Assembly: GCA_017439405.1 (NCBI GenBank)
Contig: JAFSJF010000074.1
Location: 1 to 64,000, forward strand
DNA: 64,000 nt
Direction: 5' to 3'
Origin: Bacteroidales bacterium
GTDB taxonomy: Bacteria; Bacteroidota; Bacteroidia; Bacteroidales; F082
This document shows, piece by piece, positions 1 through 64,000 of this stretch; positions within the stretch are counted from its first letter, which is position 1; each line of letters starts with the position of its first letter. Position numbers and translations under genes: made by a program. The notes beneath the pieces are model-generated. The model was not told where the DNA came from, ran no database searches, and saw nothing but the letters and a program-made list of their open reading frames with translations.

Positions 1-105
1 TATTTCCTCAAGTCGCATCGTGGGGTAAGGGGATGTTGGCTACATATTGATGTTGTGCTGTTGCTTTTTACTGAAAGCTACTACTAACGACTCATAAATC
101 TACCC

Positions 106-981
106 TTAATCGTGTATTGGATGATAGTTGCGGATTTTAGGCTCCTTAGCCTTTCGGTAATCTCCTCGTTTATATGCAAGATTCATCATTTCCATATTTA
201 CTTGTTTGAACCATTCTTCTTCGTCCCAATGAAATTTATTAGGGAACATGTCGCATAGATATTTTACACATGCAGAATCCTTTTCAAGCCTTTTTCTGTG
301 CTTTTCATAATCAGAAGGGCGAGTGATTGATTCTGTTTCTATCCCAAATGTGGCCGTAGAGACTTCAACTATATCAAAATCCGTATATGCCGATAGAATA
401 ACCCATGTATTCCAATCCTGCAAAGCAAATTGGTATCTGACATAATCATCCAAAGGGAGATGCTTAAGAAGGAAATCAGCTCTATACATTATTGAAGCGT
501 TACAGCACACAAACCCTTTTCCGTACCAAATAGCATCCTGCAACGGTATAGACCTATCGATAAACGCCTTATGCTCCAATATCTCGCCGGTCTTTCTATT
601 GTGAGTACGATGGTCTGTTATTAACACATTAGAATCAATATGCGACTCCATATAATCAAGCTGTATCTGCAATTTATTTGAATTGTGCCAATAATCATCG
701 TTATCACAATTACAGATGTATTTACCATGACATTCTTTGACACAAGTAGCCCAATTTGCTCCCAAACCAATATTTTTATCATGGAAAATCAATCGAATTA
801 TTTCAGGATATGACATCTTATATTTTTGAAGCACTTCCCTAGCATCATCTGTTGAGCAGTCATCTCCTATAATAATTTCAATATCAGCATTAACTTTCTG
901 GTTAATAATGCTTTCAATAGTTTGACCCACTGTTCCCGAACGATTGTATGAAGGAATAACGACTGAAATGAGTGTACTCAT
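106..981 (-). CDS. Family 2 glycosyltransferase
   Basis: A 291-residue GT-A fold glycosyltransferase that probably adds one sugar to the lipid-linked surface glycan at the cytoplasmic face. The N-terminus has the GT2 opening (SVVIPSYNRSGTV, residues 6-18), then GDDCSTDD near residue 40 for nucleotide-sugar binding and CDNDDYWH near residue 92 as the DxD-type metal site. No membrane segment is visible. The ATG at 981 puts the GT2 core at the usual distance from the N-terminus. It is the last gene read in a long minus-strand run and starts 28 bp after the fdtB-like aminotransferase. Donor and acceptor cannot be told from sequence. The 105 bases beyond its stop show no gene I can support. Confidence 0.85.
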   Translation of the reverse strand: MSTLISVVIPSYNRSGTVGQTIESIINQKVNADIEIIIGDDCSTDDAREVLQKYKMSYPEIIRLIFHDKNIGLGANWATCVKECHGKYICNCDNDDYWHNSNKLQIQLDYMESHIDSNVLITDHRTHNRKTGEILEHKAFIDRSIPLQDAIWYGKGFVCCNASIMYRADFLLKHLPLDDYVRYQFALQDWNTWVILSAYTDFDIVEVSTATFGIETESITRPSDYEKHRKRLEKDSACVKYLCDMFPNKFHWDEEEWFKQVNMEMMNLAYKRGDYRKAKEPKIRNYHPIHD

Positions 982-1009
982 AATAATAGTATAAAAAAAT
1001 CCCGCTTTA

Positions 1010-2140
1010 CTATCTTAAACCTAATTGAGAAGGACTGGCCATGAAATAATTAACGTCTACTACCACTTTCTCCATCCATTTAGAGCTGAGGAAAGGGCTT
1101 ATCGGCAAACTCAATTCCTGCCTCGCCAGTCTTTCGGTGATGGGAAGTTGTAAGCCTTGCCATACTCCAGCATAACATTCCTGCATGTGCGGCGGAATGG
1201 GATAATGGATCAGCGTCTGCACTCCCCGTCCTTTCAAGTATTGTTGCAACTCATCACGCCGTTCACACAATATTGGGAAAAGGTGATACACATTGTTCGC
1301 ATCAGGCAGGCGGACAGGTAGCTTTATCAGCGGATTCGTTATATGATTGTAATAATACGCCGCGACTTGTTGACGCAAACGATTATCCTCATCCAAGTGA
1401 CGCAACTTGACGTCAAGCACAGCGGCTTGGATTTCGTCCAAACGGCTGTTTCGTCCGCAGTATTTGAACACGTATTTCTTCTGGCTTCCATAGTTAGCCA
1501 AGGTTCGAATGGTATCTGCCAAAGCCTCATTGTCGGTTGTCACGGCACCTCCATCGCCCAATGCTCCAAGATTTTTGCCCGGGTAGAAACTGTGCCCTGC
1601 GGCTTCGCCTATCGAACCTGTTCTTTTGTTCCCATACATGCACCCATGCGCTTGGGCATTGTCTTCCACGAGGTGAAGATGATATTTCCTGCACAGTTCG
1701 CCAACCTTTTCCGTATAAGCACAGCGTCCGTACAAATGTACCAATAAAACAGAACGTGTACGCTCCGTAATGGCATCTTCAACAAGGGTATCGTCCAGTT
1801 CCAAAGTTTCGGGATTGGGTTCGACAAGCACAGCCTTCAAACCATTTTCCGTGATAGCAAGAACCGAGGCAATGTAGGTATTAGCAGGAACGATGACTTC
1901 ATCTCCTGGCTTCATCATGCCCAATTCGACATACGCCCGATAGATCCATATCAGCGCGTCCAAGCCATTGGCGCAACCGACACAATGCTTTGTTCCGACA
2001 TATTCGGCATAATGCTGTTCAAACCGAGCGTTTTCTTCACCTTGAAGATACCAACCGCTATCCACCACACGCCTAACGGCCTCATGGATTTCGTCGGCAT
2101 ACCTCGCAGTGATGTCTTTGAGAGAAAGGAAAGGTATCAT
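1010..2140 (-). CDS. fdtB: DegT/DnrJ/EryC1/StrS sugar aminotransferase (FdtB/QdtB-like)
   Basis: A 376-residue PLP-dependent aminotransferase of the DegT/DnrJ/EryC1/StrS family. It probably transfers an amino group from glutamate to C3 of a dTDP-3-keto-6-deoxyhexose. The N-terminal FLSLKDI opening, the CANGLDAL segment for PLP phosphate and the PLP lysine in [12 protein letters not shown] are all present, and length is normal. The ATG lies in an ATGA overlap with the stop of the acetyltransferase gene read before it, and that gene overlaps an FdtA-type ketoisomerase in the same way. This three-gene set makes dTDP-Fuc3NAc or dTDP-Qui3NAc. Sequence reading alone does not separate the fdt (galacto) from the qdt (gluco) version, so the symbol is provisional. 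Confidence 0.82.
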
Positions 2141-2586
2141 ATCTTTTTAACATATTTTGCCGGATTTCCATACCAGACTTCGCCGTCCGGTATGTTTTTC
2201 GTCACTACGGATCCTGCTCCCACAACGGAATTCTTCCCGATGGTCAATCCAGGAAGAATGGTCGATCCAGCACCTATGGAAGCACCTTCACATATCGTTG
2301 TCTGCAGCAATTGCCATCCCTCATTCCCTGATTTCGGGTACTTGTCGTTCGTAAAAGTCACATTCGCTCCCACAAACACATTGTCGCCAATCTCGATGCC
2401 ATCCCAAATTTGCACCCCGCTCTTAATCGTGACACTATTACCTATCTTCACATCGTTTTCAATAAAACAATGCGAGCATATATTGCAATTCTCACCAATC
2501 TTTGCATTGGGCAGCACTACGCAATATTGCCACACATTTGTTGAGTCCGGCACAATTGCCTGGCAGTCCGAAAGAGGATGTATCAT
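2137..2586 (-). CDS. fdtC: Left-handed beta-helix sugar N-acetyltransferase (FdtC/QdtC-like)
   Basis: A 149-residue acyltransferase made almost wholly of hexapeptide repeats (for example [19 protein letters not shown]), forming a left-handed beta-helix trimer. It is predicted to acetylate the 3-amino group made by the neighbouring aminotransferase, using acetyl-CoA. I chose the ATG at 2586, which gives the start [10 protein letters not shown] and a clean ATGA overlap with the fdtA-like stop. A longer reading to 2667 would only add unrelated residues that overlap fdtA out of frame. At the other end it overlaps the aminotransferase start by ATGA. The stop-start overlaps imply translational coupling. 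Acceptor specificity is inferred from neighbours. Confidence 0.82.
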
Positions 2587-3011
2587 AGCCCTTTGTATTT
2601 GAGGAATTCCTGGTAGTCGCGAATGTAGTCTTCCGCATTGTATCTTTCGCTGGCCAACACCATGCAAACCGTTCCGCCCGAAAAATTGTCCAGATCACGC
2701 CAAAGGCCTGGGGCGACCAACAACCCTTTCCACGGCTTGTCCAAGACGAACGTCCTCTTACGGAGGCCGTCGTCCATCGTCACATGGAGCGAACCGCTGG
2801 TAGCCACCATAAGTTGCTCCAGCTCCTTGTGTGCATGAGACCCGCGCGAGGCTTCAGGCACCATGTAAAGATAATAGATGCGCCGTATTTCAAAAGGGAT
2901 GTCGTTGCCACCTTCTATTACCGACAAATAGCCTCTGGAATCGGTATATTTCCGGATGTCAATCAATTTGCAATCATCAACCGTGGATTGGACGGAATCA
3001 CGAATCGTCAT
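2583..3011 (-). CDS. fdtA: dTDP-4-keto-6-deoxyglucose 3,4-ketoisomerase (FdtA/QdtA, WxcM-like)
   Basis: A 142-residue cupin-like sugar ketoisomerase. It converts dTDP-4-keto-6-deoxy-D-glucose to the 3-keto isomer, the first committed step to dTDP-3-amino-3,6-dideoxyhexoses. Family marks are the [12 protein letters not shown] segment near residue 24, the [11 protein letters not shown] strand, and the SHAHKELEQ histidine pair near residue 58 that forms the active site. Its start overlaps the preceding glycosyltransferase stop (ATGA at 3008-3011) and its stop overlaps the acetyltransferase start. The dTDP-glucose synthase and 4,6-dehydratase that supply the substrate are not in this window. FdtA and QdtA differ in C4 stereochemistry, which I cannot assign. 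Confidence 0.85.
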
Positions 3012-4006
3012 AATCGTTTCTTTATGTTTTTGTTCGTTTTTATTTCCTTATGATAGCGGAATAGCCAAAAGAGGAGTCTTGTCCTGGTTGCTCTTTGGGC
3101 TTGGCGGAAATGCGAAGATGAGCGAATCGTTGCGGGTGCTTTATTCACCAATTCCTTTGCTTTTCCGTAGTCATACCGATGCAGATGCAGCAAAAACTCC
3201 TTATAGAAAACATAGTCGGTCGCCCATTCTTCTGTAAACGGGACATCGTCGGGGAAAAGTGCGTGCAGATAACGTCGAATACTGGCCAAACCTTGATGAT
3301 AGTCCATATACCTCGGATGGTCGTATGACACAAAGGTCGCCGACTCTTGATGCACCCGATACACCACAGTCTTGTCAGGCAGATAGCCGAAACGGGTGTG
3401 ATGCGCCAATACGCTCTGCATGGGATAGTCTTCGACGGGAAAACCAAGTCGGATGTATTCTTCCAAGTCCACAAATTGCATCAAATCCATGCGAATGAGC
3501 AACGACAACGGCATGGCATAAACACCACCGTACCTGTCATAATAATACCTGCTGACATCTCCATCCGGGACAGGTTCAAACGGAGCGATACCTTCTATCA
3601 ACTTTCCCGACTGCACCATCAGCCGGTATCCATTGGTGCATACCACGCCATACTCCGGATGCTCTTGCATGAAATGGAGCTGCTCTTGCAGCTTATGGTC
3701 GTCGCACCAATAGTCGTCGCCTGCCAGAATGGCCAAATAATCGCCCGTAGAAGCCTTTACCGTCCGAGCAAAATTGGCCATGATACCCAGATTTTTCTCA
3801 TTAGGGAGCAGGCGTACTACATCAGGATAGCGCCGCTGATAATCATTGCAAATATCCCATGTATTATCGGCACTACAATCCTCGCCAACGACAACCTCAA
3901 GTTCAAAGTCACCATGTTGGCCAATGACGCTGTCCAAGGTCTGGGCAATGGTATCTTGTTGGTTGTAGGTAAAAACCACAACCGAAATTTTGGGACGAGC
4001 ATTCAT
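3008..4006 (-). CDS. Family 2 glycosyltransferase
   Basis: A 332-residue GT2 enzyme. The fold opens with ISVVVFTYNQQDT (residues 7-19), followed by VGEDCSADNTW near residue 40 and AGDDYWCDD near residue 95 as the metal-binding DxD-type site. The C-terminal third contains FVYRVH-like and basic stretches typical of the acceptor region of Bacteroidota GT2 enzymes, and it ends in a Lys-rich tail. It overlaps fdtA by ATGA and starts 6 bp after the deacetylase stop, so it belongs to the same transcription unit. Position next to the dTDP-amino-sugar genes suggests, but does not prove, that it transfers that sugar. Confidence 0.85.
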   Translation of the reverse strand: MNARPKISVVVFTYNQQDTIAQTLDSVIGQHGDFELEVVVGEDCSADNTWDICNDYQRRYPDVVRLLPNEKNLGIMANFARTVKASTGDYLAILAGDDYWCDDHKLQEQLHFMQEHPEYGVVCTNGYRLMVQSGKLIEGIAPFEPVPDGDVSRYYYDRYGGVYAMPLSLLIRMDLMQFVDLEEYIRLGFPVEDYPMQSVLAHHTRFGYLPDKTVVYRVHQESATFVSYDHPRYMDYHQGLASIRRYLHALFPDDVPFTEEWATDYVFYKEFLLHLHRYDYGKAKELVNKAPATIRSSSHFRQAQRATRTRLLFWLFRYHKEIKTNKNIKKRL

Positions 4007-4012
4007 ATCAAA

Positions 4013-4798
4013 CTATCTTCCTTCGCAATCTTTGTACAGCAGCCTTTTGCCCTGAGTGAACTTCTCGACAAACGTTTCCGACACATTCACCCGAGGCAGG
4101 AACCACCTGCCCGTCCACCAACACGCCCTCACCGACCCTTCGATGGCAGAAAAAGCCATCTTGAAGCCCATTTTACGAATCATTTTTCTGTTTGAATTCG
4201 AAACCTCAACCACTCTTCCATAGGGAAAAGCAAACGTTTTCACATCAACGCCCAACTCTTGTTCAAGCCACCGTTTACCGCCAACACATTGCTCGCGCAT
4301 CTCCTCGTCTGAAAGATTGCGAAACACAAGATGTTGCAAACCATGTCCACCAATACTACACAATGGATCCTTAGCCAATAGTTTCAGATGTTCCATCGTA
4401 ATGTATCCAGCCTTGTCGACCAAGTCTTTTGTGACAAACATCGTGAAAGGGATGCCATATCGTTTCAATATGGGGTAGGCTTCGGTAAACACGGTGTCGT
4501 AGGTGTCGTCAAACGTCAGGTGGAAACATTTTTTCCGCCATTGTCGTTTTTGCACCATCCGGAAAAGCTCATCTTGCGAAAGTGCCCGCCACCCTTCATC
4601 CACCAAAAACGAAATAAACCGCTCAAAAGAGTCGCGGCTCAGCTCAAAAGCATTCTTACATTCACCAATTGACATCTTGAACCCATGTGCCATGAAAACC
4701 AACGGCGACTCCATTCCATAACACCTCCATAAGAGCCGCATCCATAGCTTGTATGCCCTGTTGTGTTCGCGAATCAAACGTTGTTTTATCGTTATCAT
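4013..4798 (-). CDS. Polysaccharide deacetylase (NodB-homology, CE4)
   Basis: A 261-residue protein with a NodB-homology domain, expected to remove an N- or O-acetyl group from a glycan or lipid-linked sugar. The CE4 motifs are seen in order: LTFDDTYDT (motif 1, Asp-Asp), SIGGHGLQH (motif 2, two metal histidines) and FAFPYGR (motif 3). No signal peptide is visible, so it may act on the cytoplasmic lipid-linked intermediate. The start is set at the ATG at 4798, which overlaps the preceding stop as TGATG. A TTG one codon upstream is less likely. It sits among glycosyltransferases, which fits tailoring of the repeat unit. Confidence 0.82.
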   Translation of the reverse strand: MITIKQRLIREHNRAYKLWMRLLWRCYGMESPLVFMAHGFKMSIGECKNAFELSRDSFERFISFLVDEGWRALSQDELFRMVQKRQWRKKCFHLTFDDTYDTVFTEAYPILKRYGIPFTMFVTKDLVDKAGYITMEHLKLLAKDPLCSIGGHGLQHLVFRNLSDEEMREQCVGGKRWLEQELGVDVKTFAFPYGRVVEVSNSNRKMIRKMGFKMAFSAIEGSVRACWWTGRWFLPRVNVSETFVEKFTQGKRLLYKDCEGR

Positions 4799-5733
4799 CA
4801 ATAAACGTCCTCCACCTTTATCTTTTGGGCCAATTCCGGGTTCTTCAGATACTTGAAGAACCGAAGAGCACCCCTGCGTTGCTGAAGGCTGAAATACACA
4901 TCCCGATCTTTTTGTCCCAACACATAAAATTGAAAACTCTTTTTTATCAAGGCCATCGTCTGTCCCATTTTGAACTCTTTCACGTCCTTGGTCATCCGAA
5001 AACCATTTTTCCGGAACAAGGCATACGCTTCGGCTGTCCCATTATTGAAGAAATGCCGCGCAATGCCTTTCTCACTCCCGTGCTTGGCCACTTTTTGCAT
5101 GTGCTGCATGACGGCAAACGGTGTGTAGCCAATCAGACAATGGTCTTCAAACATTTTTCTGACAAAACCAGTATCACCATCGCCGATAAGATAATCACCC
5201 ACCAAGTCGGGATTGAACCCATGCAACCTCTCGAAGGTCGTCTTTTTCACCGACATGAGTCCCCCGTTAAGGTATATCTCGTAGCCATACTTTATATCGC
5301 TTCCATAATCCAATTGGCCAAGCATAAACTTATACGGCGCTATCCAATCAGGTTCTTCGCCATCCCACAGAATCTCGATTCTTCCCGTAACAGCCTCACA
5401 TTCCGGATTCCGTTCATACACTTCTTGAATACGTTCGAGACATTCGGGATTAAAAAGCCCGTCATTGTCGGCAAAGACGAGGATGTCGCCCTTGGCTACC
5501 CTTGCGCCGCCATGACGTGCCGCAGTGGCCCCTGGCTGAGGCTCGTAAAGATAACGGAAATTATCCCTGCCCAGAATCATGGCCTCCACGGCCTGCTTGG
5601 TATCATCGGTGGAGCGGTTGTCCACAACGATGACCTCAAACTCCTCCTCGGGAAGAGTTTGGGAAAACCATGTGGGCAAAGACTGCCGTAATAGTTCAGC
5701 GCCGTTATATGTGGGGATGATGACGGAAAACAT
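4798..5733 (-). CDS. Family 2 glycosyltransferase
   Basis: A 311-residue GT2 enzyme starting almost directly with the nucleotide-binding strand (FSVIIPTYNGAELL). VVDNRSTDDT lies near residue 36 and VFADNDGLF near residue 90 supplies the DxD-like aspartates. The second half carries GDYLIGDGDTGF, a loop seen in GT2 enzymes related to the mycofactocin/WcaA type. No transmembrane segment. It ends by a TGATG overlap with the deacetylase and starts 9 bp after the next GT2 stop, so it is part of the same operon. Donor and linkage are unknown. Confidence 0.84.
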   Translation of the reverse strand: MFSVIIPTYNGAELLRQSLPTWFSQTLPEEEFEVIVVDNRSTDDTKQAVEAMILGRDNFRYLYEPQPGATAARHGGARVAKGDILVFADNDGLFNPECLERIQEVYERNPECEAVTGRIEILWDGEEPDWIAPYKFMLGQLDYGSDIKYGYEIYLNGGLMSVKKTTFERLHGFNPDLVGDYLIGDGDTGFVRKMFEDHCLIGYTPFAVMQHMQKVAKHGSEKGIARHFFNNGTAEAYALFRKNGFRMTKDVKEFKMGQTMALIKKSFQFYVLGQKDRDVYFSLQQRRGALRFFKYLKNPELAQKIKVEDVY

Positions 5734-5742
5734 AGTAATACT

Positions 5743-6741
5743 CTACGATGCTCTTTGACACTCTTTGAATTCTTTGAATCCAAAGAAAACAAATCTAATA
5801 TACTCCAAGGCTTTCTTTTTCCCCAGACTAGTAAGAACAAAAGAGTTATTAAAAAAATGTTTTCTACAAAGCATTCTCAGTTCACGAACATCATTGTCCG
5901 ACATAAGCCGAACATATTTCTGATATTGAATTATAACATACTGTTCAATCGCGCGAACAGATTCCCTGATGCTCTTTTCTTCAACGGGGATGATCCCACT
6001 AATATCGTTCATATACTTGCCGCAAACAAAACTGTTTTCATATACAGTTTGAGGCTTGGGAATCTTATTAAGAGTCCTCGTTAATGATTCACTATTGTCA
6101 CGACAGATATAATACGGTATATTACACACCTTCATCCTCTGCGACAACAATATGGATTTGCAGGTATAAGGAATGTCTTCACCCATATTGATCTCTGGAG
6201 AAAAAACACCATTGTCATCAAGATACTCCCTTCGATATACTTGTGTCCACACTTGACTGATTTTACCCAGATTCTGCAATCCCTGCTGCTTCCAAAAAGT
6301 GATTCCTGAAAAGGCATCCTTATTCTCCGCCCAACAAACATTTTCTTCCTGCATGGTGTTATTCCTTAACATTGTAAAACCAAAAAGAAAAACATCTAAA
6401 CAATTCTTCTCGCACATTTCCAATATCTCGCCGAGGCAATTCGGCGCGATCATGTCGTCCGAATCCACGTTCCAAATGTACTTTCCGCGGGCTATTTTGC
6501 GGCCTGTGTTGCGTGCGGCACCCAGTTTCTTGTTCACCTCATGCTCCACAAGGATGAGGTTCGGATGCTTCTTTTGGTATTCAAGCACAATGTCGCGAGA
6601 ATGGTCGGGCGAGCCGTCGTTCACGCAGATGACTTCGTAGTCCTCTTCAGGAATGTCCTGCTGATACACGCTGTCCAGGCACCGGGCGATGTACGGCTCA
6701 ACATTATAAAAAGGAATTATTATGGAGAGTCTAATATTCAC
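5743..6741 (-). CDS. Family 2 glycosyltransferase (GTG start)
   Basis: A 332-residue GT2 enzyme (LSIIIPFYNVEPYI at residues 5-18, CVNDGSPDHSR near residue 40, WNVDSDDMIAP near residue 92). The first usable start is GTG at 6741; no in-frame ATG exists before the GT2 core, and an ATG two bases earlier is out of frame and meets TGA at once. The gene begins 8 bp after the GT8 stop. The region is richer in A and T than the fdt genes. It resembles the WcaA/EpsJ-type GT2 enzymes common in Bacteroidota capsule loci, but the sugar is not known. Confidence 0.84.
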   Translation of the reverse strand: MNIRLSIIIPFYNVEPYIARCLDSVYQQDIPEEDYEVICVNDGSPDHSRDIVLEYQKKHPNLILVEHEVNKKLGAARNTGRKIARGKYIWNVDSDDMIAPNCLGEILEMCEKNCLDVFLFGFTMLRNNTMQEENVCWAENKDAFSGITFWKQQGLQNLGKISQVWTQVYRREYLDDNGVFSPEINMGEDIPYTCKSILLSQRMKVCNIPYYICRDNSESLTRTLNKIPKPQTVYENSFVCGKYMNDISGIIPVEEKSIRESVRAIEQYVIIQYQKYVRLMSDNDVRELRMLCRKHFFNNSFVLTSLGKKKALEYIRFVFFGFKEFKECQRAS

Positions 6742-6749
6742 ATTATACT

Positions 6750-7709
6750 TTATTCTTTTATTAATTCCGGCTTCTTAAGCCACAAACCGAATGGCCAAAT
6801 GAAATAGCGTTTGACAAACGCCACCATCTTTCTTGTTTTTGGTAATACTTCCGGCATAAATCTCCACGGAGACAGTCTTTTGTATTTTCGCCAAGTGTTG
6901 TAAAACGGATATGCATAATAATATGCCATCCATGGCTTTAATTCAGATGCATAATGAATAATAACAGGTTGCTTGGTCTCTCGAATCTCTCGTTGCATTT
7001 GAGGAGAATAAGTGTCGTAAAAATAAGGCATTAAAAACTGAACCTGATAATTAAACATAATGGGCATAGTCCTCTTTCTGTCACACAAAACGACATTAAG
7101 CACATCTTGGTCATTATTCCAAATCCTATCGTAATGATTCTCCAAATAATCCATACATTGTTGCCCTATACTGTTTTCACGCCAGTATTCCAGATTGATG
7201 AACACTACGCCGGCATTGAAATACCCCTTTTCTTCTTCATACTGCAATCTCTCGTAAAACTCTTTTTGATTATATGATATATCCGTAACCACACCAGCTG
7301 CAATCCCATTCCAATCCGCGTCAAAAAGTTCTCCCAATGAGCCATCCACAATGATGTCGCAGTCCAAATACAGCACTTTCTTGACTTCTTTCGGCAACAA
7401 TTCTTCTGCAGACAGTCTATAATAAGTGACTATAGACCATTGCCCTTGCTCGGCACCAAAACCGCGTAGCGGGAATTTCGCGAAGAATTGGTTATCTACC
7501 AAGCAATAATGAATATTTGTATGATAGGATTGCGCCAGCCGCTCAAGTTTATTCTGATTGATCTCTGACAAGGGCTTGTCTATTAGAACATAAGCATTTA
7601 ACTCCCTATTCCTGTTGTTCTCAAACACAGAAGTCAGCATCACGCCGCAATATGGTGCGTAATTGTCGTCGGTAGCACAAACTATATTAATCGGATTATC
7701 ATTCATCAT
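6750..7709 (-). CDS. Family 8 glycosyltransferase
   Basis: A 319-residue retaining galactosyl- or glucosyltransferase of family GT8. The core starts with INIVCATDDNYAPYCGVML (residues 7-25). The metal-binding DxD is LYLDCDIIV (Asp116 and Asp118), and IIHYASELKPW late in the protein is the conserved GT8 His-x-Ser/Lys region. Such enzymes extend LPS core or capsule using UDP-hexose. It is the first gene of this minus-strand run and faces away from the acyltransferase; the 159-bp gap between them shows plus-strand promoters but no clear minus-strand -7 box. Two adjacent ATGs (7706 and 7709) are possible starts. Confidence 0.87.
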   Translation of the reverse strand: MMNDNPINIVCATDDNYAPYCGVMLTSVFENNRNRELNAYVLIDKPLSEINQNKLERLAQSYHTNIHYCLVDNQFFAKFPLRGFGAEQGQWSIVTYYRLSAEELLPKEVKKVLYLDCDIIVDGSLGELFDADWNGIAAGVVTDISYNQKEFYERLQYEEEKGYFNAGVVFINLEYWRENSIGQQCMDYLENHYDRIWNNDQDVLNVVLCDRKRTMPIMFNYQVQFLMPYFYDTYSPQMQREIRETKQPVIIHYASELKPWMAYYYAYPFYNTWRKYKRLSPWRFMPEVLPKTRKMVAFVKRYFIWPFGLWLKKPELIKE

Positions 7710-7752
7710 AATTATGTAATTTTGACTATGTTATTTTACAATTAACAGTCTT

Positions 7753-7783
7753 TTTGCATGAAAGACAACGTATCCTACTTTTG
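7753..7783 (+). promoter_or_regulatory. Bacteroidota-type promoter P1 of the acyltransferase gene
   Basis: TTTG at 7753-7756, a 19-bp spacer and TACTTTTG at 7776-7783 match the Bacteroidota primary sigma consensus (TTTG, 19-21 bp, TAnnTTTG). It points toward the only plus-strand gene of the polysaccharide locus and predicts a start near 7790. Confidence 0.6.
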
Positions 7784-7800
7784 CTTAATATGAAGCAAAA
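7779..7800. promoter_or_regulatory. 8-bp perfect inverted repeat at predicted start site
   Basis: TTTTGCTT and AAGCAAAA form a perfect 8-bp inverted repeat around a 6-base loop, overlapping the -7 box and predicted start of promoter P1. It could be an operator or a 5' RNA hairpin; no regulator is known. Confidence 0.4.
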
Positions 7801-7821
7801 CACTAAAAAACGAGCAAACGC

Positions 7822-7851
7822 TTGTTCGATCAAACATTTTTTATATCTTTG
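7822..7851 (+). promoter_or_regulatory. Second Bacteroidota-type promoter P2 of the acyltransferase gene
   Basis: TTG at 7822-7824, a 19-bp spacer and TATCTTTG at 7844-7851, only 17 bp before the ATG at 7869. An imperfect inverted repeat (CGAGCAA/TTGTTCG, 7811-7828) covers its upstream box. Two tandem promoters suggest this gene is controlled apart from the minus-strand cluster. Confidence 0.6.
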
Positions 7852-7868
7852 CAAAAATCAATCTAAAC

Positions 7869-8954
7869 ATGAGCAAAACAATTACCCCCCCCAATCAAAA
7901 TACTGGAAATCAATTGATTAGACAATCAAACAACGAGCTTCTGCGCATTGTTTGCATGTTCTTTATCATGTTTCACCACTTTATCATCCATTCCATCTTC
8001 CCCGATGTGGTACACTCCGATTCGGCATTGGACACCGGCACTGCCGTTGCCACGCTTACCGAAGGGTTTCTCTATATCGGCGTCAACTGCTTTGTCCTCA
8101 TTTCGGGGTATTACCAAATCCGCCTACGCTGGAGAAGCATCTTCAACATCTTCCTCGTCTGCGCTTTCTACGGACTCATCGAATACTTTTTCCACCTATG
8201 GCACGACAACGCAAACATCGGCATGGGTGTGATAAACTATTCCATTCTCATCCTTTCGCATGGTAATTGGTGGTTCATCCACTGCTACGTCATACTGATG
8301 CTATTGTCGCCAATCCTCAACGCCGCCATCAAACAGCTTCCGCAAAAACAGCTCTTTTACATCATCATCTGCTTGACAATATGCCAGGTGTATTTCGGCT
8401 ATTTCTGGCAAATACCGCTATACGACACCAGCGGCTATCATTTCCTGCAATTCGTCTATCTGTATGTTATCGGCTCATATCTTCGCCGCTACACGCGCCC
8501 CGAAAAAAGGAGCAGAAGCAAATATTTCGCCGTTTATGCCGTTTGTGCGCTGATTTGGGGTGTGCTCACCTGCCTCGGTCACAAATATGACCTGACATCG
8601 TTCTGGTGGGCTTTCAATTACAACAACCCGATTCTGGTTATCGAGGCTATCGCGTTTTTCCTGCTGTTTCAGACGTTCAGTTTCAAAAGTCCCGTCGTCA
8701 ACAAGCTCGCTGTCGGCACGCTGGCCGCCTATCTCTTGCAAGACGGCGTTTATTCGCGCTCACTTTGGTATGACACCGCCGCCCGGCTGACCGCTACAGC
8801 GATTTGGCCCGTCAAACTCCTTGCCTCTTTACTATTTTCCGTTGTTTTCCTTATTGTTGTCATGTATGCCGACCAGCTGAGAATCAGGATGACGCGACCT
8901 ATACTCGACAAAATCTCGAAGTTAGACAAGAAGTACCCACTTTTTGACGACTGA
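7869..8954 (+). CDS. Acyltransferase family 3 membrane protein (OafA-type O-acyltransferase)
   Basis: A 361-residue integral membrane acyltransferase (Acyl_transf_3) expected to move acetyl or a similar acyl group from a cytoplasmic donor onto surface polysaccharide. The family start is seen in NELLRIVCMFFIMFHHF, with the arginine and the membrane-embedded histidine pair HHF near residues 36-38, followed by roughly ten hydrophobic segments and an RIRM/K-rich C-terminus. It is the only plus-strand gene in the first 28 kb and carries its own tandem promoters, so it looks like a separately regulated decoration module. It ends 11 bp before the convergent stop of the Gfo/SDR fusion gene. Confidence 0.88.
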   Translation: MSKTITPPNQNTGNQLIRQSNNELLRIVCMFFIMFHHFIIHSIFPDVVHSDSALDTGTAVATLTEGFLYIGVNCFVLISGYYQIRLRWRSIFNIFLVCAFYGLIEYFFHLWHDNANIGMGVINYSILILSHGNWWFIHCYVILMLLSPILNAAIKQLPQKQLFYIIICLTICQVYFGYFWQIPLYDTSGYHFLQFVYLYVIGSYLRRYTRPEKRSRSKYFAVYAVCALIWGVLTCLGHKYDLTSFWWAFNYNNPILVIEAIAFFLLFQTFSFKSPVVNKLAVGTLAAYLLQDGVYSRSLWYDTAARLTATAIWPVKLLASLLFSVVFLIVVMYADQLRIRMTRPILDKISKLDKKYPLFDD

Positions 8955-8965
8955 CATCAGATACC

Positions 8966-11023
8966 TTAGTCGTACAAATCGCTCAGGCGCATCCACTGCA
9001 GGGTCTGCTTCATGCCTTCTTTCACAGAATACCTGGGCGTAAAACCGAGAATTTCCTTGTTCTTTTGCACGTCGATGGGCTTGGTCTGGCTATAGATGGC
9101 CATCTCCGTAGCGTCTTTCTCAGGCAAGTTTTTCATCACCACGTTACGGGTCAGTCTCAGCAACTTTCGCGGGGCCTTGTAAAGCCACAAGGCCTTTTTC
9201 GGCGAGGTGGGCTTCATAGCCTCGTATCTGTCCATCAGCTTCACCATACGTTTCCACAAGGCGTTCTTGATGTTCAGGCGCATCGTCCTGAAAGCGCCGT
9301 CTTTAAGCGGCACCGAGGGATAGTCGCCCGGCTTTTTGCCTATGGCTTGCAGATAATACCCGAAGAACTCGCGCCACGTGACCTGCTCCCCGTCGGTGGC
9401 TAAGAACGCCTGATGGTCAGCAGCCGGTTCGGTGCAGCAGCGGACACACATATCCACCACATTGCCCACATAAACCGCGTTGCAGACGCCGTTGCCGTCG
9501 TCGACCCACGCGAACTCTCCTTTCTTCATCTGCTGCAAGATGTAGATGGTGTACCACATGGAATAAGGCCCCCACACGTATGTGGGCCGAATGATGGTGC
9601 CATGCAGCCGGTATTCGTCCAGCAGTTCCCAGAAGCGTTTTTCAGCTGCCAGCTTGCCGTCGGCATAGGTGTCGCCATACGAAACCAAAGGCGAATCAGC
9701 TGTCAGGTCGGGAGGCACCGTCTCGCCATGCACTACTACGCTGCTCATCTGCACAATGTGCCTTATGCCGTTGGTTTTGGCGGCGGCCATCAAAGCCTCG
9801 ACAGCCTTCACGTTATTCTGGACAAACTCGTCGTGTCCCTTACCTCCCGGAATGGCAAGGTGCATGATATAATCGCATCCCTTGGTCGCCTCCGTCATCG
9901 ACTCGGCATCGCAGAGGTCGCCTTGCACAAACTCGACGTCGAAACGGCTCACATAGGCCGCCTTGCCCCAAGTGTGCACCAGCACACGCACCTTAGCTCC
10001 TTCGTGCAGCACCAGCTGCTCCACTAACTGACCTCCAATGAAGCCGGTCCCGCCCGTGACGAAAACGGTCTTCCCCTGCAAATCGCCAACGGGTTTTCTT
10101 TCATATAGCTTAGGCTCTCGCTGCGCATAGCAACGCTCCAACAGTTCGATTACGGCCAAGCCTTCCTCCATCGTACAGCCGACCAGCTCTTTGCCATCAA
10201 TGGCGTTGAGGAAGTTTTCCAATTGCGAAGACCCCGTGCCTTGGCACGTCACTTCCTTGCCATCCAACGTATATTTCGAACCGTCATACACATCCAAAAC
10301 AGCCTTATGCCCATTACCTTCCACAACAATAGTGTTGGATTGCGTAATCGTGCGGCTAATCTGCATGAAGCCTTGAGCCTTGCCGAACTGCATCTTCAGC
10401 TTGAGGTTGCTCTCCAAGCCGCCTGCGGCATCGTCTTCATATTCGACGACATCAGGAGTGCCAAGGCACCACAGCAAGAAATCGGCCGAATGGATGCCGT
10501 TGTCGTAGAACGCGCCGCCCGGCACCAATTCCTTGCGGAAGCAGTAGCCCGAAACCGTGGGCCAATTGGAGGGGTCGCCTTCGTGGATGCGGATCGACGG
10601 GGCGTCGCCAAAGAACCCGTCCTTAACCAAACGATGCACCTCGATGCGGCTCGCCATGAAACGGTAGCTGTGGCACATGCCAAGAACGAGGTCGGCAGGG
10701 GCATTGGCCAGTATCTCTTTCGTTTCGGTGCTCGACGGCGACAAGGGTTTCTCGCACAGCACGTGTTTTCTGGCGGCGATGCAATCCTTGAGGATGGCAT
10801 TATGCACATGTGGCGGGGTGCAAATGATGCAGGCATCCACAAAAGGCAAGGCCTCACGGTAGTCGCCCACCACATGCTGCAACCCGTGCTTGGCCTTCAG
10901 TTTGGCGGCTTGTTGCTGATCCAGCTCTGCCAGGTAGATATCGTTGATATCCAATATTTTTTTTGCTGCGGGTATGTGATTGCAATCCGCAATCGCGCCG
11001 CCGCCAATAATCAGAAGTCTCAT
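8966..11023 (-). CDS. Fusion of Gfo/Idh/MocA oxidoreductase and NAD-dependent SDR epimerase
   Basis: A 685-residue two-domain protein. Residues 1 to about 310 are a Gfo/Idh/MocA oxidoreductase: nucleotide-binding GGGAIA (7-12), catalytic EKP (91-93) and the DNGIHSADFL helix with the active-site histidine. From about residue 316 follows an extended SDR: GGTGFIGG (324-331), MSSVVVHG for the catalytic serine and YADGK as YxxxK. Both halves look intact, so one chain probably performs two redox steps on one nucleotide sugar. I set the start at the ATG at 11023; a TTG at 11029 lies in the preceding stop. Substrate is unknown. Fusion rather than two genes is directly seen: one open frame with no stop. 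Confidence 0.85.
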   Translation of the reverse strand: MRLLIIGGGAIADCNHIPAAKKILDINDIYLAELDQQQAAKLKAKHGLQHVVGDYREALPFVDACIICTPPHVHNAILKDCIAARKHVLCEKPLSPSSTETKEILANAPADLVLGMCHSYRFMASRIEVHRLVKDGFFGDAPSIRIHEGDPSNWPTVSGYCFRKELVPGGAFYDNGIHSADFLLWCLGTPDVVEYEDDAAGGLESNLKLKMQFGKAQGFMQISRTITQSNTIVVEGNGHKAVLDVYDGSKYTLDGKEVTCQGTGSSQLENFLNAIDGKELVGCTMEEGLAVIELLERCYAQREPKLYERKPVGDLQGKTVFVTGGTGFIGGQLVEQLVLHEGAKVRVLVHTWGKAAYVSRFDVEFVQGDLCDAESMTEATKGCDYIMHLAIPGGKGHDEFVQNNVKAVEALMAAAKTNGIRHIVQMSSVVVHGETVPPDLTADSPLVSYGDTYADGKLAAEKRFWELLDEYRLHGTIIRPTYVWGPYSMWYTIYILQQMKKGEFAWVDDGNGVCNAVYVGNVVDMCVRCCTEPAADHQAFLATDGEQVTWREFFGYYLQAIGKKPGDYPSVPLKDGAFRTMRLNIKNALWKRMVKLMDRYEAMKPTSPKKALWLYKAPRKLLRLTRNVVMKNLPEKDATEMAIYSQTKPIDVQKNKEILGFTPRYSVKEGMKQTLQWMRLSDLYD

Positions 11024-11025
11024 TA

Positions 11026-11952
11026 TCAATTATTTCGTTTTAGTTTATTCCAAGCTTTTTTCAGCAGGAATCCGCTGTCGTGTCTCACCGCCATCCATGC
11101 TGTCCACAGGTGCATGGCTATACGGGGAAAAGGCCATTTCAGCAGTTTGTCGAACCATCGGGTGTAATAGATTTCCCATCCGCCGTCCCAATAGAACATC
11201 CTGACGTAACGGTTCCGCATCTTCTCCCACAGGGTCTTGTCGAGGATGCGCTTGTTGGGCTTGTGTTCGTCGCACACAAAAGCGCCGTCGTTGCGCCAGG
11301 CGTTCTCGTCCGCATTGAGGAGGAAGGTAGTCTTGGTTTCGGGCCTCTTCCAAAGGGCATACATCAGCGAGAACTGGTCGCGCTTCACCCTTTGCTCTTG
11401 GATGCTCCGCCACCACAATTCGTCGACAGCTTTGACATAGGATGTGTTCAAGCGGAAAATGATGTTGTTCTCAAACATGAAATCTTGCTCGGGGAAGCCT
11501 TCCTTGTGCAGGAAGCCGTACCAGTCAAGCACGTCGTAGTCGTGCACCCAGCCCAAACCGATGATGGCATTCAGCTCGTCGTAGAGGCACTGTCGGCCTT
11601 GGTGTTTTATGCCAGCCCATTCTATGCCAGCTTCATACAACTCAGAGCATCGGTCGTACACCCTTGAGGAGCAGATACAGATATTGCCATCAATATACAA
11701 CGTCGCTTCATAGTCGGGGAGAAAAATATCCGGGCGGATTTTCGGCAAGCGTGACTTTTGACGGTTGTTGGCGGGTAGAGAGAGCATTGATTGATTGATC
11801 GGTTGATTAATCAGCCGAACCTCCCAGACGCCAGAATCTTGAATTTCTCTATCGGAAAAGACGACATAATCAAACCGATCATCAACTGCCAAAGGTTGCT
11901 TCAGTTCGTCGAACCCGCCGGTGATTACGGTATAGACAGCGAAACGCATCAT
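11026..11952 (-). CDS. DUF616 (TOD1/MUCI70-type) glycosyltransferase-like protein
   Basis: A 308-residue protein of the DUF616 group, thought to be glycosyltransferase-like. The opening AVYTVITGGFDEL (residues 5-17), DYVVFSDRE near residue 28, the KIRPDIFLPDYEATLYIDGN block near residues 71-90 with a DxN/DxD-like acidic site, and the later FMFENNIIFRLN are as in that family. It ends in a basic tail (KKAWNKLKRNN). It lies between a TupA-like ATP-grasp gene (1-bp gap) and the Gfo/SDR fusion (2-bp gap). The coding DNA for LINQPINQSM holds a short degenerate gatt repeat. Activity of bacterial DUF616 proteins is not firmly established. Confidence 0.72.
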   Translation of the reverse strand: MMRFAVYTVITGGFDELKQPLAVDDRFDYVVFSDREIQDSGVWEVRLINQPINQSMLSLPANNRQKSRLPKIRPDIFLPDYEATLYIDGNICICSSRVYDRCSELYEAGIEWAGIKHQGRQCLYDELNAIIGLGWVHDYDVLDWYGFLHKEGFPEQDFMFENNIIFRLNTSYVKAVDELWWRSIQEQRVKRDQFSLMYALWKRPETKTTFLLNADENAWRNDGAFVCDEHKPNKRILDKTLWEKMRNRYVRMFYWDGGWEIYYTRWFDKLLKWPFPRIAMHLWTAWMAVRHDSGFLLKKAWNKLKRNN

Positions 11953-11953
11953 T

Positions 11954-12871
11954 TTATTTCTTGATTCCTAAATCCAGCCAAGATCCCATAATCCCATCCC
12001 ATTCTATAGGTTTATAGTTCATAAATCCGCCCCATGTGTAAAATGTCATCTCGCCAAAATATATTTTCTCTTTATGAACATACACATCCACACGAACTTG
12101 AGGTATCCCCTCTGATAATGACTCTGCTATAGATACCATTTCATGAACGCGGTCTTTATCTGGCAAGTTCAAGCCAGCTGGTTTATAGTTCACATAAAAA
12201 GGCAACCGATTCCCTTCCCTATCAAAATGGTCATTAAAACGCATGTCAAATTCCGCATGGGCGATACCCGAACAAACGGTTATCATTTTCACTTTACCAT
12301 GGATACATGTTATCTTATACTCGATACTCTCTGGCTTACCCAAGGAATCAATATACTCTTCTGCTATAATTCGCGGTTTCACGCCTTTGTAGGCCCATTC
12401 CCTTTTCCACAAGTAATAATCCTGACTGTTCAACCCATCTTTGAACACATTTCTCACATGCTGCAAATCCAGGCCCCTCTTATCCTTGCAAACCACAAGC
12501 CCGCCAGAATTGTGCGTGCATTTAAGCACAAATTGGTTAGGCAATGCATCAAAATCTATCTCATCGACAGAATTGTACACACCGTAAGTTTTTACGACAT
12601 GTTCTACACCAATCCTATCCATCACCCATTGTTTGACTTCATACTTATCTACCAACTTATGATACAACGGATTATGGTCATGCAATTTCAACCATTGCAG
12701 TTTCTCACAAAATGTTAAGGGATTGTCGAGATTCAATGGATAATCCATTGTAAGTCGCCATTCGGTCTCAATAAAGAATCTGTCCGACATAAGATTCGGA
12801 CATTTTTTTATCATATCGCAACCCAAAGCGAAATAAGGGTCGCGCAGATAACGTTTGATTTTACGGAACAT
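11954..12871 (-). CDS. TupA-like ATP-grasp protein
   Basis: A 305-residue ATP-grasp enzyme of the TupA type, named after teichuronopeptide synthesis. Members are found in glycan loci and are thought to form an amide bond between a sugar acid and an amino compound. Typical features are the N-terminal DPYFALG, FCEKLQWLKLHD and LVDKYEVKQWV, the FVLKCTHNSGG strand-loop for ATP, and C-terminal VRVDVYVHKEKIYFGEMTF with the metal-binding acidic residues. The ATG at 12871 gives MFRKIKRYLRDPYF, matching the paralogue at 13895-14833; TTG at 12877 is two codons upstream. It is one of two apparently complete TupA-like genes here. Confidence 0.82.
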   Translation of the reverse strand: MFRKIKRYLRDPYFALGCDMIKKCPNLMSDRFFIETEWRLTMDYPLNLDNPLTFCEKLQWLKLHDHNPLYHKLVDKYEVKQWVMDRIGVEHVVKTYGVYNSVDEIDFDALPNQFVLKCTHNSGGLVVCKDKRGLDLQHVRNVFKDGLNSQDYYLWKREWAYKGVKPRIIAEEYIDSLGKPESIEYKITCIHGKVKMITVCSGIAHAEFDMRFNDHFDREGNRLPFYVNYKPAGLNLPDKDRVHEMVSIAESLSEGIPQVRVDVYVHKEKIYFGEMTFYTWGGFMNYKPIEWDGIMGSWLDLGIKK

Positions 12872-12913
12872 AAGCAATTACTTGTTTATAAATCAATTAA
12901 ATTGCCACCTTGC

Positions 12914-13476
12914 TTATATCAGCGGATTCTTCTCACTCTTATACCACTTCATAAACTCCGCAATGCCGTCGTGAAGTGTCCAATGGGGGCGATAGCCCAT
13001 GTCGTGTTCCAGCAGAGAAGTGTCGGCGTATGTCTGATACACATCGCCTTGTTGCATGGGCAGAAACACCTTTTCGGCCTTTTTCCCATAAGCCGCTTCC
13101 AACTCCCCTATAAAATCCATCAATGGGACGGGGTGGCCGCAACCTATATTGTAAACCCGGTATGCAACACCGTCGTCGTTAGGTTCATTTCAAACAAGGC
13201 ATCAACACTTGCCTTATCATCTATCGAGAGCCTAATGAAGCGGTAATTCGGGAAAATATCACTTTTATACTCATTCTTCCACAAGGCTTCATTACAATCG
13301 ATGCCGCACTCGCGCAAGCGGCCATATTTCAGTCGTGTATCATAGTAGTCGTTAATGCTGTCGACGCCAACGACATCGTCGCCACGTTTGGCCAACTCAT
13401 ACGCAAGCCGCGAGCCTATGAAACCGGCCGCGCCAGTAACCAACACTTTTATTGACTTTTTCCCTTTTGCTTCCAT
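12914..13476 (-). pseudogene. Internally deleted UDP-glucuronate 4-epimerase-like gene
   Basis: The first 96 codons from 13476 encode the start of an extended SDR (VLVTGAAGFIGSRL, then DSINDYYDTRLKYGRL), exactly as in UDP-glucuronate 4-epimerases. Near 13188 this frame is lost. In a different frame, from about 13185 down to 12914, the C-terminus of the same enzyme is found (YRVYNIGCGHPVPL, then QQGDVYQTYADTS and GIAEFMKWYK). About 180 codons remain of a usual 340-350, and the catalytic SxxxYxxxK region is gone. The frames do not match across the junction, so the product would stop 14 codons after it. This is a gene killed by an internal deletion. Confidence 0.85.
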
Positions 13477-13482
13477 ACTACT

Positions 13483-13932
13483 TTATTCTATCGGCAGTTT
13501 TATCCAATCACCTAATATCCTGTTATATTTCTCAGGAGTAAACGGAACAAATCCAGCACCATCGTAAAGTGTCAATTCACCCACATATAATTTTTCATGC
13601 ACTTCATAAAAATCCACTCTTAAATGGGAAGTACCTTTTGCCATGCACCTCGAAAACTCAATCATTTTTTTTAGGTTTGTTGGCATTTCGGGAGTATATG
13701 GATTTGCTTCATAACCATCCTGATTAATCTCCAACAAATTTCCTTCCAAATCAAAAAAATTCTCTTTCAAGCCACCCTCTTTTCCTCTATTTGATGTGAT
13801 GTAGAACAACTTAGGCTCTCCATTGAAGGTGTAAAACTTATAATCAGCAGACGCATTCTTCTCAAACTCTCGGATATACAAAATACAAATATTATTAATA
13901 CCCCCCCCCGTGATACTTAAATAATTTAACAT
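13483..13932 (-). pseudogene. 3' half of a TupA-like ATP-grasp gene
   Basis: An open frame whose last ~130 residues match the C-terminal half of the TupA-like ATP-grasp family: DYKFYTFNGEPKLF, LRVDFYEVHEKLYVGELTL and GAGFVPFTPEKY line up with the complete paralogue read just before it. The N-terminal half, including the ATP-binding strand, is missing. Matching begins within about 30 bases of a G9 tract (C9 at 13901-13909), and the first ~18 codons overlap the 3' end of the paralogue in another frame. Either this is a truncated remnant, or a length change in the tract fuses it to the upstream gene. Confidence 0.75.
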
Positions 13933-14833
13933 TTCTTTCAGGCAACTCTATCCACTCGCCCAATGTCGCGTCCCACGCCTTGGGCTCGAAAGGCTCGAAC
14001 CCTGCGCCCGGGTACAAGGTGATTTCGCCGAAATAAGGCCTCTCCTTCACCTCATAGAAATCGATGCGCGAGAACGGAAGATGCTCGCTAAGGCGTTCCG
14101 CCACTTCGACCATCTCCGTGTAGGATGCGGGCTTAGCTATAGGCCGCGCATCCGCAGGGTAGTTCCGTTCAAACGGCAACCGCTCCCAGTCTGTATCGAA
14201 AAACGTAACATTCAAGCCCTGTCCACTTCTCCTGTTCGTACAGGTGAAAGAACACTTCACCTTGGCGTTGAACGTCATCATTTTATAGTCTGTCAAATCA
14301 TCGTTCTCTTCACTATCAAGATACTTCTCGGCAATGATGCACCGTTTAACATTCTTGTAGGGCCATTCGCGTGAATTCCAATAATAATTCTTTTTCAAGG
14401 CCTCATCAAGTTTTTTCTTCGCAGCCTCAATGTCGAATGTGGTTTTATCCTTACAAATCACCACGTTGCCACTGTCATGGTTGCATTTCAGCACAAACTG
14501 GTCCGGCAACTTGTCCAGGTCAATCTCATCCACGGATTGGTACACGGCCAATGTGGGAATAACATACTCTTCGCCCACACGGTCGGCCACCCATTGCTTG
14601 GCTCTGTATTTATCGACCATGGTCGTGTATTCAGGCTTCCTGTCGTATAGTTTCAGCCATTGGAGCTTCTCATTGAAGGTTTTAGGATGCCTCAAATCCA
14701 ACTCGTAGCCAAAAGTCTGCTTCCACACCACTTTCAGAAACCATTTGTCCGGCAAAACATTGGGACAATGTTTATAACAGTAGTTACCAATGGTGAAATA
14801 AGGATCTTTCAGAAGTTTCGAGATTTTAGCCAT
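13895..14833 (-). CDS. TupA-like ATP-grasp protein ending at a G9 tract
   Basis: A 312-residue TupA-like ATP-grasp enzyme. Conserved parts are DPYFTIG at residue 10, FNEKLQWLKLYDRKPEYT, VDKYRAKQWVADRVG, FVLKCNHDSGNVVICKD for ATP binding, YLDSEENDDLTDYKMMTFN, and FSRIDFYEVKERPYFGEITLYPGAG at the acidic metal site. Homology ends at about WIELPERNV; the last residues (KLFKYHGGGY) come from the junction with a second gene fragment through the homopolymer. Start is the ATG at 14833, 16 bp after the GT2 stop. It probably amidates a uronic acid of the glycan, as suggested for TupA relatives. Confidence 0.82.
   Translation of the reverse strand: MAKISKLLKDPYFTIGNYCYKHCPNVLPDKWFLKVVWKQTFGYELDLRHPKTFNEKLQWLKLYDRKPEYTTMVDKYRAKQWVADRVGEEYVIPTLAVYQSVDEIDLDKLPDQFVLKCNHDSGNVVICKDKTTFDIEAAKKKLDEALKKNYYWNSREWPYKNVKRCIIAEKYLDSEENDDLTDYKMMTFNAKVKCSFTCTNRRSGQGLNVTFFDTDWERLPFERNYPADARPIAKPASYTEMVEVAERLSEHLPFSRIDFYEVKERPYFGEITLYPGAGFEPFEPKAWDATLGEWIELPERNVKLFKYHGGGY
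13901..13909. repeat. Homopolymer C9 (G9 on the coding strand)
   Basis: Nine consecutive C on the plus strand, G on the coding strand of the ATP-grasp gene, three codons before its stop. With nine G the upstream gene ends at once (GGG GGG GGG TAT TAA); with eight or eleven it would read on into the truncated ATP-grasp frame. It may be a slippage site, or a sequencing or assembly error. Confidence 0.9.
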
Positions 14834-14849
14834 ATTGCCTTAATTATAA

Positions 14850-15752
14850 TCAACGAGAGAAAAAACTGTGCTTCTTTATCACCCCAGGATGATAACAGAA
14901 AGCTTTCAACAAAGCCGAAATACCCTTTGCCTTTTTTCCCGACTTGTAGAATCGCTTACTCAGATTATAGTAATAATCGGCAAGGATAGGATTGATAATT
15001 CTTTTGTACTTGTAACCGAAATCCCGGTTCACATTTTCATACACAAAAATCCTCCTCTCATTAGCCCTAATACTGTTCCAGCCTTTACTCGACACTCCGT
15101 CCAGCCGATGTCGGTAAACACTTGTCACTTCGTTGATAAACTTTGCCTTACCATAGCGCGACATCAACATGTAAAGTGGAAAATCCGTCATCACATCGCC
15201 ATACATCCATTCCGGGTATTCTTCCAAAAACTGGTTACGGTAAAAGAATGTCGAGGTGTGGCCTGGAGACATCTGCACATTATCATCATCACGATGTGCC
15301 AACAATCCTTCGGTATCAGCAACATCCCAAATATGCGTCTTGGCGATCTTCTTCTCGCCTGTCGTAACATCCAACACATACGAGTTTGTGTAACACTCCG
15401 AAAAATCGGGGTGCGCCTCCATAAAGTCAAATTGCTTCTGGAGTTTCTTATGGTCAATCCAATAGTCGTCGCCATCGCAAAGCGCCACATATTTCCCTTT
15501 CGACTCTTTCAACGAGCGGATGAAATTAGGCATCTTGCCGATATGGCCCGTAGCTATCAGCCTGATGTTGGGATACTTTTCCATATACCTTCTCACCACG
15601 TCACAGGTTGCATCGGTACTTCCATCGTCGGAAACGACAATTTCAAAAGGGAACGACGTTTCTTGCGCCAGCCAACTGTCCAAAGCCTCGCCGATGTAAG
15701 CCTCCATATTATAGGTGGTAGAGGCAATGGTTACAAGGTAATCATTTGTCAT
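14850..15752 (-). CDS. Family 2 glycosyltransferase
   Basis: A 300-residue GT2 enzyme: LVTIASTTYNMEAYI (residues 6-20), VVSDDGSTDATC near residue 42 and LCDGDDYWIDHKK near residue 93. The frame is open upstream to 16013, but those extra 87 residues are antisense-like and lie inside wzt, so the ATG at 15752 is taken; it overlaps the wzt stop by 11 bp. This overlap suggests translation coupled to the ABC exporter ATPase. The C-terminus is basic and hydrophobic (SALLKAFCYHPGVIKK), perhaps for peripheral membrane contact. Confidence 0.84.
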   Translation of the reverse strand: MTNDYLVTIASTTYNMEAYIGEALDSWLAQETSFPFEIVVSDDGSTDATCDVVRRYMEKYPNIRLIATGHIGKMPNFIRSLKESKGKYVALCDGDDYWIDHKKLQKQFDFMEAHPDFSECYTNSYVLDVTTGEKKIAKTHIWDVADTEGLLAHRDDDNVQMSPGHTSTFFYRNQFLEEYPEWMYGDVMTDFPLYMLMSRYGKAKFINEVTSVYRHRLDGVSSKGWNSIRANERRIFVYENVNRDFGYKYKRIINPILADYYYNLSKRFYKSGKKAKGISALLKAFCYHPGVIKKHSFFSR

Positions 15753-17019
15753 AACGATGGAGTAAAATACTGCCTGAATAGCTTTGATTAAAAACACTGC
15801 CCGTGATAGGGCTGGCAAACTCCTCGACCGCAAAATTAGCCAGATGGTCGATTTTTGCCACATGCTCAATGTTTTTCTGAGACAAAAGGAGCGAAACACT
15901 ATAATCGCCCGAAGTAAGTGTTTGGGGCAATTCAATAGTTTCGTCAAGTGTGAACTTCCCGCTCGGTTTGCGATGAGTGGAGCCGTCCCAATCGGTAGGC
16001 GAATAAAGAGCAATCAAAGATTCGTTCCTGTCATACAAAAACAGTTCAACTGAAAGGTTCATGTCAACTTCAAGTTGGCCACTTATCGAAACAGCCAACA
16101 CCTTAGGGTCGTTGCCCACAAAACGAAGTGAATTATTCGCAGCACCATTCACCTCAACTTTGTCTATCTTCATAGCTTTATTAAAAACGCTTGTTTTCAT
16201 AGGAGCGCCCTTCCCGTCGTCCACACCCGAATAGCGAAGATACTCAGCCACCGTGTCGTTGACACTCCCAGAGAAAGCAACTTGGCCTTTATCCAGAAGC
16301 ACCCCGTGCTTGCACAACGCCCTTATACTCGCCATATTATGGCTCACAAACAGCACCGTCCTTCCCTCCCCTTGCGAGACATCCTGCATCTTTCCGATGG
16401 CCTTCTTCTGGAACTCGGCATCGCCCACAGCCAGCACCTCGTCCACCACAAGGATCTCGGGGTCGAGATGAGCAGCCACAGCAAAGCCGAGGCGAACCAT
16501 CATACCGCTGCTATAACGCTTCACAGGCGTGTCGATATAACGCTCGCAACCGGAGAAATCCACAATCTCATCCAATTTGCGGGTGATTTCGGCCTTGGTC
16601 ATGCCTAAGATGGCACCATTCATATAGATATTCTCGCGTCCAGTCATTTCTGGATGGAATCCCGTGCCCACCTCGAGCAGTGAGCCGATGCGGCCTTTGG
16701 CCTTGATGGTGCCTGTGGTGGGGCCTGTCACGCGTGAGAGCAACTTCAGCAGCGTGCTCTTGCCTGCGCCGTTCTTGCCGATGATGCCCACCACGTCGCC
16801 TTGCTCCACCTTGAAGTCGATGTCCTTCAAGGCCCACACATATTCGCTGTCGGCGGCCTTGGAGCGGTCGTTCACCGAGCCGATTTTCAAATAAGGGTCT
16901 TCTTTGTGCAAGACAGCCGTCTGCCACCACCGGTTGAGGTCGTGGCTGAGCGTCCGCGTGGAAACCAATCCCAAACGGTATATTTTACTGATATTGTTGA
17001 ATTCTATTGCTGTGGGCAT
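15742..17019 (-). CDS. wzt: Polysaccharide ABC exporter ATP-binding protein (Wzt)
   Basis: A 425-residue ATPase of the Wzm/Wzt exporter that carries finished undecaprenyl-linked polysaccharide across the inner membrane. Walker A is IGKNGAGKST (80-89), the signature is YSSGM (169-173) and Walker B is ILVVDE (189-194). Residues 1-70 hold the long N-terminal extension of the TagH/Wzt group. After about residue 250 comes a C-terminal domain (DKVEVNGAAN through LFLYDRNESLIAL) like the Wzt carbohydrate-binding beta-sandwich that reads the glycan end. The partner permease wzm is 2.1 kb upstream, unusually far; an AAA ATPase, a second wzt 5' end and an unknown gene lie between. Confidence 0.92.
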   Translation of the reverse strand: MPTAIEFNNISKIYRLGLVSTRTLSHDLNRWWQTAVLHKEDPYLKIGSVNDRSKAADSEYVWALKDIDFKVEQGDVVGIIGKNGAGKSTLLKLLSRVTGPTTGTIKAKGRIGSLLEVGTGFHPEMTGRENIYMNGAILGMTKAEITRKLDEIVDFSGCERYIDTPVKRYSSGMMVRLGFAVAAHLDPEILVVDEVLAVGDAEFQKKAIGKMQDVSQGEGRTVLFVSHNMASIRALCKHGVLLDKGQVAFSGSVNDTVAEYLRYSGVDDGKGAPMKTSVFNKAMKIDKVEVNGAANNSLRFVGNDPKVLAVSISGQLEVDMNLSVELFLYDRNESLIALYSPTDWDGSTHRKPSGKFTLDETIELPQTLTSGDYSVSLLLSQKNIEHVAKIDHLANFAVEEFASPITGSVFNQSYSGSILLHRYDK

Positions 17020-17063
17020 AGTTATATGTTATTTCTGTTTTTTATAGTTGAATCCAAATACAA

Positions 17064-18169
17064 TTACTCCTTACGCAAATAATCTGAGAGATATGGCACG
17101 GCAAACACGAGTTCGCCCCTCCTCGGCGACTCTATAACACCCGAGTCTATCAAACGCTTACGGTATGGCTGGATAGCTGGTCCATCGTTTCCAAGCTCCA
17201 ATTGCAACGCCGCTATGGTAGCAGTATCGCCACACTGCGCCATAGCTTTCAAGAATACTCTGTCATTATCTGACAATGGAGCCAATACCGGTCTGAACAC
17301 GTTGTCTTCCAAATCTCCCAAAGCAGACTTTTCGGCCTTTGCCATTATTGTTTCATCAACCACACCTTTCATTTGGGCATAATGAGTCAAATAATAACCT
17401 ACAAGTTGCATCAAATAAGGAAATCCACGAGTCAGGGCCGCTGCCTTATCCAACATTTCGTCAGACATCTTGATACCGAGCGATTCGAAAACCTGTTCAT
17501 AGTACATTCTGATCAAAAAGGTGAGATTGTACCAATCTTCACTTTAACCGCCCGATTCAGGAAAGTGAGGACACTATCGTTAAGCAGTTCCGATACAGCA
17601 TGAGGCAACCTGGCCATCCCTATAGCGATATTCTTACGGTCGCCCACAAGTTCTTGATATGAAGCAGCCACCTCGCGCATCGCAGCCGAAGTTCGAACTT
17701 CATCGATTAGAATAAGCACACCCTTCCCTTTTTCTGCCAGCCTGTCGCACAACAGCGACATCTTCGCACGGAAACCAAACTGTTTTTCTGTAACATCGGA
17801 AAATGTGAGTCCAAACGAGAAACCAAGCACACCTGCATTGACACCTGTCAAATGGCGTTTCTCGTCATTGAAGTACTCATAGCCGTTGAGCTGAATCTGT
17901 TCTATGATGGAAGTTGGCATTCCCTCATGAGCGGTCACACGTGCAACTACATATCCGGCCTTAGCGGCGCGGTCACTCAACTCGAGCAAAAGCGCTGTTT
18001 TTCCCATCCCTCTTTGTCCGAGAAAAAACATACAACGATTTCTGGAGCCAATAGGCTCATTCAGTCCTGCCATAAATTGCTCCACCTCGCCATCACGGCC
18101 AATGAAAAGGTCGGGGCGGTTTCCAAATGTCGGCTGAAATAGGTTATGTTGGGTTGTTAAACCATCCAT
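17064..18169 (-). pseudogene. Frameshifted AAA ATPase (Orc1/Cdc6-like ATP-binding protein)
   Basis: Two adjoining frames together make one AAA ATPase of about 365 residues. The first (18169 to 17513) has the family start NLFQPTFGNRPDLFIGRD, Walker A LGQRGMGKT and Walker B VLILIDEV. The second (17516 to 17064) has the C-terminal lid and winged-helix part (FPYLMQLVGYYL, LIDSGVIESPRRGELVFAVP). The break is at a run of five T on the coding strand (CCT TTT TGA); one more T would restore reading through TTG ATC AGA. The family is a stand-alone AAA ATPase of unclear role. Inactivation, sequencing error and programmed slippage are all possible, in that order of likelihood for this MAG-like sequence. 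Confidence 0.78.
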
Positions 18170-18180
18170 TTACGCTGCCT

Positions 18181-18236
18181 TTATTTTTCTTTATTCTTGT
18201 TTTTATTTTTTATTCTTCTTTATTCTTTTACTCCCC
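18181..18236. repeat. TTATTCTT-rich low-complexity tract
   Basis: A pyrimidine-rich run with several degenerate TTATTCTT copies between the AAA gene start and the wzt remnant. It marks the junction between AAA DNA and the wzt fragment. Confidence 0.6.
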
Positions 18237-18240
18237 ACTT

Positions 18241-18326
18241 TTCAGGTCGTGGCTAAGCGTCTTGGTCGAGACCAAGCCCAAGCGGTATTGCTTGCTGGTA
18301 TTGTTGAATTCTATTGCCGATGACAT
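18241..18326 (-). pseudogene. Remnant of a second wzt 5' end
   Basis: Read from an ATG at 18326, 28 codons encode MSSAIEFNNTSKQYRLGLVS and then TKTLSHDL. This matches the first 28 residues of the intact wzt (start 17019) at about 23 positions, with about four of five bases the same. The match stops at HDL, and the frame ends three codons later at TAA. The copy is diverged rather than identical, so it looks like the left end of a resident wzt allele that was cut when incoming DNA carrying the AAA gene and another wzt allele recombined here. It sits on the wzm side, where wzt would normally begin. Confidence 0.85.
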
Positions 18327-18509
18327 CTGTATTTATCTATCAAGATTTGGAGAATCAAAAAGTATTTATATCGCTGTCCGAATAATCGTAACATAACCGT
18401 TTCTCGAGCATAGTTGACATGAAGATCAGCTTATGCTTTCACGAGGGATTGCTTCTTCGTATAATGCTTTCGGCTGCATTGGCGAAATTTGTTTAATATC
18501 AGGCATAAG

Positions 18510-19016
18510 CTATAGGTACTTTGGGAATTCTACAGGTAAAACCTTATTGAGGAATTCCTCCATCTTCTCGTCGTTGTTTTGGAATTCGTCGCAGTTCCCG
18601 ATGAACTCCTTCAGTAGTGTGTCGTTGCACCTCCAGTCCTCGATAAAGCAGTCCTTGCCGATTCGGAATTCAAGATAGTCGCCCCATGATTTTTCAACGA
18701 TACCGAGCAAGTCCGGGACGTATCCATCATAACCACACAGGACTGCCATATTCTCATCAAGCAGTTGGTAAGAGCCACGGTCCACAATCTTCACAGTTGT
18801 AAACTCTCCATCAATTCCTTCCTTCCAATTGGCCACTTTCCCATTTGACACATCGATAAGAAGCATGACCGAGTCGCCTTCTATCATAAATGAGCAGTCG
18901 CGCCTAAAAGCCTCCCATTCGCTTCCATCTTCCCACAAATCGTAATTGTGCCCGCCAACGGAGAAATCGCGGACCCAATAGTCTATTTCCATTTTGAATT
19001 TTAGATATTTAATCAT
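18510..19016 (-). CDS. Unrecognised 168-residue protein
   Basis: I do not recognise the family. The product is soluble and acidic, rich in Trp and Asp/Glu (YWVRDFSVGGHNYDLW at the start, VEKSWGDYLEFRIGKD in the second half), with no signal peptide or membrane segment. Small acidic proteins of this look are often immunity or adaptor proteins, but no polymorphic toxin is next to it. Translation may start at the ATG at 19016 or at 18992 (MEIDYW). It lies between wzm and the wzt remnant in the rearranged gap of the exporter operon. The stretch 18327-18509 after it holds nothing I can identify. Confidence 0.6.
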   Translation of the reverse strand: MIKYLKFKMEIDYWVRDFSVGGHNYDLWEDGSEWEAFRRDCSFMIEGDSVMLLIDVSNGKVANWKEGIDGEFTTVKIVDRGSYQLLDENMAVLCGYDGYVPDLLGIVEKSWGDYLEFRIGKDCFIEDWRCNDTLLKEFIGNCDEFQNNDEKMEEFLNKVLPVEFPKYL

Positions 19017-19129
19017 ATTGCAGATGTATGTGATGCGGAATTCGTTATGCTTTTCATCGCCCTAAAACCTGCTATGTCAGATTATTGTGTAATAAGCTCT
19101 ACGGTTTTTCACCGTTTGGCTATCAACCC

Positions 19130-19158
19130 TTAACTCCTAACTCCTAACTCCTAACTCA
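19130..19158. repeat. Tandem taactcc repeat
   Basis: About four head-to-tail copies of the 7-mer TAACTCC lie directly after the wzm stop. Such short tandem repeats are common between genes in Bacteroidota and may mark a recombination point; no function is known. Confidence 0.7.
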
Positions 19159-19159
19159 A

Positions 19160-20095
19160 TCAAACCGTATCCATGAAGCTGCGCTGCACCTTGTTGAACA
19201 CCACGATGCCCAAGGCCAACAAAGCCAGCATGAAAACAAAACTATAGACAAGCCAACGCCAACCGACGAACTCGCCGCAACCGAGAAAACCATACTTGAA
19301 AGTCTCGATGATGGGCGTCACCGGGTTGAGGCACATCAGCTTGTGTACGGGAATCCCGTTCCAGAACATCGACTTGGTTTGCGACAAAGGATAGACTATC
19401 GGGGTGGCATACATCCACAGCGAAACCGCGAAGGAAAACAAGACCTGAAGGTCGCGGTACTTGGTCGTCATGGAAGAGAACAGGATGCCGAAGCCCAAGG
19501 CTAACCCAGCCAACATCAGCACCAGCAAGGGGAACAACAGGGCGAACCAAGTGAAATGCGCCCCAGACCCTCCTATAACACCGTAAATCAAATAGATAAC
19601 CAAGAAAAAGGCAACTTGTATCCCGAAGCGTACCAGGTTCGAAAGAACGTCGGAAATGGGCATGGCCAGCCTCGGGAAATACACTTTGCCGAAAATGCCT
19701 GCGTTGCTCACGAAGGTGTTGGAGGTCTTGGTCAGGCAATCTGAAAAATACTGCCACATGCACGTGCCTGCCAAGTAGAACAGCGGTCGCGGCACGCCAT
19801 CGGTCGGGATGCCAGCGATGCCGCCAAACACGATCATGTACATGATGACCGACAAGGCGGGCTGCACGATGTACCACAGCGGGCCGAGGATGGTCTGCTT
19901 GTATTGCGTGATGACGTTCCGCTTGATGAAAAGCGAAATCAGGTCACGATAGTCCCACAGCTCCTTCAAGTTCACCTCAAGCAGCTTGTTGCGTGGCTTG
20001 ATGACCGTAGTCCAGTTTTCATTCGATTGATTCATGTCCGAAAATGGTTGGTTTTGGGGTACAGCTCCGCTTTCTGACTCACATTCAACGTACAT
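19160..20095 (-). CDS. wzm: Polysaccharide ABC exporter permease (Wzm)
   Basis: A 311-residue ABC-2 type permease that pairs with Wzt to export lipid-linked polysaccharide. The N-terminal cytoplasmic part has the family block LWDYRDLISLFIKRNVITQYKQTILGPLWY split over residues 45-75, then six hydrophobic segments, with WMYATPIVYPLS and NPVTPIIETFKYGFLG as the conserved last third. The ATG at 20095 is preceded by AAGGA, so I keep it; an internal ATG at 20035 (MNQSNENW) also fits the family. A TATCTTTG promoter box lies about 100 bp upstream. The absence of wzx/wzy shows that the glycan leaves by the ABC-transporter route. Confidence 0.92.
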   Translation of the reverse strand: MYVECESESGAVPQNQPFSDMNQSNENWTTVIKPRNKLLEVNLKELWDYRDLISLFIKRNVITQYKQTILGPLWYIVQPALSVIMYMIVFGGIAGIPTDGVPRPLFYLAGTCMWQYFSDCLTKTSNTFVSNAGIFGKVYFPRLAMPISDVLSNLVRFGIQVAFFLVIYLIYGVIGGSGAHFTWFALLFPLLVLMLAGLALGFGILFSSMTTKYRDLQVLFSFAVSLWMYATPIVYPLSQTKSMFWNGIPVHKLMCLNPVTPIIETFKYGFLGCGEFVGWRWLVYSFVFMLALLALGIVVFNKVQRSFMDTV

Positions 20096-20190
20096 AACTA
20101 TCCTTAATTCAACCTTTTAAAAGTAAGCCAACAATTCTAAGCAGAAGTCTGTAAAGACGGCTCAATCCCTTGAACCGTATAAATCAAGTG

Positions 20191-20224
20191 CAAAGATAAC
20201 GCTTTTTTCAATAAAGCAAGCAAA
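20191..20224 (-). promoter_or_regulatory. Promoter upstream of wzm
   Basis: On the minus strand TATCTTTG (20198-20191) matches the -7 consensus TAnnTTTG, with TTG (20219-20217) and TTTG (20224-20221) 18 and 22 bp upstream. It would start transcription near 20184 into wzm and the genes after it. Confidence 0.55.
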
Positions 20225-20243
20225 AACAAAGAAAAAACACCCG

Positions 20244-21359
20244 TCATTTCGACCGTTTCCCCTTGAAGACGATGTTTCCGACGATTTTCCAGAAATATTG
20301 CCAGTCGGTGCGGAACGGATGCTCGAAATAGGCTTCAAGATAGCGCCGCTCGCTCTCCTGGATTTCCTCCAAGGTGTCGGGCATATCGACATAATATGGC
20401 GGGAACAGTCCTGGTTTTGTCTTTACCCTAAATTGTTGTAAATCTTTGCTGTACAAATCAAAGTATTGCTGGCTAAGCGGCCTCACTCCCACCAATTTCA
20501 TTTGTCCCAAGAGGATGTTGAAAACCGTGGGCAACTCGTCAATCCAGAGGCGGCGCAGCCATCGGCCCCACTCCGTGACGCGGTAGTCGTCCTTGAACTT
20601 GCCGCCCTTGTCGAGGTCGTTGTTTTCATAGACATACCCCTGCAAGAATTCGGAATAGGCATACATCGTCCTGAACTTGTAAACGTTGAACAGCTTGCCG
20701 TCCTTCCCCACCCTCTTGAGCCTGACAATCATGCCGTTGGTATGTGGCTCGGTGCTCGGCTCGCGTTTTTTCTGGGCAAGGATGTAATAACGGTCGTGGA
20801 TATACTTCTCGCTCACCACGTCGAAGCCGCAATAATAGAACCGGCCCAGCATCTCAGGGCGCGGAATCACCTTTCTCACCTTGTTGGTGCAGAGGTAATA
20901 GAAACGCCTCAGCAGCGGAAGTTTCGGAAACATCCTATGCCATAAAAAGTCGAAGAAATAGACAATGTAAGCAACGATTTGTGGATAATGGGCAAAAATC
21001 TTCATCCTCCGCATCTTCTCGGTGTCGAAACTGCCCACGAAATAGCCATCCTGCTTCAGTTTGGCATTGGCTTGACGCAGATAACGGTTGATATAACGGG
21101 TTTTGTTCAGGTGTTCTGCCGACACCAAGACCTCAGCCTCGCCATCGGACACCGACCACGACTTCACCACATAATCGTTCAGCCATTGCGAGCGCTCTGG
21201 GCCACGGGGCTGCTTGCACACCGCAATCACTTCCTGAAGCTCGGCTGGCGCTTGGCTCACATCAAACTTGGGTGCATGGCGCGTCTCCGAATGGGCAATC
21301 ATTGCGACAAGCCTTTCGTAGTCATACTTTCGCTTTCGATTATTGGATTTCGCAACCAT
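20244..21359 (-). CDS. Polyprenyl-phosphate sugar-1-phosphate transferase (bacterial sugar transferase domain)
   Basis: A 371-residue protein whose C-terminal half (from about residue 200) is the bacterial sugar transferase domain that moves a sugar-1-phosphate from UDP-sugar to undecaprenyl phosphate, the first step of glycan assembly. Seen motifs are YKFRTMYAYSE, LRRLWIDELPTVFNIL and QMKLVGVRPLSQQY. The N-terminal half lacks the usual bundle of membrane helices and instead has a region like a degenerate methyltransferase tail (INRYLRQANAKLKQDGYFVG) and a single hydrophobic stretch (IVAYIVYFFDFLW). It follows wbpE by 21 bp, so the wbp-made sugar may be its substrate or be added next. Confidence 0.85.
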   Translation of the reverse strand: MVAKSNNRKRKYDYERLVAMIAHSETRHAPKFDVSQAPAELQEVIAVCKQPRGPERSQWLNDYVVKSWSVSDGEAEVLVSAEHLNKTRYINRYLRQANAKLKQDGYFVGSFDTEKMRRMKIFAHYPQIVAYIVYFFDFLWHRMFPKLPLLRRFYYLCTNKVRKVIPRPEMLGRFYYCGFDVVSEKYIHDRYYILAQKKREPSTEPHTNGMIVRLKRVGKDGKLFNVYKFRTMYAYSEFLQGYVYENNDLDKGGKFKDDYRVTEWGRWLRRLWIDELPTVFNILLGQMKLVGVRPLSQQYFDLYSKDLQQFRVKTKPGLFPPYYVDMPDTLEEIQESERRYLEAYFEHPFRTDWQYFWKIVGNIVFKGKRSK

Positions 21360-21380
21360 AACAAATTGATTTTAAACCGT

Positions 21381-22508
21381 TTATCTCAAAACATCACACA
21401 CCGCATCGCAAATACGGCTTTGGTCTTCCTCCGAAAGGTAGGGATGTATCGGCAAGGAAATGACCGTATCGGCCAACCTATCGGAGACTGGGCAAAGGTT
21501 ATCGTTGATATTCAGATAGTTGAATGCCGTCTGACGGTGCATCGGAATCGGGTAATAGATGGCGGTGGGGATGTCGCTGGCTTTCAAGGCTTCTTGCAGG
21601 CGCGACCTCACTTCCTTGCTCTCGACCTGAATCGTGTATTGCGCCCAACTGGAATGGAAACCCTCAGGCACGATGGGCGTTTTCACCACGTCCTTAAGTT
21701 TTTCCGTATAACGCGCCGCCACCTTGTTCACATCGACCAACTCATACTCCTTGAACGCCTTCAGCTTGACAATCAGGATGGCAGCCTGGATACTGTCCAT
21801 GCGTGAATTCATGCCGATACGGATGTTGTCGTAGCGGTCGCTGCCCTTGCCGTGAACATGGTAGGAATCAATGAGTTGCGCCCATTCATCGTTGTCGGTG
21901 AACACCGCGCCGCCGTCGCCGTAGCAACCCACGGGCTTGGCAGGGAAGAACGAAGTCGTCGATATGTCGCCGAAGGTGCAGGCCTTTTGTTCCCCGATTC
22001 GCCCGCCAAAGCCTTGAGCACCGTCTTCAAGCACGAAAAGACCATGCTTGTCGGCCACCTTGCGGATGAGCTTGAAATCAGCAGGCAGGCCGAACAAATC
22101 CACGGCGATGATGACGCGCGGCTTGAGGTTTCCAGCCTTTTCCGTTTGCTCGATTTTGCGCTCGAGGTCGGCCACATCCATGTTGAACGTATCTTTGTCC
22201 ACATCAACAAATACGGGCGTTGCGCCTTGCATGGCGATGACCTCAGCCGAGGCGAAGAAGGTGAAACTCGGCACGAAAACAGCGTCGCCGGGTTTCACAT
22301 CCCATGCTTTCAGTGCGAGCAAGAGGGCATCGGTGCCGCTGTTGCAAGCGACGCAATGCTTCACGCCGACATATTCGGCAAAAGCCGTTTCCATCTCCTT
22401 GATTTTCGGGCCCATGACATAGGCGCTGGAGGCGACCACGTCGAGGATGGCCTTATCCATTTCGTCCTTCAGGGCGGCATATTGGGTTTTTAGGTCTCTG
22501 AATTGCAT
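21381..22508 (-). CDS. wbpE: WbpE/WlbC-like sugar aminotransferase
   Basis: A 375-residue DegT/DnrJ/EryC1/StrS aminotransferase. The start MQFRDLKTQYAAL, the CNSGTDALLLAL phosphate site and the PLP lysine in FFPAKPVGCYGDGGAVF are closest to WbpE/WlbC enzymes, which aminate UDP-2-acetamido-3-keto-glucuronate. The frame is open to 22586, but those 26 extra residues overlap wbpD and look like spacer, so the ATG at 22508 is preferred. The adjacent WbpD-like acetyltransferase supports the assignment. The WbpA and WbpB enzymes that make its substrate are not in the window. The product sugar family includes the T9SS linking sugar of Porphyromonas gingivalis. Confidence 0.8.
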   Translation of the reverse strand: MQFRDLKTQYAALKDEMDKAILDVVASSAYVMGPKIKEMETAFAEYVGVKHCVACNSGTDALLLALKAWDVKPGDAVFVPSFTFFASAEVIAMQGATPVFVDVDKDTFNMDVADLERKIEQTEKAGNLKPRVIIAVDLFGLPADFKLIRKVADKHGLFVLEDGAQGFGGRIGEQKACTFGDISTTSFFPAKPVGCYGDGGAVFTDNDEWAQLIDSYHVHGKGSDRYDNIRIGMNSRMDSIQAAILIVKLKAFKEYELVDVNKVAARYTEKLKDVVKTPIVPEGFHSSWAQYTIQVESKEVRSRLQEALKASDIPTAIYYPIPMHRQTAFNYLNINDNLCPVSDRLADTVISLPIHPYLSEEDQSRICDAVCDVLR

Positions 22509-22566
22509 TTCTTCTTTGGGTTTTTGTCGGGGGGATGAAATCTCCTGTTGATTTAGGGTCGCCCCT

Positions 22567-23133
22567 TCAGGGCTTTGTTTGTTCAAGTTGTCCGTTTATT
22601 TCACGATAACGTCGTCCGCAGGTGCACTGGAGCGTTGCGTCGAGACGACAGCCACATTCGCACACCCAGCCGATTTGCTTGGCAGGCACGCCGGCCATCA
22701 GCGCGTAGGGTTTCACGTCTTTGGTCACCACAGCACCCGCCGCAATGAGAGCACTCTTGCCGACCGTATGGCCGCAGACCACCGTGCAGTTGGCACCCAA
22801 CGAAGCGCCTTCGCAAACCTTGGTCTTGGCATATACGCCATGCACCGGGAAATGCGCCCGAGGCGTGGTCACATTGGTGAACACGCAACTGGGGCCGCAA
22901 AACACATTGTCCTCAATCTCAACGCCTTCGTAGATCGAGACGTTGTTCTGGACACGCACGTTGTCGCCGATTTTGACATTGTTGCCCACGTTCACATTCT
23001 GACCGAACGAGCAGTTTTTGCCAATCACCGCACCCGATTGGATGTGGCAGAAATGCCAAATCTTGGTGCCATCGCCGATGCTCACGTTGTCATCGACGTA
23101 GCTGCTCTCATGTACAAAATATTTAGATTCCAT
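22567..23133 (-). CDS. wbpD: WbpD/WlbB-like sugar N-acetyltransferase
   Basis: A 188-residue left-handed beta-helix acetyltransferase. The opening VHESSYVDDNVSIGDGTKIW, many hexapeptide repeats, FTNVTTPRAHFP and AAGAVVTKDVKPYALMAGVP are typical of WbpD/WlbB, which acetylates the 3-amino group of UDP-2-acetamido-3-amino-glucuronate. The C-terminal tail carries five cysteines in two groups (CECGCRL and CTCGRRY), a small zinc-ribbon-like end seen in this subgroup. It overlaps the LutA-like gene by 11 bp and precedes wbpE by 58 bp. Confidence 0.85.
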   Translation of the reverse strand: MESKYFVHESSYVDDNVSIGDGTKIWHFCHIQSGAVIGKNCSFGQNVNVGNNVKIGDNVRVQNNVSIYEGVEIEDNVFCGPSCVFTNVTTPRAHFPVHGVYAKTKVCEGASLGANCTVVCGHTVGKSALIAAGAVVTKDVKPYALMAGVPAKQIGWVCECGCRLDATLQCTCGRRYREINGQLEQTKP

Positions 23134-23863
23134 CGTTTGTACCCTCCCAACCCGAGGCGAGCACGTCGGCGATATGAATCACTTTAATGGGTAGTCCTTG
23201 CCTCTCGATGAAGGACTTTTGATGCATCAAACAGGTCATATCAGTTGAAACGATGTACTCCGCGCCGGTATTTAAAGCGTTCTTAATCTTATGGTTAGCC
23301 ATTCCAACCGCAATGGGTTCGTGGTTGAGTTCAAGTGAGAGGTCGGCACCGCAGCACATGTCGGTTTGCTTCATTTCAATCAGCTCCAGGCCTTTCACCT
23401 TCGACAAAAGCTGTCGGGCTTCCTTGCCCAAACCGAGGCCACGCAAGGCACTGCAACTGTCGTGGAAAGTCACCTTATGCGGAAACTCAGCCCCGAAGTC
23501 GTCAAACTTCAGTTGGTTGACCAAAAAATCAGTCAGTTCAAATACATTTCCTACCATTTTCTTGAAATTCAGGTGGTTTGCCGTATTGAAGAACAATTCC
23601 GGAAAACGCTTCCTGATGTAATGCACGCAAGCCGCCGAAGGAGAAACCACTGGGTGCTCATTTGAGAAATCGTTGAGAAACTTGTCACCTAATTCCTTCG
23701 CATCTTCCACAAAGCCAACATTATAGGCGAACCTTCCACAACAAGTCTGTTCGGGATTGTATTCCACCTCAACGCCAGCACGTTCAAGCACTTTCATGGT
23801 ACTGACCGCCACTTCGGGGAAAAACTGGTCAACGATGCATGGTACAAACAGCTCTACTTCCAT
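23123..23863 (-). CDS. lutA: LutA/YkgE-like iron-sulfur CCG-domain protein
   Basis: A 246-residue protein of the LutA/YkgE group with two cysteine-rich CCG domains: C9, then QTCCGRFAYN near residue 39 in the first half, and HDSCSAL plus DMCCGADLS in the second. In Bacillus, LutA works with LutB and LutC to oxidise L-lactate; neither partner is next to this gene. Here it stands first in a unit with wbpD and wbpE, overlapping wbpD by 11 bp, behind a clear promoter. The second CCG motif has the normal CCG core. Its presence in a sugar-nucleotide operon is odd and may reflect only shared transcription. Confidence 0.8.
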   Translation of the reverse strand: MEVELFVPCIVDQFFPEVAVSTMKVLERAGVEVEYNPEQTCCGRFAYNVGFVEDAKELGDKFLNDFSNEHPVVSPSAACVHYIRKRFPELFFNTANHLNFKKMVGNVFELTDFLVNQLKFDDFGAEFPHKVTFHDSCSALRGLGLGKEARQLLSKVKGLELIEMKQTDMCCGADLSLELNHEPIAVGMANHKIKNALNTGAEYIVSTDMTCLMHQKSFIERQGLPIKVIHIADVLASGWEGTNDGI

Positions 23864-23884
23864 AATTCATAGGCAATGAAATCG

Positions 23885-23913
23885 CAAAAGTAGGAAAAAT
23901 GTTGCTATCCAAA
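23885..23913 (-). promoter_or_regulatory. Promoter of the lutA-wbpD-wbpE unit
   Basis: TACTTTTG on the minus strand (23892-23885) matches TAnnTTTG, with TTTG (23913-23910) 17 bp further upstream, 22 bp before the lutA start. It separates this unit from the aro genes. Confidence 0.6.
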
Positions 23914-23962
23914 GCCAATAATCGCCATTTTTTCGGAAAAATTATCCAATTTTTTGAGCGAT

Positions 23963-25144
23963 TCAAGGGAAGACGGACGAAAACGGGCCGTCCGTCAAGC
24001 CGTTGGAAATCTTAACAAGCTGTTGCCTAATGTCCGACCAAAACTTTGGATAAGACTTCATGACCACCTCTGGGTGGTCGAAGGTCACCGTTCCAATCCT
24101 CATCGCCAAGGGGGCCAAGGCCATCACAATACGATGGTCGTTGTGGGCGCAAAAATGCACAGGCCGCTGACCCAATTTCGCCAATTCCGCTTGCATAGCC
24201 ACCACCCTATCCGATTCCTTAAGATGCAGATTGTCAATGCCAACAAACTCGGCTTCGACACCTAATCCAGCGCAAGTGGCGGCAAGGGTTGGATAGAGGT
24301 CGGGATGGGCTGAAAAATCAAACTTCAAAGGGCGTTTCACAAAAGGGGCTTTTCTCAAGACAAGAGTCTCTTTTTCCATGAAAGTGACCACGCCCAGTTG
24401 CGACATCCATTCCGCAATGACAGCATCACCCTGCAATGATGGAAGCGTCAAGCCCCTCAAATGAATCTCGCAATCCTCACTCAACGCTGCGATTTCGTAC
24501 CAATACGAAGCCGCGCTCCAGTCAGCTTCAATCACAAACTGATATGGCTTGTATGGACTATGAGCAGCTTTAACGACATTTTTGGACTGTCCGATATCGG
24601 CTCCAAATTGGCGCATCATGGCAAGGGTCATTCCGAGATAAGGAAAAGAAGCCTTTTCGCCAATCAGTTCAAGTTCAAGGCCTTGCGGCCACATTGGAGC
24701 CGCCAAAAGCAAAGACGAGGCAAACTGGCTGCTTTGACTCATACCGATTTGGACTTTCCCGCCCGAAAGCGGTTTTCCCTCGATTTTCAAAGGCAGAAAA
24801 CCCTCTTTTTCAGCGTATTGTATGTTTGTGCCGAGTCTTCTCAAGGCATCCACCAACGGCTTGATGGGACGTTGTTTCATGCGTTCAGAGCCAGTCAAGA
24901 GCCAATTTCCTGAGCGACAAGCTAAAAATGTCGTCAGAAAACGGGCAGCGGTGCCGCAGTCAGCGATGTCGATAACACGCTTCCCGTTTTTGATTTCACT
25001 GATTGCATTGGCTAAAATGCGTGTATCATTTGAATCAGAAACATTCTGGAAATCAGGCTCGAAGTCGCCATATGCCGCAAGCATCAAAGCACGATTGCTT
25101 TCGCTCTTGCTGGCAGGCAGTTGGATGTCGCAGTGCAGTTTCAT
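23963..25144 (-). CDS. aroA: 3-phosphoshikimate 1-carboxyvinyltransferase (EPSP synthase)
   Basis: A 393-residue EPSP synthase, the sixth step of the shikimate pathway, joining phosphoenolpyruvate and shikimate-3-phosphate. Motifs include LPASKSESNRALML at the N-terminus with the catalytic lysine, DCGTAARFLTTF, RMKQRPIKPLVDAL, and HLKESDRVVAM with Glu and Arg of the active site. Length is at the short end of the family, as in other Bacteroidota. I use the ATG at 25144, which overlaps the aroB stop as ATGA; a GTG two codons earlier is also open. It is the last gene of tsaE-lipoprotein-aroB-aroA. Confidence 0.93.
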   Translation of the reverse strand: MKLHCDIQLPASKSESNRALMLAAYGDFEPDFQNVSDSNDTRILANAISEIKNGKRVIDIADCGTAARFLTTFLACRSGNWLLTGSERMKQRPIKPLVDALRRLGTNIQYAEKEGFLPLKIEGKPLSGGKVQIGMSQSSQFASSLLLAAPMWPQGLELELIGEKASFPYLGMTLAMMRQFGADIGQSKNVVKAAHSPYKPYQFVIEADWSAASYWYEIAALSEDCEIHLRGLTLPSLQGDAVIAEWMSQLGVVTFMEKETLVLRKAPFVKRPLKFDFSAHPDLYPTLAATCAGLGVEAEFVGIDNLHLKESDRVVAMQAELAKLGQRPVHFCAHNDHRIVMALAPLAMRIGTVTFDHPEVVMKSYPKFWSDIRQQLVKISNGLTDGPFSSVFP

Positions 25145-26145
25145 CGGCACGACACTTTTTGTATCACATATCGCATGGCTTGTCTCACCAAATCCTTATC
25201 GACCTCCACATCCCAAATGGGTTTTCCAATCGCCTCAAGCAGAACGAATTGCGGTTTTTCACCCTTGTTTTTCTTGTCGAAAGACAGGTAATTCATAATC
25301 GGATCGACATCCGCTTCCGAAAGCTGAACTTCAGCCTCAGAAAGCAACATAGGAAACTGGTTTTCAAAGTTTTGCAAAACAGACCCTTGCAAACCACATT
25401 GTTTCAGCGAGAGCCACAATGCCCCTTGCATTCCCAAGGTCACCGCTTCGCCATGAAGCAATGGGTAATCCGTTGTCAGGCAATGGCTTTCGATGGCGTG
25501 ACCTAAAGTGTGGCCGAAGTTCAAGACTTTGCGCAAACCTTTTTCCTTTGGGTCTGTTGCCACAATCTCCCGCTTGATTTCATCGCATCGAGCGATGTGC
25601 TGCTGATAGTTCTCCAAGTTGACATTCAGCAGGTTGGCATCAGCGATGAAGCCGTATTTCAACATCTCGGCAAGGCCGGAGAAGATTTCACGCTCATCCA
25701 ATGTCTGCAGAAAAACAGGGTTTACGATGACGCCCAAAGGCTCGGCGAAAGTCCCGATTTGGTTCTTGCCGCCACCGAAGTCGATGCCCGTCTTCCCTCC
25801 TATCGCCGCGTCAATCATGCCGAGCAAGGTAGTCGGCACGTTGATGAACTTTATGCCGCGTTTGTAGGTCGAGGCCGCAAAACCGCCCAAGTCGGTAATC
25901 ACGCCACCACCAAGATTGATTAATAAGGCATTACGGTCGGCGTGATGGCGCATCAAAGTCTTCCAAATACGCTGGACGGTTTGCAGGTTTTTGTGCTTCT
26001 CGTCAGGCTGGATGACGATTTCAACCGCGTTTTTGAGACCCAACCAATATTCCGTTTCGGGCAGCCAAAACGGTGCTACATTCTCATCGGTCAGGATGAA
26101 GACTTTTGAGGCTTCTGAGATGATACTATTCAGTTTGTCGAACAT
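25141..26145 (-). CDS. aroB: 3-dehydroquinate synthase
   Basis: A 334-residue NAD- and metal-dependent 3-dehydroquinate synthase, the second step of aromatic amino-acid synthesis. The PDEKHKNLQTV block, the nucleotide loop GGGVITDLGGFAASTYKRG, TTLLGMIDAAIGGKTGID and NFGHTLGHAIE with metal histidines are all intact. ATG at 26145 gives MFDKLNSI; a TTG two codons earlier is possible. It overlaps the lipoprotein gene by 16 bp and aroA by 4 bp. Confidence 0.94.
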   Translation of the reverse strand: MFDKLNSIISEASKVFILTDENVAPFWLPETEYWLGLKNAVEIVIQPDEKHKNLQTVQRIWKTLMRHHADRNALLINLGGGVITDLGGFAASTYKRGIKFINVPTTLLGMIDAAIGGKTGIDFGGGKNQIGTFAEPLGVIVNPVFLQTLDEREIFSGLAEMLKYGFIADANLLNVNLENYQQHIARCDEIKREIVATDPKEKGLRKVLNFGHTLGHAIESHCLTTDYPLLHGEAVTLGMQGALWLSLKQCGLQGSVLQNFENQFPMLLSEAEVQLSEADVDPIMNYLSFDKKNKGEKPQFVLLEAIGKPIWDVEVDKDLVRQAMRYVIQKVSCR

Positions 26146-26651
26146 TTCCAACCCATTAGATAAGGATAAATGATTCCGTATGTCCTATCTATGCTTTCGT
26201 CGGTGTTCCAATTCAAAATCTCACCATTGCGATTGCAAACCAACCCCACCGGAACATAATTCACACGTTTATAGCTTTTTAGCAAATTCTTATTCTCTTT
26301 GTTGACAAACATCTTGTCGAAAAAGCCTTGCCGCGATGCCTTGTTGAACAGAAACACGTTGTCATTGAGTCCTTTCAAGCGCATGACATCCTCCAACTCG
26401 CCAATGCAAACAACGACAATCGCCTTAGAATCAGAGGCTTTGCCAAGATAAGGCTTCAAATTATTCTCAAAATCGCTCTGTCCTGCCTGGCACCAAGAAG
26501 CCATGAAATAAAGCACCGTCGTATCGTGGTTGGCAATCACTTCGGCCACTTTCTGCCTTTCATAATCCTCAAAATTCTGATTCCCAACAGAATAACACGA
26601 AGTCAACAGAATTGGGATCAATACGCCGAAAACAAACAACAATCTTCTCAT
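26130..26651 (-). CDS. Lipoprotein with thioredoxin-like fold
   Basis: A 173-residue predicted lipoprotein: basic start MRRLLF, hydrophobic core and lipobox LTSC near residue 18. The mature part resembles a thioredoxin-like domain (TTVLYFMASWCQAGQSDF, VIVVVCIG-like strand, NYVPVGLVCNRNGEILNW with the cis-proline before Val). The active-site motif is WCQAG, so only one of the two redox cysteines is present and classic disulfide exchange is unlikely. It lies between tsaE and aroB with start and stop overlaps, an arrangement that looks like co-transcription. The function is unknown. Confidence 0.7.
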   Translation of the reverse strand: MRRLLFVFGVLIPILLTSCYSVGNQNFEDYERQKVAEVIANHDTTVLYFMASWCQAGQSDFENNLKPYLGKASDSKAIVVVCIGELEDVMRLKGLNDNVFLFNKASRQGFFDKMFVNKENKNLLKSYKRVNYVPVGLVCNRNGEILNWNTDESIDRTYGIIYPYLMGWKCSTN

Positions 26652-26653
26652 AA

Positions 26654-27091
26654 TCAATTGTTTATCAACTCACATTTGATTAACCGTTCGTCATCAGTTT
26701 CGCCGTGCCGAATCTCCACGCGAACGTACTTTTCAGGCATCAGCGGCTCGATCATTTCAGGCCACTCGATGAGGCAGAGGTTGCCGCTGTCGAAGTAGTT
26801 CTCGAAACCGATATCATAGGCTTCCTCAATCTTCTTAATCCTATAGAAATCAAAATGATAGACCGAATCGCCTTCCTCGGTAACGTACTCATTGACGATG
26901 GCGAAAGTCGGGCTGTTCACCTCATCGGTGACACCCATTCGGTGGCACAGGTTCTTGATCAAGGTCGTCTTGCCCGCACCCATGGCACCGTAGAAGGCGA
27001 TGATGTCGGCTTCGTCGCGCATAGAGAGCAGATAGTCAGACACTTCGGAAAGCCGCTCCACGCCGACAATATGAAATTCTTTGGACTTCAT
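26654..27091 (-). CDS. tsaE: tRNA threonylcarbamoyladenosine biosynthesis ATPase TsaE
   Basis: A 145-residue ATPase that drives turnover of the TsaBD complex making the universal t6A37 modification of ANN-decoding tRNAs. Walker A is YGAMGAGKTTLIK, followed by the family's SPTFAIVNEY, HFDFYRI and CLIEWPE (Walker B region). The ATG at 27091 is chosen because a TATTTTTG promoter box ends at 27109, so an upstream GTG at 27109 would not be transcribed. First gene of the tsaE-aroA unit. Confidence 0.93.
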   Translation of the reverse strand: MKSKEFHIVGVERLSEVSDYLLSMRDEADIIAFYGAMGAGKTTLIKNLCHRMGVTDEVNSPTFAIVNEYVTEEGDSVYHFDFYRIKKIEEAYDIGFENYFDSGNLCLIEWPEMIEPLMPEKYVRVEIRHGETDDERLIKCELINN

Positions 27092-27108
27092 GCTTTGGAA
27101 ATTTCTCA

Positions 27109-27116
27109 CAAAAATA
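27109..27116 (-). promoter_or_regulatory. -7 box upstream of tsaE
   Basis: TATTTTTG on the minus strand matches TAnnTTTG and lies 17 bp before the tsaE ATG. It decides the tsaE start. No clear -33 box was seen. Confidence 0.5.
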
Positions 27117-27122
27117 CATTTT

Positions 27123-27243
27123 TTATTTCACGCAGAAATCAATTACACTTCACGCAGAAATCGCAGAATCCGCAGAAACCTACCGGCTGTTGATTTACGT
27201 TGCTTCGCGATTCCCATAGTTCTGCGTATTCTGCGTGAAATAA
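27123..27243. repeat. 121-bp element with 15-bp perfect terminal inverted repeats
   Basis: TTATTTCACGCAGAA at 27123-27137 and its exact reverse complement at 27229-27243 bound a stretch full of degenerate CGCAGAAATC copies. The right end touches the porX stop codon. The whole can fold into a long hairpin. It looks like a small dispersed or MITE-like element, or a bidirectional terminator between tsaE's promoter and porX's 3' end. Confidence 0.75.
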
Positions 27244-28800
27244 TTACCGTTTCGCCGTGAGATGCGCCACAGGGATCAGCATTTCATTCATCGAGATGCC
27301 GCCGTGCTGGAAGGTGTTGCGGTAATAGCTGACGTAATAGTTGTAGTTGTTCGGGTAGGCGAAGAAGTCGCTCTCGCCGGCGAAGACGAAGGTCGTGCTG
27401 AGGTTGGCCTTGGGCAGGAAAACCTTCTCGGGGTCTTTCACCTCAAAGACTTCTTTCGGGTTGTATTTCAAGTTCTTACCGTACTTGTAGCGCAGGTTGG
27501 TGTTCACTTCGCGGTCGCCCAAGATGCGCACGGGTTTCTCGACGTAAGTGGAGCCGTGGTCGGTGGTGATGACCATGTCGCAGCCCTTCTCGGCGATGAA
27601 GCGCATCATGTCGAACAGGCTGGAATGCTCGAACCACGAGTGCATCAGCGAACGGTAGGCTTCCTCGTCGTCGGCCAGCTCGCGGATGATTTCCATCTCC
27701 GTGCGGGCGTGCGAGAGCATATCGACGAAGTTATACACAATGACATTCAGCTTGTTACCCATCAGGTTGGCCATCTGCTCGGCGAGTTTCTTGCCCGCCG
27801 CAAGGTTCAACACCTTATTATAAGAGTACTTGATGTTCTTGCCGAAACGCTTCAGTTGCTCGCCAAGGAGTTCGCCTTCAAACTGGTTCTTGGTGCCTTC
27901 CTCGTCCTCATCGACCCACCATTGGCGGTAGCGGCGACGGATTTCGAGGGGCATCAGTCCGGCAAAAAGCGCGTTGCGGGCATATTGCGTAGTGGTGGGC
28001 AGGATGGCGTAATACACATCGTCGGCCTCCACGCGGAAATAGGTCTCAATCAGCGGCTGGATGGCCTTCCACTGGTCGTAGCGCAGGTTGTCTATCACGA
28101 TGAAAAACAGCGGCTTGTCGCTGTCGTCGAGGCGGGGAATCACCTTGTCGCGCACCACGGTATGCGACATCACGGGTTTCTCCGTTTTACCTTGAATCCA
28201 ATCCACATAGTTGCGCTCGATGTAGCGTGTGAACTGCGTGTTGGCCTCCTGCTTTTGGTCGGCGAGGATGCCCTTGATGCCCTCGTCGGTCGATTTTTGC
28301 AGTTCCAACTCCCAGCGAACCAAGTTCTTATAGAGGTCGACCCACTCGTCGAAGTTGAGGTTGTTGTTGAGGTCCATGCTGATTTTGCGGAACTCCTGTT
28401 GGTATTTCATCGATGACTTCTCGTCGCGAAGGGTGCGGTTTTCGAGGTTGCGTTTCAGCGAAAGCAGAATCTGGTTCGGATTCACGGGTTTTATAAGGTA
28501 ATCCGCTATGTTAGAACCGATTGCGTCTTCCATGATACGTTCTTCCTCGCTCTTGGTGATCATCACCACGGGGAGGTTGGGGTATTCGCGCTTGATGACT
28601 TCGAGTGCCTCTATGCCCGAGATGCCCGGCATTTGCTCGTCGAGGAATACGATGTCGAAGTGCTGTTGGCGCACGAGGTCGATGGCGTCGGAGCCGTTGT
28701 TGGCCGTAACTACTTCATAGCCTTTCTGTTCGAGAAACATGATATGGGGCTTCAGGAGGTCAATCTCATCGTCGGCCCAAAGGATGGTGGTTTTGTCCAT
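27244..28800 (-). CDS. porX: T9SS response regulator PorX (REC-PglZ)
   Basis: A 518-residue response regulator with a PglZ output domain, the PorX protein that works with PorY and a sigma factor to control type IX secretion genes. The receiver has WADDE (8-12), phospho-acceptor Asp54 in VFLDEQMPG and Lys104 in YLIKP. A helical linker leads to the alkaline-phosphatase-like PglZ domain with IVIDNLRYD (Asp237), PTTTQYA (Thr at 270-272, the nucleophile region) and TTDHGS near residue 415 for zinc. PglZ of PorX is a phosphodiesterase acting on short oligonucleotides in studied species. No obvious -7 box was found in the 108 bp upstream. Confidence 0.95.
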   Translation of the reverse strand: MDKTTILWADDEIDLLKPHIMFLEQKGYEVVTANNGSDAIDLVRQQHFDIVFLDEQMPGISGIEALEVIKREYPNLPVVMITKSEEERIMEDAIGSNIADYLIKPVNPNQILLSLKRNLENRTLRDEKSSMKYQQEFRKISMDLNNNLNFDEWVDLYKNLVRWELELQKSTDEGIKGILADQKQEANTQFTRYIERNYVDWIQGKTEKPVMSHTVVRDKVIPRLDDSDKPLFFIVIDNLRYDQWKAIQPLIETYFRVEADDVYYAILPTTTQYARNALFAGLMPLEIRRRYRQWWVDEDEEGTKNQFEGELLGEQLKRFGKNIKYSYNKVLNLAAGKKLAEQMANLMGNKLNVIVYNFVDMLSHARTEMEIIRELADDEEAYRSLMHSWFEHSSLFDMMRFIAEKGCDMVITTDHGSTYVEKPVRILGDREVNTNLRYKYGKNLKYNPKEVFEVKDPEKVFLPKANLSTTFVFAGESDFFAYPNNYNYYVSYYRNTFQHGGISMNEMLIPVAHLTAKR

Positions 28801-28880
28801 AGTTCTAGGATTTTGGTATGAAAACGAGGAAAAAGGACTTTTATTTTGTCCGCAAATCCATCAAAACAAAAAACTTTGTG

Positions 28881-28888
28881 TATCTTTG
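28881..28888 (+). promoter_or_regulatory. -7 box upstream of the toxin-antitoxin pair
   Basis: TATCTTTG matches TAnnTTTG 20 bp before the antitoxin ATG. No -33 element at the right distance was seen. Confidence 0.45.
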
Positions 28889-28908
28889 CGCGGTAATACG
28901 AAAATGGT

Positions 28909-29139
28909 ATGGAAACAATAACATTAAGGTATGAGGCTGGTGGTGCGTTTGCGAATGCTCTTGCGACATTCCTTGCCAACAACGACGGTTTCATTGTCAT
29001 GGAAAAAAAGACCACTGCAAAGCGTAAACGTAAGACTAACTACGAATTAACCCTCGAAGCCTGCAAGGAAGCAGACGAAGGGAAAGGAACGCTTTTCACC
29101 GACTTTGAGGACTTCAAGCGCCATATCCATGCTCTATAA
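28909..29139 (+). CDS. Putative antitoxin of a YafQ/RelE-type pair
   Basis: A 76-residue protein placed directly before a YafQ-like toxin, with a 11-bp overlap of the toxin start. The N-terminal half (ITLRYEAGGAFANALATFLA) could form a short strand-helix DNA-binding segment, followed by a very basic linker (KKTTAKRKRKTN) and an acidic C-terminus (FTDFEDFKRHIHAL) that probably wraps the toxin. This order is usual for Bacteroidota antitoxins of RelE-type toxins. No named family is recognised; the assignment is from position and architecture. Confidence 0.75.
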   Translation: METITLRYEAGGAFANALATFLANNDGFIVMEKKTTAKRKRKTNYELTLEACKEADEGKGTLFTDFEDFKRHIHAL

Positions 29140-29410
29140 TGTAAAAACGACAGGCAAATTTGACCACGACATCAAACTTGCAAAGAAACGTGGCCTCAAC
29201 GAGAACGAGCTTTTTGATGTGGTGAAGAAACTAGCCAATGACGAAAAACTGCCCGCCAAAAACCACGACCATGCCTTGAAAGGCAATTTTATTGGCAAAC
29301 GCGAATGCCATGTCAATCCCGATTGGCTTTTGATTTACAAGAAAGAGAAAACCATTCAACTCATCACACTTGTCAGAACCGGAACACACGCTGACCTCTA
29401 CGGAAAATAA
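29129..29410 (+). CDS. YafQ-family RelE-type mRNA interferase toxin
   Basis: A 93-residue toxin of the RelE/YafQ group, which cleaves mRNA on the ribosome. Seen features are FDHDIKLAKKRGLN, the conserved KNHDHALKGNFIGKRECHVNPDWLL region split over residues 50-70 with the catalytic histidine and Asp-Trp, and LITLVRTGTHADLY at the C-terminus with the last His. The ATG at 29129 starts MLYNVKTTG as in the family and overlaps the antitoxin stop. A start at 29105 is less likely. Confidence 0.85.
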   Translation: MLYNVKTTGKFDHDIKLAKKRGLNENELFDVVKKLANDEKLPAKNHDHALKGNFIGKRECHVNPDWLLIYKKEKTIQLITLVRTGTHADLYGK

Positions 29411-29413
29411 GAT

Positions 29414-30652
29414 ATGGCAACCTCCCCCAACAAAAAGAAAATCTTCAACGACCCGATCTACGGCTTCGTCAGCATCCCTGACGAACTGCATTTCGACATC
29501 ATCGAACACCCCTATTTCCAAAGGCTTAGGCGTATCAAGCAAGTCAGCTTGACCAATTTGGTGTATCCGGGCGCGAACCACACGCGCTTTGCCCACAGCC
29601 TCGGCACCATGCACCTGATGCGGCGCGCCATACAACTTTTGCGCGGCAAGGGCTATGACATCACTGATGAGGAACTTGAAGCCGCTTCGTTGGCCATTCT
29701 GCTGCACGACAGTGGCCACGGCCCGTTTTCGCACACCTTGGAGAACACCATCGTTCAAGGAGTCACGCACGAAGAGCTTTCGCTGAAGGTGATGCAGAAG
29801 TTCAACGCAATCCACGGCGGGCGGCTCGACTTGGCCATCAAATTTTTCAAGGGCGATTACGAGAAAGGATTCCTCAGCAAACTCATTTCCAGTCAGTTGG
29901 ATGTCGACCGCATCGACTACCTGAAGCGCGACAGCTTCTTCACAGGCGTGGCCGAGGGCAGCGTGAACGCTGAGCGACTGTTGGAGATGATGGAAGTGGT
30001 TGGAAATGAACTCGCTATCGAGGCGAAGGGCATCTATTCCGTAGAGAGTTTCATCGTGGCGCGGCGCATCATGTATTGGCAGGTGTATATGCACAAGGCG
30101 GTTCTGAGTGCCGAGTACATGCTGCGCAACATCCTGAAACGCGCCAAGATGCTCAGCCAGGAGCGCGACCTTTTTGCCACCCCTGCCCTGTCGTTCTTTC
30201 TCAAGAACCAACAGCCTTTCGAGGACGGCCACGACCCCGATTTCGTCCTCGACCAGTTCTGCCAATTGGACGACTACGACGTGATGACCGCCGTCAAAGC
30301 CTGGTGCAACGACCAAGACCGCGTGCTTTCAGAGCTTTGCAGACGCTTGACTGACAGACATTTGTTTAGAATCGAAATGCAGGAATCGGAATTTGAACCG
30401 AACTACATCGACGACATTCGCAAAAGGATTGCACAGCTTTACGGTTGGAGTTGGGAGGAGGCGGATTTCATGCTTTTGCAGGGCGTTTCATCGAACCACG
30501 CCTACCATCCCAAGAAGTCGGCCATCAACATATTATACAAGGACGGCACGATGAAAGACATCAGCGAGGCCTCCGACCAACTGAATATCTCGGTTTTGTC
30601 GCAGCCTGTCGTGAAGCACTTTATTTGTTATCCGAAGGAGCTTACGATTTAA
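29414..30652 (+). CDS. HD-domain phosphohydrolase (dNTPase/SAMHD1-like group)
   Basis: A 412-residue metal-dependent phosphohydrolase. The HD signature is complete: [28 protein letters not shown] (His-Asp, near residues 97-103) and [14 protein letters not shown] with the last metal Asp. This order is that of the large HD proteins related to deoxynucleotide triphosphohydrolases; the exact substrate is not known for the Bacteroidota members. It starts 3 bp after the toxin stop but is a housekeeping-type gene. Its stop overlaps the convergent vapD stop at 30649-30652. Confidence 0.85.
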
Positions 30653-30966
30653 CGTTTCCTCGCTTTCGGTTTCGGCTGATTCTTCTCAGGATGTTTCACG
30701 GAATCAGTGAAATCCGACCAATCTTCAACCTTAAATCCGCGAATGTCGCGAATGGATTTCCTAAACCATTCGATGCTACTCAAGGCTTGTATGGCATTGT
30801 AAAGATTCGCCAAACTTGGATTGGTGGTCAAATAGACGCTGCCTTGCAGATTGTCAAAATCATAATCTGCCAACACATGCTTGATTTCATAATAAGCATT
30901 GTTGTAAGGCTCGCCGTAATGCTTCTCCAAATCAGCGACAACCATGTCAAAGGCTATTGCAAACAT
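30649..30966 (-). CDS. vapD: VapD-family endoribonuclease
   Basis: A 105-residue VapD protein. VapD enzymes share the ferredoxin-like fold of Cas2 and cut RNA; in Haemophilus VapD is the toxin of a VapXD pair. Family marks are [13 protein letters not shown] at the N-terminus with the catalytic Asp, [21 protein letters not shown], and [27 protein letters not shown] basic tail (KPKARKR) ends it. It overlaps the small gene read before it by 13 bp, which is the expected antitoxin-like partner. No CRISPR repeat is nearby. Confidence 0.85.
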
Positions 30967-31151
30967 AGCTCCTTCTCGTTGACAGGTTCAAAATAATCGC
31001 TCTCGCCCCAGAAAATGCGACCGAGATTGTCTTTTGCGGCTATGACAATACCACGATACGGATTGTTCTCTACCTCAATCACTTCGCCTACCACCCATTC
31101 GGGCAAATGGGTGAGATAAGGGCTGATTTTCACAAGTTGGCCGACTTTCAT
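30954..31151 (-). CDS. Small SH3/KOW-like protein paired with VapD
   Basis: A 65-residue protein with a beta-rich sequence ([34 protein letters not shown]) like a small SH3-type barrel. It overlaps vapD and is likely its antitoxin or regulator, comparable in place to VapX, though no sequence match to VapX is claimed. Confidence 0.65.
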
Positions 31152-31202
31152 AATTGCTCAATTTTTTGCAAAAATACACATTTTTTCAAAGAAAGGTTCT
31201 TT

Positions 31203-31670
31203 TTACAAATTTTTCCCAAGCCCATTCATTGCCTTTGCCCTCCGTTTCGAGTCTTCCATGACTTCCAAGGCCTGTTGCTGCAAGAATCTTTCCTCGTCGG
31301 TCTCTGGCTCAAGGGTGATGCCGTGCGGACGGGAATGGTGGTTTTCGTCCAAATAGGAGAAGGTGGCGAAGCCGTCGGCGGCGATTTTTTCGGGCTCACG
31401 GCTGCGGTACATCTTCGTGTAAACCGTCAAAGTGCTGCGCCCTGCGGCGACGACTTTGCTCTCAAAAGTGACAATATCGCCCGCGAAAATCGGGAACTTG
31501 AAGTCGATTCCGTGGAGCACAAGAAGGACGGTATCCTTCGTGTCAACATACTGCGCCACAGCAAAATAGGAGCTTTCCAGAAAATACTCGGAGCAACGAC
31601 CTGCGAAAAACGTCTGGTGGTGGTTGAGGTCGGCGAGTTTGATCAGTCTTTGGGAATAGGTTGCTTTCAT
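31203..31670 (-). CDS. Hotdog-fold acyl-CoA thioesterase
   Basis: A 155-residue hotdog-fold protein of the cytosolic acyl-CoA thioesterase group (YciA/BACH-like). NHHQTFFAGRCSEYF aligns with the family's NxxGTLFGG helix region, and HGIDFKFPIFAGDIVTFESKV with its long central strand; a Lys/Arg-rich tail follows. The expected aspartate of the N-x-x-G-T-L-F-G-G loop is not obvious, so activity is uncertain. ATG at 31670 (MKATYSQ) is preferred to the one at 31682. Confidence 0.75.
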   Translation of the reverse strand: MKATYSQRLIKLADLNHHQTFFAGRCSEYFLESSYFAVAQYVDTKDTVLLVLHGIDFKFPIFAGDIVTFESKVVAAGRSTLTVYTKMYRSREPEKIAADGFATFSYLDENHHSRPHGITLEPETDEERFLQQQALEVMEDSKRRAKAMNGLGKNL

Positions 31671-31686
31671 CGTTTTATGCATTAAA

Positions 31687-31856
31687 CAACTACGAATTAC
31701 ACGAATGTCACGAAACTCTTTTGAGAATTATGAGGATGCAAGCATCCAATTTCATACGAATTCGACAGCGGGCAAGATTCGTATTCATTAGCGGCCTTGG
31801 CCGCAAAATTCTGATTCCGAATATCATATTCGTATAATTCGTCCAATTCGTAGTTT
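31687..31856. repeat. Intergenic inverted-repeat element with nested hairpins
   Basis: ACTACGAATT near 31689 and AATTCGTAGT near 31847 are inverted copies at the ends of a 170-bp gap. Degenerate acgaat/attcgt copies fill each arm, and two small hairpins lie inside: GGATGC-AA-GCATCC (31732-31745) and GCGGCC-TT-GGCCGC (31791-31804). No gene is visible. The design is like the element at 27123-27243. Confidence 0.65.
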
Positions 31857-32639
31857 CTATATTTCAATTTTCAGTCCATCGTAGGCGAGCATCATGCCTT
31901 CGGGGAGCTCACGGTTGATGTCGGCGCCGAGGCCCATGCTGTGGCTGCAGTGCGTGAACCAAGTCTTCTTCGCCCCCACCCTTTTTGCTATTTCAATCGC
32001 CTCGTCCAAAGTGAGATGCGAGTAGTGTTTCTTCTTTTGCAACGCCTCAATAATCAGGTATTCAACGCCTTGCAGTTTTGCAATCGCTTCCTCTGAGATC
32101 TCGCTCAGATCGGTGACGTAGGCGAATTTGCCGATGCGGAAAGCATAACAAGTCAGCGTGAAATGCTTCAGTTTGATAGGTTCGATGTGCAGGTCACCGA
32201 GGTCAAAGGGCGTTTCGTCGAGACGGCGGATGTCGTAGGTAGGCGCGCCTGGATAGGGATGCTCGTCGAAGGCGTAGGAATACTCGCGTTTCAACTCTGG
32301 CAAAGCAGTGTCGGCCACATAAAGCGTCATGGGCTTTTTCTGCATGAAGATGTAAGGTCGCAGGTCGTCGAGGCCACCGATGTGGTCCTTGTGCTCATGC
32401 GAAATCAGAACCGCATCGAGTTTGGTGACGTTTTCGCGCAACATCTGCTGGCGGAAGTCGGGACCGGCATCGACGGTGAGCGTCACCTCGTCGGTCTGTA
32501 TCAAGATGGAAGTGCGCAGCCGCTTGTCGCGCGGGTCGTTGCTTTGGCACACGGGACAAGTACACCCGATGACGGGTACGCCTTGCGATGTTCCGCTACC
32601 CAAAACCGTGATAATCATACTCTTTTGCTTGTTCTGCAT
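31857..32639 (-). CDS. MBL-fold metallohydrolase (PhnP-like)
   Basis: A 260-residue metallo-beta-lactamase-fold phosphodiesterase related to PhnP/RNase Z-like enzymes. LGSGTSQGVPVIGCTCPVCQ at the N-terminus carries three cysteines for the structural zinc seen in PhnP, ISHEHKDHIGGLDDLRP is the HxHxDH metal site, and FAYVTDLSEIS and WFTHCSHSM supply the later Asp and His ligands. A promoter box at 32674-32667 excludes the longer reading to 32693; either ATG 32639 or 32618 fits. The gene is divergent from the DUF6913-like gene. Confidence 0.87.
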   Translation of the reverse strand: MQNKQKSMIITVLGSGTSQGVPVIGCTCPVCQSNDPRDKRLRTSILIQTDEVTLTVDAGPDFRQQMLRENVTKLDAVLISHEHKDHIGGLDDLRPYIFMQKKPMTLYVADTALPELKREYSYAFDEHPYPGAPTYDIRRLDETPFDLGDLHIEPIKLKHFTLTCYAFRIGKFAYVTDLSEISEEAIAKLQGVEYLIIEALQKKKHYSHLTLDEAIEIAKRVGAKKTWFTHCSHSMGLGADINRELPEGMMLAYDGLKIEI

Positions 32640-32666
32640 AGTTAAAGCAGTAATCGAATTGAGGTG

Positions 32667-32674
32667 CAAAATTA
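32667..32674 (-). promoter_or_regulatory. -7 box of the MBL hydrolase gene
   Basis: TAATTTTG on the minus strand matches TAnnTTTG, 28 bp before the ATG at 32639. It is back-to-back with the plus-strand box at 32717. Confidence 0.5.
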
Positions 32675-32716
32675 GCGATTTTAGGCAAATCAACGTGCTA
32701 TCTCACGGAATTTGCC

Positions 32717-32724
32717 TACATTTG
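32717..32724 (+). promoter_or_regulatory. -7 box directly before the DUF6913-like gene
   Basis: TACATTTG lies 4 bp before the ATG at 32729, so a transcript starting about 7 bases further on would begin at or after this ATG. Either the mRNA is leaderless or translation starts downstream. Confidence 0.45.
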
Positions 32725-32728
32725 CCGC

Positions 32729-33274
32729 ATGAATTTTTCATCCTACCTCAGGAATAGGGCCTTAAACCGTGCTTTGGAGCATTTCCTCGCGGAGAAGCCA
32801 ATGGCAAAAATGCCAAATCTCCAGCGAATTAGTTCCATACTGATGGTTCTTGACGAGAGTGACAAAAGCATCGTGAAGAACATCGAAAATAGCACCAAAA
32901 ACTTGTTCGGCACCAGCCGCTGTGGGTTCATCATCCTCTGCAACCAAATGTCAGACAACATCTTGCAGAGCGACCTATATACGGAAATCACTCCCAAGGA
33001 CTTCGGCTTCTTGAGCGTATTGAAATCTGAGAAGAACGAGTTTATCAGGAAACTGCCGACTAGCAACATAATTATCAACATGGCCGCCAAAAACAGCGAC
33101 ATCAGCGACTACCTCTGCACCCTTCCTAAGTCGGATTTCAGGGTCGGTTTCCAACAAAGCAAGTACCAAAGGATTTACGACCTTCTCATAGAAAATCCCA
33201 AAGCCACCGACCCCGTGTCGAACATCTTCGTCCTGCACAACTACCTGAAAGCCTTGGCGGGAACAGAACCATAA
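32729..33274 (+). CDS. DUF6913-like conserved Bacteroidota protein
   Basis: A 181-residue conserved protein that in Bacteroidota often stands before dapA, as it does here (63-bp gap). NLQRISSILMVLDESDK, RCGFIILCNQMS and NIIINMAAKNSDISDYLC alternate strands and helices, and KSDFRVGFQQSKYQRIYDLLI with VLHNYLKAL closes the protein. I believe it belongs to DUF6913, but cannot test this. No catalytic motif, signal or membrane segment is visible. Confidence 0.65.
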   Translation: MNFSSYLRNRALNRALEHFLAEKPMAKMPNLQRISSILMVLDESDKSIVKNIENSTKNLFGTSRCGFIILCNQMSDNILQSDLYTEITPKDFGFLSVLKSEKNEFIRKLPTSNIIINMAAKNSDISDYLCTLPKSDFRVGFQQSKYQRIYDLLIENPKATDPVSNIFVLHNYLKALAGTEP

Positions 33275-33336
33275 ACATGGGTCACATGACTGCGAGACAA
33301 AAGGACAAAGTAAAGAACACAAAATAATGTAATGCA

Positions 33337-34224
33337 ATGAAACACAATCCATTCAGAGGCACCGGCATTGCCTTAGTGACGCCTTTCAAGCACGATTTTT
33401 CCATTGACACAAACGCTTTGGAAAACATTGTCAACCACGTCATCGGCAACGGCGCTGACTTTTTGGTCGTCTTGGGAACGACTTCTGAAGCCCCAACCCT
33501 TTCTGTCGAAGAGAAGCAACTGGTTGTCAGCACGATACTGAAAACCAACAAGGGTCGTCTGCCCGTCATGCTCGGCATGGGCGGCAACAACACGCAAGCC
33601 GTGTTCGAAGCCATTAAGTACCAAGACTTTACGGGTATCGACGGCATCTTGAGCGTCATACCTTATTATAACAAGCCCAACCAACGCGGCATGAAAGCCC
33701 ATCTCGAGGCCATCGCCGATGCCAGTCCCGTGCCTGTGGTGGTTTATAACGTGCCAGGTCGCGTGGGCGTGAATCTACAAGCCGCCACCTGCGTGGAATT
33801 GGCCCAGCATCCCAACATCATCGCGGTGAAAGAGGCTTCGGGCAACTTCCAGCAAATCATGGAGATACTGCGCGACAAGCCCGCCGACTTCGATGTGCTT
33901 TCGGGCGACGACGGCATCACCCAACCCTTGATGGCATTAGGTGCCACGGGCGTGATTTCTGTGGCCGCCAACGCCTACACAAGCCAGTTTAGCCGCATGA
34001 TGCGAGCCATGAAAGATGGTCGCACCAAGGAAGCCCTGAGCCTGCATTACGCCATGCTGCGCATGAACCAACTCATCTTCGCCGACGGCAATCCCGCCGG
34101 AATCAAATGCCTGATGAGCCATATCGGGCTGTGCGAGAACGTGTTGCGTCTCCCCTTGGTCACGGCGAACGAAAAAGTGGAAACTGACATTATAGAAGAA
34201 TGGAAACAATTGAAAAACAAATAA
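33337..34224 (+). CDS. dapA: 4-hydroxy-tetrahydrodipicolinate synthase
   Basis: A 295-residue class I aldolase that condenses pyruvate and aspartate semialdehyde for lysine and peptidoglycan precursors. GTGIALVTPF opens the protein, VLGTTSEAPTLS holds the Thr-Thr pair, VVYNVPGRVG the catalytic Tyr and Arg, and IIAVKEASGN the Schiff-base lysine (near residue 166). Length and all active-site residues are normal. Its last codons run into the leader of the M14 peptidase gene (start 34236, 11 bp after the stop). Confidence 0.95.
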   Translation: MKHNPFRGTGIALVTPFKHDFSIDTNALENIVNHVIGNGADFLVVLGTTSEAPTLSVEEKQLVVSTILKTNKGRLPVMLGMGGNNTQAVFEAIKYQDFTGIDGILSVIPYYNKPNQRGMKAHLEAIADASPVPVVVYNVPGRVGVNLQAATCVELAQHPNIIAVKEASGNFQQIMEILRDKPADFDVLSGDDGITQPLMALGATGVISVAANAYTSQFSRMMRAMKDGRTKEALSLHYAMLRMNQLIFADGNPAGIKCLMSHIGLCENVLRLPLVTANEKVETDIIEEWKQLKNK

Positions 34225-34235
34225 TTACAAATAAA

Positions 34236-36779
34236 ATGAAAATTTTCCGCTATTTTATCCTAATGCTTGCCGTCGTTGTTTGCGGCAACGTTTTCGCGCA
34301 AAAAAGCCAGCAAGAACTCAACCAGCTCATGAAACAGCGCAATGAGTATTATTTCACCTTCACGCTGAACGGCAGCGACGACTTGAGCGCCATTGCCCGC
34401 GCCATCTCGGTGGACTGCGTGGACGGCAATTTGGTGACCGCTTATGCCAACAGAAAGGAATTTGCTGATTTCCAAAAACTTGGTTATAAAATAACGCTCC
34501 TGACTCCACCCTCGATGCTCGAAAAAGTGGAGATGTGGGACGGCAGCAACCGCGCCGAATACGACTGGGACAGCTACCCGACCTATGAGGCTTACGAAGC
34601 CATGATGTACCAGTTCGCCACCGACCACCCTGACAAGTGCGAAATCATCGAACTAGGGACTTTGCCGAGCGGTCGCAAAATCCTAATCGCGCACATCAAC
34701 AATGGCGATGCCGCCGGAAAACCTAAGTTCCTCTACACCAGCACCATCCACGGCGATGAGACCACAGGTTGGATCCTCATGCTCCGCATGATTGACTACA
34801 TCCTTGAGAACCCCTCGTTGCCCGAGTGCCAAACCGTGCTTGACAACATCGACCTCTTTGTTGGCCCGAACACCAACCCCGACGGAACCTACCACGCCGG
34901 AAACAACAACGTGAACGGTGCCACCCGCTACAACGCCAACGGCGTGGACATGAACCGCAACTACGCCGACCCTCATGGCAGTCCGCACCCTGACGGCAAC
35001 GCATACCAGCAGGAAACCGAATGGTTTATGCAATTTGCCGAAGACCACTCCTTCGTGATGGGCGCCAACTACCACGGCGGCTCCGAGGTGATGAACTATC
35101 CTTGGGACAACACCTACACGCTCCATGCCGACGACGCTTGGTACCAGTTCATCAGCCACGAATACGCCGACCTCACCCACCAGGTGAGTCCCAACTACAT
35201 GAACGACTACAACAACGGCATCACCAACGGCGCACAATGGTACATGATTGGCGGCGGTCGTCAGGATTACATGAATGGCTATGCCCAATGCCGCGAGCTC
35301 ACTATTGAGTGTTCCAACACAAAATTACCTAACGGCAGCCAACTCCCCAACTTCTGGAACTACAACAAGAACTCCATCTTCGCCTTCATGAGCCAGTGCA
35401 TCTACGGCATCCACGGCACCGTGACCGATGCCACGACCGGCCAACCACTTGAAGCCACCGTCACCATCACTGGCCACGACGACCAATACTCCATCGTGGG
35501 AAGCCACTTGCCTGCCGGCGACTACCATCGCCCCATCAAGGGCGGCACCTACACGCTGACCTTCACCGCCAGCGGCTATTATCCGCATGAGGAAACCATA
35601 ACAATCGCTGATTACGAAACCATTAACTTGAATGTGCAACTCGTGGCTGGTGAAGGCATCATCCCCGATTTCACCGCCAGCATGACCAATGTCGCACTTC
35701 ACGGCAGCATCAATTTCACCGACCTGACCTGGGGAGCCAACCTCGTCAGTTGGGAATGGACTTTCGAAGGCGGCGAACCGGCCTCCTCGACCCAACAAAA
35801 CCCCACGGGCATCACTTACAACACCATCGGCAACTATGACGTCACGCTGACCGTGACCAATGCCGATGGCGAGAGCGAGACCGTCACCAAGCACAACTAC
35901 ATCAATGTGACAGAGGCCTACAATATGCAGAACGGCACCGTCGAGACCTGCGATGCCATGTTCTACGACGATGGCGGCCCGACTGCGAACTACCAAGACC
36001 GCAAAGACTACACGATGACCTTCTTGCCCGCCGCAACAGGCGGAATGCTCGAAGCCGTGTTTGAGGAATTCGCCGCCGAAAACGGTTGGGACTTCCTCTA
36101 CATCCACGACGGCACCTCCACCGATGCCACGCAAATCGGGGAATACACTGGCTCGAACAGTCCAGGCACTGTGACCGCCACCAACCCTGATGGTGCTCTG
36201 ACCTTCCACTTCGTTTCCGACCAAAACACGAACGCCGCAGGCTGGATTGCACGAGTACACTGTATCGGCACCGGTCATGAGCCGCTTGAAATCGAGGTCT
36301 TTGCCGACCCACAAACCATCAACGAGGGCCAGACCTCGCAGCTTAGCGTTTATGCCTTCGGAGGCAGCGGCAACTACACCTATCGCTGGGAACCCGCCGA
36401 AATGGTGGTCGAACCCGAGGCCCAAATCACCAACACTATACCTCTGACAAGTAGCGAAGCATTCACCGTGACCGTCGCTGACGGAGAAGGCAACACCGTC
36501 TATGCCACCATCCAAGTAACCGTCATCCCCGATGTCAATGTCATCGAAAACACGATGGACAAGGTTCTGGTCTATCCCAACCCTAACAACGGCACGTTCA
36601 CCATCGAGGCTGAAGGCGAAACGGATTACCAGCTGTTCAACAGCCTCGGCCAATGCATCCTTTCAGGCGTTTGCAAAGGCAAGAGCCAAATCGAGGTACA
36701 AGACTTGCGTCAAGGCGTTTATTTCCTGCAATTCATTGGAAAACAAGGAACAGAAACCGAAAAAATCGTCATCGAATGA
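34236..36779 (+). CDS. Secreted M14 zinc carboxypeptidase with T9SS sorting domain
   Basis: An 847-residue secreted peptidase. Order: signal peptide (1-21, ending VFA-Q), M14 domain with HGDE (His172, Glu175), NTNPDG, YHGGSEVMNYPW and TIECSN, a carboxypeptidase regulatory-like domain (GIHGTVTDATTGQP, about 390-465), a PKD domain (about 470-555), a CUB-like domain (NGWDFLYIHDG), an Ig-like domain (INEGQTSQLSVYAFGGSG) and a T9SS type A sorting domain (VLVYPNPNNGTFTIEAEG to the end). It crosses the outer membrane by T9SS and is anchored or released. The ATG at 34236 begins the signal peptide; an in-frame ATG at 34200 lies inside dapA. Followed by a paralogue with an ATGA overlap. Confidence 0.93.
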   Translation: MKIFRYFILMLAVVVCGNVFAQKSQQELNQLMKQRNEYYFTFTLNGSDDLSAIARAISVDCVDGNLVTAYANRKEFADFQKLGYKITLLTPPSMLEKVEMWDGSNRAEYDWDSYPTYEAYEAMMYQFATDHPDKCEIIELGTLPSGRKILIAHINNGDAAGKPKFLYTSTIHGDETTGWILMLRMIDYILENPSLPECQTVLDNIDLFVGPNTNPDGTYHAGNNNVNGATRYNANGVDMNRNYADPHGSPHPDGNAYQQETEWFMQFAEDHSFVMGANYHGGSEVMNYPWDNTYTLHADDAWYQFISHEYADLTHQVSPNYMNDYNNGITNGAQWYMIGGGRQDYMNGYAQCRELTIECSNTKLPNGSQLPNFWNYNKNSIFAFMSQCIYGIHGTVTDATTGQPLEATVTITGHDDQYSIVGSHLPAGDYHRPIKGGTYTLTFTASGYYPHEETITIADYETINLNVQLVAGEGIIPDFTASMTNVALHGSINFTDLTWGANLVSWEWTFEGGEPASSTQQNPTGITYNTIGNYDVTLTVTNADGESETVTKHNYINVTEAYNMQNGTVETCDAMFYDDGGPTANYQDRKDYTMTFLPAATGGMLEAVFEEFAAENGWDFLYIHDGTSTDATQIGEYTGSNSPGTVTATNPDGALTFHFVSDQNTNAAGWIARVHCIGTGHEPLEIEVFADPQTINEGQTSQLSVYAFGGSGNYTYRWEPAEMVVEPEAQITNTIPLTSSEAFTVTVADGEGNTVYATIQVTVIPDVNVIENTMDKVLVYPNPNNGTFTIEAEGETDYQLFNSLGQCILSGVCKGKSQIEVQDLRQGVYFLQFIGKQGTETEKIVIE

Positions 36780-39073
36780 AGCAACTGAGGCATGTTTTTC
36801 TGCTGCTTGCGCTACTTGTCGGCGGCAAATTGACCGCACAAGGCAACCAAAAGGATTTGGAACAACTGATGCGCAGCCGTGGTGAGTATTTCTTCACCCT
36901 CACGGTTAGCCAACCCTCTGAAATCCAAGCTATCAGCGACTTGTGTTCCGTGGCAAGCACTGACGGAAAGACCGTTGTCTGCTATGCCAACCAAAACGAA
37001 TTTGAGACTCTTCTCAAGCTTGGCCTCCAACCCGTTTTGCAAACGCCGCCCTCGCTGCTCGAAAAACACGCCATGTGGGACGGCAGCCACCGCGAAGCCT
37101 ATGACTGGGACGCCTACCCGACATACGAAGCCTACGAGAGCATGATGCAGGCCTTTGCCGCCGAGCATCCCGACCGCTGCACCTATCTCGAACTTGGCAC
37201 CTTGGACAGCGGACGCAAGCTCATGTTGTGCCGCATCAACGACGGGCAACCCGAAGGCAAGCCCAAGTTCCTCTACACCAGCACCATGCACGGCGACGAA
37301 ACAACCGGCTTCATGCTGCTTCTCCGCCTCATCGACGAGTTTTGCAACAGCAACGATGACCGTATCGTAAACTTAATCAACCATTTGGACATTTTCATCT
37401 GCCCCAACACCAACCCCGACGGCACCTATTACGGAGGCAACCACACCGTCGATGGTGCACGCCGCAAAAACGCCAACAACATCGACCTCAACCGGCATTA
37501 CCCCGACTTCGACAAAGGGCCGCACCCCGATGGAGACTGGTGCTATCAGCATGAGACACAGTGGCTTATGGATCTTGCCCAAATCTATCATTTCACCATG
37601 GCGGCCAACTACCACGGCGGATCGGAGGTGATGAACTACCCCTGGGACACCTACCCCTCGCTCCATGCCGATGACGCTTGGTGGAAAATGGTCTGCCACG
37701 AATACGCCGACCAATGCCACGAATGGGACCCCAACTACATGAACATGACCCATCCCAACGCCGTCAACGGCATCATCAACGGCTACCAGTGGTACACCAT
37801 TTCGGGCAGCCGACAGGACTACATGAACTATTACGCCCAATGTCGCGAGGTGACCATCGAGTGTTCCAATTCCTACACGCCCAACGCCTCGCTGATGCCC
37901 ATGTATTGGAACTATAACCACAACAGCATGTTGAGCTACATGGAGCAGTGCCTCAACGGAATCCATGGCACCATCACCGATGCCGTGACAGGCGAGGCGG
38001 TTGAGGCCACAGTCAGCATTACGGGACATGACCATCATGGCTCGGAAGTCGGTTCTCACTGGCCCACGGGCGACTACCACAGGCCCATCAAGGGCGGCGC
38101 CTACTCCGTCACTTATTCAGCATACGGATATGAATCACAAACAATTAATGTCAGTGTAAGCGATGGCCAATCCGTGACGAAAGACGTGCAACTTGTGCCC
38201 AATGGCAGCCCGCTAATCGCCAATTTCGACTATGACGAGAAAACCATCCCCACCCAAGGCGAGGTCAGGTTCTCCGACAAGTCGAAGGGAGCCGGCATCC
38301 TCCACTGGCAGTGGGAATTCCCTGGTGGGACACCCTCCGTTTCGAGCGAGAGGAATCCAATCGTCGAATACCAAACACCTGGAAATTACGATGTTACACT
38401 CACCATCACCAAGGCCAATGGCCAAAGCGCGACCCTCACCCAACCCAACCTGATTCAGGTGTATGAGCCTTATTTCCTCGCAAACGGCTCCACCAGCCTC
38501 CGCGAAGGGCTGTTCTATCCCTCTGGAGGCATTTGTGGGCATTACGGAAACAACGAAAACGTCACCGCCACGCTTAGGCCAGCCAATCCACACGACAAAC
38601 TCAACGCCAACTTCTTGGGCTTCAAGACAGAAGCAGGCTTGGACATCCTCAGCATCTATGATGGCACAACGACCAGCGCTCCGCTCATCGGCAATTACTC
38701 GGGGACGCAAAACCCTGGCAGCATCACCGCCACCAACGCCGAAGGCGCACTCACTTTCCATTTCACCACCGACAACCGCACCGGACTCACCGGATGGAAG
38801 GCCCTGTTGACCAGCATCCACAATGAGGCTGTCGGCGAAAACGCAACCGAAAGCCTGAAGGCATTCCCCAACCCCAACCCAGGCCGTTTCACCATGGAGG
38901 CAGAAGGCGAGTTCTCCTTCACGCTTTACAGCAGCCTGGGGCAGCGCATCCTTTCCGGCATCGGCAAAGGCACTACCGAAATCGATGCCAGCCAGCTTCG
39001 ACAAGGAATCTACTTCCTGCAACTCAGCGGCGCAAGCGGAAACCGCGTCGAAAAGCTCGTCATCGAAAAATAA
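36776..39073 (+). CDS. Secreted M14 zinc carboxypeptidase with T9SS sorting domain, tandem paralogue
   Basis: A 765-residue paralogue of the gene before it. Signal peptide (LLALLVGGKLTAQ), M14 domain (MHGDETTG, NTNPDG, YHGGSEVMNYPW, TIECSNS), regulatory-like domain (GIHGTITDAVTGEA), PKD, CUB-like (LDILSIYDGT) and sorting domain (AFPNPNPGRFTMEAEG). It lacks the extra Ig-like domain of its twin, which explains its shorter length. The ATG at 36776 overlaps the upstream TGA. The two genes must come from one duplication, and both keep the catalytic residues, so both are probably active. Confidence 0.93.
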   Translation: MKQLRHVFLLLALLVGGKLTAQGNQKDLEQLMRSRGEYFFTLTVSQPSEIQAISDLCSVASTDGKTVVCYANQNEFETLLKLGLQPVLQTPPSLLEKHAMWDGSHREAYDWDAYPTYEAYESMMQAFAAEHPDRCTYLELGTLDSGRKLMLCRINDGQPEGKPKFLYTSTMHGDETTGFMLLLRLIDEFCNSNDDRIVNLINHLDIFICPNTNPDGTYYGGNHTVDGARRKNANNIDLNRHYPDFDKGPHPDGDWCYQHETQWLMDLAQIYHFTMAANYHGGSEVMNYPWDTYPSLHADDAWWKMVCHEYADQCHEWDPNYMNMTHPNAVNGIINGYQWYTISGSRQDYMNYYAQCREVTIECSNSYTPNASLMPMYWNYNHNSMLSYMEQCLNGIHGTITDAVTGEAVEATVSITGHDHHGSEVGSHWPTGDYHRPIKGGAYSVTYSAYGYESQTINVSVSDGQSVTKDVQLVPNGSPLIANFDYDEKTIPTQGEVRFSDKSKGAGILHWQWEFPGGTPSVSSERNPIVEYQTPGNYDVTLTITKANGQSATLTQPNLIQVYEPYFLANGSTSLREGLFYPSGGICGHYGNNENVTATLRPANPHDKLNANFLGFKTEAGLDILSIYDGTTTSAPLIGNYSGTQNPGSITATNAEGALTFHFTTDNRTGLTGWKALLTSIHNEAVGENATESLKAFPNPNPGRFTMEAEGEFSFTLYSSLGQRILSGIGKGTTEIDASQLRQGIYFLQLSGASGNRVEKLVIEK

Positions 39074-39108
39074 AAAGAAAAACAAGACGTTATTAGGCAA
39101 AAAATGAG

Positions 39109-39116
39109 TAATTTTG
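39109..39116 (+). promoter_or_regulatory. -7 box upstream of bamD
   Basis: TAATTTTG lies 7 bp before the bamD ATG. If used, the transcript starts almost at the start codon. It separates bamD from the peptidase genes. Confidence 0.45.
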
Positions 39117-39123
39117 CAGCCCG

Positions 39124-39921
39124 ATGAAAAACAGGATCCTGATAATGGCATTGTTCGGTCTCGTTGCACTCTGCTCATGCAACGACTTCAACCGCATGAT
39201 CAAAAGCACCGACAACGAGATGAAGTATGAGGTGGCGATGGACTTCTACGAAAGGGGCGACTACAACCGCGCCCTGCAGCTGTTCGACCTGCTTCAGGCC
39301 TCGTTCCGCAACACGCCACGTGGCGAAAACATCACCTACAAGACGGCACAATGCTACTATTACCAAAACGAATACGAGATTGCCGGGTACTACTTCAACC
39401 GTTTCACGCAGTCGTACCCCTTCTCCAAGAACGCCGAGAAAGCAGCGTTCATGAACGCCTATTGCAGCTATCTGCTCTCGCCCGAGTCAGGCCTGGACCA
39501 AACCAACACCCACACGGCCATCAACCAACTGAAAGGCTTCACCGAGCGCTATCCGCAAAGTGACAGCCTGGCACGTGCCGAGCAGTTGATGGACAAACTG
39601 AACGAGAAGCTCGAGGAAAAGGACTACAACATCTGCAAGCTCTTCTACCGCATGCAGAACTACAGCGCGGCCATCACCTCATTCGAGAACCTGCTGAAAA
39701 ACTACCCCAACACCAAGCACCGCGAGGAAATTCTCCTCAACATGGCCACGATCTACTTCGACTTCGCCGAAAACAGCGTTCCCGAGAAGCAGCGCGAACG
39801 TTACGAGTCGTGCATCGAGCAATGCAACACCCTGTCGTACCTCTATCCTGAGAGCAGCTACCTTCGCGATGTACAGAACGTGGCGAACAAGGCAAGAAAG
39901 AAACTAGAAAACATACAATAA
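39124..39921 (+). CDS. bamD: Outer membrane assembly lipoprotein BamD
   Basis: A 265-residue lipoprotein of the BAM complex that folds beta-barrel proteins into the outer membrane. Signal with lipobox LCSC (Cys19), then five TPR-like helical pairs: YEVAMDFYERGDYNRALQLF, CYYYQNEYEIAGYYFNRF, TAINQLKGFTERYPQS, FYRMQNYSAAITSFENLL and CIEQCNTLSYLYPES. Length and repeat order fit BamD. First gene of a conserved Bacteroidota group with rpoZ, porD and recN. Confidence 0.92.
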   Translation: MKNRILIMALFGLVALCSCNDFNRMIKSTDNEMKYEVAMDFYERGDYNRALQLFDLLQASFRNTPRGENITYKTAQCYYYQNEYEIAGYYFNRFTQSYPFSKNAEKAAFMNAYCSYLLSPESGLDQTNTHTAINQLKGFTERYPQSDSLARAEQLMDKLNEKLEEKDYNICKLFYRMQNYSAAITSFENLLKNYPNTKHREEILLNMATIYFDFAENSVPEKQRERYESCIEQCNTLSYLYPESSYLRDVQNVANKARKKLENIQ

Positions 39922-39928
39922 CGCAACA

Positions 39929-40267
39929 ATGGATTTCAAGAAGATTAAAACCGAAACGACGGTGGTCACCCGTCAAAAAGACCAGTTCTACAAGGGAACC
40001 GGCAACATTTACGAAACCGTGGCCATTCTTTCCATCAGGGCCAACCAAATCGCCAGCCAGATGAAGGCGGAACTCAACGACAAGATCGAGGCATTCTCCG
40101 CCTCGACCAACGACAGCCTTGAGGAAGTGTTCGAGAACCGCGAGCAGATTGAGATCGCCAAGTTCTACGAGCGGCTCCCAAAGCCCACCCTGATTGCCAT
40201 CCACGAGTTCTTGCATGACGAAATCTACTTCCGCAACCCCAGCAAGGAAACCCAAGACGCATTCTGA
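39929..40267 (+). CDS. rpoZ: Bacteroidota-type RNA polymerase omega/Rpb6 subunit
   Basis: A 112-residue omega-like subunit that aids assembly of RNA polymerase. The recognisable core is GNIYETVAILSIRANQIASQM (residues 25-45, split here as one block), the Rpb6/omega helix pair, followed by the Bacteroidota-specific extension FENREQIEIAKFYERLPKP. Its place, 7 bp after bamD and 8 bp before porD, is the usual one in this phylum. Standard omega models may miss it because of divergence. Confidence 0.82.
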   Translation: MDFKKIKTETTVVTRQKDQFYKGTGNIYETVAILSIRANQIASQMKAELNDKIEAFSASTNDSLEEVFENREQIEIAKFYERLPKPTLIAIHEFLHDEIYFRNPSKETQDAF

Positions 40268-40275
40268 ACGCAGCC

Positions 40276-41193
40276 ATGAAAAGGACACTCCTCACCGCCC
40301 TAATGACGCTCGCTCTCCTTCTGCCCATCGGAACGCTGAAGGCTCAAGAACTGAAATGCAACGTCCGCGTCAATTCCAACCAAGTTGAAGGCTCGGACAA
40401 GACCATATTCCAAAACTTGCAAACCGCCTTGTACGACTTCTTGAACAACACCAAGTTCAGCGACATCAACATCAGGCAGGCTGAAAAAATCGAGTGCTCC
40501 ATCCTCATCAACGTCAAAAGCCGAAGCAACGAATACTTCACCGCCGAAATCAACGTGGCTTCGAACCGTCCTGTTTACAAGTCGAACTACAACTCGCCCC
40601 TGTTCAACTATCTCGACAAGAACTTCATCTTCCAATACACCGACGGTCAGTCGCTTGACTTCAACCCAAACACTTACATCTCCAACCTCACCAGCACGCT
40701 CGGCTTTTATGTTTACCTCATTCTCGGCCTCGATTTCGACTCGTTCTCGCTTTATGGCGGCGACCCGTTCTATGCCGTGGCCGAACAAATCGCCAAAGCC
40801 GCACCCCAAGACTCGAACGGCGACGGCGGATGGAGCTCGACAGGACGCCAAAACCGCTACGCCATCATCAGCGAGTTCACCAACGACACTTACCGCCCCC
40901 TGCGCCAATTCCTCTACGACTACCACCGCACAGGCCTTGACGTGATGTCGGAAAACCCCGACCCGGGACGAGAAACCATACTCAACACCCTGACCAACCT
41001 GCAGTCCATCTACGAGCGCAACTCAATGTGCTACATCCTGCAACTCATCGTTGAGACCAAACGCGACGAGATCATCCAAGTCTTCTCTGAAGGCAGCCAA
41101 AAGGAAAAAACGACGGCCTCCAACATCATGAAAACCATCGACCCGTCGCAGTCGTCGCGCTATGATGCCATCCTGCAAAGCCCTGGAAAGTAA
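40276..41193 (+). CDS. porD: T9SS protein PorD (DUF4835)
   Basis: A 305-residue secreted protein of the DUF4835 group, known as PorD, reported as needed for type IX secretion though its exact role is unsettled. Signal peptide (LLLPIGTLKAQ), then ELKCNVRVNSNQVEGSDKTI, IECSILINVKSRS, FIFQYTDGQSLDFN, YVYLILGLDFDSFSLYGG and a helical C-terminus. It is probably periplasmic. Its location between rpoZ and recN is conserved in Bacteroidota. With PorX and the sorting-domain peptidases it shows a working T9SS. Confidence 0.85.
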   Translation: MKRTLLTALMTLALLLPIGTLKAQELKCNVRVNSNQVEGSDKTIFQNLQTALYDFLNNTKFSDINIRQAEKIECSILINVKSRSNEYFTAEINVASNRPVYKSNYNSPLFNYLDKNFIFQYTDGQSLDFNPNTYISNLTSTLGFYVYLILGLDFDSFSLYGGDPFYAVAEQIAKAAPQDSNGDGGWSSTGRQNRYAIISEFTNDTYRPLRQFLYDYHRTGLDVMSENPDPGRETILNTLTNLQSIYERNSMCYILQLIVETKRDEIIQVFSEGSQKEKTTASNIMKTIDPSQSSRYDAILQSPGK

Positions 41194-41201
41194 TCAGACT
41201 T

Positions 41202-42857
41202 ATGCTCAAGCAATTGCAAATCAGCAACTATGCCCTGATTGAACAACTGGAAATCGGTTTCAATCGGGGCTTTAACGTCATCACGGGCGAGACCGGCGCC
41301 GGCAAGTCCATCCTGCTTGGCGCACTGGGCTTCGCTTTGGGCGACCGTGCCGACACAGGCGTTCTCTACGACAAGGACAAGAAATGTGTCGTTGAGGCGC
41401 ATTTTGAACTGAACGACAATACTTTGCAACCACTTTTCGAGGAAAACGACCTCGATTTTGAGAGCGAGTGCATCTTCCGCCGCGAACTCAGTCCACAAAA
41501 GAAAAGCCGAGCTTTCATCAACGACACACCTGTTTCATTGCAAACGATGAAAGAGATTGGAAGCCAATTGGTTGACATCCACTCTCAACACGACTCCCTG
41601 CTCCTCACCGATGCCGATTTCCAACTTCGCCTGTTGGACGACATCGCGCAAAACGGCATGGTTTTGTCCGACTACCAAGCCGAATACGGCAACTACAACG
41701 TCATCAAGCGGAGACTGAGCGAGTTGCGAGAAATGGCGACCAAAAACACCGCCGAGAACGACTATCTGAAGTTCCAGCTCGACGAACTCGACAAGGCCGA
41801 CCTGAAGGAAAGCGAATACGCCGACATCGAGCAAACCCTTCGCGTGATGGAGAACTCAGAGGAAATCAAGACGTTGCTCGTTACAGCCAATGGGCTTTTG
41901 GAAGACTCGGAAACCGCCATTTTGGGACAAATGAATGAGTTGGCCTCTGTCCTTTCGCGACTGAAGCACCTTTTGCCTGACACGGAAAACCTTGGAGAAC
42001 GCATTGGAAACCTGAAAGTTGAACTGAAAGACATCGCCTACGACCTGCGTCGCCGCGAGGATGATACGCAATTTGACGAAGAACAACTGCAAAGCCTTCA
42101 GGAACGCTACGACCTCCTCAACCGCCTGATGATGAAGCATCGCGTCAGCGATTTCGAGGACTTGATGGCCTTGCGCGACAGCCTTGCCGAGAAAGTGAAC
42201 GCCTTCGAGAACATCGACGAAGCCATCGAAAAGGTAGATAAAGAACTGAAAGGCTGCGAGAAACAGCTTTCAGCCCTTGCCAAAACCTTGCACGAAAAAC
42301 GTTGCCAAGCCGCCGTTGCCTTCGGCGAGAAAGTTGTTGCCTTAGTGCGCCAATTGGCCATGCCGTTTGCGCAATTCGTGGTGGAAGTGGAAAGCCAAGA
42401 AAACTTTGGAAACAAAGGCTCCGACAGCATCCGTTTCCTCTTTTCGGCCAACAAGGGCATCGCGCCTGCCGAGGTGAGCCGCGTGGCTTCGGGCGGCGAA
42501 CTCTCACGCCTGATGCTCTCCATCAAGAGTGCCGTTTCAAGCTACAACTACATCCCCACCCTCATCTTCGACGAGATCGACACGGGCGTTTCAGGCGAAG
42601 TGGCCGCCAAAATCGGAGGCATCATGAGCCTGATGGGCGAAGCCGTGCAACTCGTCGCCATCACGCACTTGCCCCAAGTGGCCAGTCAAGCCAAACACCA
42701 TTACTTCATTTATAAAGACAATAATGGCGCACGCACGCAATCGCACATCCGCCTGTTAAATGAAGAAGAGCGCATCGGTGAAATCGCCAAAATGCTTAGT
42801 AACGACAAGATTACGCCTGAGGCTTTGAAGGCGGCTGAGGTGTTGCTGAAAGGGTAA
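41202..42857 (+). CDS. recN: DNA repair protein RecN
   Basis: A 551-residue SMC-like ATPase that helps repair double-strand breaks. Walker A is GETGAGKS (29-36), two long coiled-coil arms fill residues 150-350, and SGGELSRLMLSIK (signature), LIFDEIDTGVSGEVA (Walker B and D-loop) and ITHLPQVASQA (His switch) close the head domain. Starts 8 bp after porD. All motifs are intact. Confidence 0.96.
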   Translation: MLKQLQISNYALIEQLEIGFNRGFNVITGETGAGKSILLGALGFALGDRADTGVLYDKDKKCVVEAHFELNDNTLQPLFEENDLDFESECIFRRELSPQKKSRAFINDTPVSLQTMKEIGSQLVDIHSQHDSLLLTDADFQLRLLDDIAQNGMVLSDYQAEYGNYNVIKRRLSELREMATKNTAENDYLKFQLDELDKADLKESEYADIEQTLRVMENSEEIKTLLVTANGLLEDSETAILGQMNELASVLSRLKHLLPDTENLGERIGNLKVELKDIAYDLRRREDDTQFDEEQLQSLQERYDLLNRLMMKHRVSDFEDLMALRDSLAEKVNAFENIDEAIEKVDKELKGCEKQLSALAKTLHEKRCQAAVAFGEKVVALVRQLAMPFAQFVVEVESQENFGNKGSDSIRFLFSANKGIAPAEVSRVASGGELSRLMLSIKSAVSSYNYIPTLIFDEIDTGVSGEVAAKIGGIMSLMGEAVQLVAITHLPQVASQAKHHYFIYKDNNGARTQSHIRLLNEEERIGEIAKMLSNDKITPEALKAAEVLLKG

Positions 42858-42860
42858 GTT

Positions 42861-44648
42861 ATGAAGCCTCTGCGCCACATCATCTGCTTTTTGCTGTTGC
42901 TCACCCTCGCTGCCTGCCACAGCCCGCAGCACGAGGCGAGGCGCATGGTGCGCCGTGCCGAAAGGTTGGCCGACACCCTGCCCGACAGCACCGCCCGCCT
43001 GATTGACAGCGTGTTGCGTATGCCCGTCTATTTCGGCGAGCGGCAGCGAATGGACATGGCCTTGCTACAGGCCGAGGCCCTCTTTGGCGACCGTGGGCAG
43101 GAAATCTCACCCCTAATGGACGACGATTTCTTCGACGACCACGCCACCCTTTCCACCAGCCCCGAACTGGAACGCGCCGCCGCCTTTTACGCCAAGAAAA
43201 AGAAATTCGACAAGGCCGCCCACGCCGCGCTCTACAGCGGCTTCGTGCAGCAACACTATGGCGAGAAAACCGCCGCAATGCAGTCCTTCAAGGAGGCCGA
43301 GCAATACGGCGGGCGGGCGGGCGACAGCCTTGCCGTGGCTGTGGCGGAGTATTGGATGGGGCAAATGCTTCTTGATGGCAGCATGGAGCAAGAGGCTCTT
43401 GTTTTACTCCAAGCTGCTGATTTTGGCTTTGGCAATCGTTTTGCTGAAAAAGCTTTAGTACAGAACATGATGGCTGTATGTTATTTAATGCAAGGTAATT
43501 TTGACAATGCCGAAGTTTGCCTGCAACAAAGCCTGTTGTATGCAAAAAAAGGCCGTATTGATAAGGTGAGGCATAAAGCCTTGAACAATTATTCTGTACT
43601 CCACCAATTGCAAGGAAAATATGGACATGCCATAGCCTGCCTAAAACAAATTGCAAGCAATTCCGATCTCAATACAAATGAAAGAGAACGGTTGCTGCTT
43701 AATCTAAATATGGGTAATGTGTATTTCGATGAGGGAGAAATGGATTCCGCTAGTTACTATTATAAACATGTTGATTCACTTTTACCCAATGCCCAAGTAA
43801 AAATGGAAGCCAAAGTATCCGCATACAGGTCTCTCTCTCAATTTGCGGAGAGCCAAAACGACGATTCATTGGCACTGTACTACTGGAAACAATATGATAA
43901 ATGGCTTAATGATGTGAGAGACCAGAAAGACCGCGACAACATATACGGAATCCAACAGAAATATGACTATGGGACTTTGCAAAACGTGATGAGTCAGAAA
44001 GTGATACGAAGACAGCGTCTTATCATCGTTTTGAGTATCGCGGCGGCATTAGTGCTATTAGCGTTTGTAATATCCCAAATCCGCTTGGCAAGAATCAGAA
44101 GACAGGAAGCCGAAATCAGGGCCAACCTGCTCCGCTTTATGCAGCAAAACGAGGAATTGGCCAAGCAAAGCGAGGCCGTAAGGAAAGCGCATCACGATTT
44201 GGAGCAAAAGCACCAGGAAACGGAAGAAGCCCGACAAACCCTTGCCAATCAAGCAGAAAAATACAAAAACGCATACGAGGCCAGCGACAAGAAGCTTTCC
44301 AAAGCCTTGTTGAAAGAACAACAGATCATGCAGAAAATGGCGGTTTACCTCGGGAACAAGATGGACTCAGCCTTGTTGGAGGCATTGAAATACAGCGTTT
44401 TGGGCAATCAGGAATATTGGGAAGCTATGCTGAAAACTTTCGACTCGCAATTTCCGGGCATGAGAAAAGAACTCGCCTTGCAATACCCTGAACTGACGGA
44501 AATGGAACAGAAGGTTCTTCTCTTGTCGTATGTGGACGTCTCAAGAAACGACGCTGCCGTGTTGCTTGACACCAGCGTGTTCATGGTGGACAAATTGCGC
44601 ACCAGCGTGAAGAAGAAAATGGCAAAAAAAGCCCAAAAAGCCTCCTAA
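42861..44648 (+). CDS. Membrane-anchored TPR protein with C-terminal HTH (regulatory lipoprotein type)
   Basis: A 595-residue protein common in Bacteroidota: lipobox-like LAAC at residue 19, a periplasmic TPR region (about 100-360, for example MMAVCYLMQGNFDNAEVCLQ), one membrane helix (about 385-407, LIIVLSIAAALVLLAFVISQ), a coiled coil (410-490) and a LuxR-like helix-turn-helix (LTEMEQKVLLLSYVDVSRND, then VDKLRTSVKKKM). It therefore may sense a periplasmic partner and bind DNA inside. The lipobox and the inner HTH need a protein that spans the membrane once; the first hydrophobic segment may be an uncleaved anchor or signal. Starts 3 bp after recN. Downstream direct repeats may be its targets. 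Confidence 0.82.
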   Translation: MKPLRHIICFLLLLTLAACHSPQHEARRMVRRAERLADTLPDSTARLIDSVLRMPVYFGERQRMDMALLQAEALFGDRGQEISPLMDDDFFDDHATLSTSPELERAAAFYAKKKKFDKAAHAALYSGFVQQHYGEKTAAMQSFKEAEQYGGRAGDSLAVAVAEYWMGQMLLDGSMEQEALVLLQAADFGFGNRFAEKALVQNMMAVCYLMQGNFDNAEVCLQQSLLYAKKGRIDKVRHKALNNYSVLHQLQGKYGHAIACLKQIASNSDLNTNERERLLLNLNMGNVYFDEGEMDSASYYYKHVDSLLPNAQVKMEAKVSAYRSLSQFAESQNDDSLALYYWKQYDKWLNDVRDQKDRDNIYGIQQKYDYGTLQNVMSQKVIRRQRLIIVLSIAAALVLLAFVISQIRLARIRRQEAEIRANLLRFMQQNEELAKQSEAVRKAHHDLEQKHQETEEARQTLANQAEKYKNAYEASDKKLSKALLKEQQIMQKMAVYLGNKMDSALLEALKYSVLGNQEYWEAMLKTFDSQFPGMRKELALQYPELTEMEQKVLLLSYVDVSRNDAAVLLDTSVFMVDKLRTSVKKKMAKKAQKAS

Positions 44649-44719
44649 AAGGCTTAAAAGTATCCCCTGTTTTGCCATTAAACCGCCAAATCAAACCTGA
44701 AAATTCAGAACGATTAGAA

Positions 44720-44798
44720 AAAAAGTTCGGAATTGAAAAGGATTTATTTTTCTGTATACCAATATTTTAAACTCCAACCAAAAACAAAAAGTTCGGAA
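44720..44798. promoter_or_regulatory. Direct repeats AAAAAGTTCGGAA upstream of the secreted-peptide gene
   Basis: The 13-mer AAAAAGTTCGGAA occurs at 44720-44732 and again at 44786-44798, 66 bp apart. A related GAACGATTA/GAACGATAA pair overlaps the region. They lie in the 252-bp gap between the TPR/HTH regulator and the small secreted peptide, where regulator sites would be expected. Nothing else is seen in this gap. Confidence 0.5.
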
Positions 44799-44900
44799 CG
44801 ATAAGCTTGGAGTGTTCGTAATGCTTATTCTGTGGCGTATTTTCGCGTTCAGAAATTCGAACACGATTTTATGTTTATGTATCATTTAAATTCAAACGTC

Positions 44901-45056
44901 ATGAAGAAAAGAGTTTTCATTTTCACAGGCCTTTGCGCCTTGAGCCTTTGCTGTTGGGAAGCACAGGCTTTCAGTCCTCAACAAACGCATAGTAAAATGT
45001 ATTTAGATGACAATCACATTCCAACTGAGGCTGAAAAAATCGTATTAAGAGGATAA
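44901..45056 (+). CDS. Small secreted peptide (51 residues)
   Basis: A short gene starting MKKRVFIFTGLCALSLCC with a clear signal peptide ending near EAQA-F, and a mature part of about 28 residues (FSPQQTHSKMYLDDNHIPTE and a short end). It is preceded by the direct repeats and followed after 17 bp by a larger secreted protein, so the two are likely co-transcribed. Small signal-bearing peptides next to TPR/HTH regulators could act as ligands, but this is a guess. The frame is also open upstream to 44832, which I reject because it would bury the signal peptide. Confidence 0.6.
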   Translation: MKKRVFIFTGLCALSLCCWEAQAFSPQQTHSKMYLDDNHIPTEAEKIVLRG

Positions 45057-45073
45057 CCAACCGAACAAAAAAA

Positions 45074-46426
45074 ATGAAAATGAAACGAATATACCTGATT
45101 GTCATATTTATTGGCATGGCATTTTGTGCTTCGGCTCAGCAGGCAACAATTGTCTTCGGCAACCTCAACGTAGAAAACGTGAACATCAGCATCGCCAATA
45201 CGCCTTACGGCACCAGCACCGATGCCAAAGGCCATTATGAGTTGCCGATTTACGACCGAACAGAAGCCGTCAACCTGTATTACTCCTGCATCGGCTACCA
45301 AGATACCGTTGTGAGCCTCACGCCGAGGCAATTGCAGCGCGATTCCATCAACATCAGTTTCAGGATGCGGAAGATGAGCTACGACCTTCAGGAAGTGGGC
45401 GTTTCGGCCTACAGCGACTTCTACCGAAGCCCAAAACTTTCCAACATCTCCGACATCGATTTTGCAGGCGACCTTGTCATGGTGCTCGAAAACAGCAAGA
45501 AGCAATCCGCCTTGACACTGCTCGACAGCGAGGGGAACGCCATGACCACCACCGCGTTCAACGGCATTTATGACTACCTTTACACGGACAGCTTCGGCAA
45601 CCATATCTTGGTCGGGCAAGACAGTTGCCTGCAAGTGTATTTTGACGAAAAGGGAACCGCCCTCCCCGTTTCGGCTTTCACCAACGAACAGTATCGCGAA
45701 AAGATCAGGAAGGTCGTGTTTGAGTTCGGCGACGGCTACCTGCTGCGCAATACGGCCTACGAAAAAGATGACTATTTCGTCAAAGAGTTCCACGGGCAGG
45801 CACAGACCTATTCCTATGTCTTGAAAAACGACACGCTGAAACAGAGACATTTCCTGCACCGCTTCATCGACTGGGAGGCCGTGGAAGTTTGCCAGTCCTA
45901 TTTGAGCGAAATCTATGCTTTGTATCATGCAGTAGCTGATGAAAACGAAAACGAAATCCTGTTGGGCGTTTGGAATGGCAATTTGTTGAGACTGGCTGAG
46001 AATCCTGGTTTAGTACAGCTAATTCAATGGTATTGCAAAATCCAAGCCGCTGAATACCACACGACAGCCTTGAAATTCGACGACTTCATCCAACTCATCG
46101 ATTTGGAAAAATACGAGATTGTAGAGGTGGACAAGGATTTTCAGGTCACTGGAAAGCGGCCTTTGAAGGTCGTTTCAGGCGAGAAGTATTTCAAGAACCA
46201 GTTCCTCACGGATGAAGTCACTGGGAAAACTTACGGCCTTTTCGTTCAAAACGGAATCCATTATCTTGGGCTTTACGACCCAGCTAAAGGCACAGTAGGG
46301 ATGGGACAGAAAGCCTGCAACAGCATCTATCCACAGGCTTTCAAGGTGCATGGTGGTTATGCCTATAGTGTGTTTTTCGACAAGGAAAGACTGTTTGGGA
46401 GGATTAACCGAGTGAAATTAGAGTGA
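45074..46426 (+). CDS. Secreted protein with carboxypeptidase-regulatory-like N-domain
   Basis: A 450-residue exported protein: signal peptide (IGMAFCASAQQ), then a domain like the carboxypeptidase D regulatory domain (ENVNISIANTPYGTSTDAKG, YELPI, LYYSCIGYQDT, residues 25-105) found on TonB receptors, followed by about 330 residues in repeated beta-strand units (LVMVLENSKKQSALTLLDSEG, HILVGQDSCLQVYF, GDGYLLRNT) that may form a beta-propeller. It has no T9SS tail or lipobox, so it probably stays in the periplasm. It stands after the small peptide and the TPR/HTH regulator. Confidence 0.7.
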   Translation: MKMKRIYLIVIFIGMAFCASAQQATIVFGNLNVENVNISIANTPYGTSTDAKGHYELPIYDRTEAVNLYYSCIGYQDTVVSLTPRQLQRDSINISFRMRKMSYDLQEVGVSAYSDFYRSPKLSNISDIDFAGDLVMVLENSKKQSALTLLDSEGNAMTTTAFNGIYDYLYTDSFGNHILVGQDSCLQVYFDEKGTALPVSAFTNEQYREKIRKVVFEFGDGYLLRNTAYEKDDYFVKEFHGQAQTYSYVLKNDTLKQRHFLHRFIDWEAVEVCQSYLSEIYALYHAVADENENEILLGVWNGNLLRLAENPGLVQLIQWYCKIQAAEYHTTALKFDDFIQLIDLEKYEIVEVDKDFQVTGKRPLKVVSGEKYFKNQFLTDEVTGKTYGLFVQNGIHYLGLYDPAKGTVGMGQKACNSIYPQAFKVHGGYAYSVFFDKERLFGRINRVKLE

Positions 46427-46566
46427 ATGCAACCGGGTATTGGATAAAGCAAACACCTGAAACGACCAAGTCCGCCTATGGGAAATGGTGAATCGACAAG
46501 GTGCCATGTGTGTATAATGAAATGATTTGGTCAATGGAAACGTAGCGCACAACATCAAAACCTTTT

Positions 46567-46935
46567 TCAACGTTCCTCAAACTTGACCAACAAGAACATA
46601 TCGGGGCTACCATCTTTGGGCAGATAGGCTTGGTCGTAAACGATGTAATACACCGAACCGGTTTTCGTCTTGTAAAGATGAGTGAAATACTTGAAATCAA
46701 AGCCTTTCTCGGCCATCTGTTGCCGTGTGGCAAAGCTTTTCCCCTTATCGTTCAGTTCCTCAAGGATATTGTGGTTTCGCGCCAAGATCGCGTTGATGTT
46801 GCGCACGATGTTGGTCTGTTTGTGCGTCTTCTCGTAGTTATAGCTGTTGCGGCACGAGTCGCAGCAGAACTTCTTGTCCATGCGTCCGTAGATCGGCTCG
46901 CCGCAGTAGAGGCATTTTCTTTTTTCGGTTTCCAT
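46567..46935 (-). CDS. Zinc-ribbon protein, conserved hypothetical
   Basis: A 122-residue soluble protein. A four-cysteine zinc ribbon (KCLYCGEPIYGRMDKKFCCD and SCRNSYN, residues 7-32) opens it, followed by a helix (NIVRNINAILARNHNILEEL) and a mixed tail (KTKTGSVYYIVYDQAYL). Similar proteins are common in Bacteroidota with no known role. The 140 bp after its stop, up to 46427, show no gene I can support. Confidence 0.65.
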   Translation of the reverse strand: METEKRKCLYCGEPIYGRMDKKFCCDSCRNSYNYEKTHKQTNIVRNINAILARNHNILEELNDKGKSFATRQQMAEKGFDFKYFTHLYKTKTGSVYYIVYDQAYLPKDGSPDMFLLVKFEER

Positions 46936-46961
46936 ATTCTAGTTTGTTTATGTTCTTTTTC

Positions 46962-47055
46962 CACCGCACTGCGCTCCGCCTGTACGGGTCTCACCGCACT
47001 GCGCTCCGCTTGTACGGTGTTAATAGCACTTCGTGCGTTTGACCTCTTCGAGGTC
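46962..47055. repeat. 30-bp tandem repeat with adjacent small hairpins
   Basis: CACCGCACTGCGCTCCGC plus TGTACGG occurs at 46962 and again at 46992 with one change, a period of 30. Next come GCAC-TTC-GTGC near 47027 and GACCTC-TTC-GAGGTC at 47041-47055, perfect small hairpins. They fill the gap between the DUF4159 gene (its 3' end) and the zinc-ribbon gene. They may act as terminators or be a dispersed intergenic repeat. Confidence 0.7.
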
Positions 47056-47062
47056 GCATATG

Positions 47063-47710
47063 TTATTTTGTGAATACATAGCGTAAGATGTTCGCGCCCA
47101 TTTTCAGGGCTTTTTCTCGGGTTTCCTGCGAGTCGTGGTGTACGCGCTGATCTTCCCAACCGTCGCCGAGGTCGCACTCGTAGGTGAAGATGCACACGAT
47201 TCGGCCTTCGTAAATCAAAGCGAAAAGCTGTGGCGGCTTGTTGTCGTGCTCGTGTATTTTGGGCAGGCCGTTGGGGAAAGCGTAGGGTTTCGTGAAAATC
47301 TCGTGCGTGTGCGGCAGTTCCACAAAGTCCAATTCGGGAAACACCTTTTTCATCTGAGGCTCGATGTATTGCCGAATGCCGTAGTTGTCGTCGATGTGGA
47401 GGAAACCGCCTGCCAGCATGTAGTTGCGCAGGTTTTGCGCCTCGGCTGCATCGAAGACGACGTTGCCGTGGCCCGTCATGTAGACGTAGGGATAGTTGAA
47501 TAAGTCGGGACTCGACGGCTCCACGGTCGGAACGTTTGGATTGATGTCGGTGCCGATTTCTTGGTTGCAGAAACGCACCAAGTTGGGCAGCGAGGTCGGG
47601 TTGCCGTACCAGTCGCCACCGCCACGGTATTTCAGCAAGGCGATATTGAGTTGCTGGGCCGAGGCCGCAAACGAAAACGACAACAATATGACAATCAATA
47701 GTTTTCTCAT
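47063..47710 (-). CDS. DUF4159 secreted protein
   Basis: A 215-residue exported protein of DUF4159. Signal peptide (LLIVILLSFSFAASAQ), then ALLKYRGGGDWYGNPTSL, PDLFNYPYVYMTGHGNVVF, LRNYMLAGGFLHIDDNYG and FTYECDLGDGWED. The fold is thought to be like a glutamine-amidotransferase domain; no catalytic role is established. The ATG at 47710 overlaps the rsmE stop as ATGA; the open frame extends upstream inside rsmE but the signal peptide fixes the start. Confidence 0.85.
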   Translation of the reverse strand: MRKLLIVILLSFSFAASAQQLNIALLKYRGGGDWYGNPTSLPNLVRFCNQEIGTDINPNVPTVEPSSPDLFNYPYVYMTGHGNVVFDAAEAQNLRNYMLAGGFLHIDDNYGIRQYIEPQMKKVFPELDFVELPHTHEIFTKPYAFPNGLPKIHEHDNKPPQLFALIYEGRIVCIFTYECDLGDGWEDQRVHHDSQETREKALKMGANILRYVFTK

Positions 47711-48414
47711 TTCATTTGGTTGATAAGTTGGATGGTATGGCAAGTCACGAGTGCCGCTGTTTCGGTACGCAAACGCGCCTCGCCGAGGCTGCATGGCACA
47801 AAGCCGTTCTCCTTGGCCAAGGCCACTTCCTCGGGGCTGAAGTCGCCTTCCGGCCCGATGAGCACCAAGGCGTTTGCACCTTTATTATATAGGTCGCAGA
47901 GACAGTCTTTCACATCATCGTCAATCCACGCTATAAACTTCTGTCCTTCAAAAGGTTGCTTTACCAGTTTTTCAAAAGAAACCAATTCCTCCACTTTCGG
48001 AAGGCGCGACTTGATGCTTTGCTTCATCGCCGCCACCATCACCTTTTGGAAACGTTCCACGTTGGCGGCACGGCGCTCGGAATGGTACGAGGTGAACAGT
48101 CTCACGCGGTCAATACCGATTTCCGTTGCCTTCTCCAAAAACCACTCCGTGCGCTCGTTGAGTTTGGTCGGAGCGATGGCGATTTCGAGGCGGAAACCCC
48201 AATGGTCATATCCTTTGCGTTGGTTCGTCAGGTTGACGGTAGCCCGTTTTGGCAAGGCCTCAACAAGTTCGGCGTCGAAGAGGTAGCCTTCGCCGTTGGT
48301 CACGCAAAACCGCTCGCCCTCGGTCATGCGCAGCACCTTGACGCAGTGCTTCGACTCGTCCTCGGGCAAGGTCGTCAGGCCTTCAGTGGCTCCTGGTATG
48401 TAGAACACGTTCAT
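47707..48414 (-). CDS. rsmE: 16S rRNA (uracil1498-N3)-methyltransferase RsmE
   Basis: A 235-residue SPOUT-family methyltransferase that methylates U1498 of 16S rRNA. An N-terminal PUA-like part (SKHCVKVLRMTEGERFCVTNG) is followed by the knotted domain with EWFLEKATEIGIDRVRLF, KQSIKSRLPKVEEL, LIGPEGDFSPEEVALA and LGEARLRTETAAL at the SAM-binding knot. Starts 2 bp after argS; overlaps the DUF4159 gene. Confidence 0.94.
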   Translation of the reverse strand: MNVFYIPGATEGLTTLPEDESKHCVKVLRMTEGERFCVTNGEGYLFDAELVEALPKRATVNLTNQRKGYDHWGFRLEIAIAPTKLNERTEWFLEKATEIGIDRVRLFTSYHSERRAANVERFQKVMVAAMKQSIKSRLPKVEELVSFEKLVKQPFEGQKFIAWIDDDVKDCLCDLYNKGANALVLIGPEGDFSPEEVALAKENGFVPCSLGEARLRTETAALVTCHTIQLINQMK

Positions 48415-48416
48415 TA

Positions 48417-50228
48417 CTACATCCTATTGGGCATCCCGATACCAAGCAATTCAGACGCATTGCGCAGCAAGGCAGCCACCATGTCGCACACCTGCAAGCG
48501 GAACATGCGGCGGTCGGCGTCAGGCTCCTTCAGGATGCTGCACTCTTGGTAGAACTGGTTGAATTCCTTGGCGAGGTCGAAGATAAAGTTGGCAATCATA
48601 GCGGGGCTGCGGTTCTCGGCAGCTTGGTTCAAGACCATCGGCCAGCCGTACATCATCACGATGATTTCCTTCTCCTTCGGCTGCAAGTCGCAGACCTTCA
48701 CCTCGCTTTCGAGCTTGATGCCTTGTTCTTCGGCCTTGCGCAAAACGGAGCAGATGCGGGCGTGGGTGTACTGCACAAACGGTCCCGTGTTGCCGTTGAA
48801 GTCGATGGACTCCTCGGGGTTGAAGAGCATGGTCTTCTTGGGGTCGACCTTGAGGATGAAATACTTCAAGGCGCCGAGGCCGATGGTATGGTAAAGCTTG
48901 TCGGCCTCTTCGGGCGAGAGGTCTTTGGCTTTACCGAGTTCGTCGGAAACGGCCTTGGCCGTGGCCACCATCTCGTCCATCAGGTCGTCGGCATCGACCA
49001 CGGTGCCCTCGCGGCTCTTCATCTTGCCGTTGGGCAACTCGACCATGCCGTATGAAAGATGCTCGATGCTGTTGCCCCACTCGCGACCGAGGCGCACCAA
49101 CACGCGCTTCAGCACATCGAAGTGGTAAATCTGTTCGTTACCCACGACATAAATCAGTTTTTCGGGGTCGTATTCCTTCACACGGAGTTGGGCGGTGCCA
49201 AGGTCTTGGGTCATATAGACCGAGGTGCCGTCGCGGCGGAGCAAAAGTTTCTCATCCAAGCCCTCGTCGCGGAGGTCGCACCACACGGAGTTGTCGTCGC
49301 GGCGATAGAGGACACCCTTTTCGAGGCCTTCCTGCACCAATTCCTTACCCAACAGGTAAGTTTGCGATTCGTAGTAGATCTTCTCGAACGAAACGCCCAG
49401 ACGCTTGTAGGTCACGTCGAAGCCGTCATACACCCATTGGTTCATCGTCTCCCACAGGTGGCGCACCTCGGGGTCGTTGGCTTCCCACTTGCGCAGCATC
49501 TCGCGGGCCTCCTGCATCAGCGTCGACTCGGCCTCGGCCTTCGCCTTGGCTTCTTCCTGTTCCTTTTCGCTCAACTCGGCGAAATTGGCAGGCAGCAAGG
49601 ACTTCACTTCCTCTTTATATTTCTTGTCGAAGAGCACGTAGAAGTCGCCGATGAGATGGTCGCCCTTCTTGCCCGTCGACTCGGGCGTACAGCCGTTGCC
49701 CCACTTCTGCCAGGCCAACATGCTCTTGCAGATGTGGATGCCACGGTCGTTGACCAAGTTGACGCGCACCACGTTCTTGCCGTTGGCCTTCATGATTTCG
49801 GAGACGCTCCAGCCGAGGAGGTTGTTGCGGATATGGCCGAGGTGCAGGGGTTTGTTCGTGTTGGGCGACGAATACTCGATGACCACGTTCTTCCCCGAAA
49901 CGGGCTTGCGGCCAAACGAACGATTCTCGTGGTTCGCCTTGAAGAAATCCATCCAGAACTTGTCGGAAATCAGCAGGTTGAGGAAACCTTTCACCACGGT
50001 GAACTTGGCAATCATGTCCGACTCCTTGATCATCTCGGCACCCATCTCGTTGGCCAGCTGTTCGGGGTTACGCCCTGCCAGTTTTCCGAAAGGGAACACC
50101 ACGATGGTCATGTCGCCCTCAAACTCGGGGCGCGTCTTTTGGAAATTCACCTGCTGCACAGGCGGTTCCTGTCCATATAAGGTCTTGAATGACTTGATAA
50201 AGAGTTGTCTTAATACTTCTTCTAACAT
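48417..50228 (-). CDS. argS: Arginyl-tRNA synthetase
   Basis: A 603-residue class I synthetase charging tRNA-Arg. The HIGH box is PLHLGHIRNN, the KMSK-like box is PNGKMKSREG, and the C-terminal anticodon-binding domain (VQYTHARICSVLRKAEEQG onward) ends in LLGIGMPNRM. An N-terminal Add1 domain precedes. The ATG at 50228 is chosen because a TAATTTTG promoter box covers 50257-50250; a TTG at 50252 would lie inside it. All family landmarks are intact and length is normal. Confidence 0.96.
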   Translation of the reverse strand: MLEEVLRQLFIKSFKTLYGQEPPVQQVNFQKTRPEFEGDMTIVVFPFGKLAGRNPEQLANEMGAEMIKESDMIAKFTVVKGFLNLLISDKFWMDFFKANHENRSFGRKPVSGKNVVIEYSSPNTNKPLHLGHIRNNLLGWSVSEIMKANGKNVVRVNLVNDRGIHICKSMLAWQKWGNGCTPESTGKKGDHLIGDFYVLFDKKYKEEVKSLLPANFAELSEKEQEEAKAKAEAESTLMQEAREMLRKWEANDPEVRHLWETMNQWVYDGFDVTYKRLGVSFEKIYYESQTYLLGKELVQEGLEKGVLYRRDDNSVWCDLRDEGLDEKLLLRRDGTSVYMTQDLGTAQLRVKEYDPEKLIYVVGNEQIYHFDVLKRVLVRLGREWGNSIEHLSYGMVELPNGKMKSREGTVVDADDLMDEMVATAKAVSDELGKAKDLSPEEADKLYHTIGLGALKYFILKVDPKKTMLFNPEESIDFNGNTGPFVQYTHARICSVLRKAEEQGIKLESEVKVCDLQPKEKEIIVMMYGWPMVLNQAAENRSPAMIANFIFDLAKEFNQFYQECSILKEPDADRRMFRLQVCDMVAALLRNASELLGIGMPNRM

Positions 50229-50249
50229 GGCTTGAAATTTACATTGCTG

Positions 50250-50257
50250 CAAAATTA
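50250..50257 (-). promoter_or_regulatory. -7 box upstream of argS
   Basis: TAATTTTG on the minus strand matches TAnnTTTG, 21 bp before the argS ATG, and fixes that start. Confidence 0.5.
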
Positions 50258-50310
50258 CACAATTTCACCCAATCCAATGGATTTTCAATACAAATCTTTT
50301 GCTATGCGTT

Positions 50311-50341
50311 AAATGGTTTGTGCGGAGCGCAAAAACCATTT
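50311..50341. terminator. Hairpin between the decayed surface-protein gene and argS
   Basis: AAATGGTTT and AAACCATTT pair, with an inner TGCG/CGCA stem and a GAG loop, giving a 13-bp stem with one mismatch. No clear T run follows on either strand, so terminator function is only likely from its position after the minus-strand gene remnant. Confidence 0.45.
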
Positions 50342-50357
50342 AGCGGACAGCAACAAT

Positions 50358-50962
50358 TCACTTCACAATCCATTTCCTATGGCATGTCCCCTTGCCTCCG
50401 ACGGTGACACGCAACATATAGAGGCCAGCCAAATCTGGGGCGGTGATGGCATATACGGACGATACATGCACCGTCTCTACCACCACACCATGGGCATTGA
50501 CCATTTCGATGTGTACCATACCGGTTTCAGCATCGTCGAATACGAGGTTGACGGCCAGGCCACGCTCCACGGTGCAGGCTTCGTGGCTCGAACCCGATAG
50601 GTACTCACGTTGTTAATGCTGGAAAGCGAACCATACCAGCCATATCCGGACACGTATGAAACATAACCGTCATTCTGCGACTTGATCATCATGCCGCTCG
50701 TGCCGAGGATGTTTTGTAATGTTTCCAAACTACTATCGTCCAACTCGATGTAGCCGCTCCACCAGCTCCATCCGTTGGCAAAGTTGGTGGTTTGGGTGAT
50801 GTCGAAACTTGTGGCTTCGAAGTTGGAGGTTCCGCCTTCGGTCACGGTAATGCTGAAGCTTGGCTCGGTGGAGACCGCCATCCCGTATTGCGTCCAGTTA
50901 ATGAAAACATAGCCTGGGTTTGCCATGGCAGTCAATGTCGCCGTCGCGCCTTCTTCTTGACT
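50358..50962 (-). pseudogene. Remnant of a T9SS-type surface protein (InlB-type repeat and C-terminal sorting end)
   Basis: Read on the minus strand from about 50962, GATATLTAMANPGYVFINW begins an InlB B-repeat-like unit, preceded directly by a stop. Then comes a typical Bacteroidota C-terminal stretch (ANGWSWWSGYIELDDSSLE, GMMIKSQNDGYVSY, NVSTYRVRATK). After a frame change near 50570 the end continues (ERGLAVNLVFDDAETG, GLYMLRVTVGGKG, then HRKWIVK) like a sorting domain. The N-terminal part is missing, so this is the decayed tail of a secreted protein. The bases 50963-51340 hold only a short open frame (50920-51102, plus) that I could not assign and the SNF2 promoter box. Confidence 0.7.
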
Positions 50963-51310
50963 TCATCACTTACCCTGGGGTGAATATGCCCAACAGCAAG
51001 CGTCCCTACACCAAAACCATGTTCCTCACCGACAGCCACAAGGCTATACGCCCCCTCGTTGACGAGGACTTGAACTACACTGAAATTTGTATGTCGCATT
51101 AATGAAGTCAGGAAATAGTGTTTTTGTGCATGTCAAAGCCATATTTGTTTCTCATAAGCAGTTCATTTTTTTTGACTTAGACATCGGTTATACATTAAAT
51201 TGATTACTTGGCTGGCTGTGAAGCCCGACTCGTTCAGCAGCAATGATACGAAGTGGCCTTGACTTTTCCCCGATTTTTATCCATCTGTCTTATAATTCGG
51301 GTTTTTTATG

Positions 51311-51318
51311 TAAGTTTG
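51311..51318 (+). promoter_or_regulatory. -7 box upstream of the SNF2 helicase gene
   Basis: TAAGTTTG matches TAnnTTTG, 22 bp before the ATG at 51341. No -33 box was seen at the usual distance. Confidence 0.45.
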
Positions 51319-51340
51319 CACCTTCAAATCCCATTTCCAC

Positions 51341-54300
51341 ATGACCTCAAAAAACGCCCAAGACCCTCAGCAACTGCTATCCAAACTCAACGACGACGAA
51401 TTTTTCATCCTCGGCCTTATCACCTACTTGGACTCGGCCCTGCAAGAGCAAACGGTTTATTCCATCATCGCAAGGCAAGGCATCACGCGCACGATGCTGA
51501 AAGGAATCCTGAAAACGCTGGACCAATTTGGACTCGTCTCGTCTGGCTCTCGCTTCTGGCAACCTTACGGGTCAACCTATCCGCAATACTACTTCGCCGT
51601 CACACAACGGCTTTTCAAGAACTATCCCGAATTTGTCACCTTCTACGAGAGCCTCCGCACCAAGCCGTCGGGACTTTTCGAGTTCCTCTGGCGCGTCGCC
51701 GAGGCAGTCCATACCGGCAAGGCAAACCTCGTCTCGAACATACACCTGTTCCCCAACTGGACACGCAGCCCCCTACCCTACCTTGAGCCTGTCTTCGGCC
51801 TCAAGGAATACCTGCCCGCCTTCGCGACCCTCAGCGTCAAGCAGATGGAAGAGTTGCTGCTCGACCGGCTCAACGACATGCTCACAAACGAGACCTGGGA
51901 CGAGAAAACGATTGCCGACCTGCAAGCCCTCATCGACTATTACAGCAGTTTGGAACCCAAAGCCAAACCTTCGCTTTCCGACCTCATGTCGGCCTTCCAG
52001 TTCCTTTATGAAGGCACCCAACCCACATGGCAGTCGGCCACACCAACGCAATGGACGCTGTGCATCGACGCCATCCGGTCGCTCTATCGCGGCGACACCG
52101 ACGCGGCCTGCAAGCAGTTCGAGGCCTCGCTGAAGCTGCGCAACAAGACCGCCGGCAACAAGAACCTCTACGAGAACCCGTTGCTCGACTTCTACCTCAT
52201 CCTCTGCTACGCGAAGGCCAACACGCCCGCTACCATCAAGAAAGCCAGCCAGTTCCTCAACAAGGCAGTGACCGAAGTCGGCGAATACTACCCCTGCCGC
52301 ATCCTCATCCGCTACGTCATCAACGGCGAGGAAGACCACCGCCTCGAACGCCAACTCGGCTATTGCATTTCATCGAATCTCAAAAACACCATCGCAAGAC
52401 ACCTCACCGCCTTGCTCGCCAACTACTTCGGCATGGCCGACAGCTTCAAGAAAGGACAATTCAAGACCTCGACCAACCCCAAGTGCGCCCTGCTGCGTCA
52501 CGAACTTGCGCCATACTACCGTGCCGCCGACCGCGACCGACTGGAGGCGCAATTCGGCGGCAAGCCCATCTTGTTCTCCATCAGGCGGAAAGCCTATTGG
52601 GAAAGCGTCATCGAGAACCTTACGGCGCAATTCAACGGTGCCAAGGAAAAACCCGACAGCCCCGCATTGTCCGACAACAGGTTGATTTACATCATCGGCG
52701 AATACGAGTCCATCGAACTCTACGCGCAACACAGGCTGAAAAGCGGCGCATGGAGCGCAGGCACCCGCGCCTCCATCGACAAGTTCATGCGGCAGGAATT
52801 GGAAGGCATGGACGAGACCGACAAGAAAATAGCGTCGGCCTCGCGTTCCTACAGCTATTATTCCCTATACGGACGCTACGTCATCCCTGAACTCGTCGGC
52901 TCCGACCGCGTGTTCTACAACGGCAACAAGGGCCGCCAACCCGTTGAAATCGTCGAGGAAAAGCCCTTCATCGCCATCGAAAAAGCCAGAAACGGCTTTG
53001 TCGTCAAGACCAACGTGCCGGAAAAATCCGACTTCAGCTATGAACGAGCCGACAAGGTGATTATCCGCCGCGACAACAAGACCCATGTCACCGTCTTCAA
53101 ACTCAGCGACTTTGAGCGAAACGTCATCTCCACCTTGACCGCCTTGGGCAAGTTCCCAAGCGAAGCCGAGACCCAACTGCTCCGCTTTCTCGAACAAATC
53201 GCCGACAAGGTCGAGATCCATTCCGATTTGCTTTCGGGCGGGTCATCGCTCCAAAAGAAGGACGGTCTCTCGCGGCTGATACTGCGCGTCGTGCCCGACA
53301 AAGAGCTGTTCTCGCTCAGCATCCTCGCCCAGCCCTTGGAAGGCGGCAAGCTCCGCCTGATGCCTGGCATGGGGCAAGAAACCGTGTTCGACGAGGCCGA
53401 AGGCGAGCGCTACCAAGTGCAACGCGACCTCACGGCAGAAAAAACCAACCTCATCGAAATCAAGGACTACCTGCAAACCGAATTGGGCATCCCCGTTTCG
53501 GTCAATCAGGCCGAATTGGAGCCGGAATCCTTGCTCGACCTGATCGACTTCGTAGGTAGCCGCGCCGAACGTTACGAAATGGAATGGCCCGAAGGCAAGA
53601 AGCTGAACCTCAAGGCAAAATTGGACAAGAACGCAGTCAACATCAACCTCGTCTCTAAAGAAAACTGGTTTGAGGTGGAGGGCGACATCACCTTCGGTGA
53701 CGACAACATGTCAGCCTTGGCCTTCCTCAACCTGATTTCGCAAGGTCTCTACAAAGAGCGTTTCGTCAAGCTCAACGAGACCGACTTCATCGCCATCAGC
53801 GAGCAATTAGCCAAATACCTGCGCCGCCTCGAAGGGCTGACCCAACAAAGCCGTGGCAAGGCACGAATACCGTTCTACCAGGTCGGGGCTTTGGCTGAAA
53901 TCGTCCACAACACCGATGGCGGACTCAAAGCCGACAAAGGCATGGACACGCTGCTGAAGAAAATCGACAAGGCCGCGAAGATGAAAATCGCCATCCCGAC
54001 CTCGCTGCAAGCCGAACTCCGTGACTACCAGCGTGAAGGGTTCCAATGGATGGTACGCCTCTCGGAATGGGGCGCGGGAGCCTGCCTTGCCGACGACATG
54101 GGCCTGGGCAAGACCGTGCAAACCATCGCCTTCCTGCTCTACAAGGCCGCCAAGGGACCGTCGTTGGTGGTTTGTCCGGCCTCCGTCATGCTCAACTGGG
54201 CCAACGAACTGAGTCGTTTTTCGCCTTCGCTCGAAGTAAAAATCCTCAACGAATCCACAGACCGCGATGCCTTGTTGGACAACGCGAAGCCCTACGACGT

Positions 54301-55396
54301 AGTGCTCACCACCTACGGGCTTCTCGTCCGCGAAGAAGAGGCCCTCACCAAGCCGCAGTGGAACGTCGTCTGCTTGGACGAAGCCCACACCATCAAGAAC
54401 CGTGGCACCAAGATGTCGGCAACGGCCATGAAACTGAAGGCCGACAGCCGCGTCATCCTCACCGGCACACCCATCCAAAACTACCTCTCCGAGCTATGGA
54501 ACCTTTTCCAATTCCTCAATCCGGGGCTGCTCGGCACCTTCGACAGCTTCATGAACAAATACATCCTCCCCATCGAGAAGGAGGGCAACGAAGAACGTCG
54601 CCTGCAACTGAAGCGCATGATTTCACCCTTCATGCTGCGACGCACCAAAGCCGAAGTCATCGAGGAACTGCCTGAAAAGACGGAGATTACGCGCAACGTC
54701 AGCCTGACCGATGCCGAAATCACCGCCTACGAGACCCTGCGCGAGGCCACCGAACGAGCCTTGCAATCGGAGGAAAAAGTCGATGTGAACGTGTTGGCCC
54801 AAATCACCAAGCTGCGCCAAGCCGCCTGCGCCATCAGCCTCATCGAAAAAGACTGGAAAATGGGGTCAACGAAAATCGCCGCCGCCGTCGACTTGGTGGA
54901 GGAAATCGTGAAATCAAGAAACAGTGTATTGGTTTTCAGTCAGTTCACCTCATTCCTCAGCATGGCCAAGACCGCCATCGAAGACCGCATCGGGAAGGAC
55001 AAGATTTTCTACCTCGACGGCTCAACGCCCATCCGCAAGCGCGAGAAGATGGTGGCCGACTTCCAGCATGGCCAGGTGCCCGTGTTCCTCATCAGCCTGA
55101 AGGCCGGCGGCTTGGGCCTCAACCTGACCAACGCCAACTACGTCATCCACTTGGATCCGTGGTGGAACCCCGCCATCGAACAGCAGGCCACCGACCGCGC
55201 CTACCGCATCGGGCAAAACAAGAACGTGACCGTCTACCACCTCATCGCCCAGCACACCATCGAGGAAAAGATCCTGCGTCTCCACAAGACCAAGCGCGAC
55301 TTGGCCGACTCGCTGCTCTCGGGCAGCAACATCAGCCGCGCCATGACCATCGACGATTTGAGATTTTTGGTGGAGGAAAGTGAAAGTCATGAATAG
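51341..55396 (+). CDS. SNF2-family DEAD/DEAH helicase
   Basis: A 1351-residue SWI2/SNF2-type ATPase of the large Bacteroidota type. The first ~870 residues are a helical and mixed domain of unknown function without zinc cysteines. The ATPase core then has YQREGFQWMVRL, Walker A ADDMGLGKTVQT, CLDEAHTIKN (DEAH), LTGTPIQNYLSELW, and in the second RecA domain LVFSQFTSFL, LISLKAGGLGLNLT and DRAYRIGQNKNVTVY. Such proteins remodel protein-DNA complexes or aid transcription, as RapA does. No methylase or nuclease is beside it to suggest a DISARM-type defence role, so I treat it as chromosomal. All helicase motifs are intact. Confidence 0.92.
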   Translation: MTSKNAQDPQQLLSKLNDDEFFILGLITYLDSALQEQTVYSIIARQGITRTMLKGILKTLDQFGLVSSGSRFWQPYGSTYPQYYFAVTQRLFKNYPEFVTFYESLRTKPSGLFEFLWRVAEAVHTGKANLVSNIHLFPNWTRSPLPYLEPVFGLKEYLPAFATLSVKQMEELLLDRLNDMLTNETWDEKTIADLQALIDYYSSLEPKAKPSLSDLMSAFQFLYEGTQPTWQSATPTQWTLCIDAIRSLYRGDTDAACKQFEASLKLRNKTAGNKNLYENPLLDFYLILCYAKANTPATIKKASQFLNKAVTEVGEYYPCRILIRYVINGEEDHRLERQLGYCISSNLKNTIARHLTALLANYFGMADSFKKGQFKTSTNPKCALLRHELAPYYRAADRDRLEAQFGGKPILFSIRRKAYWESVIENLTAQFNGAKEKPDSPALSDNRLIYIIGEYESIELYAQHRLKSGAWSAGTRASIDKFMRQELEGMDETDKKIASASRSYSYYSLYGRYVIPELVGSDRVFYNGNKGRQPVEIVEEKPFIAIEKARNGFVVKTNVPEKSDFSYERADKVIIRRDNKTHVTVFKLSDFERNVISTLTALGKFPSEAETQLLRFLEQIADKVEIHSDLLSGGSSLQKKDGLSRLILRVVPDKELFSLSILAQPLEGGKLRLMPGMGQETVFDEAEGERYQVQRDLTAEKTNLIEIKDYLQTELGIPVSVNQAELEPESLLDLIDFVGSRAERYEMEWPEGKKLNLKAKLDKNAVNINLVSKENWFEVEGDITFGDDNMSALAFLNLISQGLYKERFVKLNETDFIAISEQLAKYLRRLEGLTQQSRGKARIPFYQVGALAEIVHNTDGGLKADKGMDTLLKKIDKAAKMKIAIPTSLQAELRDYQREGFQWMVRLSEWGAGACLADDMGLGKTVQTIAFLLYKAAKGPSLVVCPASVMLNWANELSRFSPSLEVKILNESTDRDALLDNAKPYDVVLTTYGLLVREEEALTKPQWNVVCLDEAHTIKNRGTKMSATAMKLKADSRVILTGTPIQNYLSELWNLFQFLNPGLLGTFDSFMNKYILPIEKEGNEERRLQLKRMISPFMLRRTKAEVIEELPEKTEITRNVSLTDAEITAYETLREATERALQSEEKVDVNVLAQITKLRQAACAISLIEKDWKMGSTKIAAAVDLVEEIVKSRNSVLVFSQFTSFLSMAKTAIEDRIGKDKIFYLDGSTPIRKREKMVADFQHGQVPVFLISLKAGGLGLNLTNANYVIHLDPWWNPAIEQQATDRAYRIGQNKNVTVYHLIAQHTIEEKILRLHKTKRDLADSLLSGSNISRAMTIDDLRFLVEESESHE

Positions 55397-55449
55397 GATT
55401 GGGGGAAAAGCTATGCGAGTAAAGCGAAACACCTTGAACATTCCCTTTA

Positions 55450-56004
55450 TCACCACTCCATCACCCAGATATGGAAAGTCTTCGAGCGTTTTTCGATGGC
55501 GATGGAAAAGCAGACATCGTCCTCGTCCGATTCGCCTTTGGGGGCTTCCATGCCGTTGCCCCAGATGGCGCTATAGCTGTATTTGCCTGGCTCAAAGTTA
55601 TCGAAATACTCGTCGAGTTTTTTATAGAAATCTTCATCGGGCATTTTCTTGAATCCCATTGTGAAGTCATAAGTATGTTCTGGAGAACGACCAAAGCACG
55701 CCCATTCTTCCCCTCGGTCAACCACTTTGTATCTAGGCAGCCTAACGCCCGTGATGTTTTCAACCACCCTGCGCCTGACAAAATGATGCAGCATATAATG
55801 CTCTGAATAGTAATCATAGCCCCAGAATGCTACTACAGCCATAACAACCAGCATCATCGGTGAAACCACAAACAGCACAATCCGCAGCCATTTCGGCAGG
55901 AGCTTCCAGCGACCGTCAAGGATGAGCAGGAGCGGTGAAAGAGTGAGCCAAAAAGCGATCAGCACAATTGACTTTATCATCGTGCTAGGTTTTTCGTTTT
56001 CCAT
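55450..56004 (-). CDS. Membrane protein of unknown function
   Basis: A 184-residue protein with two membrane helices near the N-terminus (SIVLIAFWLTLSPLLLIL and LRIVLFVVSPMMLVVMAVVAF) and a soluble part with YKVVDRGEEWACFGRSPEH and FTMGFKKMPDEDFYKKLDEY. I do not recognise a family. It begins the accessory region after the SNF2 gene and its 3' end faces that gene. The gap 56005-56139 holds nothing evident. Confidence 0.65.
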   Translation of the reverse strand: MENEKPSTMIKSIVLIAFWLTLSPLLLILDGRWKLLPKWLRIVLFVVSPMMLVVMAVVAFWGYDYYSEHYMLHHFVRRRVVENITGVRLPRYKVVDRGEEWACFGRSPEHTYDFTMGFKKMPDEDFYKKLDEYFDNFEPGKYSYSAIWGNGMEAPKGESDEDDVCFSIAIEKRSKTFHIWVMEW

Positions 56005-56139
56005 ATTTCTTTTGTTTTTGTTCTTACTAATTTTCTTCCATTTTGATTTTCCGTGCCCTTACTGCAAACAACTTGAATGTCACGCTGGTCTAGTCGGCTT
56101 CGTAGAGCATCTTCTTGAAATCATCGTCAGAAATCACTT

Positions 56140-57561
56140 TTAAAATGGTTTGAAATAATCCCGCTCGTTATCTTCATCATCATCAAGAAACCCCTTGGCT
56201 TCTACCTTGATTTCTACTGGGAAAGTTTCTCTGGCAAGATCAATTAAGCGTCCCCAACTTCGACTTCGGTATTCTCTGAAACGGTCGCCAAGTTGTTGCA
56301 AGGCAATCTTTTGGTCGGACTCCTCCGATAAAAACGATGGTATGTTTTGTTGAAGATATTTGTTCCAAGCAATGAATTTTACCACAGTATTTGTGTTTCC
56401 TGTTTGTATTAGTAATTGAATACGTCCTTTCAAATCCGACAGGAAATACAATGTCGGTTTGTAGTTGAGCAACAACTTTAAGTATTTATCAGGGTTGTTA
56501 TAAAAATCAGCACAGTCAAATGCGGTACGACTATAGCGATAATAGTTGTCCACTGCATATATCCATGGTTTATAATTGCGATTCAAAAGGCGTTTGACAC
56601 GCCCGAACAAGAGGCTTTCAGCTTCGTCGTCATTAAGACGCATGTGTGTGTTTGCCAATACTTGGTAGTACTGTATTTGAGACAATCTGCTTTTGTCGAT
56701 GTTAAAGCCCTCCTCTTTGGCAAGGCGCATACAAAGAAATTGGTAATCGGCCTTCCCCAACTCTTCTTGATGCATCAAGACATAATCCAGAGGAAATCTG
56801 TGCATAATGACCCTAGCACATTCAGGTTCACCAAAAGACAGCCATGCTTTCTCAACATCGGGCATAATGGCATCATCCCACCAATTATTCTGTAATATGT
56901 CTAACCAGTCCCTCCTGTGTAATGATTTTGCAGATAAGACAGCCTTTATAATTTGGATTTGACATGGCAGAGATTGCCCCCAGAAACGCATTTCGAGAAA
57001 GTCAGAAGCATCGTTTCTTTCCTGGTTGTCGTTCGATTGAAGTTTGTCCATCAGTTGTTTTATTGGATATTGCTCCTCTTCTGGTGTTACAATGATGGTT
57101 TTTTCATCTGGTTTCACTTGCGGTCGGGTGTACCTTTCAGCCCCTCGCGGTGTTACAATGATGGTTTTTTCATCTGGTTTCACTGGAATAATCCTGCCAA
57201 ATGATATAGTGGTAGTCCTTTCAATGTAGTTTTTTTCAACAAACTCAGGCTCGCTTTTTAGCAGCTTGTTCAAGATATTGATGGCACGAGTCGGGTTTTC
57301 CTCATACAAGCTATAGAACTGGGCATTCAAACTATCTGTGCCAAATTCTTGATGCACTAATGCATCGGGGAGGTATCTTAGGATGCAGAGTTCATCCATA
57401 ATGATGAAATCCTGTTCGTTAAGTTCAATCTCATCAAGCCTTTTATTTAGTGCTTTAGCTATTTCCAATTCTTTTATTCTTGGATCATCATCATTTATGA
57501 GTGAAAGCTCATCTCTAAGCGTTTTGGCAATGTCATTGAAATGTACAGTGTCGTTTGGCAT
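56140..57561 (-). CDS. Unrecognised 473-residue protein with internal 22-codon duplication
   Basis: A soluble, acidic protein with no family I recognise. A helical N-terminal part ends with two copies of VKPDEKTIIVTP (near residues 127 and 149), the result of a 66-bp in-frame tandem duplication; the rest is alpha-helical, rich in Tyr, Trp and Leu (HRRDWLDILQNNWWDDA, CARVIMHRFPLDYVLMHQEEL), like a helical-repeat scaffold. It lies 149 bp beyond the retron-linked genes in the same direction and in the same AT-rich DNA, so it may belong to that system or to a separate insertion. No start promoter is clear. Confidence 0.65.
   Translation of the reverse strand: MPNDTVHFNDIAKTLRDELSLINDDDPRIKELEIAKALNKRLDEIELNEQDFIIMDELCILRYLPDALVHQEFGTDSLNAQFYSLYEENPTRAINILNKLLKSEPEFVEKNYIERTTTISFGRIIPVKPDEKTIIVTPRGAERYTRPQVKPDEKTIIVTPEEEQYPIKQLMDKLQSNDNQERNDASDFLEMRFWGQSLPCQIQIIKAVLSAKSLHRRDWLDILQNNWWDDAIMPDVEKAWLSFGEPECARVIMHRFPLDYVLMHQEELGKADYQFLCMRLAKEEGFNIDKSRLSQIQYYQVLANTHMRLNDDEAESLLFGRVKRLLNRNYKPWIYAVDNYYRYSRTAFDCADFYNNPDKYLKLLLNYKPTLYFLSDLKGRIQLLIQTGNTNTVVKFIAWNKYLQQNIPSFLSEESDQKIALQQLGDRFREYRSRSWGRLIDLARETFPVEIKVEAKGFLDDDEDNERDYFKPF
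57083..57184. repeat. 36-bp perfect direct repeat, period 66
   Basis: Bases 57083-57118 and 57149-57184 are identical. The period of 66 keeps the reading frame of the 473-residue protein and adds one VKPDEKTIIVTP unit. Perfect identity suggests a recent duplication that could still vary in copy number. Confidence 0.9.
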
Positions 57562-57709
57562 TTTATTGTTTTTGAAAGTGTTTTACGTTTAATGGCTAAT
57601 GCATATCTAATACCCTAAAAAACTATAATCTCCGTCAAATCCATCTGGCATATCACTATACCATTGGTTATAGTTACCCTATTAACTTCTTTCCAACCCG
57701 ATGGTTGCC

Positions 57710-57809
57710 ATTATAACACATCGCGCATCTGACGAGCTCGCAGGAGGGAAATCTGCTCATCGATTAAATTTGTATTATAAATTATATTTGTATTATAACA
57801 CATTGCGCA
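57710..57809. repeat. 18-bp direct repeat, 82 bp apart, at the 3' end of the 312-residue gene
   Basis: ATTATAACACAT(C/T)GCGCA is found at 57710-57727 and 57792-57809 with one difference. The distance of 82 is not a multiple of three. A second short repeat (TTTGTATTATAA twice near 57769 and 57787) lies between. Confidence 0.8.
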
Positions 57810-58649
57810 GGGTTCAAAGCCCAATACATCTAGTAATTTTCTGTCAAACTTCAATTCTGGATTATAAGTCTTTAAATACAAATCTTTCAAATCTTTAATT
57901 ATATCCATCTTTCTAGGATGAATATATCTCAAGACTTTTTTAATATCCTCTTCAGAGTACTGTGTGGGATTGTACATTATTGGTTTGTTTGGGTTATTCC
58001 CAATATAAGATAAATAAGCGAAGCGAATAAAAATATCAGTGCGTTTTTTTTCTTCCTTTGCCCACGAAAACAAATCATCCAATTGGTGATATATGTTGTC
58101 GTTTATTATTTCAACACTAGCATTATCAAACTCTGCAAATCCAGAGTTGCTCTTAGTTTCAACCTCAAAACTATGGATATCCGTTCCAAAAGCTAAATTA
58201 AGCTTGAAAACAAAAGCATCCGGTTTTGTTAATCTAAGAGACTCATTTTCCTTCCACCATTTACGGAACTCCTTTATTTTTTCTATACCTTGGTCAAAAA
58301 TCTCATTAGGAATTCTTATTCTTTCAAATTCAGCATGCAACCTTTCACAATCGCAATTGTTATGATAAGACGGCGACCTCTCTGGTTGTACATATCTATA
58401 ACTATCATGTGGTTTTTCTATTCTGTGATATTTATAGATTGCTTTTTCAGTGTTTTTACAGAAAGACTTGTAAACAAGTAAATCATTCACTTCCCAACGA
58501 GCAAATAACGCTGTCGGATTGCTTTGATCGATGGTTTTTCCGTTAGGTGCAGTCCATATGATTGGATCATCAAACTTATAGTCCCTGCCTTGGGGAGCCT
58601 CAAAGCCTTTTGTTATTCTATTGAAATTATAATTGGTGATATATGCCAT
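57711..58649 (-). CDS. Cys-containing protein of the retron operon with altered C-terminus
   Basis: A 312-residue protein, family not recognised. It starts 7 bp after the HEPN-motif gene and so is third in the RT operon. Possible metal ligands are Cys99, Cys101, His105 (NCDCERLHAEF) and Cys281/Cys284 (PCAMCYN), a pattern that could build a zinc-finger or HNH-like site. The central part (FKLNLAFGTDIHSFEVET, SWAKEEKKRTDIFIRFAYLSYIG) is mixed alpha/beta. The last ~28 residues look unlike the rest: an 82-bp direct-repeat insertion has shifted the frame, and a more protein-like tail (CYNGNHRVGKK, then YNQWYSDMPDGFDGDYSF) survives in other frames at 57608-57725. Confidence 0.65.
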   Translation of the reverse strand: MAYITNYNFNRITKGFEAPQGRDYKFDDPIIWTAPNGKTIDQSNPTALFARWEVNDLLVYKSFCKNTEKAIYKYHRIEKPHDSYRYVQPERSPSYHNNCDCERLHAEFERIRIPNEIFDQGIEKIKEFRKWWKENESLRLTKPDAFVFKLNLAFGTDIHSFEVETKSNSGFAEFDNASVEIINDNIYHQLDDLFSWAKEEKKRTDIFIRFAYLSYIGNNPNKPIMYNPTQYSEEDIKKVLRYIHPRKMDIIKDLKDLYLKTYNPELKFDRKLLDVLGFEPCAMCYNTNIIYNTNLIDEQISLLRARQMRDVL

Positions 58650-58656
58650 GTTGTAT

Positions 58657-59481
58657 TTACTTTTCTAAGTTTTCTCTTATTTTTCCGACAAGTTGACACA
58701 ACGAATTCTCAACTTCATCATATGGAGAAGAAATAGCCCATATCTTTACTTCGTAGGTAAGATAATCAATTCCCGCATTTTTGAGATTTTCTAGAAAATC
58801 ATTATAGCTTTCTTCATACATTAGTTTTTCAGATTTAGTACACTTATAACGATCTACAAATAAGTTCTCTCCAACTCTACGGACTGGCAAACCAGACTTT
58901 CTTATTTGCTCCTGAATCCATGAATGCTCTTTCCCAATCTCAACACCCCTGTGACTTTGAATGTTTCTTGCTTGGTATAGTTTTTCATACAAAAAATTCC
59001 TTATATTATAGGGAACGAAATTCGTCAACAATGATAACTTTTTACCATAAGTGACATTCTTTTCTTCGTTTATGTTACAGGCTCTCTTTAAGTTACTCTC
59101 AGTTCCATATTTTATGTGGCAATAATAGTTTATTATGCCTTCCGCCTGAAGGTTGGCGTAACGGCAAAATTCAAAGAAATCAGGTTCATGCTTTCTTACC
59201 CCACAACGATACCTCAACATTTCTCTCCAATCTGTTTCAAGTTTTAATCGCAATACTTCATCCTTAACAAATGAATAATCAATTTGTGTTGCCATTTCAT
59301 CTATATTATAATCTATGGCTAAATATCTTTCAATATTGGAAATTGAATCATTGTTATAAGTGGTTGAATTTGTATCGCCCCATTTGCTCCGTAATTCATC
59401 AAGCAGCCACTTATTGCCTGGCTGCTTTGAGAGTTGAGCAATTTTATCTATCGTTTTTATTATGGCTTCCCGGTTATCCAT
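58657..59481 (-). CDS. Putative HEPN-type effector next to the retron RT
   Basis: A 274-residue soluble protein starting 2 bp after the RT stop. Residues 85-180 are helical and contain YQARNIQSHRG: Arg172-Asn173-x3-His177, the RNxxxH (Rx4H) signature of HEPN ribonucleases, preceded by a helix with polar Asp/Glu residues as in HEPN folds. The last 90 residues (WIQEQIRKSGLPVRRVGE, FLENLKNAGIDYLTYEVKIW) form a separate part. No family name is recognised. Retron operons usually pair the RT with a toxic effector, and this position fits; a HEPN RNase that stops growth by cutting RNA is the leading guess. The call rests on one short motif and on context. Confidence 0.6.
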   Translation of the reverse strand: MDNREAIIKTIDKIAQLSKQPGNKWLLDELRSKWGDTNSTTYNNDSISNIERYLAIDYNIDEMATQIDYSFVKDEVLRLKLETDWREMLRYRCGVRKHEPDFFEFCRYANLQAEGIINYYCHIKYGTESNLKRACNINEEKNVTYGKKLSLLTNFVPYNIRNFLYEKLYQARNIQSHRGVEIGKEHSWIQEQIRKSGLPVRRVGENLFVDRYKCTKSEKLMYEESYNDFLENLKNAGIDYLTYEVKIWAISSPYDEVENSLCQLVGKIRENLEK

Positions 59482-59483
59482 AG

Positions 59484-60959
59484 TTATTCTGAAGTGTTTG
59501 TTTCGATGAGAGTGGCAAGGTCATTCAAAACGGATAGGACATTGCCATCATCCATCAATGGGGTTAATAGTGTTTGGGATTTCTGTGATCCAGCCCCAAA
59601 CGTGTCATTACACAGTTTCTCAAATCTATTGGCATAGGACTTATACGTAGAGTCGGTTTCACCCTTTACCATTTTGAGATACATGAGTTTTCCTGAGATA
59701 ATGTTTTCTACATGATGTTCGCCCTTAAATCTAAGGTTGCGAATATTAGTCTCGGCATAGTGTTTAGCAAAGATGGCTTGTGCTTCGTCATATCCTTTCA
59801 CCTCCCAATTGTGAATCAAGGGACGCAATTGCTTGATATACTTACGAGAAACGTTTGTTTTGGAGTTCACGGTCAAACCAGTCACCTCTTGCCTCATTCC
59901 CCGATGACAGAGTCGCGTCTTATCCGAATTGATTTTGAGACCTTCTTCGTTCTCAATAATGTTGCGCAAAGAGGTGCAAAACTTGCCATCCTCGGCAAAG
60001 ACGTTCTTCATGCCACTGAAAGTAATATCATCAGCATAACGAGTATATTTCAAACCGTATGCTTTAGCAAGACGAGTAAGTTTGAAATCCAACTTCTCAC
60101 AAATAATATTGGTAATGGTAGGCGAAGTTGGTGCTCCTTGAGGAAGGACTTTGTTTTCTCCTTTTTGATAGCAACACAAGTCGCTAATCAAACTCGCCAC
60201 TTTTTCATTCAGACAGAATGGTTTTACCAACAACCGCTTGAATACACGACCTGAAGTAATAGAAGGGAAGAAATCCTTTAGATCAATGTTGTAAACATAG
60301 TTTTGGCCAAGATGCACTTGGGCGTTTGTGACAACAGACTTGCCTTTCACAAAACCCATCGCAGCGGCATTGGGACTATATACTTCTTGCAGTACGAAAT
60401 TCAACGCTTGTTGGATGTTCTTTAGTTCACTGCACGGTGCATCAATGGTGCGAAATTCTCCCTTTTTCTTTTTGGGTATTTTGAAGGTAACATAACGACC
60501 TTTGCGTACCATTAGCTTCAAACGGCCAACCGTAGTTTTTACAGCATCCATTCCATGCAATGCCTGCAATGCCATATTCAGGACAACACATAAATCATCT
60601 ATTCCATTCATTGAATGCCACCCCTCAACAATCTTTGCCAATTGTTGTTTGAGATCTTCACCAGTCAGAGGACTACCTCCATATTTTGGCAATTCATCAA
60701 TTTTGGAAAGAGCATCGGCTTGGGTCGAAATAGTTTCCTCATCTGACACTTTTGCGGAATCAATATCTTCCAATTCCGTAACAGCCGCAGCCACTCTAAC
60801 CAAATCATCCTCAATAGGTTCAATAGCAAAGAGAACTTCTTCGGCTTTTTCCGATCCAGAAGAAACCAGTTCAGAAACCTCAGTTTTCTTTGAAGCACTG
60901 GTTTGTCCAAGCTTTTTCTTGAGGTTCTGTTTCTTTGTTATGTTCTTTTTCTTTGCCAT
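59484..60959 (-). CDS. Retron-type reverse transcriptase
   Basis: A 491-residue retron-type RT. Residues 1-150 are an unusual extension: a basic start (MAKKKNITKKQNLKKK), an acidic low-complexity linker and a helical part. The RT core follows: FRTIDAPCSELKNIQ (RT1), NIDLKDFFPSI with Asp226 and Asp229 (RT3), LPQGAPTSPTITNII (RT4), YTRYADDITFSG with YADD at 308-311 (RT5), and VTGLTVN (359-365), the VTG signature of retron RTs that binds the primer-RNA. No maturase, HNH or integrase part is present, so it is not a group II intron protein. The 346-bp leader upstream carries a matching non-coding RNA. Usual retron RTs are 300-350 residues, so the N-terminal part is extra. Confidence 0.88.
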   Translation of the reverse strand: MAKKKNITKKQNLKKKLGQTSASKKTEVSELVSSGSEKAEEVLFAIEPIEDDLVRVAAAVTELEDIDSAKVSDEETISTQADALSKIDELPKYGGSPLTGEDLKQQLAKIVEGWHSMNGIDDLCVVLNMALQALHGMDAVKTTVGRLKLMVRKGRYVTFKIPKKKKGEFRTIDAPCSELKNIQQALNFVLQEVYSPNAAAMGFVKGKSVVTNAQVHLGQNYVYNIDLKDFFPSITSGRVFKRLLVKPFCLNEKVASLISDLCCYQKGENKVLPQGAPTSPTITNIICEKLDFKLTRLAKAYGLKYTRYADDITFSGMKNVFAEDGKFCTSLRNIIENEEGLKINSDKTRLCHRGMRQEVTGLTVNSKTNVSRKYIKQLRPLIHNWEVKGYDEAQAIFAKHYAETNIRNLRFKGEHHVENIISGKLMYLKMVKGETDSTYKSYANRFEKLCNDTFGAGSQKSQTLLTPLMDDGNVLSVLNDLATLIETNTSE

Positions 60960-60988
60960 ACCAATAATTTCAACTAATTCACTTTTCC

Positions 60989-61210
60989 ACGATTGTCACC
61001 ACTTGCACCGTTCATTACTTCAGAAACAGTAATAATCTCAATAATATACAATATCATAATACATAATACATAATATCACGAATCATAATACCATCAAGGA
61101 CTAACATTTCAAATCATGCGCCGAGCACATGAGCCTGCCGATACAGCAGGCTTTGCTGTATGGCTAACCACACAGCGGGTCTAATTCAGGGTGCTTGTGA
61201 TGACAATCGT
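60989..61210 (-). ncRNA. Retron msr-msd non-coding RNA (predicted)
   Basis: Transcribed toward the RT. The ends form a 21-nt inverted repeat: a1 at 61210-61190 and a2 at 61009-60989 pair at 19 positions (one G-U, one AA/AA bulge), sharing the core ACGATTGTCA. Between them, first come GC-rich hairpins: ATACAGC/GCTGTAT (61161-61141), overlapping an alternative AGCCTGC/GCAGGCT stem (61152-61132), and TCATGTGC-TCG-GCGCATGA (about 61133-61115), together like an msr. Then follows an AT-rich stretch with several TATTATG copies and a hairpin ATTACT/AGTAAT (61033-61014), the likely msd. a1 first, msr, msd, a2, then RT is the retron order. The branch-point G is not assigned. Transcription probably begins near 61274. 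Confidence 0.72.
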
Positions 61211-61277
61211 TTCAAAGAACTTTAGGCGTTAGCATTTGTTTATCGAGAGTGCTTTGCCTGTTCGCTCTCGTTTTCGT

Positions 61278-61316
61278 TTGCAAAAGTACAACCCTACCGC
61301 GCAACCTATTTTCGCG
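61278..61316 (-). promoter_or_regulatory. Promoter and putative WYL operator of the retron operon
   Basis: TACTTTTG (61288-61281 on the minus strand) is a -7 box within TTGCAAAAGTA (plus strand, 61278-61288). After exactly 10 bp comes GCGCAACCTATTTTCGC (61299-61315), which overlaps the last codons and the TAG stop of the DUF1016 gene. The same module stands before the WYL gene at 63619-63657. A 6-bp hairpin (CGAGAG/CTCTCG, 61244-61270) lies just inside the transcript. Confidence 0.65.
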
Positions 61317-62496
61317 AATTTTCTTTTTTCAGTTCCAGTTCCCTCACCGTGCGCTCCACCACCTGTTCAAGCTGGAAGGAGGACACGCCCAGCGGCTTGT
61401 TGATGTCGCGCAACGACCATTCCACAACGGTCTTGTCGGTCGATTTGCAGATGATCAGCCCCACGGTGGGGTTGTCGCCCTCGCCACGCAGCAACTCGTC
61501 AACGGCGGTAACGTAGAAATTCAGCTTGCCGGCAAACTCGGGGATATACTTCACCACCTTCAGCTCAATGACGACATAGCGGTGCTGCGGGATGTGATAA
61601 AACAACAAATCGGGGAAGAAGGTCTGCCCGCCAGGCATCTGCAACTCCATCTGTCGCCCCACATACGAAAAGCCCTTGCCCAACTCCATCAAAAAGCGCG
61701 TGACATTCGAAACAAGCGCATCTTCCAAGTCCTTCTCCTCGTACTCATCGCTCATCGAGAGGAAGCCGAAATGATAAGGGTCTTTCAGTATCTCCTTGGC
61801 CAACTGGCTCTGCGGCGCCGGAAGCGTATGCTCAAAGTTGGTCACTGCTGTCCCTTGGCTGCCAAAGAGGTTGGCGGCTATCTGGCTCTCAAGTCGGCTG
61901 CGGCTCCAGCCTTCTTCAGTCACCTTATTGATATAGAAAATGGCTTCATCGAGGGTTTGGCATTTGGAAATAATGAGGACGTGATGAAACCACGGTATCC
62001 TGCCAAAGATTTCTGGCATTTCTAATTGGTCAGCAGCTTGCTGACATTTTCCGCAATCTTCAATTTGACCAACAGTCTGTTGGCTTTTTTCAACTGCCTC
62101 TAATTGGTCAGCAACCTGCTGACCTTTTTCGTCACCAGCTTGGTGACCAATTTGGTCAACGGGTCGTTGACCTTTTATAACCCGTTCATAATAAAACAGA
62201 TACCATCGTTTCATATATTTCACATTGGTATCCGAGAAGCCCGTTTCATCAGGAAACGCTTGGCGCATGTCAAGGGCAAACTGTTTCACCACACCTGCAC
62301 CCCAGCGTTCTTCTGCACGAAGCGCCATCAAATCACGGCCTACACTCCAATAAAACTCAAGCATGGCTGTGTTCACACGAACCGCCGCCTTGACTTGGCT
62401 TTGGCGGAATCGTTGCTTGATGTCGGCCATCCATTGCACATAGCCTTCATCGGCGGTCATCATGTCACGGGATACGAATGTCGGTTTGTCGGTCAT
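61306..62496 (-). CDS. DUF1016/YhcG-family PD-(D/E)XK nuclease
   Basis: A 396-residue protein of the DUF1016 (YhcG) family. The N-terminal domain (LEFYWSVGRDLMALRAEERWGAGVV split near residues 47-75; YMKRWYLFYY) is followed by a variable linker, then the PD-(D/E)XK nuclease fold: FFPDLLFYH with the metal Asp, then VVIELKVVKYIPEFAGKLNFYV with E-x-K. Such proteins occur in defence islands, often next to type I restriction genes, and are thought to be DNA-targeting nucleases. The linker (about residues 108-165) is made of DQL/GQQ repeats encoded by tandem palindromes. It starts 44 bp after the WYL stop with its own TATTTTTG box, and ends inside the retron operator. Confidence 0.88.
   Translation of the reverse strand: MTDKPTFVSRDMMTADEGYVQWMADIKQRFRQSQVKAAVRVNTAMLEFYWSVGRDLMALRAEERWGAGVVKQFALDMRQAFPDETGFSDTNVKYMKRWYLFYYERVIKGQRPVDQIGHQAGDEKGQQVADQLEAVEKSQQTVGQIEDCGKCQQAADQLEMPEIFGRIPWFHHVLIISKCQTLDEAIFYINKVTEEGWSRSRLESQIAANLFGSQGTAVTNFEHTLPAPQSQLAKEILKDPYHFGFLSMSDEYEEKDLEDALVSNVTRFLMELGKGFSYVGRQMELQMPGGQTFFPDLLFYHIPQHRYVVIELKVVKYIPEFAGKLNFYVTAVDELLRGEGDNPTVGLIICKSTDKTVVEWSLRDINKPLGVSSFQLEQVVERTVRELELKKENSRK
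62028..62172. repeat. Five tandem ~18-bp palindromes inside the DUF1016 gene
   Basis: Five near-palindromes of the form GTCA-N-TGAC follow each other at 62028-62045, 62067-62084, 62106-62124, 62131-62148 and 62154-62172 (for example GTCAGCAGCTTGCTGAC, GTCACCAGCTTGGTGAC). Centre spacing is about 39, 39, 24 and 24 bp. They encode the variable VADQLE/GQQ linker of the nuclease. Confidence 0.85.
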
Positions 62497-62519
62497 CCTT
62501 CTTTAGAGTTAGTGAAATG

Positions 62520-62527
62520 CAAAAATA
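62520..62527 (-). promoter_or_regulatory. -7 box upstream of the DUF1016 gene
   Basis: TATTTTTG on the minus strand, 23 bp before the DUF1016 ATG, matches TAnnTTTG. It lacks the operator motif seen at the WYL and retron promoters. Confidence 0.45.
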
Positions 62528-62539
62528 CAAATAAATCCA

Positions 62540-63598
62540 TTACAAACCCTGATACGCTTGGAATTGAGCCACCACGCGATCACGCACCTTCTGCTGGATG
62601 TCGGCGGGCGAAAGCACCAACAGGTCTTTACCAAACGAACATAACTCTCGTATCAATTCGTAATTCTCAATACACTCGATAGAGAAAAAATAACCGCCAT
62701 CAAGCATGGGAAATTGTTGGCGCAATGCCATCTCCTTTTCTCCTTTGTAATGCCGCTGCGATTCGTGCAAAGGCTTGGTCGCTACATATTCCTTGGAAAA
62801 ATCACTAACCCAGAACAAAATAGTCTGCAAGGGGCGGTCGTCATACAAGGTAACCCCGACGATGTCCTCGAAACGCTCGTTGAGGTCGCCTTCACAAGGC
62901 ACAAATCCTTTGGCAGGCAATGGCATCACCTCATCTATACGGTCGAGCGCAAACGACAGAAGTTTTCCATCGTTGTCGGCTGCCCCAATGAGATACCAAC
63001 GGCGGTTGTATTCCTTGAGCAGATAAGGATGTACCACGGTTTTGCGGTCTTCATCGGGAGTGTCAAAGCGGTGGTAATGCAACTCCACAACCTGCCTTTG
63101 CGAAATGCAGGTGAAAAGCTCGCCAAACAGGTTAGAGTTCTCCAAAGGATTCTTGGTGAATGAGACAATCTGCCGATCGGTCTTCACATTCAAGCCATTC
63201 CTTAGCGTTTCCAAACCTTCCAGATTGGGCAGTCCTTCAAACTGACCCAGCAGCGACAGAGCCTCGTTAAGCAGGTACTTTTCATCTTCGGTCATTTCCT
63301 TTTTGAATATGGAAAAAGATGGATCAGCATAGCGGTGGCAACTTTTCTTGATGGTTTTTAGGGTTCTTTGGCTTATGTCGTCAATTTGGTAGCTTTGGAT
63401 ATCCGCAAAAAACGGGTCAGCTTGCATATATTTAAGGTCAAGTTCGATGGTGCGACGACTGACAGGTTCTTGATTCATTTCCGCCAACTCCTCGTTGACG
63501 AGTCGAAGCAAATCCTCAGTAGAATAATGGTGATAGCGGTTGGCCAACAGTTTGTCGAGGATATAATATCGCGTTACGGCGTTTTTGTTTGCAGGCAT
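62540..63598 (-). CDS. WYL-domain transcriptional regulator
   Basis: A 352-residue regulator. The N-terminal winged helix (RYYILDKLLANRYHHYSTEDLL, VSRRTIELDLKYMQ, residues 9-60) is followed by a WYL domain whose name motif is YNRRWYLIG (near residue 205) with basic ligand-binding residues, and a WCX-like C-terminal extension (TILFWVSDFSKEYVATKPLH). WYL proteins (BrxR/CapW type) often repress phage-defence operons and their own gene, and sense nucleic-acid or nucleotide signals. It leads this minus-strand defence-like block and has a promoter-operator module shared with the retron promoter, so it probably controls both. Confidence 0.9.
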   Translation of the reverse strand: MPANKNAVTRYYILDKLLANRYHHYSTEDLLRLVNEELAEMNQEPVSRRTIELDLKYMQADPFFADIQSYQIDDISQRTLKTIKKSCHRYADPSFSIFKKEMTEDEKYLLNEALSLLGQFEGLPNLEGLETLRNGLNVKTDRQIVSFTKNPLENSNLFGELFTCISQRQVVELHYHRFDTPDEDRKTVVHPYLLKEYNRRWYLIGAADNDGKLLSFALDRIDEVMPLPAKGFVPCEGDLNERFEDIVGVTLYDDRPLQTILFWVSDFSKEYVATKPLHESQRHYKGEKEMALRQQFPMLDGGYFFSIECIENYELIRELCSFGKDLLVLSPADIQQKVRDRVVAQFQAYQGL

Positions 63599-63618
63599 AG
63601 ACGTTTGATTTATTGCGC

Positions 63619-63657
63619 TTGCAAAAGTAATAATAATTTGCGAAACCTATTTTCGCA
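63619..63657 (-). promoter_or_regulatory. Promoter and putative auto-operator of the WYL gene
   Basis: TTGCAAAAGTA (63619-63629) holds TACTTTTG on the minus strand; after 10 bp follows GCGAAACCTATTTTCGC (63640-63656), a GCGAAA/TTTCGC inverted repeat around a 5-base centre. It covers the expected -33 region. The retron promoter at 61278-61316 has the same module and spacing. Confidence 0.65.
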
Positions 63658-63792
63658 GGAAAAATCCTCCCCTCACAAGTTTGCGTAAAAGCTGAAATGT
63701 CGGTTACATGAAACAATCCAACACTTGAATTTCCTCAAACTGACTGCGGATATTTTTCCTGACTTCGACACTTTTTGACGGATTTTTTCCAC

Positions 63793-64000
63793 TCATTGAT
63801 TTTCAGAAGAGGTTTGCGACCACCAGAATTTTTCCTCAAAAAGGGGCTTGATGAGTTGCTGTCTACGGGTAAGGAATAGTGTCTTTGTAAGAGCGTTTCC
63901 GGCCATCTTGACCGTGATGGTCGGGATGGTTTTGGCGATGTTCAAGACGGCATCCACGCTCAGCTTCATCTTGTTGTTTTTCAGCACCCTGTCCAGTTCC
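63793..64000 (-). mobile_element. C-terminal end of an IS1634-like transposase (cut by window edge)
   Basis: The open frame enters from the window edge and ends at TGA at 63793. Its 68 visible residues (ELDRVLKNNKMKLSVDAVLN, then IAKTIPTITV and TRRQQLIKPLFEEKFW) resemble the last part of IS1634-family (IS4-like) transposases, where a similar VLxIAKTI and IxPLFxxxFW ending is usual. Only the tail is present here. An insertion sequence at the border of the defence-like block supports mobility of this region. Confidence 0.7.

Follow-up and report, generated by a model that had tools for sequence, protein, structure and literature searches.

A WYL regulator appears to share one operator-promoter site with a retron and interchangeable defence genes in Bacteroidales

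BrxR is a WYL-WCX regulator encoded beside phage-defence genes, with varied defence systems downstream (PMC9122601, PMC9122589); palindromic sites mark its own and one other defence promoter (PMC9122601), as is the case for the locus described here. It was assigned as a repressor by reporter tests (PMC9122601), whereas the sign of regulation proposed here is one that we infer. The BrxR boxes have arms of 10-11 bp and are situated after the -10 or over the -35 element, and in the accessible parts of both articles no fixed spacing rule was found for the described sites (PMC9122601, PMC9122589). Retrons are not named among the BrxR-associated co-localised systems in the available part of PMC9122601. 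CapW, likewise a WYL protein, regulates both its own gene and a defence operon and has a palindrome in the core promoter, but it is a repressor and its palindrome overlaps the -10 element (PMC9122588).

Two further regulators resemble the present system in promoter architecture. DriD of Caulobacter is a WYL regulator with a palindrome over poor -35 elements at one distance from the -10 element; a site is also located beside its own gene, activation of which is not demonstrated in the part of the article available (compare the second WYL clade below). DriD differs in controlling a DNA-damage regulon rather than a defence island, in belonging to a different phylum, and in that activation and an ssDNA ligand were tested experimentally (PMC12340889), whereas for the present protein both are predictions. 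PafBC of mycobacteria is a WYL activator that works through a -26 element and responds to ssDNA, the binding of which needs two arginines of the WYL domains; unlike the protein considered here, it is a heterodimer, and it does not bind promoter DNA without RNA polymerase (PMC11804915). Of these two key arginines, the present protein seems to have retained one. SiwR is also a mycobacterial WYL activator. Among the matches listed in searches of open-access titles and abstract beginnings, no description of WYL control of a retron and none of a WYL activator of phage-defence genes was found. Most accounts of retrons treat them as toxin systems that are restrained post-translationally (cf. PMC12548924).

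Gene content of the locus and the two-copy module

The window, i.e., the whole stretch of 64,000 nucleotides analysed, is part of a draft genome of 3,527,702 bases in 159 contigs. All features of the locus are located on the minus strand in the order WYL regulator, yhcG (DUF1016), retron RNA, reverse transcriptase (RT), E1, and E2. The WYL regulator (62540..63598, 352 aa) is matched by Pfam WYL (1.8e-13) and WCX (2.3e-06), both above cut-off; its N-terminal region was judged helix-turn-helix-like by eye from the alignment and has no Pfam HTH match. Three PDB sequences were matched by the WYL profile with weak scores, one of which is named PafBC; the other two are 'transcriptional regulator-like' chains of 7p5x and 9fnd, which we take to be PafBC-RNA polymerase complexes. 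Full-length copies of the WYL gene, 17 in number and 76-100% identical, occur in 16 of 173 genomes of the family (own genome included). Directly 3' of it lies yhcG (61306..62496) with a PDDEXK nuclease domain (Pfam YhcG_C 1.5e-52, DUF1016_N 3.8e-32; PADLOC PDC-S02 2.5e-129). Within this gene, repeats of the type TTGGTCAGCAnCnTGCTGACC occur in imperfect form, both direct and inverted (window 62021-62176).

The RT gene (59484..60959, 491 aa) is matched by Pfam RVT_1 (3.7e-23) and by PADLOC retron RT models, and its matches to NCBIfam retron models are below their cut-offs. The protein carries NAQVH at 212, YADD at 308, and VTG at 359; YADD, NAXXH, and VTG form the motif set of retron RTs. Upstream of the RT gene an RNA (60980..61272, ends approximate) is closed by the inverted repeat I1 (arms 61182-61217 and 60982-61017), is conserved in 5 genomes, and folds with a minimum free energy of -105.8 kcal/mol (z -7.1); no Rfam match at gathering score was obtained. 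With both the RT motif set and a structured inverted-repeat RNA present, the unit is a predicted retron with this RNA as its msr-msd.

E1 (58657..59481, 274 aa), the partner protein of the RT, looks like a HEPN ribonuclease and is a candidate effector. It has no PDB match by sequence, and its predicted structure model appears to resemble HEPN structures. Its motif R172-N173-I-Q-S-H177 is invariant at R, N, and H in 25 aligned sequences (mean column identity 30%), in which the gap between N and H varies from 2 to 3 residues; R-N is a common variant of the HEPN motif. The motif agrees with the definition R-phi-X3-H (PMC13405049), though N is not hydrophobic. The type IX retron Kva2 has a HEPN effector, as this retron seems to have in E1, but one that lacks the canonical motif present in E1 and is in a complex with a separate winged-helix protein, and in the text available on this retron the term WYL occurs 0 times (PMC13405049). 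E2 (57711..58649, 312 aa), a doubtful member of the retron unit, is located 3' of E1 in few loci (6 entries, including a duplicate locus) and has no family match in Pfam, PADLOC, and further family-profile searches. Two identical 36-nt copies, 66 nt apart, are situated at window positions 57083-57184 within a 473-aa gene (56140-57561).

An earlier note on this DNA had described one module, in the plus-strand form TTGCAAAAGTA-N10-GCG(A/C)AACCTATTTTCGC, upstream of both the WYL gene and the retron RNA. It is indeed present at both places (63619-63656 and 61278-61315), with ten unrelated spacer bases and agreement of 16 of the 17 palindrome bases. As the genes concerned are minus-strand genes, the module has to be read on this strand, i.e., as GCGAAAATAGG-TT(T/G)CGC, N10, TACTTTTGC, which corresponds to a 17-bp palindrome (arms 6, centre 5), ten bases, and a Bacteroidetes -7 box. 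The last element, TACTTTTG, fits TAnnTTTG, the consensus of the sigma-ABfr -7 box (PMC7366714). Operator 1 (GCGAAAATAGGTTTCGC, 63640..63656) and its -7 box (63622..63629) precede the WYL gene, and operator 2 (GCGAAAATAGGTTGCGC, 61299..61315) and its -7 box (61281..61288) precede the retron RNA, the distance being exactly 10 bp in both cases. Operator 2 spans the stop codon of yhcG, the TAG of which forms the palindrome centre.

No match to the module was obtained in 100 dinucleotide shuffles of the window. In the whole 3.5 Mb genome the exact module occurs only at these two sites, and therefore a common genomic repeat, which the note had named as the observation that would speak against its reading, is ruled out. 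With up to three mismatches the 17-mer was found in 12 places, namely the two perfect copies and ten that deviate at exactly three positions, compared to 15 places for the reversed pattern.

Occurrence, geometry and targets of the operator in related genomes

A degenerate form of the module was searched in 99 genomes of the same genus, yielding 43 sites in 19 genomes, and 0 sites for the reversed pattern. A WYL orthologue is located on the same contig in case of 41 sites. Of the remaining two, one has its palindrome approximately 50 nt upstream of another WYL gene, with which it is co-oriented, and the other, 98 bases from a contig end and thus undecidable, resembles a WYL promoter. With the orthologue line drawn at E up to 1e-100, our own choice, the site is present in 18 of 20 genomes with a WYL orthologue versus 1 of 79 others (Fisher 1.4e-16). 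The exceptions are G051 and G127, where an orthologue is present and the module pattern finds no match, and a single genome among the 79, in which the site adjoins another WYL gene. G082, which has a partial WYL gene (63% identity) and a variant site missed by the pattern, was counted among the 79.

A palindrome within 5 mismatches of the consensus precedes 22 of 27 WYL genes, whose upstream regions served to build the motif; the five exceptions are L062, L063, L069, L070, and L071. In L063 a gene of 833 aa lies between the site and the WYL gene. Beyond the palindrome, the 27 upstream regions are mostly unrelated between loci. Genes 3' of yhcG vary among the genus loci, and the second operator usually stays at the yhcG stop codon, except for only a weak half in L045 and a poor match in L046. 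Judged from these comparisons, the operator is that of a predicted conserved regulon.

The search was extended to the best 80 of 185 relative loci, mostly from rumen and gut Bacteroidales as far as titled; L154 has no WYL start, and some loci repeat those of earlier sets. A site is present in 74 of the 80 loci, directly at the WYL gene in 54, and at least two sites occur in 50. At WYL promoters the palindrome occurs in three main dialects, GCGAAAATAGATTTCGC, GCGCAAA(T/A)AGATTGCGC, and ACGAACATAGAGTTCGT. Other sites share the dialect of the local WYL-promoter site in 59 of 65 cases and deviate in 6, a count that leaves aside 29 sites in loci without a WYL-promoter site. Recognition-helix residues gave only weak correlates of the dialect (E to Q in 70% of dialect B) and were not used.

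The geometry of the module is nearly invariant. A -7 box is located exactly 10 bp from the palindrome in 126 cases and at other distances (up to 42) in 9, compared to none for the reversed-pattern control; no distinct palindrome has a box within 40 bp only at another distance, and 28 palindrome entries (counted per strand) have no -7 box within 40 bp. Moreover, the centre A(A/T)NG has one orientation in 120 and the opposite orientation in 1 of 137 cases.

Behind 146 of 148 sites a first gene was found, 2 sites having no ORF behind them. These genes encode WYL proteins (56), RTs (17), PIF1-like helicase family proteins (15), AAA_15 ATPases (11 and a further 2), WG-repeat proteins (8), HATPase proteins (6), weakly WD40-like proteins below the Pfam cut-off (5), and HAD-like proteins (4), besides small groups and singles including DUF3825, a caspase-domain protein, and an N6-methylase; part of the groups were named by Pfam from one representative each. 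In L123 (12554-13447) and also in L136, the operator is directly followed by the gene for a caspase-domain protein. In L118 (11374-14376) the same operator precedes the gene of a 1001-aa fusion protein, an RT whose C-terminal extension is matched by Pfam HisKin-conflict. The ten smallest distances from the -7 box to the RT start are 232 to 314 bases versus approximately 20 in most other large groups, and therefore the promoter also covers the retron RNA. The regulon is thus wider than the retron on which the earlier note had centred it.

The pairing of WYL gene, module, and retron, which the note had proposed to seek in related genomes, recurs. RT homologues are present in 31 of the 80 relative loci, all with this WYL clade, and in 29 of these the operator was found at spacing 10 when the motif was relaxed and the search confined to 700 nt around the projected RT start. 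Other spacings served as control and gave 0 to 2 of 31 loci at spacings 0-22, and 6, 4, 2, and 1 of 31 loci at spacings 23, 25, 27, and 29, respectively. The strict motif within 1.5 kb was found in 19 of 31 retron loci; no operator was found near the RT of L117 and L152. Among the 173 family genomes, 13 RT loci were identified, with the operator in 6 of 6 with the WYL clade and in 0 of 7 without. Five of the six had already been counted in the first set, and the two sets together give 30 of 32 (window included) versus 0 of 7 (Fisher 2.3e-06), where the latter refers to the CG-type operator and several of the seven carry the palindrome of the second clade described below. In wider stretches around these seven loci, five have a WYL gene of another clade, one is near a contig edge, and one has none. 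A transcription regulator is consequently situated beside the RT in 11 of the 13 loci, six of this clade and five of another. The retrons preceded by the operator have RT identities of 43-94%. WYL-retron pairs also occur in Phocaeicola faecalis FXJYN30E22, Marseilla massiliensis An824, Prevotella sp. S7-1-8, and Alloprevotella rava DSM 22548, the last without an operator near the RT.

WYL proteins similar to that of L069 form a second clade, found in 11 of the 173 genomes at 63-100% identity and in 8 at 35-42%. The palindrome GTGCAA-N5-TTGCAC is present in 10 of the 11 closer loci (none in L202) and in 0 of the 8 more distant ones. In 25 loci, several of them overlapping, 24 sites have spacing 10 and 14 have spacing 14-16, and the reversed control gave no sites in the same loci. 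Counted as unique modules, 14 at spacing 10 belong to targets and 9 at 14-16 to the WYL gene's own promoter, the latter group being assigned by position before the WYL gene. In L196 one palindrome serves both, at 10 towards the target and at 14 towards the WYL gene. L200 contains a WYL gene and an RT and no second-clade palindrome. In case of the second-clade retrons of L195, L196, and L069, a further conserved -7 box (TATTTTTGCAATCGTTC) without an operator is located 61 to 88 nt after the operator promoter, perhaps a second start.

Activation or repression by the WYL protein

Comparison of the loci establishes a predicted operator, its link to WYL genes, matching dialects, a rigid geometry, and swapped cargo; from these we infer that the WYL protein binds the palindrome, activates, responds to a ligand, and confers a benefit. 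The reading to which we assign a probability of a little below 0.6 is that the WYL protein is a cognate, activator-like regulator of a small regulon, with the operator built into the core promoter. The palindrome, exactly 10 bp from TAnnTTTG and over the -33 region, would be bound by the WYL protein at a fixed register. The bound protein would stand over a missing -33 element and most likely recruit or stabilise RNA polymerase, and the ligand of the WYL domain probably signals infection or DNA damage. In the window the WYL protein would switch on two separate units, WYL-yhcG and the retron (RNA, RT, and E1). In relatives other conflict genes have taken the place of those behind the second operator, with the operator retained.

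It had been claimed that the shared site lies over the -33 region, and the palindrome does cover it. A TTG at positions -24 to -21, i.e., in the -33 region, occurs in 0 of 96 operator promoters versus 77 of 292 ordinary promoters; this larger set and the four-position window were chosen after a first look at a smaller set, which with TTG at -22 in 10 of 110 ordinary promoters seemed uninformative. Constant distance to the core box over a poor -33 region is the arrangement of DriD, and a palindromic operator at own and defence promoters that of BrxR and CapW.

The same regulon may instead be governed by a repressor of the BrxR/CapW type that covers the -33 region, silences its own gene and the cargo, and releases them on infection, a possibility we consider real, yet distinctly the less probable of the two. 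BrxR, with a box at its own promoter and a second one at another defence promoter, represses (PMC9122601), as does CapW on CBASS and itself (PMC9122588). Toxic cargo is best kept silent, and the operator sites have consensus -7 boxes. As the site of Acinetobacter BrxR overlaps the -35 element (PMC9122589), position alone is not decisive. However, a repressor that acts by blocking could do without a near-invariant 10-bp spacing and without a fixed orientation, no -33 TTG is left for RNA polymerase, and in the second clade targets and own gene differ in spacing. Because fixed spacing, fixed orientation, and the missing -33 TTG resemble DriD and PafBC more than BrxR and CapW, our analysis tends to favour activation at the targets over repression. 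Some observations count against an activator. In the first clade spacing 10 is likewise found at the site of the WYL gene itself, so that an activator would have to stimulate its own expression; the palindrome occupies the -33 position and thereby accounts in part for the missing TTG; and the rigid spacing could have been inherited by copying of whole promoter modules. In addition, the counterpart of one ssDNA-binding arginine of PafBC, residue 217 of the WYL protein, appears to be alanine as read off the alignment, whereas the counterpart of the second, residue 220, is invariant. Of the earlier proposal, one operator type serving both the WYL gene and the retron therefore stands, whereas a retron held silent by the WYL protein fits spacing, orientation, and absent TTG less well than an activator does.

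It is improbable that the palindrome is read by something else, such as an alternative sigma factor or as a general promoter element, with an indirect WYL link. The rigid geometry does resemble a promoter element, but within the genus the site tracks genomes with the WYL clade and has the dialect of the local WYL promoter; a separate palindrome goes with another WYL clade, and the -7 box is of the ordinary kind. That the two copies merely stem from recent promoter copying without regulatory meaning, as their being the only two in this genome might suggest, is hardly credible, given that the palindrome is kept next to unrelated spacers here and in relatives and before retrons as divergent as 43% in RT identity. 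Selection rather than simple copying, as had been suspected, is borne out by a palindrome that is kept while spacers and flanks change and that recurs in relatives; free drift of the palindrome like that of the spacers would have spoken for mere copying, and the comparison shows the opposite.

A possible portable switch for defence genes

With activation by the WYL protein as the preferred reading, a single regulator appears to govern its own gene, a retron, and interchangeable defence genes through one shared site, located almost always at exactly ten bases from the promoter core. This suggests a transferable switch with which these bacteria operate sets of phage defences. It is tempting to speculate, at roughly even odds, on a promoter grammar for portable immunity, in which WYL activator and operator-promoter cassette form a switch with slotted defences, the second clade having its own gene in a different geometry. 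If true, retrons, caspases, ATPases, methylases, and helicases would be turned on together by one signal. Independently of this, the operator indicates which neighbours of the WYL gene are members of the predicted regulon. Searches with the rule palindrome, 10 bp, TAnnTTTG can serve to detect unknown defence genes, and the rule offers a clear way to test for repression or activation by the WYL proteins of defence loci. A Bacteroidales retron type with an adjoining transcription regulator would contrast with the usual view of post-translational control.
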